The translations under genes were made by a program, and so were the position numbers. Shown here piece after piece: positions 1-36,278 of a stretch of DNA of 36,278 bases (positions within the stretch are counted from its first letter, which is position 1; each line of letters starts with the position of its first letter). The stretch is taken from IMG/VR virus record IMGVR_UViG_3300021596_000005, positions 1 through 36,278 of that record; one strand, 5' to 3'. This stretch comes from a virus. Below the pieces are notes generated by a model, which did no database searches, had not been told where the DNA came from, and worked only from the letters and a program-made list of their open reading frames with translations.

Positions 1-422
1 GTAAGCTGTTCAATGAATGTAAGGAACGAAACATTCCGATGGTTGGTATCTGTCGTGGTGGTCAATTCCTCAATGTGATGAACGGTGGTGCCATGTTCCA
101 GCATGTGTCAAAACATGCAGGCCCAGACCATTGGATTACAGACGCTAGGACAGGCGAAACTGTCTGGGTGACCTCTACCCATCACCAGATGTTTAAACCC
201 GCCCCTGAGGCCGTTCTAGTGGCTTTTAGCACCCTTCGTGGTGATCGTGAGTGGGTGGAAGAAGGAATTATCAAGCTAGAAATCTCAGAGACTGATTATG
301 AAGTTGTTTTCTATCCGCAAACTCGTGCGCTGTGCTTTCAGCCTCACCCTGAATACACTGGCGATCAGTATCTGTGTATGGAGCGTTATTTTCAGTCTCT
401 CATTGCTGAGTTCTTGATGTAA
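1..422 (+). CDS. Class I glutamine amidotransferase (GATase1 / peptidase C26-like), 5' partial
   Basis: The frame is open from the first bases of the window, so the gene starts upstream; an internal ATG at 39 is not the true start. The visible part has the nucleophile elbow GICRGGQ (Cys in frame at about base 51), a THHQ motif typical of phage and gamma-glutamyl-hydrolase-like members, and the C-terminal PHPEY containing the catalytic His and Glu. The Cys-His-Glu triad therefore looks complete. The family hydrolyses glutamine or gamma-glutamyl amides and hands the ammonia to a partner, or cleaves gamma-glutamyl peptides. Two ATP-grasp enzymes and two amidoligases lie just downstream, so a role in the same amide chemistry is likely (inference). 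The family call is strong; the substrate is unknown. Confidence 0.85.
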   Translation, partial: KLFNECKERNIPMVGICRGGQFLNVMNGGAMFQHVSKHAGPDHWITDARTGETVWVTSTHHQMFKPAPEAVLVAFSTLRGDREWVEEGIIKLEISETDYEVVFYPQTRALCFQPHPEYTGDQYLCMERYFQSLIAEFLM

Positions 423-439
423 TTAACAGCGACAGTAGC

Positions 440-715
440 TTACTCTGTTCTATGTTCTTCTCTGTGGCAATTTGCACATAAAAGAATACATTTATCAAGC
501 TCTGAAGTAATTGAATCCCATGAACGAAGTCTTAGCTTTTGCCAGCTAAAATCTTTTTCGTTAGGGTCAAGGTGATGGAATTCCAGTGCTCCGTAGTATT
601 TTGAATACCCACAGTGCTTACAAGCCCCTCCTTTATATTCAATTGCTTTAATCTTTCTTTTGATCCATCTTTGGATTTGATATTTGTATAGGTCTTCTTT
701 AGTTTTGAATGGCAT
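440..715 (-). CDS. HNH endonuclease, probably free-standing homing type
   Basis: A 91-aa protein with a zinc-bound HNH fold: C32-x2-C35, the His-His pair at 47-48 in EFHHLDP, and C80-x2-C83 followed by H84. It is the only minus-strand gene in the left arm. It sits 18 bp after the amidotransferase stop and its start is next to tRNA-Arg. Inserted orientation against the operon, small size and isolation are typical of phage homing endonucleases, which cut and spread into related phages. The N-terminus is rich in Lys and Arg, as expected for DNA binding. The HNH call is firm; the homing role is inferred from context. Confidence 0.85.
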   Translation of the reverse strand: MPFKTKEDLYKYQIQRWIKRKIKAIEYKGGACKHCGYSKYYGALEFHHLDPNEKDFSWQKLRLRSWDSITSELDKCILLCANCHREEHRTE

Positions 716-722
716 AATAAAT

Positions 723-797
723 CGGTCTGTCGTATAATGGAGAATACATCGGCCTTCTAAGCCGAGAATTTAGGTTCGATTCCTAACGGATCGACCA
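723..797 (+). tRNA. tRNA-Arg (UCU)
   Basis: A complete cloverleaf can be folded by hand. Acceptor arms are CGGTCTG and CGGATCG, with two G-U pairs. The D-stem is GTAT/ATAC. The anticodon stem TCGGC/GCCGA encloses loop CTTCTAA, giving anticodon TCT. The T-stem TTAGG/CCTAA has loop TTCGATT, and CCA is encoded at the 3' end after discriminator A. It would read AGA and AGG codons. It lies in the gap between the HNH gene and the first ATP-grasp gene. Confidence 0.93.
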
Positions 798-868
798 TTG
801 TATTACTGTTCAATGCGTAAAGATTAGACAGAGTAATTCTAACCCAATAAGTCGCACCAAAGGTTCAT

Positions 869-1588
869 ATGAAAATCCTCATCATCCATTCCTTCTGGAA
901 GCATAGCGCAGAGCTTCTTTCAGAATGGCTCACGTTCAACGGACACAGGGTAGAAATCTGTAACGCTCGCAAGGGAGAAGAACCTAAGAACTATCCTTAT
1001 GATGCTGTATTCAATGCAGGGGTTTCATTCCAAGAATGGAAAGGGAAGGATGTAACAATCAACCATTACAACAACGTTAGTATTTGTGTGGATAAGGTTG
1101 CGACATTCACAGTGCTCAAGCGTGCTGGGGTGCCTATTCCAAAGGTTGCTAAACGTTGGCGTGATGTTCCTATGGATTGGTTTGGATACGTCACACGAGA
1201 GAAGGTGAATGGACGTAGGAATGAAGGAACGCAATTCTTCAACGAATACAAAGACATTCCTAAGGATGCTGTTCTGTATACAGAATTTCATCCAGGCCCA
1301 TACGAATATCGAATCATCGTATTCAATGGGGAGGTTGTAGCTCGCTTCTATAAGCGCCTAGCTGGAGATGGCACATGGGAGATGAAGCTTCAGCCTGCTA
1401 AGGGCTTTGAAGAGATGGATAAGCAGGCTATTGCTGCTGCTAAGGCGTTGGGAATTGATTACGTTGGCTTCGACGTAATGGCTACCAACAAGAAGAAGTT
1501 TGTTTTCCTAGAAGCTAATAGTGCTGCTACAATGTCAGATGTAGTGGCTGAGGCAATCACCGTTTACTTTAACAACCTGAAGGATTGA
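869..1588 (+). CDS. ATP-grasp carboxylate-amine ligase 1 (RimK-like)
   Basis: A 239-aa compact ATP-grasp enzyme. The fold activates a carboxylate as acyl-phosphate with ATP and joins it to an amine. An N-terminal alpha/beta region starts MKILIIHSFW. A VDKVATFTVLKRAGVPIPK segment (75-92) is typical of the pre-ATP-grasp/ATP-grasp boundary. An Arg/Gly-rich flexible loop lies near 110-121, and the C-terminal metal site is D202 with E215 and N217 in FLEANSA. An AAAGG ribosome site precedes the ATG. The stop is one base before the start of the amidotransferase, implying coupled translation. RimK-like members add amino acids to peptides or proteins; which one here is unknown. Confidence 0.88.
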   Translation: MKILIIHSFWKHSAELLSEWLTFNGHRVEICNARKGEEPKNYPYDAVFNAGVSFQEWKGKDVTINHYNNVSICVDKVATFTVLKRAGVPIPKVAKRWRDVPMDWFGYVTREKVNGRRNEGTQFFNEYKDIPKDAVLYTEFHPGPYEYRIIVFNGEVVARFYKRLAGDGTWEMKLQPAKGFEEMDKQAIAAAKALGIDYVGFDVMATNKKKFVFLEANSAATMSDVVAEAITVYFNNLKD

Positions 1589-1589
1589 T

Positions 1590-2975
1590 ATGTGTGGCAT
1601 CGTTGGTATGGCTGGTAACATCACCACCCAAAAAGAGAAAGTATTCAAGACTCTATTGATTCTCGATTCCCTACGAGGTGAGGACAGTACAGGTGTTGCT
1701 GTGGTGAAGCGTAATGTAGCTACCCCTGAGATTGTCAAGGCTGTAGGTAATCCATTCGAACTCCTTGACAGTAAGACCTACGACAAGGCGATGATGGGTT
1801 TTCAACGGGTGTTGATTGGTCACAATCGCTACGCCACAACAGGTCAAGTCAACAAGAAGAATGCTCATCCTTTCACCTTTGGTAATATCACTGGTGTCCA
1901 TAATGGTACGCTGAACAATAAGAATGGTTTACATGAAGGTTACAAGTTTGATGTTGATTCGCAAGCCCTGTTGAATCACATTGATGTTCATGGCCTAAAG
2001 GATGCCATCAACAAGGCTGGTGGTGCTTGGGCGCTAGTGTGGTGGAACGAAGAAGAGTCCACTCTGAACTTCCTTCGTAACAAGGAACGCACCTTGTATA
2101 TGTGCTATGAGCATGGTGGTGACACTGTGTACTGGGCATCAGAAGAATGGATGTTGCGTATTGCTTTGTCACGTAACAATATCAAGTATTCAGAACCATT
2201 CCCTGTTGATGAAGATACTCACTTCAAGGTAACCATCGGTCCAATTGGCCAGCTTGCTGACTGGGACGAAGAGGAGGTAAAAAGCAGCTACAACCCTTTT
2301 CCAGCAGTCCAAAACTACCGGCCGGGCTGGAACAACGGGCCGGGGCCGCAAGCGCAGACGGCGCTAAGCCAAGCTACACAGACGCCGACTTCGACGCCTA
2401 CCAAGACTGGCTCAAGCAGTTCTCCAGCAACCTCTGAGAAGAAGACACAACTCACTGTTGTTAAGTCGGCTTCAGGTGGCTATGCTGGACGTAAGCAACG
2501 TCGTCTACGTTGTGTAAGCCTCGCCTCTGACGAGAATAGCGCACAATACATTCACTGTGTTGACGCTAATAACGAGACAACTTGCCACATTCGTTTGTAT
2601 ATCAATCGTAATACTTGTGACAAGTCAATGGTTGGTAAGGAGATTCTGGCAGACATTGCGGATAGTGCTTACACATTCCAAGGTGTCTCAGGTACTGGCT
2701 TTTATTACAAGGCAGTGTACAGCAGTGTACGTCTAGCCGATGTAAAGAAGGAAGAGGTGGGGGTTACTGATGCCTTTGCCAACTTTTATCAAAATCACAA
2801 AGGGGTTCTTATTGAGAAGCATTCTTGGGAAAAGCAATACGGTGAGTGTGCCTCCTGTGGCACGGCAATAGACCCTGAACACAATACACACAAGTTCACT
2901 CGTGAGGGTGTTGTAGTGTGTGGTGCATGTATCAATGATCCTCAACTGAGTGGTTTACTCCCTCATCTTCACTAA
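1590..2975 (+). CDS. Class II (Ntn) glutamine amidotransferase fused to a C-terminal domain and zinc ribbon
   Basis: A 461-aa protein. It begins MCGIVG, so Cys2 becomes the N-terminal nucleophile after Met removal. Further class II motifs are RGEDSTG (29-35), GHNRYATTG (77-85), NAHP (91-94), HNG (104-106) and a DVDSQ segment (121-125). The glutaminase domain ends near 220. It releases ammonia from glutamine for a partner synthetase. A Ser/Thr/Pro/Gly-rich linker (about 233-285) leads to an unrecognised domain (about 288-400) and a CxxC...CxxC zinc ribbon (C420, C423, C444, C447). No synthetase domain is fused, so the ammonia acceptor is presumably the neighbouring ATP-grasp or amidoligase proteins (inference). 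Confidence 0.9.
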   Translation: MCGIVGMAGNITTQKEKVFKTLLILDSLRGEDSTGVAVVKRNVATPEIVKAVGNPFELLDSKTYDKAMMGFQRVLIGHNRYATTGQVNKKNAHPFTFGNITGVHNGTLNNKNGLHEGYKFDVDSQALLNHIDVHGLKDAINKAGGAWALVWWNEEESTLNFLRNKERTLYMCYEHGGDTVYWASEEWMLRIALSRNNIKYSEPFPVDEDTHFKVTIGPIGQLADWDEEEVKSSYNPFPAVQNYRPGWNNGPGPQAQTALSQATQTPTSTPTKTGSSSSPATSEKKTQLTVVKSASGGYAGRKQRRLRCVSLASDENSAQYIHCVDANNETTCHIRLYINRNTCDKSMVGKEILADIADSAYTFQGVSGTGFYYKAVYSSVRLADVKKEEVGVTDAFANFYQNHKGVLIEKHSWEKQYGECASCGTAIDPEHNTHKFTREGVVVCGACINDPQLSGLLPHLH

Positions 2976-2984
2976 GGAATAATC

Positions 2985-3776
2985 ATGGATTTTCTTATTG
3001 GCTGCGACCCTGAAGTCTTTGTTCGTAAAGACAACCTGTTTCAATCTGCTCATGGATTGATCCCAGGGGATAAGAAGAACCCTTTCAAGGTTAACAAGGG
3101 GGCTGTTCAAGTAGACGGCATGGCCTTGGAATTCAACATTGACCCCGCAGCAACTAGCGAGGAATTCTGCATCAACGTAGAGACTGTTCTGTCTCAGATG
3201 GTTCAGATGGTTCCTGGTTACGAAGTGGTCATCTCCCCTGTTGCCCATTTCACCCCTGAGGTGATGAAGGCACAACCTCCTGAGGCACTGGAGCTAGGCT
3301 GTGATCCCGACTACAACGCATGGTCATTGATGCCCAACATCAAGCCCAATGCTGATCGTCCTATGCGTACTGCCTCTGGTCACATCCATATTGGGTGGAC
3401 GAATGGGCAAGACATCCTCGATCCCTTTGCTGTTAACCAAGCAGCAAGTGCTGGTCGTCAGATGGACTTCTTCCTTGGCTTACCTAGCCTGTTCTACGAT
3501 GCTGACCAAGAGCGTCGTGAGATGTATGGCAAGGGTGGTTGCATTCGTGTCAAGCCTTATGGTGTGGAATATCGCACCCTGAGCAATGCTTGGCTCAAGA
3601 ACAAGCAGCTCATGACATGGGTGTTTAACAATGCTCGTAAGGGTATGGAAGCTCTTGTTAGTGGTAATGAGCTTGCCAAGAAGTATGGCAACATCGAAGA
3701 ACTCATCAATACTGGTGACAAGAAGGAAGCTATGAAGATTCTCAAGAAAGAGAAGATCGAGGTGTGCTATGGCTGA
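2985..3776 (+). CDS. phiEco32-like COOH-NH2 ligase type 2 (glutamine-synthetase-fold amidoligase)
   Basis: A 263-aa protein. It has the GCDPE opening strand (6-10), an acidic ALEFN strand (47-51), GHIHIGW (132-138) and a basic/acidic GVEYRTLS strand (193-200). This order matches the phage amidoligase group named after phiEco32, which uses the glutamine synthetase fold to activate a carboxylate with ATP and form an amide with an amine or ammonia. It lies 9 bp after the class II amidotransferase, a plausible ammonia donor. A second, different amidoligase follows 0.6 kb later. The family assignment is from remembered motifs and is fairly strong; the substrate is unknown. Confidence 0.88.
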   Translation: MDFLIGCDPEVFVRKDNLFQSAHGLIPGDKKNPFKVNKGAVQVDGMALEFNIDPAATSEEFCINVETVLSQMVQMVPGYEVVISPVAHFTPEVMKAQPPEALELGCDPDYNAWSLMPNIKPNADRPMRTASGHIHIGWTNGQDILDPFAVNQAASAGRQMDFFLGLPSLFYDADQERREMYGKGGCIRVKPYGVEYRTLSNAWLKNKQLMTWVFNNARKGMEALVSGNELAKKYGNIEELINTGDKKEAMKILKKEKIEVCYG

Positions 3777-4371
3777 TCTTGCAGCGCGAGATATCGAACA
3801 GTTGTTCTCCCGTTGTCTCATCATCTATGACGGCAATCCTTGTTTCGTACATCGAGTACGTGGGGACAATGATGTTGTTGTAGAGAACCTCCTCACGAAC
3901 AAGATGAGCAATGTTCCTTTTGAGTTTGAGAAGTTCAAGCCTATTGCTCAACGGTTAGGCTGGGTGAATACAGCAGCAGGTGCTGGCTTCCTCAAGCGTA
4001 AGCCTGTACGTCGATTCCAAATTGGTATCAGTACAGACAACAGCACTGTTGAAACAGTTGGTGTTGACTTTGATCGTCAGATCATCCAAGAGATTGGCGG
4101 ACTACGTAGCGCAGCTATCACGAAAACATTGCAAAATGATTTCCCTTCGTTAGAAGAGGCTTATGAAACTGCACAACACCTTGAAACCATCTTTGCGTTT
4201 GATCGTCAATTTGCTGTGACCTTTAATGGGGGTATCTATTATCGTGGCCGGCGCTGTGTTGGTAAAGTAGATACGAAGAAACGTCCACTCACTGTAGACA
4301 GCATTGTCTTTGACAAAGAGTTTGAACATCTTTCATCACTATTGGACGGCAGCTATGGCAAAAATTGTTAA
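3769..4371 (+). CDS. Unknown 200-aa protein between two amidoligases
   Basis: I do not recognise a family. The protein is soluble, with no signal peptide or membrane segment. It has a mixed alpha/beta look: an N-terminal part with repeated short hydrophobic strands (LIIYDGNPCFVHRV) and a C-terminal part with FAVTFNGGIYYRG followed by basic residues. The ATG overlaps the end of the preceding amidoligase by 8 bp, and its own end overlaps the next amidoligase start by 17 bp. It is therefore embedded in the ligase operon and is likely to act with it, perhaps as carrier, partner or regulator (inference). Confidence 0.75.
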   Translation: MADLAARDIEQLFSRCLIIYDGNPCFVHRVRGDNDVVVENLLTNKMSNVPFEFEKFKPIAQRLGWVNTAAGAGFLKRKPVRRFQIGISTDNSTVETVGVDFDRQIIQEIGGLRSAAITKTLQNDFPSLEEAYETAQHLETIFAFDRQFAVTFNGGIYYRGRRCVGKVDTKKRPLTVDSIVFDKEFEHLSSLLDGSYGKNC

Positions 4372-5392
4372 TCTATTTCCTGTACCAAAGACGGAAGGTA
4401 CATTTGGTGTAGAGATTGAAGTAGAGGGGGAGAAGCTCCCTATGGCTGATGACTTCTATTGGTCAAGCCATGATGATGCAAGTCTACGTGGAGAGTTCCC
4501 GAGTCAACGGCATGAGTATGTTTTCCGTAAGCCTCTCCCATTTAATCTAGTAGAGCCTGCTCTGGATGTTCTCACAGAGCGATTCACCCGTAATCGCTCT
4601 AAGCTGAATTTCAGTTTCCGCACGAGTGTACACGTTCACTACAATGTGCAACAGTTTGATGAGGTTCATCTTTTGAATCTAATCTACCTGTATACGTTGC
4701 TAGAAGAACCCCTCATCAATTTCTGCGGGGAAGGTCGTAAGGCAAATCGATTCTGCCTAAGAATTGCAGATGCCGAAGGGATCATTGATCTTTATACAAA
4801 TCTCTTTGCACATGGCGTAGCCCTGTTGCAAGATTTCCGAGAAGATCACGTCCGTTACTCCTCACTCAATCTGGCATGTGTACGTAAGTACGGTAGCGTA
4901 GAGTTTCGCTCTATGCGGGGCACTGCTGACAAGGAAGTGTTGATGACCTGGATTTCTGCAATTGGGAGGATTGGGGAGTTTGCTCAATGCAAGGGGATCA
5001 CTCCCTTCCGTATTCGGGAGATGTTCAAGAATTCTACTCCGGCAGTCTTCTTGGAGAACATTTTAGGAAAAGCGCTTGCTGAGAAATTCAAATATCCAGA
5101 AATGGAGAATGACATGAATATGTCTCACAGCTTGAGCATTGACCTTCCATTCTTCTTTGCAAGAAGCCCTTATGTGAAGAAGCAAGAAAAGGTAAAAAGA
5201 ATGGGTGCTATCGAACAAAAGATTCCAGATGATGTAGAGGGAGGTCTTGATGAACGTATTCGTCAACTACGACGAGAAATGGAACGTCAACATCTAATTC
5301 GACCTAATCCAGAACTCTTCTTCAGGGCAGGCGCGCAAGTAATGGTTAACAACCCTATTGAAGAGGTAGTAAATGAAAATCATCCCGTATAA
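4355..5392 (+). CDS. Amidoligase family protein (second glutamine-synthetase-fold ligase)
   Basis: A 345-aa protein starting MAKIVNLF at 4355; an upstream in-frame ATG at 4304 lies well inside the preceding gene and is less likely. Motifs are FGVEIEVEG (17-25), RTSVHVHYN (89-97) and GSVEFRSMRGT (180-190), the three landmarks of the Amidoligase_2 group. The family forms amides between a carboxylate and an amine and is often found beside class I or II amidotransferases and ATP-grasp genes. The C-terminal third (about 250-345) is charged, less conserved-looking and probably helical. It overlaps the next ATP-grasp gene by 20 bp, suggesting coupled expression. Confidence 0.85.
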   Translation: MAKIVNLFPVPKTEGTFGVEIEVEGEKLPMADDFYWSSHDDASLRGEFPSQRHEYVFRKPLPFNLVEPALDVLTERFTRNRSKLNFSFRTSVHVHYNVQQFDEVHLLNLIYLYTLLEEPLINFCGEGRKANRFCLRIADAEGIIDLYTNLFAHGVALLQDFREDHVRYSSLNLACVRKYGSVEFRSMRGTADKEVLMTWISAIGRIGEFAQCKGITPFRIREMFKNSTPAVFLENILGKALAEKFKYPEMENDMNMSHSLSIDLPFFFARSPYVKKQEKVKRMGAIEQKIPDDVEGGLDERIRQLRREMERQHLIRPNPELFFRAGAQVMVNNPIEEVVNENHPV

Positions 5393-6125
5393 GATTGGAA
5401 GCCAGAGTGCTTCCATCCTTGCAGAAGTCTTAGGTATTTGGCGTGTCAACCCAAAGAAGACTACGCGCGTTAAGACAGACACCCTCATCAATTGGGGGTG
5501 TTCTCAAATCGTTCGTCCCATCCAGTGCAAGACTATTCTAAATCTTCCTGAATACGTCACGCTAGCCTCTAATAAGCTCTCCAGCTTCAAGGAATTCAAG
5601 CAGGCGGGGGTACCTACACCTGAGTGGACAGAGGACCGTGTAGAGGCTATAAAGGCCCTTGCTAACGGTCGTACGATCTGTGTGAGGCACAAGCTTAACG
5701 GACATAGTGGGGAAGGTCTACAGCTTGTAGCTCCTGGTGAGGAATTACCAGAGGCTCCTCTCTATACCACCTATATCCCTAAAGACGAGGAATATCGTGT
5801 TCATGTGTTTGATGGTCGAGTGATTTTCACACAACGTAAGGCTAGAAAATTAGAGGTTCCAGATGAAGAAGTCAATTGGAAAGTTAGGAATCTTGCAGGC
5901 GGTTTCATTTACGCTAACCAAGCTGTTGAACTTAGCCCTATTGCTGCTGATATTGCCGTGGACGCTGTTAACGCTCTTGGTCTCGATTTTGGTGCTGTCG
6001 ATATTATTTACAATAAACGTCGTGATGCGTATTACGTCCTAGAAGTAAATACAGCCCCTGGTTTAAGTGGTTCAACTCTTGATGCATATGTGGAGGCATT
6101 CAATGGATTTGCAGAAGGAAATTAA
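5373..6125 (+). CDS. ATP-grasp carboxylate-amine ligase 2
   Basis: A 250-aa ATP-grasp protein, clearly different from the first one but of similar size. Landmarks are NKLSSFKEFKQAGVPTP (67-83), a glycine-rich loop GHSGEG (110-115), EEYRVHVFDG (139-148) and the metal-binding D210, E224 and N226 in VLEVNTAPGLSG. The last motif is close to that of RimK and D-Ala-D-Ala ligase relatives. It overlaps the preceding amidoligase by 20 bp, so an amidoligase plus ATP-grasp pair is produced together, mirroring the ATP-grasp plus amidoligase pair upstream. The substrate is unknown. Confidence 0.9.
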   Translation: MKIIPYKIGSQSASILAEVLGIWRVNPKKTTRVKTDTLINWGCSQIVRPIQCKTILNLPEYVTLASNKLSSFKEFKQAGVPTPEWTEDRVEAIKALANGRTICVRHKLNGHSGEGLQLVAPGEELPEAPLYTTYIPKDEEYRVHVFDGRVIFTQRKARKLEVPDEEVNWKVRNLAGGFIYANQAVELSPIAADIAVDAVNALGLDFGAVDIIYNKRRDAYYVLEVNTAPGLSGSTLDAYVEAFNGFAEGN

Positions 6126-6321
6126 TAAGCTTGATGTTGTTAACGCAGAACATGCGTTAGCTCGTATTGGTGGTGTAGGTACTGTAGACTATTACGTACT
6201 ATACTCACTAATCAGCCACATCAAGCGTTTGCAGAAGCTAGAGAAGGTTCCTATGTTATTTAAGGAACCTGGTCGCCAGGAGATTATTGATCTTTGGATT
6301 GAAGGGGATAAAAATACATGA
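6103..6321 (+). CDS. Small unknown protein, end of the ligase operon
   Basis: A 72-aa protein starting MDLQKEINKLDVVN; a further-upstream in-frame ATG at 6067 would overlap the ATP-grasp gene much more. It looks mostly helical with alternating charged residues and no known motif. The start overlaps the ATP-grasp gene by 23 bp, and the stop overlaps the next gene in an ATGA junction. The overlap on both sides supports that it is translated. Function unknown. Confidence 0.65.
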   Translation: MDLQKEINKLDVVNAEHALARIGGVGTVDYYVLYSLISHIKRLQKLEKVPMLFKEPGRQEIIDLWIEGDKNT

Positions 6322-6677
6322 GTAGTCGTTGTGTCGAAAAACTTCCACATCGAACTGACAAATGTAATTCAAGCAATGGCCTACAAGTGTTCCAGAAGAA
6401 TGATGGGACATACGATGGTTTTTGTTTTGCCTGTGGCACTCCTGTTCCTGATCCTTACCACGATAAACCAGCAGGTTATCGCCCAGTATTCAAAGTAAAG
6501 ACGCCTGAAGAAATTCAGGCTGAGATTGGAGAAATTCTCTCTGACTATCCGATTAAGGGATTCCCTGATCGTATGCTCAAGGAGGAGTATGTTCGATACT
6601 TTGATATTCGTGCAGGTGTATCAGAGACAGACGGAACTAGTTGTGTCTCTTCCTCATGGTTCAGGAGGTGCAGCTAA
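6318..6677 (+). pseudogene. Primase/helicase N-terminal fragment (zinc-binding domain)
   Basis: A 119-aa reading frame resembling the zinc domain of T7 gp4-type primases, with the NSSNGLQVF and GFCFACG stretches. Likely zinc ligands are C16, C36 and C39 plus H11 (or C5); the usual first CxxC is not intact. After about residue 105 (VSETDGTS) the frame no longer matches the family and ends about 15 residues later. The rest of the gene continues in the +1 frame. Compared with T7 gp4, the start of the TOPRIM domain with its catalytic Glu motif is not found in either frame, so this is a fragment of a gene with an out-of-frame internal loss. It overlaps the preceding stop in ATGA. Confidence 0.8.
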
Positions 6678-7728
6678 GGATATCTCGAAGAACCTTGCTG
6701 ACATTCGTCGTCACTTCAAGGAAATCATCCTTGTATTTGACAATGATGATCCTGGCAAGAAAGCTGTAGCAGATGTTCTAAAGATTCTTCCTGAGGCGCA
6801 GAGTGCCATTCTCCCCGAGAAGGATGCTAACGAGTGTATCAAGCAAGGGCGTAGTAAGCAGGCGTACAATGCTTGCCAATTCAACGCACAGAAGCCTAAG
6901 AATACTCGCCTAGTCTCTGGTAATGAGCTGCATGAGAAAGCTAAGGAACCTGCTAAGTTTGGGGTATCTTGGCCTTGGAAGCACATTACGGAAGCCACTC
7001 GTGGTATTCGTACAGGTGAGACCATCTATATCGGTGCAGGTCAGAAGCAAGGTAAGAGTGAGATTGTTAATACGTTAGCAGCTCACTTCATCAAAGAGTT
7101 TGGATGGAAGGTGTTCTTAGTTAAACCAGAGGAATCCAACAACAAGACATACAAGCTTGTTGCTGGCAAGCTCACTGGTAAATTCTTCCACGATCCTACT
7201 AAAGAGTTTGATGAGAAGGCGTATGACCAAGCAGGGGATGTCCTGAAAGACAAGCTGTTCATGCTTAATCTCTACCAGCACGTAGGTTGGGAGACGCTAA
7301 AGACAGATATTCGATCGGCAGCGATGGAAGGCTGTAAGGCTATCATCATTGATCCAATCACCAACTTAACCAACGGGATGGATGCAGCAAGTGCCAACGT
7401 TAAACTTCAAGAGATTGCTCAGGAGCTTTCGGCGATGGCCCTGGACTTGGATGTGGTCATCTTCATTTTCTGCCATCTACGTAACCCAGAGTCTGGGCCC
7501 CCGCACGAACGTGGTGGCGAGGTTCTCTCATCACAATTCGCTGGCAGCCGTGCTATGGCTCGTTCGTGTAATCTTATGCTCGGATTGGAGGGAAACCGTG
7601 ACCCTAATCTTCCACAAGAAGAACGGAACGTACGAACTCTTGTACTTCTAGAAGATCGGGAGTATGGAGAGGTAGGAAGATATAAGTTGTGGTGGGACAA
7701 GTCCACTGGTCTATTTAACGAACTTTAA
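6589..7728 (+). CDS. Replicative DNA helicase portion of a T7 gp4-like primase/helicase
   Basis: The open frame begins at a TTG at 6526, but a better start is ATG 6589, just after AAGGAGG (6579-6585), which would give 379 aa. Family similarity begins at VVSLPHGSGG, the second half of TOPRIM, with the metal-binding FDNDDPGKK. The RecA-like helicase core follows: Walker A GAGQKQGKSE (7033-7062), Walker B AIIIDPITN, the IFCHLRN motif and GSRAMARSCN near the arginine finger. It unwinds DNA at the phage fork. The missing first half of TOPRIM means this product alone should not prime. T7 also makes a helicase-only form (gp4B) from an internal start. Confidence 0.85.
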   Translation: MFDTLIFVQVYQRQTELVVSLPHGSGGAAKDISKNLADIRRHFKEIILVFDNDDPGKKAVADVLKILPEAQSAILPEKDANECIKQGRSKQAYNACQFNAQKPKNTRLVSGNELHEKAKEPAKFGVSWPWKHITEATRGIRTGETIYIGAGQKQGKSEIVNTLAAHFIKEFGWKVFLVKPEESNNKTYKLVAGKLTGKFFHDPTKEFDEKAYDQAGDVLKDKLFMLNLYQHVGWETLKTDIRSAAMEGCKAIIIDPITNLTNGMDAASANVKLQEIAQELSAMALDLDVVIFIFCHLRNPESGPPHERGGEVLSSQFAGSRAMARSCNLMLGLEGNRDPNLPQEERNVRTLVLLEDREYGEVGRYKLWWDKSTGLFNEL

Positions 7729-7737
7729 AGGGTATTA

Positions 7738-8067
7738 GTGAATTCCCACGAATTAGTTGTCTTCTGGTTCAATCGTATTGTGCGTAGCTGCATGATTGAT
7801 TACAAGAATGCTGAAGCAGGATATTCTCCTGAAGAAGCTGATCCAGAAGAGCAACTTGTAGAATGCCCATCCTATCCAAACCATGTGATGAGGGAAGTAT
7901 TTGAGCTTATTGATACAAAGTCAGTAGTTCAAATGGAAGTGTTAAATCTGTATTACAGATGTGAATATTCTGCAAAGGATATCTCACAGATTACTGAATA
8001 CAGTTACGCACAATGTCATAAAATCATTTCTCGTTTCCGAGAAGAACTTCGTGAGCTTTATAAATGA
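7738..8067 (+). CDS. Small helix-turn-helix protein, sigma-region-4-like
   Basis: A 109-aa protein with a GTG start preceded by AAGGG. The C-terminal half (about 64-107: VLNLYYR, YSAKDISQITEYSYAQCH, then a basic helix) resembles the DNA-binding region 4 of sigma-70-like factors or phage transcription regulators. The N-terminal half is acidic and helical. It lies between helicase and DNA polymerase in the same operon. No region 2 is visible, so it is not a full sigma factor; a DNA-binding regulator of middle or late genes is the most likely role (inference). Confidence 0.55.
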   Translation: MNSHELVVFWFNRIVRSCMIDYKNAEAGYSPEEADPEEQLVECPSYPNHVMREVFELIDTKSVVQMEVLNLYYRCEYSAKDISQITEYSYAQCHKIISRFREELRELYK

Positions 8068-8159
8068 TGAATTGGCTAGAAGGTATTGTGGAGATGCTTC
8101 TCACTAGTTGGGACTCTCTAGATCAATGGATCAATCCAGATTGGGACTTAGATGAATGA
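8064..8159 (+). CDS. 31-aa acidic Trp-rich mini-protein
   Basis: A short frame starting ATGATG at the end of the HTH gene and ending in an ATGA overlap with the DNA polymerase start. The product has five Trp and many Asp and Glu in 31 residues. The tight overlaps at both ends argue for real, coupled translation, although the frame might only serve to couple polymerase translation to the gene before it. No family recognised. Confidence 0.5.
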   Translation: MMNWLEGIVEMLLTSWDSLDQWINPDWDLDE

Positions 8160-10039
8160 AGGTATGTGTCGGGGACTTAGAAGCTAACGGTTTTCTACGT
8201 ATAGCTAATAAAGTTTGGTGTGGGGTATTTAAGAATATCAAAACTGGCGAACTACACAAATTCCGCCCCCATCAAATTAAGGAGATGCTTGACTTCCTGG
8301 ATACTGTTGATGTGCTAATCATGCACAACGGTATTGGATATGATTGGCCCTTGCTTGAAAGATTGTACGGATATAAGTATAAAGGCAAGAAGGTTGATAC
8401 ATTGATTATGTCTCGCCTCCTTAATCCTAAACGACTTGTACCATTTAACTGTCCAAACAAAACAGTTGGCCCTCATAGCATTGAGGCGTGGGGCTATAGA
8501 GTTGGTAGAGGTAAGCCAGAACATAATGACTGGGAGAATTTCTCCGAAGAGATGTTCCATCGTTGTACAGAAGACGTAGAGATTCTACATCTGGTGTATA
8601 ATGAGCTTTTGAAAGAAGCAAAAGGCGGAAACTGGCGTGATGCTTTCTTACTCAACTTTGAGCTATTCCAACGACTCCAGCAACAAGAGGAATACGGATG
8701 GCTGTTCGACAAGGAGCATGCCGCTGTATGTATTCGTCAACTTACTAAATGGATCGAACGCATCGATAAGGTAATCACCCCATATCTCCCTAAGGTTCTA
8801 GAAATCCAAGAAACAAAGAAAGAAGGCAACTATAACTACATCAGAAAACCCTTCCTCAAAAGTGGGAAGTATTCCGAAAGCGTTACTAATTGGTGCGCTA
8901 ACGTTGGTATTGACATTGATCGTTGTCCCGTGGTTGGCCCTTTTAGTAGGATCAATTTCAGGATTACAGACCTAAACAGTGGCGCAGAAACTAAACAATT
9001 CCTCCTTGACCAAGGGTGGGAGCCTCTAGAGTGGAACACAGATGACGACGGTAACAAAACAAGCCCTAAGCTCAGCAAGGATGATCCTTTTGAAGGGATT
9101 GAAGGACGAATTGGCAATCTTGTCGCAAAACGAGTCCAGTGCCGTCAACGGCGTGGCATTATTGAAGGGCTACTCGAAATTGTTAGAGACGATGGAAGAG
9201 TTAGTTCTATTGTCAACACACTTGCCGTTACAGGAAGAGCGACGCATCGGGGGGTTGTTAACATCCCCAAGGCGGGTTCCTTTTACGGCAAACAGATGCG
9301 AAGACTCTTTTCGTCAAAGCCCGGATTTACCCTCGTTGGAACCGATTCTGCCGGTAACCAGCTAAGACAGCTAGCTGCTCGTATGAACAATCCGCAATAC
9401 ATTCATGCAATGGTTGCGGGGAAGAAAGAAGATGGAACAGACCCTCACACACTTACACAAAAAGCTGGAGACCTTGAATCCAGAGACATTGCTAAGAATG
9501 TCATCTACTGTCTATTGTTCGGTGGAGGGGATGCAAAGCTTGCTAAAACAGCTAAAAAGCCTCAAGGAACAGGGGCTGATTTACGAGGAAAGCTCTATCG
9601 CGGTCTGGATGGACTCGGCCCTCTTATGGAACGGCTCACTACAGAATGGCGAAAATCAGCAAAGCAACGATTCAACCCAAGATTCAACAGGATTGAGTAT
9701 TACGACGGAGTAATTACAGGACTAGATGGGCGTCCCATTCGGGTTAGCTCAGAACACCAACTACTTGTTTATCTCTTACAATCAGATGAGGCCATTCATA
9801 TGGCTAGGGCGTATGTTATTCTCTGCGCTGAACTTGAAAAGAAGTATATCTGGGGTGAGGATTATGGCGTAGTATGTTGGTACCATGACGAATACACAAT
9901 TGAATGCCGGGAGGAAATTGCTGAGGACGTTAAGAAAATATCTGAAGAAGCAATTCGTCTTGCTGGCGAGTATTACAACATCAAATGCCCTCACGAAGGA
10001 CAAGGGGCAATTGGTAAAAACTGGTATGAAATCCACTAA
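8156..10039 (+). CDS. DNA polymerase, family A (T7-like)
   Basis: A 627-aa protein. The N-terminal 3'-5' exonuclease has D7 and E9 in GDLEANG, an HNGIGYDWP segment (Exo II) and HRCTEDVE (Exo III). The polymerase domain has motif A in GTDSAGNQLR, motif B in RDIAKNVIYCLLFGG and motif C YHDE (H577, D578, E579). It replicates the phage genome; T7-type enzymes usually borrow host thioredoxin, but I cannot tell whether this one does. The gene is intact in contrast to its broken helicase partner. It overlaps the mini-ORF upstream by 4 bp. Confidence 0.96.
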   Translation: MKVCVGDLEANGFLRIANKVWCGVFKNIKTGELHKFRPHQIKEMLDFLDTVDVLIMHNGIGYDWPLLERLYGYKYKGKKVDTLIMSRLLNPKRLVPFNCPNKTVGPHSIEAWGYRVGRGKPEHNDWENFSEEMFHRCTEDVEILHLVYNELLKEAKGGNWRDAFLLNFELFQRLQQQEEYGWLFDKEHAAVCIRQLTKWIERIDKVITPYLPKVLEIQETKKEGNYNYIRKPFLKSGKYSESVTNWCANVGIDIDRCPVVGPFSRINFRITDLNSGAETKQFLLDQGWEPLEWNTDDDGNKTSPKLSKDDPFEGIEGRIGNLVAKRVQCRQRRGIIEGLLEIVRDDGRVSSIVNTLAVTGRATHRGVVNIPKAGSFYGKQMRRLFSSKPGFTLVGTDSAGNQLRQLAARMNNPQYIHAMVAGKKEDGTDPHTLTQKAGDLESRDIAKNVIYCLLFGGGDAKLAKTAKKPQGTGADLRGKLYRGLDGLGPLMERLTTEWRKSAKQRFNPRFNRIEYYDGVITGLDGRPIRVSSEHQLLVYLLQSDEAIHMARAYVILCAELEKKYIWGEDYGVVCWYHDEYTIECREEIAEDVKKISEEAIRLAGEYYNIKCPHEGQGAIGKNWYEIH

Positions 10040-10047
10040 GGAAAATA

Positions 10048-10278
10048 ATGGCAAACAAGAACATCAAGGCAGTTGAACAAGCACCTGTCGTAGACAAGAA
10101 GCAAAACATCACACTAGAAGTGTATGATGCTGAATCTGGTACGTACAAGCATGTACAATATGATGACATTATTGGTCATCAGGTAGGTCAGAATTGGGTC
10201 GCAGTGCTTCTGCGTGATGACGAAACAATCATCATCCCATCAATGGAAATCAAGCAAATCCGCGTTTGGAAGGAATAA
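10048..10278 (+). CDS. Unknown 76-aa protein
   Basis: A short soluble protein with a Lys-rich N-terminus and a beta-rich body (ITLEVYDAESGTYKHVQYDD, WVAVLLRDDETIIIP). A good AAGGAAAA site precedes the ATG. It lies 8 bp after DNA polymerase and 3 bp before the SSB-like gene, so it belongs to the replication operon. No family recognised. Confidence 0.65.
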   Translation: MANKNIKAVEQAPVVDKKQNITLEVYDAESGTYKHVQYDDIIGHQVGQNWVAVLLRDDETIIIPSMEIKQIRVWKE

Positions 10279-10281
10279 TTT

Positions 10282-10980
10282 ATGGCTCTCAAAGCACCTC
10301 AAGGTAATGGCGGTGGCAAGCAATTTGCCCCTCAAGCAAACATCGAAGCTGGTACCTATCCTGCTCGTCTAGTGCAACTGATTGACTTCGGTCTACAGCC
10401 TCAACGGCCTTATCAAGGTAAGGACAAGCCTCCTGCTCATGAGATTGGCCTCACCTACGAACTCGTAGATGAATTCATGAAGGACGAGAAGGGTAATGAC
10501 ATTGAGGACAAGCCACGGTGGGTTAGTGAAACCCTGCCATTCCATGGCTTATACGCTGACAAGGCCAAGAGCACACAACGTTACAAGGTGTTCGATCCTG
10601 ACGAAGCCTGGAAGGGTGATTTCGCTCAAGCTGTAGGATTGCCTTGCAATGTCACCATCGTCAACAACAAGGTTGGTGATAAGGTGTATGACAACGTAGC
10701 AACCATCAGTGCTATGCGTCCTCGTGATGCTGAGAAGTGCCCTGAGCTTGTCAATAAGGCCACTGTATTCGATCTCGATAATCCTGACCTAGAAGTGTTC
10801 AATCGCTTCCCTAAGTGGATTCAAGAGAAGATTCAGGGCAACCTCAACTTCAAGGGCTCCAAGCTTGAGAAGCTGCTAGGCGGCAAGGCTCCTGCAAAGG
10901 AGGAAGCTCCTTGGGAGCATCCAAAGATTGCAGGTCTCGATAACCAAGGTCCCGATCAAGACGACAACACGCCTTATTGA
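10282..10980 (+). CDS. Probable single-stranded DNA-binding protein
   Basis: A 232-aa protein with a Gly- and Gln-rich N-terminus, a beta-rich middle and a strongly acidic end finishing DQDDNTPY. The acidic tail with a terminal aromatic residue resembles the tails of SSB proteins and T7 gp2.5, which contact polymerase and helicase. Its place between DNA polymerase and exonuclease fits. There is no unmistakable OB-fold motif, so the call rests on tail, size and context. Confidence 0.6.
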   Translation: MALKAPQGNGGGKQFAPQANIEAGTYPARLVQLIDFGLQPQRPYQGKDKPPAHEIGLTYELVDEFMKDEKGNDIEDKPRWVSETLPFHGLYADKAKSTQRYKVFDPDEAWKGDFAQAVGLPCNVTIVNNKVGDKVYDNVATISAMRPRDAEKCPELVNKATVFDLDNPDLEVFNRFPKWIQEKIQGNLNFKGSKLEKLLGGKAPAKEEAPWEHPKIAGLDNQGPDQDDNTPY

Positions 10981-10981
10981 T

Positions 10982-11185
10982 ATGGCATACTACAATTATA
11001 AAGTAGTTAGGGATATGATTCCTGACGATTTCTCTGAAAAATTCATTAAGGATTTTGAGGAGGAGAATGATACAGAGTACGACCATGACGCGAATTATGA
11101 TGGACATATGTGGTTGTTAACAGCAGCATATATCGATCATCTCCACTCACGAATTAACGAACTCAGTGCGACAACCACTAATTGA
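10982..11185 (+). CDS. Unknown small acidic protein
   Basis: A 67-aa protein starting MAYYNYKVVR one base after the SSB-like stop; an in-frame ATG at 10928 lies inside the SSB-like gene and is unlikely. It has an acidic middle (DFEEENDTEYDHD) and a helical C-terminus. Its last 20 bp overlap the GTG that opens the HNH/exonuclease region. No family recognised. Confidence 0.55.
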   Translation: MAYYNYKVVRDMIPDDFSEKFIKDFEEENDTEYDHDANYDGHMWLLTAAYIDHLHSRINELSATTTN

Positions 11186-11672
11186 CGCAGACGTTCTGCG
11201 TACCTTGTTAGTATACAATCCAGAGACTGGTGTATTTAGTAACAAGATTACTAGATCGAGTAATTCCAAAGAAGGGAGTGAGGCAGGCTCCCTTCAGAAT
11301 AATGGATATGTTTCAATCCATATTCATGGGAGGAAATATTTAGCACACAGGCTTGCATATCTCTATATGACTGGTCGTTGGCCAGAAGGGTTTATTGATC
11401 ATATCAACGGAATTAGGACGGATAATAGCTGGCTTAATTTAAGAGAGTGCAATAATTCTCAAAATATGCACAATCTACATAGGGAATATAAAAATGTATA
11501 CCCTAATGGCTCTGGTTACATGGTTAAAATCTCTAAAGATAATCAAGAGTTTTATTTGGGGACATTTAAAACTAAACAAGAAGCTAAAGATGTAGCTATT
11601 AAGGCCCGTAAACTTTATCACGGGAGTTTTGCTTATATTGGAAAGGAGGCCATCAATGCAAGCACTCATTGA
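11166..11672 (+). CDS. HNH homing endonuclease inserted at the 5' end of the exonuclease gene
   Basis: A 168-aa protein with NPETGVF, GRKYLAHRLAYLY and IDHINGIRTDNSWLNLRE, the signature of HNH_3 homing endonucleases, followed by an AP2-like DNA-binding segment (YMVKISKDNQEFYLGTFKTK). It starts at a GTG. Its first 12 codons read MRQPLIDADVLR, which look like the start of the neighbouring 5'-3' exonuclease rather than of an HNH protein. The nuclease therefore seems to have been inserted in frame after the exonuclease start. It ends inside a second exonuclease-like start at 11656. There is no room for an intron core, so this is not an intron-encoded protein. Confidence 0.85.
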   Translation: MRQPLIDADVLRTLLVYNPETGVFSNKITRSSNSKEGSEAGSLQNNGYVSIHIHGRKYLAHRLAYLYMTGRWPEGFIDHINGIRTDNSWLNLRECNNSQNMHNLHREYKNVYPNGSGYMVKISKDNQEFYLGTFKTKQEAKDVAIKARKLYHGSFAYIGKEAINASTH

Positions 11673-11699
11673 TGGGGACTAGTCGTCCTTAGGTATGAA

Positions 11700-12440
11700 G
11701 TGGGATACGCCGCTGAGGCTGGCTGGCAATCAGACGGTCTCCCTCCCTTTGATTATGTAGCTGAGCTATTGGAGATGCGGATTAACAACATCTGTGCTAT
11801 CACACAGGCCACCGCTCCCCCAATCCTCTATCTCACAGGAAATACTAACTTCCGTAACAACATTGCTACTCGTAAACCTTATAAGGAACGAGCCGGAGTT
11901 AAGCCATACCATTTCAAAAATCTAACAGCTTACATGAAGGCCGTATACGATGTACGAATGCAAGAAGGGCTCGAAGCCGATGACCTTATGGCTATCGAGC
12001 AAACAAAACGCCCTCTCGAAACCATCATTTGCACACGAGACAAGGACCTTAGACAGGTTCCCGGTTGGCACTATGGATGGGAGCTTGGTAACCAACCTCA
12101 ATTCGGCCCTCTGCTGGTGGAGTCTCCTGGACTCATTAGCCTCAGTGCAGATAGGAAAAGTATCAAAGGCTACGGAGACCTATTCTTCTACGCGCAATGT
12201 CTCACTGGAGACCCAGTAGATACAGTGCCAGGACTAGAAGATTGTGGGCCTGTTAAAGCCTTTGAAATCCTATTTGGTAGCACAGGTACACAGGACGCAT
12301 TTAATCGCGTTAGAGAGGCTTATAGGGCCTTCTACGGGGATTCTGGAGATAAGGAATTGCTAGAGCAAGGACGGCTTCTCTGGATGACTCGTTCCTTACA
12401 TGAAAATGGAGAACCAGTGCTTTGGCAGTTTCCAGAGTAA
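11700..12440 (+). CDS. 5'-3' exonuclease (T7 gp6/FEN-like), 5' end displaced
   Basis: Core motifs of the FEN-type fold are present: LEADDLMA, CTRDKDLRQVPGW and TGDPVDTVPGLEDCGPVKA. The enzyme would degrade host DNA or remove RNA primers. The frame begins at GTG 11700, but family-like sequence (VVLRYEV) continues upstream to a stop at 11670-11672. A start ATG at 11656, after AAGGAGG, encodes MQALIDGD in a frame that is one base off. Without that part the first catalytic Asp motif is lost. Either a one-base deletion near 11676-11682 inactivated the gene, or ribosomes shift by -1. The listed coordinates are the uninterrupted frame only. Confidence 0.85.
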   Translation: MGYAAEAGWQSDGLPPFDYVAELLEMRINNICAITQATAPPILYLTGNTNFRNNIATRKPYKERAGVKPYHFKNLTAYMKAVYDVRMQEGLEADDLMAIEQTKRPLETIICTRDKDLRQVPGWHYGWELGNQPQFGPLLVESPGLISLSADRKSIKGYGDLFFYAQCLTGDPVDTVPGLEDCGPVKAFEILFGSTGTQDAFNRVREAYRAFYGDSGDKELLEQGRLLWMTRSLHENGEPVLWQFPE

Positions 12441-12814
12441 AACCGTACAACTCAGGACAATGGACTACTGCTCGTTTCCATTCGTTCGTTAAGAGTGCGC
12501 TTCGTTCAGCAAGCCAGAGATGGCCCCCTAAATACGAAGTGTTGAACGCAGCTAAGAGAGGAAAGAAGATCAATTCCAAAACTGGTAGACTAGCAGAACA
12601 TTATGAATGTAATGCTTGTCACGAACAGTTCCCTGCTAAGGAAGTACAGGTCAATCACATTACGCCAGTGATTCCTGTATCTGGATTTGATTCTTGGGAT
12701 GGCGTAGTTGAGAGGATGTTTTGTGAGAAGGACAATCTAGAAGTTCTCTGCATCCCTTGCCATAAAAGCGTAACAGCTCAAGAGAATCAACAAAGATATG
12801 CCAAAGAAAATTGA
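12422..12814 (+). CDS. HNH endonuclease (phage type, next to exonuclease)
   Basis: A 130-aa protein with C63-x2-C66, VNHI (77-80) and C110-x2-C113-H114, a zinc-stabilised HNH fold. The WTTARFHSFVKSALRSAS and RWPPKYEVLN segments are shared with a common group of small phage HNH proteins. It appears to use a TTG start at 12422 inside the end of the exonuclease gene. Its C-terminus runs into the remains of an endonuclease VII gene in another frame. It may act in recombination or as a homing nuclease. Confidence 0.8.
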   Translation: MAVSRVKPYNSGQWTTARFHSFVKSALRSASQRWPPKYEVLNAAKRGKKINSKTGRLAEHYECNACHEQFPAKEVQVNHITPVIPVSGFDSWDGVVERMFCEKDNLEVLCIPCHKSVTAQENQQRYAKEN

Positions 12815-12945
12815 AGACCAGGGGACTACTCTGTAACGAATGTAATAGGGGAATTGGTCTTCTAAAAGACAACCCTACAATTTTAACTAACGCAGTCAAG
12901 TATTTAACTAAGGAAGAAAATGAGCAACGAAAATCTACAGAATAA
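12811..12945 (+). pseudogene. Recombination endonuclease VII, C-terminal remnant
   Basis: Not preceded by an ATG. The frame (open from 12766, TTG at 12811) encodes KTRGLLCNECNRGIGLL followed by KDNPTILTNAVKYL, the very characteristic C-terminal end of endonuclease VII-type Holliday-junction nucleases. The N-terminal half with the first CxxC and the DHDH active site is absent, and an HNH gene in another frame takes its place. It ends inside the next gene. Most likely a remnant left by replacement; a -1 fusion to the HNH protein is possible but no slippery site is evident. Confidence 0.65.
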
Positions 12946-13192
12946 CAAAGACACATTCAAAGGCTTCGCCCTCTTCAGCGATATTGAAGATGTAGCTCTA
13001 CGCAATCGTAATCGAGCTGTTGTACTAGCAAACATGGCGCAAGATCATTGTAAGAATAATCTAATCAGTCCTAATGGTGCTGGACTTATTCTAGGCTATT
13101 TCAAAGCAGTTCCTTCAGCAGAACGTGAACAGCTTATGCCTCTATTCATGCAACAGATGAAAGAGCGTGGTTTCCACCTCATTCAACAATGA
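12920..13192 (+). CDS. Conserved phage protein of unknown function
   Basis: A 90-aa protein with FALFSDIEDVALRNRNRAVV and GAGLILGYFKAVP, a pattern I associate with small proteins next to exonuclease or endonuclease genes in T7-like and related phages. An AAGGAAG site precedes the ATG. Largely helical and soluble. The stop forms an ATGA overlap with the next gene. Function unknown. Confidence 0.75.
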   Translation: MSNENLQNNKDTFKGFALFSDIEDVALRNRNRAVVLANMAQDHCKNNLISPNGAGLILGYFKAVPSAEREQLMPLFMQQMKERGFHLIQQ

Positions 13193-13407
13193 GCGCATTA
13201 GAGAAACAAATTGCGGGTAGGCATTATAAGGATATGCCTATCCAGCCTGTTGAATACATTCATGCAAATAACATCCCCTTCTTGGAGGGGAATGTTATCA
13301 AGTATGTATCTCGGTGGCGTAGTAAGAATGGTATTGCTGATCTTGAGAAAGCTAAGCATTACATTGAACTGTTGATTGAGTTAGAGAGTAAACATGAAGG
13401 TATCTGA
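13189..13407 (+). CDS. DUF3310 family protein
   Basis: A 72-aa protein with HYKDMPIQPVEYIHANNIPF and GNVIKYVSRWRSKNGIADLE, the hallmark of the phage DUF3310 family (sometimes labelled nucleotide kinase without proof). It is small and helical, starts in an ATGA overlap and overlaps ThyX by 14 bp, placing it in the nucleotide metabolism block. Confidence 0.85.
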   Translation: MSALEKQIAGRHYKDMPIQPVEYIHANNIPFLEGNVIKYVSRWRSKNGIADLEKAKHYIELLIELESKHEGI

Positions 13408-14122
13408 CATTCAAGTAACAGCTATTCACCCTGAGCGATGGGGGAATGACTTAGATGTGGTGAATGCAGCTAGGGTTAGTTTTAGCAAAGAGTCTAAATG
13501 GTTAAATGATGAACTACAGTTTATGTATGTTGAATCATTAATTAATGGAGGGGGTTATAGTATTGAAGACCCTGGCTTTACAAAAACTTTACAACAAAGC
13601 GATGTAAAACTCATCAACTATCTAGCCAAGCATAAACACTTCAGCCCTTTCAATCACAGTTTCTGTAGCTTCAGAGTAAAGGCTCCCCTCTTTGTAGCCC
13701 GTCAATTAGTAAAGCACAAGTTCCTCCCGTGGAATGAGGTGAGTAGACGATATGTTGATGAAGAGCCTGAGTTCTATTTCCCTGCGACCTGGGGTAAACG
13801 GGTTGAGAATGTTAAGCAAGGGGCTTCTGATGAGCGCTTTGTTGATGATGTTATCGGCAGGCATGAAGTAAAGAGGATGCTTCAGTTGTATGAACATGCA
13901 CTACGCACAGGAATGGCCCCTGAAGATGCCCGTATGTTCCTCCCTCAAAACATGATGACGGAATGGTGGTGGTCAGGTACATTAGGTGCATTCTGTGACA
14001 TGCTTGTCCTACGTCTTGATCCTCACACACAATACGAATCACGCATTGTTGCAGAGAAGATCCGTGACCTAATTGTCCCTATTTTCCCTGTATCCCTTAA
14101 AGCTAGATTGGAGAACACATGA
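13394..14122 (+). CDS. thyX: Flavin-dependent thymidylate synthase ThyX
   Basis: A 242-aa protein of typical ThyX length that makes dTMP from dUMP using FAD, NADPH and methylene-tetrahydrofolate. The signature region KHKFLPWNEVSRRY (107-120) corresponds to RHRxxSxNExSxRY, with Lys in place of both Arg residues and a FLPW stretch; the NExSxRY half is intact. HKHFSPFNH (79-88) is another family feature. It overlaps the genes on both sides by 4-14 bp. Together with the MazG-like protein and ribonucleotide reductase it supplies deoxynucleotides. Confidence 0.93.
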   Translation: MKVSDIQVTAIHPERWGNDLDVVNAARVSFSKESKWLNDELQFMYVESLINGGGYSIEDPGFTKTLQQSDVKLINYLAKHKHFSPFNHSFCSFRVKAPLFVARQLVKHKFLPWNEVSRRYVDEEPEFYFPATWGKRVENVKQGASDERFVDDVIGRHEVKRMLQLYEHALRTGMAPEDARMFLPQNMMTEWWWSGTLGAFCDMLVLRLDPHTQYESRIVAEKIRDLIVPIFPVSLKARLENT

Positions 14123-14883
14123 GACATTTTGTACTGCCGGACGTTCAAGCAAAACCGGGCGTGAATTTTGACTACCTTACCTGCATCGGTAGATACGTTG
14201 CAGAGAAGCAGCCTGAAAAGATTATTTGCCTAGGAGATTTTGCAGATATGCCATCTCTTAGCTCTTACGATGTTGGGAAGAAGTCCTTTGAAGGGAGGCG
14301 CTACCTAAACGACATTGCTGCTGTTCAGGAAGCTATGAATGCTTTTATGAAACCTATTTGGGAACTGCAAGGACGGCAGCAGGCAAATAAGAAGAAAGTC
14401 TATAGTCCAGACATGGTTATGCTACTAGGGAATCATTGTCATCGAATCACACGAGCCGTTGAAAACGATCCCAAATTAGAAGGTGTACTCTCTCTTGATG
14501 ACCTCAACTATAAAGCATATGGCTGGAAAGTCCATCCGTTCCTCGAACGTGTCATTATCGACGGTGTGGCATATAGCCACTATTTCGTCACTGGTGTTGC
14601 TGGTCGCCCTGCTGTCTCCGCAGCGGCGCAGCTAAACAAGCAGCATATGAGCTGTGTAGCAGGTCATCAACAAGGCTTACAGCTACACACTGGCTATAAG
14701 GCAGATGGCACCATCCTCACATCAATCATTGCAGGAAGCTGTTATGAGCACGATGAAGACTATATGGGACCACAAGGTAACCAACACTGGCGTGGTGTCC
14801 TAATGCTAAATGATGTACGTGGTGGTGGATTTGAGCCAATGCCTATTACGCTGAAATATCTGAAAGAGAAATATGGGAACTAA
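14119..14883 (+). CDS. Calcineurin-like metallophosphoesterase
   Basis: A 254-aa protein with the metal-binding series DVQ (8-10, in place of DxH), GDFAD (39-43), GNH (104-106), SHYF (153-156) and GHQQ (182-185, in place of GHxH). These fit phage metallophosphoesterases, which hydrolyse phosphodiesters or phosphomonoesters. The Gln at positions usually held by His may change the metal or substrate preference. Overlaps ThyX in ATGA and the MazG-like gene by 11 bp. Substrate unknown. Confidence 0.85.
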   Translation: MRHFVLPDVQAKPGVNFDYLTCIGRYVAEKQPEKIICLGDFADMPSLSSYDVGKKSFEGRRYLNDIAAVQEAMNAFMKPIWELQGRQQANKKKVYSPDMVMLLGNHCHRITRAVENDPKLEGVLSLDDLNYKAYGWKVHPFLERVIIDGVAYSHYFVTGVAGRPAVSAAAQLNKQHMSCVAGHQQGLQLHTGYKADGTILTSIIAGSCYEHDEDYMGPQGNQHWRGVLMLNDVRGGGFEPMPITLKYLKEKYGN

Positions 14884-15205
14884 TTACACAGGGCTGGGCC
14901 TCAATGAATATCAAATTGAGGCTATGAGCTTCCGTCTTCCCTCTGCAAGCCCAGAATATGCTGTTCTGGGCCTTTCTGCTGAGGTAGGAGAATTACATAG
15001 CCTTATTAGTAAGGCAATGCGAGATGGTCGTAAGATGGACTATGACCAGAACGTAAAGAAGGAGCTAGGAGATATTCTATGGAACGTAGCTGCTGTAGCT
15101 TTGGATCATGGGTATACGCTTGAAGATATTGCTGCTGGTAATATTGTAAAGCTCTCTGGGCGTAAAGATAACAACACTATTCAAGGATCAGGAGATAATC
15201 GTTGA
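14873..15205 (+). CDS. MazG-like nucleotide pyrophosphohydrolase
   Basis: A 110-aa, all-helical protein with EVGEL (37-41) and KELGD (63-67) metal-binding motifs of the MazG/dUTPase-2 fold. Such enzymes split nucleoside triphosphates to monophosphates, for instance to limit toxic nucleotides or lower alarmone levels in the host. It overlaps the metallophosphoesterase by 11 bp and the reductase start by 4 bp. Confidence 0.88.
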   Translation: MGTNYTGLGLNEYQIEAMSFRLPSASPEYAVLGLSAEVGELHSLISKAMRDGRKMDYDQNVKKELGDILWNVAAVALDHGYTLEDIAAGNIVKLSGRKDNNTIQGSGDNR

Positions 15206-16589
15206 TTGAACAAAGTCTAAGAAGCAAGCTAGTTACACGTAGGACTTATTCAAGACCCCTTGATGAGAAGGGTACAGTATTTGAGACATTTGAACAAACA
15301 GTTGATCGAGTAATCAATCATCAACGATGGTTATGGGCAAGAGCTGCTGGTATTGATGAGGATGATGTTGGAACCTATAATGAAAGAGAACTCCAAGAAC
15401 TCCGACAGCTCATGCTCGATAGAAAAGTTCTTATGTCAGGGCGTACCCTGTGGCTTGGTGGCACAGAGGTTGCAAAGCGACGAGAAGCTTCGCAATTTAA
15501 TTGTTCATTTACCAACTGTGAGACGGTATATGATGTTGTCGATGTGCTCTGGCTCCTCATGCAAGGCTGCGGAGTTGGTTTCCGACCTGTCGTTGGACAG
15601 CTCACTGGTTTCCAGAAGCCCATCGAATCCCTAGAGATTATTCGCTCTGCACGTACTGATAAAGACGGTGAACAACACAACACAGAAACCTACGACGCAG
15701 AAACAGGCGTGTGGACAATCCGAGTTGGTGACTCAGCAGAAGCCTGGGCTAAGTCCATCGGTAAGCTGGCCTCTCATAAGTTTCCCGCCCGTAAACTTGT
15801 ACTCGATTTCTCGCAGATTCGTCCAGCAGGGGAAAGACTAAAAGGATATGGATGGATTTGCTCAGGAGATTCTGGTCTCGCTACGGCGTATGAAGCCATC
15901 TTTAAAATCCTCAATCGTCGGGCTGGTAGTCTGCTGTCTCGCATTGATATTCTCGATCTTGTCAATTGGGTGGGTACTGTTCTATCTTCTCGGAGAAGCG
16001 CTGAAATCGCTCTATTCGAATACGGGGAAGACGAATGGGCAGAATTTGCGGTAGCTAAAAAGGAGTTTTGGAATGGCAACATCCAACGGGCACAATCTAA
16101 TAACAGCTTGGTATTTAGATTCAAGCCCTCACGAGAAGAGCTTAATGGAATTTTTAAGCTCATGGTCGAAAGCGGCGGGTCTGAACCTGGTTTCATCAAC
16201 GGTCAGTCTGCCCGCAAACGTGCCCCATGGTTCCAAGGAGTTAACCCTTGTGCTGAAATTCTCCTTGGCAACAAATCCTTCTGTAACCTGACTGAAGTAG
16301 ATGTTGCTAAATTTAAAGGTGATTCTGCCGGACTACGAAGAGCTGTGCATATTGCAGCTCGCGCCAATTATCGACAAACTTGCGTTAACCTCCTTGATGG
16401 AGTTTTGCAAGAAGCATGGCATCTCAATAACGAGTTCCTGCGACTTTGTGGAGTGGGCCTCACAGGTATTGTACAACGACCTGACCTCGGAGATTACGAT
16501 TACTCTGAATTGCAACGAACTGCAATTGCTGGAGCTTTCGGAATGGCTGACGAGCTTGGAACTCCTCGACCTAAGAATGTCACTACTGT
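15202..16589 (+). CDS. nrdJ: Adenosylcobalamin-dependent (class II, monomeric) ribonucleotide reductase, exon 1
   Basis: Residues 1-462 plus two bases of codon 463. The TTG start at 15202 follows GGAG by seven bases. The sequence follows the monomeric B12-dependent ribonucleoside triphosphate reductase of Lactobacillus: SGRTLWLGGT (79-88), C101 in FNCSF, C350 and E352 in NPCAEI, and C361 in SFCNL. C101, C350 and C361 match the redox and radical cysteines. It reduces NTPs to dNTPs. The frame runs only two codons past the splice site before a stop inside the intron. No separate small subunit is needed for this class. Confidence 0.93.
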
Positions 16590-16969
16590 TAATTAATGGC
16601 AGCCTTGTAGGGTAACCTACATTGAATAACTGCGTGAATTGCTGGGAAGCTAAAGCTATAAGCTATGCCAATCAGCAGCCAAGCCTGTTTCAGTCTAAAA
16701 CCTAAAGGAACTCTGGTAATAGCTAACAGGAAGGTTCAGAGACTATCCCGAGAGGGAGTACGCATCAAGTGATGCGGAAGCGCGCAGCTTCCTATAAGGA
16801 AGATGATATAGTCCGACCTCCTAAGAAATTAGGAGATGTTTATGAGATTGTATGAGATCCGTAACAGCATAAATAATGCTGTATACGTTGGAATAACAAG
16901 AATTAGTAAAACTCATTATTATCGTCTCAGAAAACTGGCTCAGAATAACGAACTGAGTTGAACACTGTG
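16590..16969 (+). ncRNA. Group I intron in the ribonucleotide reductase gene
   Basis: 380 nt. The core is recognisable from TTCAGAGACTATCC (about 16735-16748) and its partner GATATAGTCC (about 16805-16814), the P7/P3 strands of phage group I introns. Three hairpins lie between or after: CCC-GAGA-GGG, GCATC/GATGC and GGAAGC/GCTTCC. Exon 1 ends with U at 16589. CTGU of the exon can pair with GCAG of the intron (P1, with the expected U-G at the splice site), and the intron ends in G at 16969. Joining 16589 to 16970 restores the conserved TTVKPSGT in frame. Splice positions are inferred but fit protein and P1. Confidence 0.9.
16842..16961 (+). pseudogene. GIY-YIG homing endonuclease remnant inside the intron
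   Basis: A 39-aa frame preceded by a good AGGAG site (16831-16835). It reads MRLYEIRNSINNAVYVGITR and continues about 19 residues, matching only the N-terminal strand pair of a GIY-YIG nuclease (normally GxY...YxG), with LYE and YVG in those places. Catalytic Arg, Glu and the DNA-binding part are missing. It looks like the remains of the intron's former homing enzyme, making this intron probably immobile by itself. Confidence 0.65.
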
Positions 16970-17555
16970 CAAACCATCAGGTACACTAAGTAAGGTTATG
17001 GATACCACGGAAGGTGTGCATAAGCCGCTAGGTAAATACATCTTCAACAATGTAAACTTCGGTAAACATGACCCCCTTCTTCCGCTGGTTCGTGCTGCTG
17101 GTTATCGTGTGTTTGATAATCCTATGGACCCTGAAGGCGTCTTAGTAACCTTCCCTGTTAAGTGGGACAGCGTTCCATTCGAGACTGTAAACGGTCTTGA
17201 AGTTAATATGGAGAGTGCTGTCACACAGCTTGAACGTTACAAGATGCTGATGAAGAACTGGTGTCAACAGAACGTATCAGCTACAATCAGCTATAGCGTT
17301 GACGAGGTTCCACAGATTGTAGATTGGCTCCTAGAGAACTGGGACACTTATGTAGGCGTTAGCTTCTTGTTCAGAGCTGATCCTACTAAAACAGCTAAAG
17401 ACCTAGGTTATCTCTACCTCCCTCAAGAGGTTGTTTCTAAAGAGCGATATGATGAATACGCTTCACGGTTACAGCCAATTGAACTTGATAAGGCTAACGA
17501 CTTAGATGCAGAACTCATCGACGACTGCTCTACAGGAGCTTGTCCAATTCGATAA
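16970..17555 (+). CDS. nrdJ: Class II ribonucleotide reductase, exon 2
   Basis: Residues 463-657. The last base of codon 463 (Val) is 16970 and the exon continues KPSGTLSKV...EGVH, the substrate-binding KPSGT loop. A later segment matches the RTPR C-terminal domain, and the end CSTGACPIR carries the two thiols (C649, C654) that re-reduce the active site, as in the Lactobacillus enzyme (CEGGACPIK). A frame beginning at ATG 16998 exists but omits the KPSGT loop and is not the natural start. An intrinsic terminator follows six bases after the stop. Confidence 0.93.
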
Positions 17556-17561
17556 GTATTT

Positions 17562-17589
17562 AGAGGGGCTGGAAACAGCTCCTCTTTTT
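17562..17589 (+). terminator. Intrinsic terminator of the left (+) operon
   Basis: A ten-pair stem, AGAGGGGCTG with CAGCTCCTCT, closed by a GAAA tetraloop and followed by TTTT. It starts six bases after the reductase stop codon and ends + strand transcription of the replication/metabolism operon. Confidence 0.9.
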
Positions 17590-17674
17590 AATTATCTAAA
17601 AGCCAACAAGCAACTGTGGTAAACAATTCCACTAAAGATCGTATCCATCTAATTTTTGATGGAGTATAAAATAG
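17590..17674. other. Short non-coding gap between the two terminators
   Basis: No gene seen. It holds two small hairpins: GTGG/CCAC near 17613-17629 and CCATC/GATGG with a T-rich loop near 17645-17662. Either could assist termination; no promoter is evident. Confidence 0.5.
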
Positions 17675-17733
17675 AAAAGCCCCTAAGGGAACTTCCTGAA
17701 TAGTCAGGTTGCTCCTTTAGGGGCTTTTTTTTT
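17675..17733. terminator. Bidirectional terminator between convergent arms
   Basis: AAAAGCCCCTAA at one end pairs with TTAGGGGCTTTT at the other; a small inner hairpin CCTGA/TCAGG forms the loop. A T9 run follows on the + strand and a T4 run on the - strand, so it can stop transcripts from both arms. The last gene of the - strand (late) arm ends about 12 bp further on. Confidence 0.88.
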
Positions 17734-17744
17734 GGTTTAAATTT

Positions 17745-18050
17745 CTATCGTCTTCCGAGGAACTTACGCATGAATCTAATACCTCCTCTGATCAATGAAC
17801 CTCCACCACCACCCCCACCTGCAATAAAGAAAGTGGAGAGTGAAGAAGAAAGTGTCATTGAAGAGGCGTAGCTTCTTAAGTACGTAGCAGCTCTTGTAAC
17901 AGCTCCAGAGAGTGCCAAACTTCCCGTAATAGTTCTTTGTAGAATTACTGCGATTACCAAGGAACCTGAAACTGTAAGACTTCCTCCTACGGATTGAGAG
18001 TATGTTGTTCCTCCCGAGGATTGTAGATTATTATGGAGTAGTAATAACAT
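17745..18050 (-). CDS. Repetitive virion-associated protein with polyglycine tract
   Basis: A 101-aa protein with repeats of the GSLTVSGSL / GSLALSGAV type, then a run of seven glycines and a basic end (RFMRKFLGRR). Such GSL-SGA repeats recur in phage tail-associated proteins. It is the last gene of the late operon. No catalytic motif. Function unknown. Confidence 0.6.
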   Translation of the reverse strand: MLLLLHNNLQSSGGTTYSQSVGGSLTVSGSLVIAVILQRTITGSLALSGAVTRAATYLRSYASSMTLSSSLSTFFIAGGGGGGGSLIRGGIRFMRKFLGRR

Positions 18051-18066
18051 ACTCTTTCTCCTTTAT

Positions 18067-18336
18067 TTAGTCGTAACTAAATACAAGCGTACTTGTTCCA
18101 CTTTCGTAATCATCTGTACGAGAGACGACTGCTGTAGGTGCCTTAGAAACAGGAGGGGGAATAACACTAAATACCAAGTCTGACATCTGTGCATCCACTA
18201 GATTGGGCATGTATCCCAACGGAATTACAACAGTAACACCATCGTCTTCAGTGGTGCCTACAGCGTTCTGAGCCGTATAGATATAACCATCTTGGTCACG
18301 AATAGAAACAGAGAGATCAGCAATTTTACTTGTCAT
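18067..18336 (-). CDS. Unknown 89-aa protein in the tail region
   Basis: An acidic, beta-rich protein (LSVSIRDQDGYIYTAQN, DGVTVVIPLGYMP). No motif recognised. Its place between two probable tail-associated genes suggests a virion or virion-assembly role (inference). Confidence 0.6.
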   Translation of the reverse strand: MTSKIADLSVSIRDQDGYIYTAQNAVGTTEDDGVTVVIPLGYMPNLVDAQMSDLVFSVIPPPVSKAPTAVVSRTDDYESGTSTLVFSYD

Positions 18337-18344
18337 ATTTTCCT

Positions 18345-20252
18345 TTAAGCGTAGTAAATGGCACCAAGAACATCGTTAGCGGCTACTGCTGTGGCGTCCA
18401 GGTCAGCAATAGCGTTAGTAATAGCATAAGCAATTCCAGTACTGTGTGCAATCCCCATAGGGAAAGAAGCATTCACTGTTGCGTTCGCTGGAAGAACAAT
18501 GTTATACACTGGAGTGCTCGTACCAACCGTAGGGGCAGTAGCAAGGTTATAAAGACGCACATACTTAGCTGCTGCTGTAGTGTTGGTCAGTTGCCATCCA
18601 AACACCCGTCCAGCAGATGCTTTTGCACTCGTAGCGTTAGTGGTGGCTGCTGCCAAAACCTTAGCCGTGGTCATAGCACCAGTAGCGTTAGCTCTTACCT
18701 GTAAACCAACATCACCAACAGCAGCAGTACCAGCCACCAAAGCAGCGTTAGTGCCAATTGTGACAGAGCCAGTAACAGTAACACCGTTTACAGGACCTAC
18801 AGGCCATTCATAGCCCATTACAGACAACGTAGTGGTGCCGCCAGTTGTTGCGCTAGTTAAACGGAAACGAAGGAATCTAGCAGCTACATGAGCAGTGAAT
18901 ACGCCCGCAAGAGTGAATAGCTGGGTGTTAGAGCCAGAAGCTGCACTCATGAACGCAGCAGTTACCCACGTAGTGCCATCATTGCTCCATTGAGGAGTGA
19001 TTTGACCCGAAGTGCCCAAACTAGTAATCTGCAACGAAATACCACGCAGATGAGTGCAATCAATTGTCAGCAAGTCAGTGTTAATTGCAATCACACCTGC
19101 TTGACTGTAGTTAAACGTCTTAACAGGAGGCTGAGAAGCAACAATCTTTTCTGCATCACTCATCACCCCAACTTCAAGTTTGTTGTGGTTCTTGCCAGTG
19201 ATGTAGTCAGCAATAACACTAGTGCTACTACCTGCGCCAGTGCCGTTAACAATCAAAACACCACAACGGAAGAAGTCAAACTGAGAAGGAACAACACGAG
19301 CATGTTCTGCTACCAGAATACCAGCAATGTAGAACCGAACAACCTCGGTAAGCATCTCAACACGGTACTCAGCCAGTGTAGCCGTTGTCAAGCCGTTAGG
19401 AAGCGTTACAACAGTTTCTTCAGTTTCTGAAGCACTCGGAGCACCCGTAGGGTTACGACCACTACGACATTTAATCGTGGTGTTGGTAGTACCATCAGCC
19501 TCAAATCGAGCAAAGAAACGAGGAGTTGCTACACCTTCCCAAAGACCAATCCAGATTGTTTGGTTGGCAATACGCTGAGAAATAGAAACACGATTGCGTG
19601 TAACAATAGGAGCATAGTCTAGATCACGAGTAATGCTAGTGGCTGCACTGTTCGTAGTACCACTAGTGAGTGTACACTGACCAGAAGCAACAGAAATACT
19701 ACCACCACTGCCCGTAGTAGGCCGCATAATAGCACGTGACGCCGATCCGGAAGCACCACCAGAATAGCTAGTATAAAGAGTAATCTGCGTATCGCTATCT
19801 ACACTAGAAATCTGCGTCCAGGCACTTTCAGCATCGGCATCAAGTTTGAAGTAGTCTTTGAGTTTTGCTTCGCCAGTTAGGAAACCCGTGCCAGTTACCG
19901 TAGTCCCGCTTACCATAACACTTCCGATAGACACTGCCAAACTAGTGTTGGCAAAGTTACAACGGAACGTCCCTTCGTCAGTCAGTACAGCACCTCGGAC
20001 AGAAAGAGCACCTCCTTCATCTACACCAGTGCTTCGCTGTGCTGTGCTACTAGAAGCACCATAGCTAGGCCAATAAGGGACAGCATCAGCAACTGGATAA
20101 GAAGGAAGTCCGTTCAGTACAGAGACATCACCAGCGTTAATACCATCGGCACCATGCACCAACTTAACCCGCTGGAACTTGACACCGCCAATATCATCAG
20201 ACGCAATAATGTCTCCGCCAACACCAGTATTTAATTGTGTATTATCTGCCAT
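18345..20252 (-). CDS. Probable tail or receptor-associated structural protein
   Basis: A 635-aa protein opening TGVGGDIIASDDIGGVKFQR, a start seen in many phage structural proteins of unassigned role. It is rich in Thr, Ala, Gly and Ser, predicted mostly beta, without membrane segments. The C-terminal half has alternating SLG and VTG patterns typical of Ig-like or fibre modules. GGGAG precedes the ATG. Being next to the small virion-associated genes at the end of the late operon, it could be a tail fibre or appendage component (inference). Confidence 0.65.
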   Translation of the reverse strand: MADNTQLNTGVGGDIIASDDIGGVKFQRVKLVHGADGINAGDVSVLNGLPSYPVADAVPYWPSYGASSSTAQRSTGVDEGGALSVRGAVLTDEGTFRCNFANTSLAVSIGSVMVSGTTVTGTGFLTGEAKLKDYFKLDADAESAWTQISSVDSDTQITLYTSYSGGASGSASRAIMRPTTGSGGSISVASGQCTLTSGTTNSAATSITRDLDYAPIVTRNRVSISQRIANQTIWIGLWEGVATPRFFARFEADGTTNTTIKCRSGRNPTGAPSASETEETVVTLPNGLTTATLAEYRVEMLTEVVRFYIAGILVAEHARVVPSQFDFFRCGVLIVNGTGAGSSTSVIADYITGKNHNKLEVGVMSDAEKIVASQPPVKTFNYSQAGVIAINTDLLTIDCTHLRGISLQITSLGTSGQITPQWSNDGTTWVTAAFMSAASGSNTQLFTLAGVFTAHVAARFLRFRLTSATTGGTTTLSVMGYEWPVGPVNGVTVTGSVTIGTNAALVAGTAAVGDVGLQVRANATGAMTTAKVLAAATTNATSAKASAGRVFGWQLTNTTAAAKYVRLYNLATAPTVGTSTPVYNIVLPANATVNASFPMGIAHSTGIAYAITNAIADLDATAVAANDVLGAIYYA

Positions 20253-20255
20253 TTA

Positions 20256-20795
20256 TTAACTCCCGCTTGGGAATGTTAGGTCGTAGGTAAACTGGATTGA
20301 GTCACCAGAGATTACACCAATACCTGTAAACACGCTTCTATCCAGCATCGTTCCCGCACTTGTTGCACTGAAAATGCCATGCTCTGTAATAGAAAATGAG
20401 CCACCATATGTCACCGTACCGACTGTTCTGAAAATATTAGCACTAGCGCCTTCAGTAAGAGAACCAGTAGCGCGAGAACCAACTTCAGTAACCAAACCAG
20501 TCTGAGCAGCAGACTCAGCGGTCGAGCTTGTTCCGCTTCCATGATAACGGAAGTTTTCAGGTTCTGTAATTCCCTGCATAGCATCGACCAAGTACGCGAC
20601 ACCCGCGTCCGTAACCACTTTAGTGCAAACAAGCCCAAGCTCCTCCTTTGAGCCATCAGAATTAATCTTAGTTGCGTATAGGCGACCTACTGGAGTAATG
20701 TCACCTACCCAAGGGGCTTTAAAAGCCGCTGTAATCACCCTGATACGAAGCTTAATCTCTTCCCAGAGGGAGCGTAGTTTATATTTGAATTTCAT
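20256..20795 (-). CDS. Structural protein, tail region
   Basis: A 179-aa protein with a basic N-terminal helix (KFKYKLRSLWEEIKLRIR) followed by a beta-rich domain ending in DSIQFTYDLTFPSGS. This ending is common among phage head or tail-associated proteins of unknown role. Its start overlaps the stop of a 28-aa frame in ATGA. No enzyme motif. Confidence 0.65.
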   Translation of the reverse strand: MKFKYKLRSLWEEIKLRIRVITAAFKAPWVGDITPVGRLYATKINSDGSKEELGLVCTKVVTDAGVAYLVDAMQGITEPENFRYHGSGTSSTAESAAQTGLVTEVGSRATGSLTEGASANIFRTVGTVTYGGSFSITEHGIFSATSAGTMLDRSVFTGIGVISGDSIQFTYDLTFPSGS

Positions 20796-20878
20796 TTACG
20801 ACCTCTTCGTGCCATACCTGTCTTTAGCTTGAATGAAAACCAAAGAGAATGTAATTTGATTTGAATCTTTTTAAACAT
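20792..20878 (-). CDS. 28-aa basic mini-protein
   Basis: A tiny frame reading MFKKIQIKLHSLWFSFKLK and ending in ARRGRK, overlapping the next gene in ATGA. Its K-x-KL-x-SLW-x2-x-KL pattern resembles the first helix of the gene that follows. The overlap and pattern support it being real, but the evidence is limited; no clear ribosome site. Confidence 0.45.
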   Translation of the reverse strand: MFKKIQIKLHSLWFSFKLKTGMARRGRK

Positions 20879-20879
20879 A

Positions 20880-21197
20880 TTAGATCATCTTACTTGCTGT
20901 TAGAACGCCAGGGGTAGCACCTACAATTAGAGCAGCTACGTGTGTAACTGCATTATCTTCACAGCTAAACACCTCAGCACCTGCTGGGAATAGCATTGAA
21001 GAGCTTGTAGCATTAACGCCACTTCCACCGAATTCGAGATATACATCTACAGTGGATGCAATACGCACAACGCCTGTATTAGTTGGGAGTTGAACTCTTG
21101 CTGTGGTTCCCGACACAGAGAGAGAAACTGTGGAGATAGGGAACACAGCCTGAATGGCTACGCTCCCTGAGTCTCTTGGCAATCGAGGTTCTGTCAT
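20880..21197 (-). CDS. Small beta-rich virion-associated protein
   Basis: A 105-aa protein rich in Ser, Thr and Val (SLSVSGTTARVQLPTNTG, STVDVYLEFGGSG), without signal peptide or membrane helix. This composition and context fit a small head or tail decoration. Its start overlaps the end of the HNH-like gene. Function not recognised. Confidence 0.6.
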   Translation of the reverse strand: MTEPRLPRDSGSVAIQAVFPISTVSLSVSGTTARVQLPTNTGVVRIASTVDVYLEFGGSGVNATSSSMLFPAGAEVFSCEDNAVTHVAALIVGATPGVLTASKMI

Positions 21198-21469
21198 TTT
21201 CTTTTCCTGCGCGGGTCATGCTGGTTCATAGCTCTGTTCTTTGATTTACTCATCACAGAAAGATTCTTAGCACTATGGTCACCTGTGTTGTGATTACGAT
21301 GGTCAACATCCTTGCCATCACCTTTTCTCACCTTACTAGCTTTCTCCATCTTGGCGCGCGAGGCATTACGCTCTGCGCGCCTTTTCTTTTGTTCAGGCTG
21401 TGAGTTATATTTACGTTGGCGAACTGAATCAGCCTTCGCTCCCTTTTTGAATTCACCCTTCTGTGGCAT
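21194..21469 (-). CDS. Basic HNH-like protein in the virion gene block
   Basis: A 91-aa, very basic protein. Its N-terminal half is Lys/Arg-rich, and the C-terminal half KDVDHRNHNTGDHSAKNL with SVMSKSKNR resembles the His-centred part of HNH nucleases and a family often found among phage late genes. Zinc-binding cysteines are absent. A DNA-binding or packaging-related role is possible. Overlaps both neighbours by a few bases. Confidence 0.6.
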   Translation of the reverse strand: MPQKGEFKKGAKADSVRQRKYNSQPEQKKRRAERNASRAKMEKASKVRKGDGKDVDHRNHNTGDHSAKNLSVMSKSKNRAMNQHDPRRKRK

Positions 21470-23331
21470 TACTTGCTACCTTTCTTAGCACCATCTAATT
21501 CACCTTTGATGATCTTAAGTTGGCTATCATAAGCTTCCTGGCTTAGCCAAGAGGGCTTTCCAGCCTTAACCAGTCGATCATATTCTCTCTGTAAAGCATC
21601 ACCTACACTGCCCTTGCTATTTGACGTAGCAGGGGCATTTTCAATTGTGCTTCCCTTTTGTTCTTCTTGAGGGAAGAACTGAGGAAGAACACGACTCTGC
21701 ATAGCTTCCCATGCTTGTTTGTAGTTGGTACTTCCTGTCAAGTGAGCCCCTTGACGAATCAAACTGTTGATGGCTCGTTCAGCGGATTGAAGCTCTCTTG
21801 CGTAAGCCATCTGTTCAAACTGAGGGATATTAGGATTATCTGTCTTGGGCGTAAAACGAATACCTGAACCAGACCATTCCACATTAACAACATCCTTAGC
21901 AGTAAGATTACTCTTACCTTTCAGAGTAACGATAGGAGCACTTAACTTCTCGTTAACAGCTTGGATTGTAGGTTGTTGGAATGAAATCTGTAGCACCCGT
22001 GCCGCAGCAGTACGTCCTTCTGGACTCACCTTGCCTTCGGCAACAAGCTGACCAAATGCAGGACTAGCAATAAAATTAGCTACATCCTTTAGAGCATCAG
22101 GTTTCATTGCGAATGGGCTGTTGATTGAAGCTCCAATGTCAGTCAGAAGATTATTAGCCGCCTTAACAGCAGAGTCCTTAGCTGCATCATCCTTACTCGC
22201 CATAGCTTCTGTAACCTGTTTCTCAACCAGCTTTGTCACCTGATTACCAGCAGCCGTACCAATAGGTACTGGCATTGCAGCAGGGTTTGTTGCTCTCTCT
22301 TCTGGCGTATTGGCACCTAAGAGTACGAAGATGTTTCGCTCAAGACCTTCAGAGGCAATTGTGGCTGTAACGGTGTTGGGAAGTAAGCGATTAGCAACAG
22401 CAGCACTAAGAACTTTCTTATCATTAGAGAGAACTGTGATTTGTGCTCTTGCAAGAATATCCTGGAGTGCAGAAGCAGAAGTTTCAGCTCTTGTTTTAGG
22501 ATCAAGGAGTCTCTTAGATGTTTCATTTAGATCATTAAACAATGCTCGATAGGCATTACCTAGCTCTGGCATTGTCCCTGTTACTGCGTTTAGTGTTGCT
22601 TGGATTTCAGAGAATCTCTTAGAACGTAGAAGCTCTGCTTGCTCTAAACCCATCTTACCAGAAGTAACATGAGCAACAAGCCCTTCCATTTCGCTTGAGA
22701 ACGCAGAGAGATTACTTGCGCCTAGAACGTTCAGTGTTTGACTAATACGGTTCTTATCCGCTTCTTTCTCTTCCTCGTTTTGGAATCTCTTACTTGCTCG
22801 TGACTCTTCATTAGCGCGATACATTGCCTCTAAGTCTTTACGAGCACGTACAACAGCAGCGTGGTTCTGAATGATTTTATCTTGTTGCTCTTCATTCCCA
22901 AACACCAAGAATCCGTCTTGTTGGGCGTTTGTTAAGGCTGTCTTACGAATATCACGCTCAATCTTAGCAGCTTCTTCTACATCACCAAGATTAGAGGCTT
23001 CGCGGAAGCTTTTTGTAACCTTTGTAAAGTCTTCTACTTTATCAGGGAAGTTCTTAGCATACTCACTATAAAGTGCTCGTTGCTGTACTCTGGCCTTCTC
23101 TGGAGAAAGTTGACCAGAAGCCACTCCCTCTGTAATTGCAGAAAGCTTCTGTGTATATTGCTTAACAGAAGCATTATCATCCTTCTGAGTAAGCGAGCTG
23201 AATAAAGAAGCCCCTTGAGAGATTAGTGTGGTCAATCCCTCAAGAGGGTTGACAGTAGTTGGTGCCACAACATTAGCCCCAGCCCCTTGCGGGGCCGAGA
23301 GCTGTGTGGCCTGTGTTCCAAATTCGGCCAT
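21469..23331 (-). CDS. Internal virion (DNA-ejection) protein, T7 gp15-like in position
   Basis: A 620-aa, largely helical protein, low in Cys and with long charged coiled-coil-like stretches (e.g. residues about 100-210). It directly follows the 1705-aa protein and overlaps it by one base. In T7-like phages the ejection proteins gp14, gp15 and gp16 are adjacent; order here is small, giant, medium. Assignment is by size, composition and context. Confidence 0.65.
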   Translation of the reverse strand: MAEFGTQATQLSAPQGAGANVVAPTTVNPLEGLTTLISQGASLFSSLTQKDDNASVKQYTQKLSAITEGVASGQLSPEKARVQQRALYSEYAKNFPDKVEDFTKVTKSFREASNLGDVEEAAKIERDIRKTALTNAQQDGFLVFGNEEQQDKIIQNHAAVVRARKDLEAMYRANEESRASKRFQNEEEKEADKNRISQTLNVLGASNLSAFSSEMEGLVAHVTSGKMGLEQAELLRSKRFSEIQATLNAVTGTMPELGNAYRALFNDLNETSKRLLDPKTRAETSASALQDILARAQITVLSNDKKVLSAAVANRLLPNTVTATIASEGLERNIFVLLGANTPEERATNPAAMPVPIGTAAGNQVTKLVEKQVTEAMASKDDAAKDSAVKAANNLLTDIGASINSPFAMKPDALKDVANFIASPAFGQLVAEGKVSPEGRTAAARVLQISFQQPTIQAVNEKLSAPIVTLKGKSNLTAKDVVNVEWSGSGIRFTPKTDNPNIPQFEQMAYARELQSAERAINSLIRQGAHLTGSTNYKQAWEAMQSRVLPQFFPQEEQKGSTIENAPATSNSKGSVGDALQREYDRLVKAGKPSWLSQEAYDSQLKIIKGELDGAKKGSK

Positions 23332-26300
23332 TATTCTTCTTTCTGTTTATATGATTGAACGCTATTGATTGTACGAAGGATTTCGTCTTTCTGTTCTCTC
23401 GTCAATCCTGAGAGTTCGATTTTAGCTTTCATATCTTCCATGTCAGGATGTCCTGAGGCTTTCATTAAAGTTCTCATAAAGCTTGAGTCAGGCCCCATTG
23501 CTTGGGCACGTAAGCGATTGTAGAGAAGCTTTTGCATTTCAGGATCGCCCTGATGACTTGTTACAATCCACTTACCGACGTTTTGAATCCAGCGTACATC
23601 TGTATTACCCTCGCCCAGTTTCTGGGTGTAGTAACGCATCACTGCATCCATTTGCTTGATTGCTTCTTCTTCGGCTTTCTTCTTATCTTTCGAAACCTCC
23701 ATTGACATTTTAATCAATGCGTTTCTGTCGTAATTAGTGAAACCGAACAGTTGAGCAAGAGCATCTAGCTTCGTAGCCTTCTGGTCAATCGTCCCTCCCT
23801 TAGCATCCATGCTCTTCTCCATATCCAACATCTGCTTAGCTTTCCAAGCATTGTTGAACCCTGAAGAAATCTTAGCAATTTCTGTAAAGATGGGAATTAA
23901 TTCTTCAGCGGTAAACTCTTCATCGATTGTACCGTTGAACCAACGTGACATTGATTCGATAGCAGCAGGGAGTCTTCCGCCGTCTTTCAAGAACATAGAC
24001 CCTGATGGACTATTCATTACTAGATCGCCGACACCGCCAGTTATAACAGCGTCATAGCACTTAATCCATCCGTCGATATTGCGTGGGTCAAGAGAATTGA
24101 AATCAACCTTGCCTTGATCCTCTCCACCAATATCCTTAAGCACCTTGTTTAGCATAGCGCTTTGTAAGCCATCAATTACAGCCTCTCTAACGAATTTGTT
24201 TTCTCCGTCAGGGGGTAGTAGGTCTTTGCTAATTAAAGCGCTTACAAGGGCTGTAGGAGGCCCCCAGAACACTAAGTCAGCAGCAGCTAGTCGCATACGT
24301 GTTGCAGCATCAAGCTTTCTGTTAGTATACTGTAGGAACGCCTTATGGGGAACCTGTAAGAATTGCATAGCAAAAGATAGAGATCCTTGGTTGTAAGGCA
24401 TGTCTCCTGCAAAGTTCATCTCGTAGCTGATTGCTCTAGCTTCTGCTTGTACCATCACACGAACGTCAGGGTCCTTCATATCGAAGCCCTTCTTCTCGTA
24501 CTTACGATAGGCAGCAATCAAGTGAGCAGCTAAGTTACCTTGTTCAGCTAAGTCGAAGCCCCAACGGCGTGTAAAGTTTACAGGCTTTAGGAGGGCTCCT
24601 CGTACTGGCCCATGTAACTGAGCAGAGTCTGTTAGAGCACCACGTACTAGGTTACTTCTGTCTACGGCAGAAAGCAATCCACTCTCTTCAATGAAGGAGA
24701 GGAGTTCCTTGTTCTGCTTTGACAGAGGCTTCATTCCAGATACATCACCCATTAGATCGCCAACGGTTCTTACAATATCAAGAACACTATCTCCCTTGTA
24801 CCCTGTGTACGCAAATAGACGTAACACTTGGTTAGGCTGGATGACAAGCTGACGTAGCGGGTTAGTAGCAATAGTTGCCATGAACACAGCATTCTTAGCT
24901 AGTGAGGAAATCCCTGCACCTTCTACTCGTGACTGAGCGAATCGTTCCACTGAAGGTAGTCTTGTCATACGACCCACCTCTGCAACATAGTTCCAGAACT
25001 GACGAGTCATCTGATCAGCAGCAGCGAGGTATCCGTTCTCAATATAACGAATGTACTCCCAGTTGGTACGTGCATCACGAATCTCTTTTGTAGTGAAGAT
25101 GCCCTTAGCGTTAATCTCCTCAACAGTCATTGGGAATCTCTTCTGACCATCAACAGTTTGTACGAAATCACCAAACTGATTCACCCAGCGAGCCTTAGCT
25201 TGTTCTAACATAGGACGCATCATTGTACGGCCAGAGATACTTCTAGCAGCTTTCACTGCGGCTTCTGCTGGATTAACAATATAGCTTTGATCGCCTAGGT
25301 GGTTTAGTCCTGAGGAGTCCTCAAGAGTTTTACCTCTGTGCCTTTGAGCAATACGACCTGAGGCACCATTAACGTCCCACCAGTCATTACTCCCCTTTAC
25401 CATAGCACGTTCGTCTGAACGTACACGATATTCAACACCAGGGTTAGCTCTCTGCATACGCTTAACGAAATGATCCGCTTCAGCAGAATCTCCTGCTACA
25501 GCAATTGCTTTCGTGTACTTAGTACCGTCAGCACGTACAACAACTTCGTCTACGAATCGAGCAGCTTTATATTGTACTTGGAAATATCCTTCACGATAGT
25601 TGAGAACTGAATCGTTAGAAGTAATCCCTCTCATGTATTCCGTAGGGCGTTCACGAGATACAATATATTCTACAACTTGACCATTGATTGTCTCTGGTCT
25701 GCGAAGACGTACTAAAGAACCCTTTTGTACATCATACAAATCGTCAATTTCTGCACCAGTGATAGCTCGCACTTGGTCGATTGTTGGATCGTAGACAGTA
25801 TCAATATTTCTATTCTTACTGATCTTCTTTCCATACAACTTAGCGTTAGCACTCTCTAATACTTCATAGCCTTCATTACGCATGGTACGCACAACATCTA
25901 GGTTTTCTAGATTGTAATGTGTGTCCCAGAACTTACGCCATTTAGCTACAGCATTACGTGCTCCTGCATCTAGACCCTCAGAAATCATATGAGCCACATC
26001 TGGCTTGATTCCGTTGAAGTTGGCTTTGATTAGGTATTCATTAAGCGCTTGACGCATTTGCTTAGGTAATGCTTTCCATTCCTCGGCATACTCGTTAGCG
26101 AGAGACAGCATGTACTTCTCCATACGGGAAGTTCTGTCAGCACCTGCAGAAATAGGACGTGAGAGAGATGGATCAATCATCGTAGCAGGGTCAGCTACAA
26201 ATCTAGCTGCACTACCTCGATCATTCCAAACAAGAGAGGAGAAACTGTCAAACAGGTTCATCTTAGTTGTAAGATGTTCCATTCCAGAGATATCTGTAAT

Positions 26301-28448
26301 GTCGTACCCCTGATTAACATCTACACGTACATGGTATTCCCCAGGACCAATGTCAGGAATGTTCTTCTTATCTACTTCTCTAAACTCAGCGCCTACTCGT
26401 TGAAGAAGAGTGATTTGATCTTCATTAACACCGAACCTACGTAGAGCAAACTTTGCTTGCAGTACAGCTTCTGCTGCATCAGCGAATCCGCCTTCCGGTG
26501 TTCCATACACAGCACTAATTCTAAACTTGCCATCGACATCATCCTTAGCGAATGAGGACAGTGAAGGATGAATCTCTAAGCCTTCAGCATTACGGAAATC
26601 ATTCACAATGTTAGCTCTAATTGCAGCCTTCTCACCCTTGGTTAAACCAATAGATTCAGTGGTTGCAATCGTATCGAGGATGTGCTCATCAACCTTTACA
26701 GCTTGACGCACTTCACGATCAGCATCTGTAAGCTTAGCAATTACTGGACCATTAGGTGTAGTTGCTTGTGGCATTAGATTAGAGGTAACTGCATCCTGCT
26801 TAGATGATCCATACATGGCTCTTGCAAGCTCATCATCTGGTGCATCGTTAACAGCCTTAAAGATCATTCGAGCATTTGATGGGTTGGCTGTAGCCATGAT
26901 GTTAGCCATAGCCGCAGGGTTGTACTGATGTACTGTAGTGTTCCAATCAATTCTACGAATAGAGTCTGCAATCTCTGTTAAGAGAGACCCTGCTTCAGAA
27001 GGCATTCCCTTCTTAAGCTCTGTAATCTGCTTATCTAGATCAGCAAGTCTTTGTTCATTTTTAGCAGCACTTGCATTCTTATCTAGAAGCCCTTGCAGTC
27101 TACCTTGCTTAGCTTCATAATCAGCTACTTCATCAGCAATGTCTTTCTCAGCACGCTTTACAGCTTCTTTGTAAGACAGTTGTTGATTGGTTTGATATTC
27201 TTTAGCTCTTGCTTTTACATCTGTGACAGGCTTCTCTAGCGCCTTCATCTCATCATAGATTTTACGAACTTGTCCGTTATCTAGGAGAGGAGAGGAATCA
27301 CCTAAGGTGCTTGCTCGTTGTGCCTCAAGCTCTTGAATGGCTTTCTGGCGGGCTGCAAGCTCTACATCAGGGGTAGATACCTTAGCACCTTCAAAAATTG
27401 ATTCTGGGGCTTTCTGAGGGCTTGCAGAAGGTGTCTTAGCTACAGGAGTTCTTGGTTCTGTTGAAGGAACAACATTTGAAGCAATCTTAGGTGTCTTCCC
27501 TAGCTTTCCTACATTCTTAGCTGAACGATAAACTTCACCAATACCCACCAGGTCAAGGATAGGTGAAAGACGATCAAGCCACTTCTCAGTACTAGAATAA
27601 CCTTCTGGATCAAAAACACTGATTAGCTTTAGGTATTCACCGTAGTCGTTATCGCTAGAAAGGATAACCCCTGACTTGCCTTGTAAGCTTTCAATAGCAC
27701 CTCTAGCAAACTCTTCACGAGCCTTAGGAGGAAGGTTCTGGAAAGTCTCTCTCAAGTCCTCCATTGAACCACCAGCATCTAGATAGGAGAGAAGGAAGTC
27801 TTTACCAGAAGCTTTCCCATATTTCTTCTTTAGATCAGCAGTTACTTTACCAATTGTAACGTTGTTAGCGAATGGTACTACGGATACTTCTAGCAGCTCT
27901 AGGAATGTTCTTCCCTGACTCTCTGATTGAAGCTTAGCACCTGCTCCGTTAACTAACGCTTGAATTCGATTCTGACTATCGATAACTTCATCTAGAAGCT
28001 CGGCAATGTTGTCTCGAACTTGTTCAGGCTCTTCTTTAGTAACTTTTGTTGGTTGCGCTAGATGTGCAACAGCTACTTCTTTATTTAAATTACTTGCAGG
28101 CAGCTTCATCTTTGCGTTATACGCATCGAGGGCTGCCTTTTTGTTTTCAATCGTTACATCACGACTAGCAAGGATACCAGTGAGCACCTCTAGGTCTTTG
28201 TTTGAAGACTTTCTAGAGATATCGGTTTCAAGCGCTTTACGGTATGAATCTTGCCCAGCTTGGGCCTCCGAAACCAAAGTTTGGTACGTAGACACCAGCT
28301 TATCTGGGGTTTGTGTTAATGCTGAAACTTTTGCTGATCTATCTTGAATAGTTGCAAGAGGAAGTTGTGCAGCAACAGGAGGTTCTGGGTACATCTCGTT
28401 AAGATCGATGCTATCCGTTCCACCAAACATTTGGTCAATTGTATCCAA
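23331..28448 (-). CDS. Giant internal virion (DNA-ejection) protein, 1705 aa
   Basis: The largest gene in the window, corresponding by size and position to gp16-type proteins that enter the cell envelope with the DNA in short-tailed phages. It has an acidic N-terminus, coiled-coil charged regions (about 390-490), a long soluble middle, and a C-terminal half with several amphipathic or hydrophobic helices (around FWGPPTALVSALIS). I see no lysozyme or transglycosylase motif and no RNA polymerase motifs, so it is not an N4-type virion RNA polymerase. Confidence 0.75.
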   Translation of the reverse strand: MDTIDQMFGGTDSIDLNEMYPEPPVAAQLPLATIQDRSAKVSALTQTPDKLVSTYQTLVSEAQAGQDSYRKALETDISRKSSNKDLEVLTGILASRDVTIENKKAALDAYNAKMKLPASNLNKEVAVAHLAQPTKVTKEEPEQVRDNIAELLDEVIDSQNRIQALVNGAGAKLQSESQGRTFLELLEVSVVPFANNVTIGKVTADLKKKYGKASGKDFLLSYLDAGGSMEDLRETFQNLPPKAREEFARGAIESLQGKSGVILSSDNDYGEYLKLISVFDPEGYSSTEKWLDRLSPILDLVGIGEVYRSAKNVGKLGKTPKIASNVVPSTEPRTPVAKTPSASPQKAPESIFEGAKVSTPDVELAARQKAIQELEAQRASTLGDSSPLLDNGQVRKIYDEMKALEKPVTDVKARAKEYQTNQQLSYKEAVKRAEKDIADEVADYEAKQGRLQGLLDKNASAAKNEQRLADLDKQITELKKGMPSEAGSLLTEIADSIRRIDWNTTVHQYNPAAMANIMATANPSNARMIFKAVNDAPDDELARAMYGSSKQDAVTSNLMPQATTPNGPVIAKLTDADREVRQAVKVDEHILDTIATTESIGLTKGEKAAIRANIVNDFRNAEGLEIHPSLSSFAKDDVDGKFRISAVYGTPEGGFADAAEAVLQAKFALRRFGVNEDQITLLQRVGAEFREVDKKNIPDIGPGEYHVRVDVNQGYDITDISGMEHLTTKMNLFDSFSSLVWNDRGSAARFVADPATMIDPSLSRPISAGADRTSRMEKYMLSLANEYAEEWKALPKQMRQALNEYLIKANFNGIKPDVAHMISEGLDAGARNAVAKWRKFWDTHYNLENLDVVRTMRNEGYEVLESANAKLYGKKISKNRNIDTVYDPTIDQVRAITGAEIDDLYDVQKGSLVRLRRPETINGQVVEYIVSRERPTEYMRGITSNDSVLNYREGYFQVQYKAARFVDEVVVRADGTKYTKAIAVAGDSAEADHFVKRMQRANPGVEYRVRSDERAMVKGSNDWWDVNGASGRIAQRHRGKTLEDSSGLNHLGDQSYIVNPAEAAVKAARSISGRTMMRPMLEQAKARWVNQFGDFVQTVDGQKRFPMTVEEINAKGIFTTKEIRDARTNWEYIRYIENGYLAAADQMTRQFWNYVAEVGRMTRLPSVERFAQSRVEGAGISSLAKNAVFMATIATNPLRQLVIQPNQVLRLFAYTGYKGDSVLDIVRTVGDLMGDVSGMKPLSKQNKELLSFIEESGLLSAVDRSNLVRGALTDSAQLHGPVRGALLKPVNFTRRWGFDLAEQGNLAAHLIAAYRKYEKKGFDMKDPDVRVMVQAEARAISYEMNFAGDMPYNQGSLSFAMQFLQVPHKAFLQYTNRKLDAATRMRLAAADLVFWGPPTALVSALISKDLLPPDGENKFVREAVIDGLQSAMLNKVLKDIGGEDQGKVDFNSLDPRNIDGWIKCYDAVITGGVGDLVMNSPSGSMFLKDGGRLPAAIESMSRWFNGTIDEEFTAEELIPIFTEIAKISSGFNNAWKAKQMLDMEKSMDAKGGTIDQKATKLDALAQLFGFTNYDRNALIKMSMEVSKDKKKAEEEAIKQMDAVMRYYTQKLGEGNTDVRWIQNVGKWIVTSHQGDPEMQKLLYNRLRAQAMGPDSSFMRTLMKASGHPDMEDMKAKIELSGLTREQKDEILRTINSVQSYKQKEE

Positions 28449-28452
28449 TTTA

Positions 28453-28884
28453 TTATCCTTTTTTCACGGCTCCAGCTTTCACGGCTCCAGCACCCATCAT
28501 TGCAAGGTTAGAAACGCCCTGATAAATCTGTGATCTATTGAGAGCATCGTTAGCCTGTTGCTGGAAGATGCTGATATTCTGAGAAGTCTGTAAAGCGCCT
28601 AGGTTACTTCCTAGATTAGCGCTCAAGTTAGTAGAAAGAACACCTAGAGCGCCTAGCTCTCCTGAACTTTCTGTTGCCCCTGAGGCAGCAGAGACTTGAA
28701 GAAGCTGTGCTCTACGGATACGTTCTTCACGTAGCTGATTACGCCTCTCTTGCATTGCTTGGGACTTGTTCCCGGCACGTTGTTCAGACTGTGCCCTTTT
28801 CTGCATTTTATTTGCTTTGTTTTGCTGAGAAATGCTTGCTGCCGTCCCTACAGCAGCTACAGCTACAAGTGCTGAAAAAGCCAT
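28453..28884 (-). CDS. Small internal virion protein, T7 gp14-like
   Basis: A 143-aa protein with a short hydrophobic N-terminus (LVAVAAVGTAAS), a helical basic middle (ERRNQLREERIRRAQLLQ) and an Ala/Gly/Ser-rich C-terminus, the usual build of the smallest ejection protein. It precedes the giant ejection protein. The C-terminus contains a duplicated AGAVK from a perfect 15-bp tandem repeat. Confidence 0.7.
   Translation of the reverse strand: MAFSALVAVAAVGTAASISQQNKANKMQKRAQSEQRAGNKSQAMQERRNQLREERIRRAQLLQVSAASGATESSGELGALGVLSTNLSANLGSNLGALQTSQNISIFQQQANDALNRSQIYQGVSNLAMMGAGAVKAGAVKKG
28462..28491. repeat. Perfect 15-bp tandem repeat, two copies
   Basis: Two adjoining copies of TTTCACGGCTCCAGC inside the end of the small internal virion protein gene, duplicating five codons. 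A recent slippage-type duplication that keeps the frame. Confidence 0.9.
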
Positions 28885-29285
28885 TATAATTCTTTCAAGT
28901 AAATGTTTTCATGTAACGAATTACCTAGTCTTGGTAAAATCTTATCCAGAGGGCTGTTAACTTTAGCGTGCCACATCATCAACTCTGCTCCAGCAATCCT
29001 TGCATTCTCTTCTGTCTTCTTGATAAGCTTTAATCCTAATGGAGAATTTCTTTTATCTGGATGAACGAATAAGAGGTCGTTATAGCAAATCAAAACATCT
29101 TTGTAATGTAGATGTGTTGAGAGAATGTTAATCGAATAACCAACCAACTCTTCATCGCAAAAAGCAAGAAGGTTAATAAGCTCTCAAGATTTTTCTAATT
29201 CCTCGTATCTATCGTAATCCCCATTAACTACAAAGAGGTCTTTACGCTTAACTAATTCATCCCAATGAGATGCAAGAAGAGGCAT
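28884..29285 (-). pseudogene. GNAT-like acetyltransferase interrupted by an in-frame TGA
   Basis: The intact-looking frame runs 134 codons from ATG 29285 (MPLLASHWDELVKRK) but has a TGA at 29184-29186, after residue 33. Beyond it the same frame continues to 28884 without break. The part after the stop holds FVHPDKRNSPLGLKLIKK, the pyrophosphate-binding stretch of GNAT acetyltransferases. A restart at TTG 29147 would make 87 aa, lacking the first strand and helix. It lies between tail tube and ejection genes, where T7 has gene 13. Single-base nonsense mutation is the simplest reading; readthrough is possible. Confidence 0.75.
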
Positions 29286-29322
29286 GTTAAAGAGGGCCTC
29301 TTTATAAGACCCCCTTCTAATT

Positions 29323-31593
29323 TTAAGTGATTGGTGAGGCATTTAAGCTAATGTTCCATCCAAGGAGTTTACAATCTTTATCTGGCTCAGATTCAAAGTA
29401 AACAGAGAATGCTCTTCCTTGTCCACGAATCTTACTCTTAGTAATTACTGTTTTATTAGAGGATTTCAGACTTGGTTGATTCAAATCCGTAAGCTCTACA
29501 CGGCTTAGACGATACACCTGTTGGGGCGTTGTCCAGCGTCCTGCATCAATTGTCTCTGCCCAATCCCATTGGAAACGCATTAAGCATCCTGATGGATTAA
29601 TGAATCCGCCAAAGCTGTCAATACCTGTCTCAGTTTTCTCAAGAACAGTTAGGAGATATGGTACTTGCTTTACAGCAGATACGTCCCCAGCAGTGATGGC
29701 TCCAGTAAGAATGTATGCATGTGCATCAGCATAGTCCCAATCCTTCCATGAGGAATTACGGTAGTAACTAAAACTGAATGAATAGATTCCAGCAGTATTC
29801 TTAAGTACGAGATATCTAATGTTTCTATTAGAAGAAGTTTTCTTACCTAAATCAATTACTACAGGATCAGTTGAAACAAATACTTGGTCGGTAGTTGTAA
29901 ATACATCTACTGTTAAAGCTTCAGATGTAAATCTATTAGTATCAAATCCTTGAACGACTTCATATAAATTATCTTCTGAAGGAAAGATTTTAAATTTATA
30001 GAAACATCCTAGAATCAAATCTAGAATGAGTTCATAAGTTTCATTGTCTTCTTCAAAGAACCCCTTAGTATGATAAATCCATCGTACACGCTTAGCTAAG
30101 GAATCGTAAACTCCTCTTACATTTTGTTTAGAGAAATTATCAATATCTTGGTAGAGGGTTCTAATCGATAACGCAGTGATGCTCTCAGTGGAAAGCATTC
30201 CTGTTTCATTAGCACCTACAACGTAAATACCGTCTTCAGCCCAAAACATAACTTTTGAACCATCAGTAACAACAGACTTATCTCCGATGCACCCAAAGGT
30301 GGATAGAGTATCAACTCGATAGTTCGTAGCTGTAAAGCCATAATCACTTCCGCCAGTAATTGACCAAACACCGTTTGTAGCTAATACAATCATGGAGTTT
30401 CCAATCACCTCCATAGAGATGATTCGTGAAGCCCCTGCAATACGGATATAGCCACCATCAGTATCTACAATATCTGCGTTTTCACGAGAGGTTGGATCAC
30501 CTTCTTGGTAGCACTTACCGTAGTCTTGTTTATTCTTAACTAATTGAGAAAAGAAGACATAGCTAGAAAGCGTAGGACTTGCATCATCCCCACCTTCCAC
30601 TTCCCCTCCAAATCCAGCATACCAAACTCTTCCTGCAAACTCTTTTACAATTGTAGCACCCTTAGTTGTTCTATCTAGGGGCGTATCAATTGACTTGTAA
30701 GCAAGGGCAGGGTACTTGGCACCGTTAGCTTCGAAAGCTTCTTTTCTAGAAGCACCTCTCGATAGGGCATCAATGATAAAATAGCCCTTAGAGGCTTTTG
30801 TATCACCGCCTAGTACCTCTTCATATAGTTTGTGGAAAATACGCTCAAAAGGCTCAGAACCGCTTGCAACGGGCTGAAATTGTAAGCCAGGCCATACAGT
30901 TTCTGAATTGCTAGGGGCTACACCGAATTTAGTGAAATAGTAGTACGCAGGATCAACAAGAATGTTATCTTGGTTCTTACGTGGAATACCCCAAGATTGG
31001 TTCTGAAGATTGTAATAGTGCGTTAGGGTTAGTGGCCCTCTATATGATTTATCTGTGTTGTATTCAGCAGGGTCTGTAGTGATCCCCCAGAAGTCTCTAC
31101 ATTTGATTGTAAAATACTCTGAACTAAGAACGCCACCTTTATAACTGACAAGAGCAAGTTTAGGGTCACCACAAGCTACAACAAGTCTTCCGTCAACAGC
31201 CGCGAGAGAATATGAAGCTAGTACAGAAAGTTCAGTTAATGTGATTGAACCAATGTACCCATCTGCTGAAATAGGGTTCTCTGCCATGTTATACACATGA
31301 AGACTGTTCCCTTCCTGTACTACTACGAAATCTTGATCTGCTACACCTCCAGCATCCTTCCAACGGAATACACTAGGAGAGCCGTACGCAACAGAGATTT
31401 GAGAGTCTAACGTCTTAAAAGAAGCCCCACTTTCCAAGTCCATTCCTAAACGGCGTTGACGAGTTCCTTTACGATCAATTTCGTAATTCTGTTCGTCAAG
31501 GGATGCGTTCTCTGGGAAATTTAAAGGGCTTGCTTCGGAAATGATTCCCTTAACAAAATTGTTAAACTCGGCTTTAGTGGAGTTCTTTGGCAT
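29323..31593 (-). CDS. Tail tubular protein B (T7 gp12-like nozzle)
   Basis: A 756-aa beta-rich protein. The opening NNFVKGIISEASPLNFPENASLDEQNYEIDR is typical of the nozzle protein of short-tailed phages, as are GVWSITGG and the order of VLATNGV-like blade repeats. It forms the tip of the tail tube. It is preceded by a 62-aa gene and the gatekeeper gene, matching T7-type order. Complete, with no break seen. Confidence 0.85.
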   Translation of the reverse strand: MPKNSTKAEFNNFVKGIISEASPLNFPENASLDEQNYEIDRKGTRQRRLGMDLESGASFKTLDSQISVAYGSPSVFRWKDAGGVADQDFVVVQEGNSLHVYNMAENPISADGYIGSITLTELSVLASYSLAAVDGRLVVACGDPKLALVSYKGGVLSSEYFTIKCRDFWGITTDPAEYNTDKSYRGPLTLTHYYNLQNQSWGIPRKNQDNILVDPAYYYFTKFGVAPSNSETVWPGLQFQPVASGSEPFERIFHKLYEEVLGGDTKASKGYFIIDALSRGASRKEAFEANGAKYPALAYKSIDTPLDRTTKGATIVKEFAGRVWYAGFGGEVEGGDDASPTLSSYVFFSQLVKNKQDYGKCYQEGDPTSRENADIVDTDGGYIRIAGASRIISMEVIGNSMIVLATNGVWSITGGSDYGFTATNYRVDTLSTFGCIGDKSVVTDGSKVMFWAEDGIYVVGANETGMLSTESITALSIRTLYQDIDNFSKQNVRGVYDSLAKRVRWIYHTKGFFEEDNETYELILDLILGCFYKFKIFPSEDNLYEVVQGFDTNRFTSEALTVDVFTTTDQVFVSTDPVVIDLGKKTSSNRNIRYLVLKNTAGIYSFSFSYYRNSSWKDWDYADAHAYILTGAITAGDVSAVKQVPYLLTVLEKTETGIDSFGGFINPSGCLMRFQWDWAETIDAGRWTTPQQVYRLSRVELTDLNQPSLKSSNKTVITKSKIRGQGRAFSVYFESEPDKDCKLLGWNISLNASPIT

Positions 31594-31781
31594 TACTTAG
31601 TCTCTTTACTATCTAGGTACATATCGATAATTCCCTTTGGAATTGTTCGATTCGTAAACATACCTTGGAGGACATTAGGAATTTTACCACCCTTACCCTC
31701 TGTCACTACGATGTAATGACTGGGCATTGTAGGGGAAGGCTTAATCTGGTATCCCCGATATTCTGACATATATACGTTCAT
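31593..31781 (-). CDS. Small unknown protein between the two tail tubular genes
   Basis: A 62-aa protein, SEYRGYQIKPSPTMPSHYIV with a short helical end (TIPKGIIDMYLD). It overlaps both neighbours by one base, as is common in the tail operon. The same kind of small protein sits here in several related phages as I recall; function unknown. Confidence 0.65.
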   Translation of the reverse strand: MNVYMSEYRGYQIKPSPTMPSHYIVVTEGKGGKIPNVLQGMFTNRTIPKGIIDMYLDSKETK

Positions 31782-32515
31782 TATCGTTTTCTTCCATAGT
31801 CAGGGTATTTAACACCCCCTTGGGCTCTCCACGCTTTACGTGAAAGCCATCGTTGTTGTCTTCCTGCTTTCTGTTCTGCCTTCTGATTAACCATTTGTTT
31901 CTGGTTAAAGAATGCAGTGCTCTTAGCTTCTTCTAAGAGGGCAGGGAAAGCTTCTACAGGAAGATCAGGAATAAATGTATCTTCCTTTACCCAGACAGGC
32001 TGGATATATGCTAAGCACTGTGTCTTGCTTGCTTTAAGTGTATCATCTACAGAGCTGTTGTATGAATCGCAAACAATGTAATTGTCATCAAAGGTAGTCC
32101 AGTACTCTGGGTCTTTATCGTTGACAATCAGAAGGGTTGATCCACCAAAATCGTAAACAGTTTCTACGTTGGTATTGGTAAGTGTTCTGTGTGATAGCAG
32201 CTCTAGGAATTCATCAGGATGACGAAACTTTAGAGAAACATACTTACCCTTATCGTTTAGATATCTTGCATCTACAAGCTCTTTAACGTTTACAGGGAGC
32301 TTTAGGTAGTTAGGACGAGTGAGGTCGCTAGGAGAGTCTAGCTGAATTAGCTTCTTTAGATGAGGCCAGTTTCTATTTCCAATCATCTCAAAGTAGCAAG
32401 TACGAACGACCTGGGCTACTTGAAGAGATTCTGTTGTGTCATTGATACTGTTAACCTCATCAGAATCCATGTCAGAAAGGATATCTTGAACAATATCTAG
32501 TAATGACATTTTCAT
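31781..32515 (-). CDS. Tail tubular protein A (T7 gp11-like gatekeeper)
   Basis: A 244-aa protein starting MKMSLLDIVQDILSDM at 32515, seven bases after GGAG; an upstream in-frame ATG at 32554 lies before that ribosome site and is less likely. The helical N-terminus with VVRTCYFEMIGNRNWPHLKK is characteristic of gatekeeper proteins that form the ring between portal and nozzle. The C-terminus is basic (RKAWRAQGG, YPDYGRKR). Complete. Confidence 0.85.
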   Translation of the reverse strand: MKMSLLDIVQDILSDMDSDEVNSINDTTESLQVAQVVRTCYFEMIGNRNWPHLKKLIQLDSPSDLTRPNYLKLPVNVKELVDARYLNDKGKYVSLKFRHPDEFLELLSHRTLTNTNVETVYDFGGSTLLIVNDKDPEYWTTFDDNYIVCDSYNSSVDDTLKASKTQCLAYIQPVWVKEDTFIPDLPVEAFPALLEEAKSTAFFNQKQMVNQKAEQKAGRQQRWLSRKAWRAQGGVKYPDYGRKR

Positions 32516-32516
32516 T

Positions 32517-33013
32517 TTATGACTCCTTATATGTACGCTGAAGTACAAATCCAATATCGTAAATATTTACGTTAGTGTCTGGAGTTACAAATAAAGAAAG
32601 CTGTGTGTTATTAATGAAGCTTCCTAGATACAACGCAGTGGTAAATGAAACGTAGTTTACTGCACCACCACCTTTAATGAATTGAGTGCTAGCGGAGACA
32701 ACAGTAGGGCCGTTATTGGTTTCTAATTCACTATTGATAATGTAAGGAGTTCCTGCCGCAGCAGCAGCAGTACATTTAAATTGTATCCGTGCAATATAAA
32801 CTGCATTCAAATCATTAATTACAAATCGACTATTAGCTGTATCCCACAAAGCACCTAAACGGTATCTGAATATGAAAAATCACTTTCATATAACTTTCGC
32901 CATGTTCCTGCATTAGGACCTGTGGCGACATAAACCTGGGAAGCTGTAGCTGAACTCAATCCCTTCGGATCGTGTCGTTCAGAGTCTGGAATATCTTTAT
33001 GTAAGATTGACAT
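32517..33013 (-). pseudogene. Frameshifted tail or head-associated protein (two pieces)
   Basis: An N-terminal piece begins at ATG 33013 (MSILHKDIPDSERHDPKG, 52 aa, stop 32855-32857). The C-terminal piece is open from about 32888 down to 32517 in the -1 frame, with RLGALWDTANSRFVINDL. The two overlap around a run of five T (minus strand; 32875-32879). Adding one T there joins them into a single protein of about 165 aa. Both pieces read like one family. So the gene is either mutated by one base in a homopolymer, mis-sequenced, or translated with a -1 slip. Function unknown. Confidence 0.75.
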
Positions 33014-33032
33014 ATTTGTTCCACAAATAAGA

Positions 33033-33063
33033 AATGGGGATCACCATTATAGTGACCCCCATT
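33033..33063 (-). terminator. Hairpin after the capsid and decoration genes
   Basis: A long inverted repeat, AATGGGG-x-TCAC with GTGA-x-CCCCATT, seven-base loop. On the minus strand it is followed by a modest T-rich stretch (TTTCTTATTTG). It lies just after the 160-aa gene stop, so it could reduce transcription from the highly expressed capsid block into the tail genes. Confidence 0.7.
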
Positions 33064-33071
33064 AAGGTTCC

Positions 33072-33554
33072 TTAGACTTTAGTCTTGTAGACGTATTCTA
33101 GGGTGAGTGTTGCCTTACCTACAGTGGGCGAGACCACAGGGGAAGTACCACCAATAGTACGAGTAACACGTTCAGCAGCAGTAGTACCTGTTGCTGAGGA
33201 CTGAGCCCATGTACCTGTACCTGTAGAAGCTGGTGTTTTAGTACCAATAGCTTCTAGTTCAGCTTCAGAGAGAACAATCCCGTTGGTACCAGGAGCCGTA
33301 CCACCAAAGATGATGGTAGGGGAAGTACCTGTCAAGTTGAATGCTTCGTCTACACGAAGAATTGCTCGCTTGAATTGCGCACCACGAGGGATGACAACAG
33401 GAGGCAGGAAAGCGCTGTTAATTGAAGCACCAGTAAAAGCAATTGAGAGTTGTTGGATTGAATCCTGTGAACGCTCAACGCCTACAGAGCCACCTGTTTC
33501 ACGGGCTCCGTAAAAGTTGCTGACGTTTAGGCCAGCAGTATTTTCAAAAGGCAT
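33072..33554 (-). CDS. Probable head decoration or minor capsid protein
   Basis: A 160-aa Ser/Thr/Gly-rich, beta-like protein without motifs, placed directly after the major capsid gene and ahead of a hairpin terminator. Position and composition fit a decoration or minor head protein, but no family is recognised. Confidence 0.55.
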   Translation of the reverse strand: MPFENTAGLNVSNFYGARETGGSVGVERSQDSIQQLSIAFTGASINSAFLPPVVIPRGAQFKRAILRVDEAFNLTGTSPTIIFGGTAPGTNGIVLSEAELEAIGTKTPASTGTGTWAQSSATGTTAAERVTRTIGGTSPVVSPTVGKATLTLEYVYKTKV

Positions 33555-33567
33555 GTATATCCCCTAA

Positions 33568-34008
33568 TTATGAGTTAACAGCGGAAGTAATTACGATACC
33601 TAGCGTGTCAACACGTTGTGTACCAAAACCCCAGCGTGAGGAAGTTACGAACTCATCACGACGTAGATCCTTGTTGCGCTCGCCTTCAACTCGGGGCATA
33701 CGACGCCATGCAGCCATAATTGGCTTGGTGTTGTCGTCAGCTACGCACATGAATACGTTAGCAACGCCGTTAGCAACAGTAGTAGTACCATCACTGAATG
33801 AACCAGTCTGTAGACGGTTTGAAGTGATGATGTTCCAGCCATATAGATTCATCATGAATTGATGGTCACGATCCCAGCCACTAGCAAGAATCTTCTCGCC
33901 GAAGGGGGTAACGTCACGACCAATTGAGATGAGCTTATCTAGTGTAGCACCAACAACAGGGTCAACGATAGCAACACGGCCAGCCATAGGAACGTTCTTG
34001 GATAGCAC
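33568..34008 (-). pseudogene. Major capsid protein, C-terminal part (out of frame)
   Basis: 146 codons with NVPMAGRVAIVDPVVGATL, NGVANVFMCVADDNTKP and RVEGERNKDLRRDEFVTSSR, highly typical of the capsid protein type in several podovirus-like phages. It is in the +1 frame relative to the N-terminal half. Nominal start is GTG 34008, which is not a believable natural start. As I recall the family, about 50 residues between the two halves are absent. Confidence 0.8.
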
Positions 34009-34348
34009 GAGTTGATTCGCTTGAGCGAGCAGCCATCAGGGCTTCAACTTGAGCACCGTCTTCACGGAGTTCGTCAGTTACATACCAAGCATCACCAACA
34101 TAGTCAGTAATGGTTAGCAATACTTCACCTGATTCGATAGGGCTATAGTCGAACGGAACTTCTTCAGCGCCGTCTTGGATAGTTACTGAACCGATGGTTT
34201 TAATGTGCAGTGTGTTGCCTGAACCGAAATCAGAAACGTTGCGATAGAAAGCGCCGGGTAGAAGACCATCTTCTAGGTTACGCAGAATGAACGCAGAATA
34301 CTGTTCGGCTTCAATAAACGCAGTGCTGTTTGCACGGTTTTGTGCCAT
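33962..34348 (-). pseudogene. Major capsid protein, N-terminal part (out of frame)
   Basis: 128 codons starting MAQNRANSTAFIEAEQYSAF after AAGGAC. Motifs NVSDFGSGNTLHIKTIGS and DYVGDAWYVTDELREDGAQ are those of a major capsid protein. The match ends at STRAIQE; the remaining ten or so residues before the stop are frame junk, and the C-terminal half follows in the other frame. The capsid would not assemble without a join, so this is an assembly problem, a defect or recoding. Confidence 0.8.
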
Positions 34349-34351
34349 TTA

Positions 34352-35167
34352 TTAAGTCCTTTTAAATACTTTGTTATAGACAGTCGGATTACTTAAGTCA
34401 TAAGTAGTAAGGCCCTGCGCTAAAAGCTCATCCACCATTTGCTTGGCATTCTGAAGTTCTGCACGTTGTTCTTGACTGGTAGCACCAATTAGAACAGGTT
34501 TACTGTTACGACCAATAGCCGAATTACTAGGCGGATTGATTGCCGCCGTATTCACTGAACCACCAGGAACAAGTCCTGGCTTTTGAGGCTCAGAACGAAT
34601 ACCTAGGGCAGCGAGAGCAGCGCTCGGACTTTTAGCGGCTAAAGCATTAATATCTGCTTTAGACATACCGAGTTCTGTGGCTTTGCTGTAGAAAACTTCT
34701 TCAGCTTTTTCTCCAAATTGTTCACGAACCTTAGCAACAACTGCTTGAATATTTGCAGCTTGTACAGCTTGTTCTTGAACTTTGGTCAACTGAGAGTTAA
34801 CTAGATTAGCAATTACCTCTTCATCAACACGCGCTGGCTGGTTAACCGCTGTGTTCTGATTCTGAGTTAGCTGTCGTACAGTTTCTTCAAGAGTAGTGAT
34901 CTTATCCACTTGAGGCTTTAGCTCATTCAATTGACGTTCCTTTTCATCAAGTTGCTGCTTGAGAGTAGGAATGTATTCTTGAGAAGCTTTAAGAGCCTTC
35001 AGTGCATCTTCTACTGAACGGTACTTAGGCTGTCCCTGTTCATTACGAATTTCCATTAGCATGGTGGCTAACGCATCGTTCTGATTAGGAGTGGGATTGC
35101 TACCCGCATTAGGGATTGCAGGGGTCTGCTGATTAATTTCGTTTCCGAAGATAGTCTGGTCTGACAT
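34352..35167 (-). CDS. Capsid scaffolding protein
   Basis: A 271-aa, Gln/Ala/Glu-rich, helical protein starting MSDQTIFGNEINQQ; the open frame continues upstream into tRNA-Tyr, so the start at 35167 is preferred. It has a coiled-coil (about residues 65-105: LKQQLDEKERQLNELKPQV) and a basic C-terminus ending VYNKVFKRT. It directly precedes the capsid gene as in T7-like phages. It would guide capsid assembly and be removed afterwards. Confidence 0.8.
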   Translation of the reverse strand: MSDQTIFGNEINQQTPAIPNAGSNPTPNQNDALATMLMEIRNEQGQPKYRSVEDALKALKASQEYIPTLKQQLDEKERQLNELKPQVDKITTLEETVRQLTQNQNTAVNQPARVDEEVIANLVNSQLTKVQEQAVQAANIQAVVAKVREQFGEKAEEVFYSKATELGMSKADINALAAKSPSAALAALGIRSEPQKPGLVPGGSVNTAAINPPSNSAIGRNSKPVLIGATSQEQRAELQNAKQMVDELLAQGLTTYDLSNPTVYNKVFKRT

Positions 35168-35196
35168 TATCTCGATGATACTTTCTAAGAAGTGAA

Positions 35197-35279
35197 TGGT
35201 GGATGGTCTAGGTAACGATCCTAGTGGGCATTGCATCTGTTTTACAGACAGACCTCGCTCCTTACGAGACTACCCATCC
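35197..35279 (-). tRNA. tRNA-Tyr (GUA), long variable arm
   Basis: Read on the minus strand: anticodon stem TCTGT/ACAGA with loop CTGTAAA gives anticodon GTA. The acceptor is GGATGGG/ACCATCC (one G-A mismatch), D-stem CTCG/CGAG, an 11-nt variable arm, T-stem CTAGG/CCTAG and encoded CCA. The T-loop is ATCGTTA instead of the usual TTCGANT, and the D-arm spacing is odd, so the tRNA may be degenerate or unusual. Confidence 0.75.
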
Positions 35280-35280
35280 A

Positions 35281-35354
35281 TGGTGCCTCATGCCTGAATC
35301 GAACAGACATCAGAGCGTTACAAAGGCCCTGTTTTCCCATTAAACTAATGAGGC
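35281..35354 (-). tRNA. tRNA-Thr (UGU)
   Basis: Read on the minus strand: acceptor GCCTCAT/ATGAGGC, D-stem GTTT/AAAC, anticodon loop TTTGTAA (anticodon TGT), T-stem GTCTG/CAGGC with TTCGATT loop, discriminator A and encoded CCA. The closing pair of the anticodon stem is a C-C mismatch. It lies one base from tRNA-Tyr. Confidence 0.88.
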
Positions 35355-35359
35355 ATAAC

Positions 35360-35445
35360 TGGCGGAGCGTAAAGGAATCGAACCATTACCCTTTCCAGAG
35401 TAGCCAGGTTTTCAAGACCTGTTTGTGCCCTGCACGCTACACTCC
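35360..35445 (-). tRNA. tRNA-Ser (UGA)
   Basis: Read on the minus strand: acceptor GGAGTGT/ACGCTCC, anticodon stem CAGGT/ACCTG with loop CTTGAAA (anticodon TGA), a long serine-type variable arm, T-arm with TTCGATT loop (one T-T mismatch), discriminator G and encoded CCA. Confidence 0.9.
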
Positions 35446-35499
35446 TAAGTATTTGATAAGGTTCGTTCGTAAACTCACTCACTCTTATCTATACTATAT

Positions 35500-35526
35500 A
35501 TTATATACAAAGTATAATACCGTAAA
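35500..35526 (-). promoter_or_regulatory. Possible promoter for the tRNA and scaffold-capsid transcript
   Basis: On the minus strand a perfect TATAAT (35500-35505) follows TTTACG (35521-35526) with a 15-bp spacer, in an 84-bp AT-rich gap upstream of tRNA-Ser. The spacer is shorter than the usual 17, and the gap is AT-rich overall, so this is tentative. Confidence 0.35.
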
Positions 35527-35529
35527 ATA

Positions 35530-35793
35530 TTACTCTTCTAGACTAGAAGCTGCTAAAAGTGAACGTATTTCGCGTAAAGCTCGTTCGTATCCGATTGCGT
35601 CTGCTTGTTTTAACGCCCAAGAAGGACTAGCATACTCTTCTTCGGATACTCTTTTTGTGCGTCTACTCTCAATCTTTTCTTCTAAAATTTGAGTGAGCCT
35701 AGAGCGTAAGAGAGCTGTGGCTTGCAGCTCTCTTTCCATCTCTACACGTTTCTCACCTGTTAGACCTTTGGTCCAGGCTGTCTTATATGCCAT
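35530..35793 (-). CDS. Small helical protein after the portal gene
   Basis: An 87-aa protein rich in Arg, Glu and Leu, probably a coiled-coil (KRVEMERELQATALLRSRL). It overlaps the portal stop by one base. No family is recognised; position suggests a head-assembly or minor virion role. Confidence 0.65.
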   Translation of the reverse strand: MAYKTAWTKGLTGEKRVEMERELQATALLRSRLTQILEEKIESRRTKRVSEEEYASPSWALKQADAIGYERALREIRSLLAASSLEE

Positions 35794-36278
35794 TACATTT
35801 CAGGAACTTCTTGTTCCATTGCAAGTTGGTTTTCATCTTGTGCGATTGCTGACAAGCGTTGTTGTTCAGCACCTTCGTACACAGCGGAGTTAGGACTGAA
35901 TAGATCAAAGCGTGACAGACCAAGCATGTCTTCAACCATAACCGTGAGGTTCTTTGTATTGACATGAGGAGCAATCTGTTGCCATAGCTGCGTATTAGCA
36001 AGACCTGTAATGTTCTGAACAAGCTGAGCCTTAGCAGCAAAGTGTCTAGCACCAATAGGACGTAGCTTACCAGAAGCTGTAATGTCATCTTTCGTAATCT
36101 TCATGAAAGAGGTAACACCTAGATCATTATCAATTACGCGAGCTACATCTTCTCTGTCCATGCTACGTCTAGCAACTTCCAACATAGCGTTTAGAACTTG
36201 TTCTAGAAGCTCAATCTCAAAGTGTGTAGTTTTCTCTTGGAAGATACGACCAGCAGCATTCTGTAGCTGTTGTACTTC
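35793..36278 (-). CDS. Portal (head-tail connector) protein, C-terminal part
   Basis: The frame is open to the window edge, so the gene start lies outside; the visible ATG at 36185 is internal. FELVLNAMLEVARRSMDRED-like helices, DLGVTSFMKITKDDI and GKLRPIGARHFA resemble the C-terminal domain of T7-type portal proteins. It is followed by the small helical gene, tRNAs, scaffold and capsid, the normal head-gene order. At least 161 residues visible. Confidence 0.8.
   Translation of the reverse strand, partial: EVQQLQNAAGRIFQEKTTHFEIELLEQVLNAMLEVARRSMDREDVARVIDNDLGVTSFMKITKDDITASGKLRPIGARHFAAKAQLVQNITGLANTQLWQQIAPHVNTKNLTVMVEDMLGLSRFDLFSPNSAVYEGAEQQRLSAIAQDENQLAMEQEVPEM

Follow-up and report, generated by a model that had tools for sequence, protein, structure and literature searches.

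The Split Major Capsid Gene of a Metagenomic Phage Record Is Very Probably an Assembly Artefact

Introduction

How does a phage genome come to carry its major capsid gene in two pieces that lie in different reading frames, with the middle of the protein encoded by neither? The question is raised by the window analysed here, a stretch of 36,278 nucleotides comprising bases 1–36278 of a 40,126-nt IMG/VR record (IMGVR_UViG_3300021596_000005, labelled G000). Among the annotated phages closest to the window are Salinivibrio phage CW02, Citrobacter phage CVT22, and Pseudomonas phage PA11. A sequence-only reading of the window had described a capsid gene split between two frames and had named, without ranking them, three possible causes: loss of a segment during assembly, a defective genome, or expression of the gene in an unknown way. 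The comparisons reported here strongly support the first of these, disfavour the second, and effectively exclude the third.

Results

The two open reading frames at the locus, 34348..33962 and 34008..33568, both on the minus strand, differ in frame according to the ORF listing, and each matches the major head protein family phrog_267, at profile positions 33–144 and 202–328 of 410, respectively. Two contigs from different samples allow the break to be placed precisely: G001 (IMGVR_UViG_3300008116_000843; 17,098 bases) and G002 (IMGVR_UViG_3300032050_005256; 4,059 bases), which share 99.69% and 99.47% identity with the record in the 2.28 kb adjoining the capsid junction. G001 encodes a whole 313-residue capsid protein in one frame across the junction (locus L083), and G002 encodes residues 1–270 in one frame across it before the contig ends. 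Relative to the intact G001 protein, the 5′ part of the window gene (33995..34348, minus strand) encodes residues 1–118 (34348–33995) with 100% amino acid identity, beyond which its frame stays open, out of register, as far as the stop at 33962. The 3′ part (33568..33996, minus strand) encodes residues 172–313 (33996–33571) and the stop codon in the other frame, with 99% identity. What is absent is residues 119–171, that is, 53 amino acids or 161 nt of G001 and G002, at a junction that the alignments place at 33994..33997 on the minus strand with an ambiguity of 2 nt. Because 161 is not a multiple of 3, the loss shifts the reading frame of everything beyond residue 118. The earlier description is thus borne out in coordinates, strand, motifs, and size by the reading frames, the phrog_267 matches, and the G001 alignment: the N-terminal half does end at STRAIQE, the C-terminal half does resume at NVPMAGRVAIVDP, and the "about 50 residues" thought to be missing are the 53 counted here.

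Judged by its sequence matches, the window gene is a predicted Zobellviridae-type major capsid protein of putative HK97 fold, with both halves matching the family and the middle absent; CW02 is classified in Zobellviridae. A profile search with the capsid protein retrieved the cyanophage A4 capsid (E 0.00025), a Pfam search with the two halves and the intact protein gave no match, and a literature search found no paper on the CW02 capsid. An AlphaFold model of the intact G001 protein, of low overall confidence (pLDDT 55.7, but ~65–85 across most of residues 119–171), has tailed-phage capsid proteins as its best PDB matches. In this low-confidence model, the missing stretch forms the end of a long helix (residues 98–131), a strand, and a further helix (residues 158–170).

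To place the window gene among its relatives, 157 related capsid loci were considered, fetched with two queries such that some contigs are counted twice. The single continuous reading frame that the window gene lacks is present in full in 148 of these loci; of the remaining nine, eight run into the end of their contig, and in one (L051) the match starts only at residue 18. At none of the 157 loci was an internal deletion or an indel of such size found at this site, nor was an intron or a programmed frameshift seen among them, and the 20-mer spanning the capsid junction occurs in no IMG/VR contig besides the record itself. Over 76 distinct proteins, residues 119–171 are aligned without a gap, and mean identity to G001 is 73% in the missing stretch compared to 89% before and 82% after it. 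Among 39 aligned proteins, the many invariant residues of the stretch include E121, F124, Q132, N138, F143, H145, R146, K165, F168, D169, and K170. Alignment to related capsid proteins, which the sequence-only reading had put forward as a check, finds the stretch in G001 and G002 and its deletion in none of the related loci. A capsid protein without residues 119–171 is unlikely to assemble.

The capsid gene is not the only broken gene in the record. Just downstream of the capsid region, a structural-region gene (32517..33040, minus strand), whose product in G001 has 217 amino acids, lacks 130 nt at 32861/32862 relative to G001, which breaks its frame. A primase-helicase gene (6318..7728, plus strand) likewise lies in two frames, with ~251 nt absent near 6635–6640 relative to its relatives. 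The missing primase stretch is present in all relatives compared, and the lost protein segment includes VTEGE, the Glu motif of the TOPRIM domain. An exact 26-mer search returned no near-identical contig over this junction, so that the placement of its ends rests on relatives that are at most ~84% identical in protein. The sequence-only reading had drawn a parallel between the capsid and primase genes, and the loss of a piece between two halves is indeed common to both. The shared +1 shift, which had been part of that parallel, is incidental and carries no information, since 161 and 251 happen to have the same remainder, 2, when divided by 3 (for 130 it is 1).

Applied to the whole record, the same test for broken genes returned these three deletions and one intron; elsewhere, long open reading frames are intact, and no further broken orthologue was found. 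A control on five relatives (G001, G004, G005, G007, and G008) returned no comparable deletion, its only hits being one reciprocal pair in G004 and G005, which lies on the other strand from the capsid gene and involves no loss of comparable length. The intron is of group I (Rfam RF00028, 96.9 bits, 16580–16835) and splits a ribonucleotide reductase gene over positions 16590–16962; at its end it carries a short remnant of a GIY-YIG-like ORF (E 0.014, under the Pfam cut-off). Unlike the deletions, it is an insertion that is absent from G004, G005, G007, and G008. Two further ORFs, at 440–715 and 11166–11672, resemble HNH homing endonucleases by eye, and the latter sits in ~0.8 kb where G004 has only ~0.1 kb. 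In G001 itself (L174), 72 nt that are present at 31914–31985 of the window and in other relatives are absent in frame at ~11699–11703, which may be natural variation or a comparable fault in the contig.

The record is also visibly interrupted. Directly past the last base of the window, a run of 11 Ns (36279–36289 of the record) interrupts a coding region and takes the place of 50 nt seen in G001 and G002, which identifies the record as a scaffold with a gap. It is incomplete as well: ~11 kb of G004, lying between the parts that match the two ends of the record, has no counterpart there. From 35442 to the end of the window and on to record position ~37500, ~2 kb shows no mismatch to G001, nor to G002 up to its end, and beyond this block the record is only 92–96% identical to G001 in stretches. 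Such a block suggests recent recombination or a segment held in common.

The character of the junctions was then compared with expectation for random breaks. If each join is treated as a deletion and nothing more, exact homology amounts to 2 nt at the capsid junction and 0 nt at the 130-nt junction. At random breakpoints in G001, homology is 0 in 56% of cases, 1 in 28%, and 2 in 11%, with 0–2 nt accounting for 94%; homology at both testable junctions is at chance level. Deletion between direct repeats was rejected on these values. The hexamer AACGTT occurs at both capsid flanks and would fit a join by repeat or overlap only if one A was also lost. A chimera of two strains was likewise considered for the capsid junction and set aside: identity to G001 is ~98% across it and drops only further downstream, and because there is no step at the junction itself, nothing indicates that the flanks derive from two strains. 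Rearrangement within the record was rejected as well, as searches of all 40,126 nt for the missing 161 nt of the capsid gene and the protein stretch they encode, for the 130-nt piece, and for the missing primase protein stretch gave chance matches only.

Discussion

The data are best explained by a phage whose capsid gene is whole and a break that arose as an artefact of assembly or scaffolding, a reading that we consider very likely. The record would have been built as a scaffold from shorter metagenome contigs. Where coverage or graph resolution failed, the ends of neighbouring contigs may have been joined with the intervening sequence left out, once with Ns (36279–36289) and three times without, at the capsid gene (161 nt), the structural-region gene (130 nt), and the primase gene (~251 nt). 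Read pairs bridging the contig ends, followed by gluing in the assembler or scaffolder, could have produced such joins, and joining ends over a gap in coverage would leave homology as low as that seen here. Two hallmarks of such a fault are present: the missing capsid piece is found in near-identical independent contigs, and three deletions and one run of Ns are concentrated in a single record, with nothing comparable in five relatives. Counting against it, the three joins within the window are free of the Ns that mark the gap at 36279, an exact overlap of at least 6 nt, as expected of an overlap-based join, is lacking at both comparable junctions, and identity to G001 shows no step at the capsid junction that would betray the joining of two strains.

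The clean joins without Ns could be taken to mean that the deletions are real and that the record represents a defective phage genome, to which intact siblings in the same cells supply capsid protein and primase; near-identical intact phages do exist as possible helpers. We regard this as unlikely. It requires that genes needed by the phage were hit by three or more separate frame-breaking deletions, all in one gapped and incomplete scaffold, whose remainder keeps long intact reading frames with no other broken orthologue apart from the intron-bearing one, and the capsid junction 20-mer has been deposited in no second IMG/VR contig. More improbable still is the specific form in which a genome deleted in the capsid, primase, and structural-region genes occurs naturally and is complemented by near-identical siblings in the manner of a defective interfering particle. 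A genuine but small deletion, or a strain variant, that is confined to the capsid gene, unconnected with the other lesions, and of a kind that the capsid can tolerate would find some precedent in the in-frame indels that occur among these phages, such as the 72 nt absent from G001. It is nevertheless very improbable, given a length that puts everything after residue 118 out of frame and the absence of an indel of such size from this position in all 157 related loci.

That the two parts are made into a capsid by frameshifting, ribosome hopping, or splicing, or function as separate chains, is hardly credible. Both parts are near-perfect in coding identity to the intact protein, but the whole record lacks the 53 intervening codons, which puts them beyond the reach of any frameshift, hop, or splice. 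These codons include family-invariant residues as well as the end of the long modelled helix (residues 98–131) and the helix at residues 158–170, and the split is not conserved, relatives using one ORF. The absence of the codons, together with the continuous ORF of the relatives, effectively excludes expression by an unknown route. The split capsid gene is almost certainly a fault of assembly and not biology.

More generally, the locus is a caution that internal deletions in essential genes may go unmarked in public viral scaffolds and be presented by gene callers as split genes, and that comparison with near-identical contigs from other samples exposes them. Were the deletions real, the record would describe an unusual helper-dependent phage.

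A literature search found no account of such a fault in IMG/VR records. A precedent for the proposed mechanism among the joins made in short-read assembly is provided by rnaSPAdes, which can glue the tips of contigs that do not overlap if read pairs link them (PMC6736328). Its gap closing likewise joins two contig ends, if need be on read-pair support alone, without the unsequenced middle (PMC6736328). It is a precedent only, the mechanism behind the record being deduced from the result. Defective, helper-dependent phage genomes resemble the record in that essential genes are inactivated and intact relatives exist; in contrast to them, the record contains an explicit scaffold gap, and its deletions are known from the assembled record alone. 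The closest biological counterpart is Salinivibrio phage CW02, a Zobellviridae-type podophage whose gp48 (phrog_267) is 76% identical in amino acid sequence to the 3′ part of the window gene and whose gene order (portal, hypothetical, scaffold, capsid, putative tail fibre) is the ORF order of the window. The genes of CW02-type relatives are continuous, whereas the copy in the window lacks residues 119–171 and loses its frame beyond residue 118.
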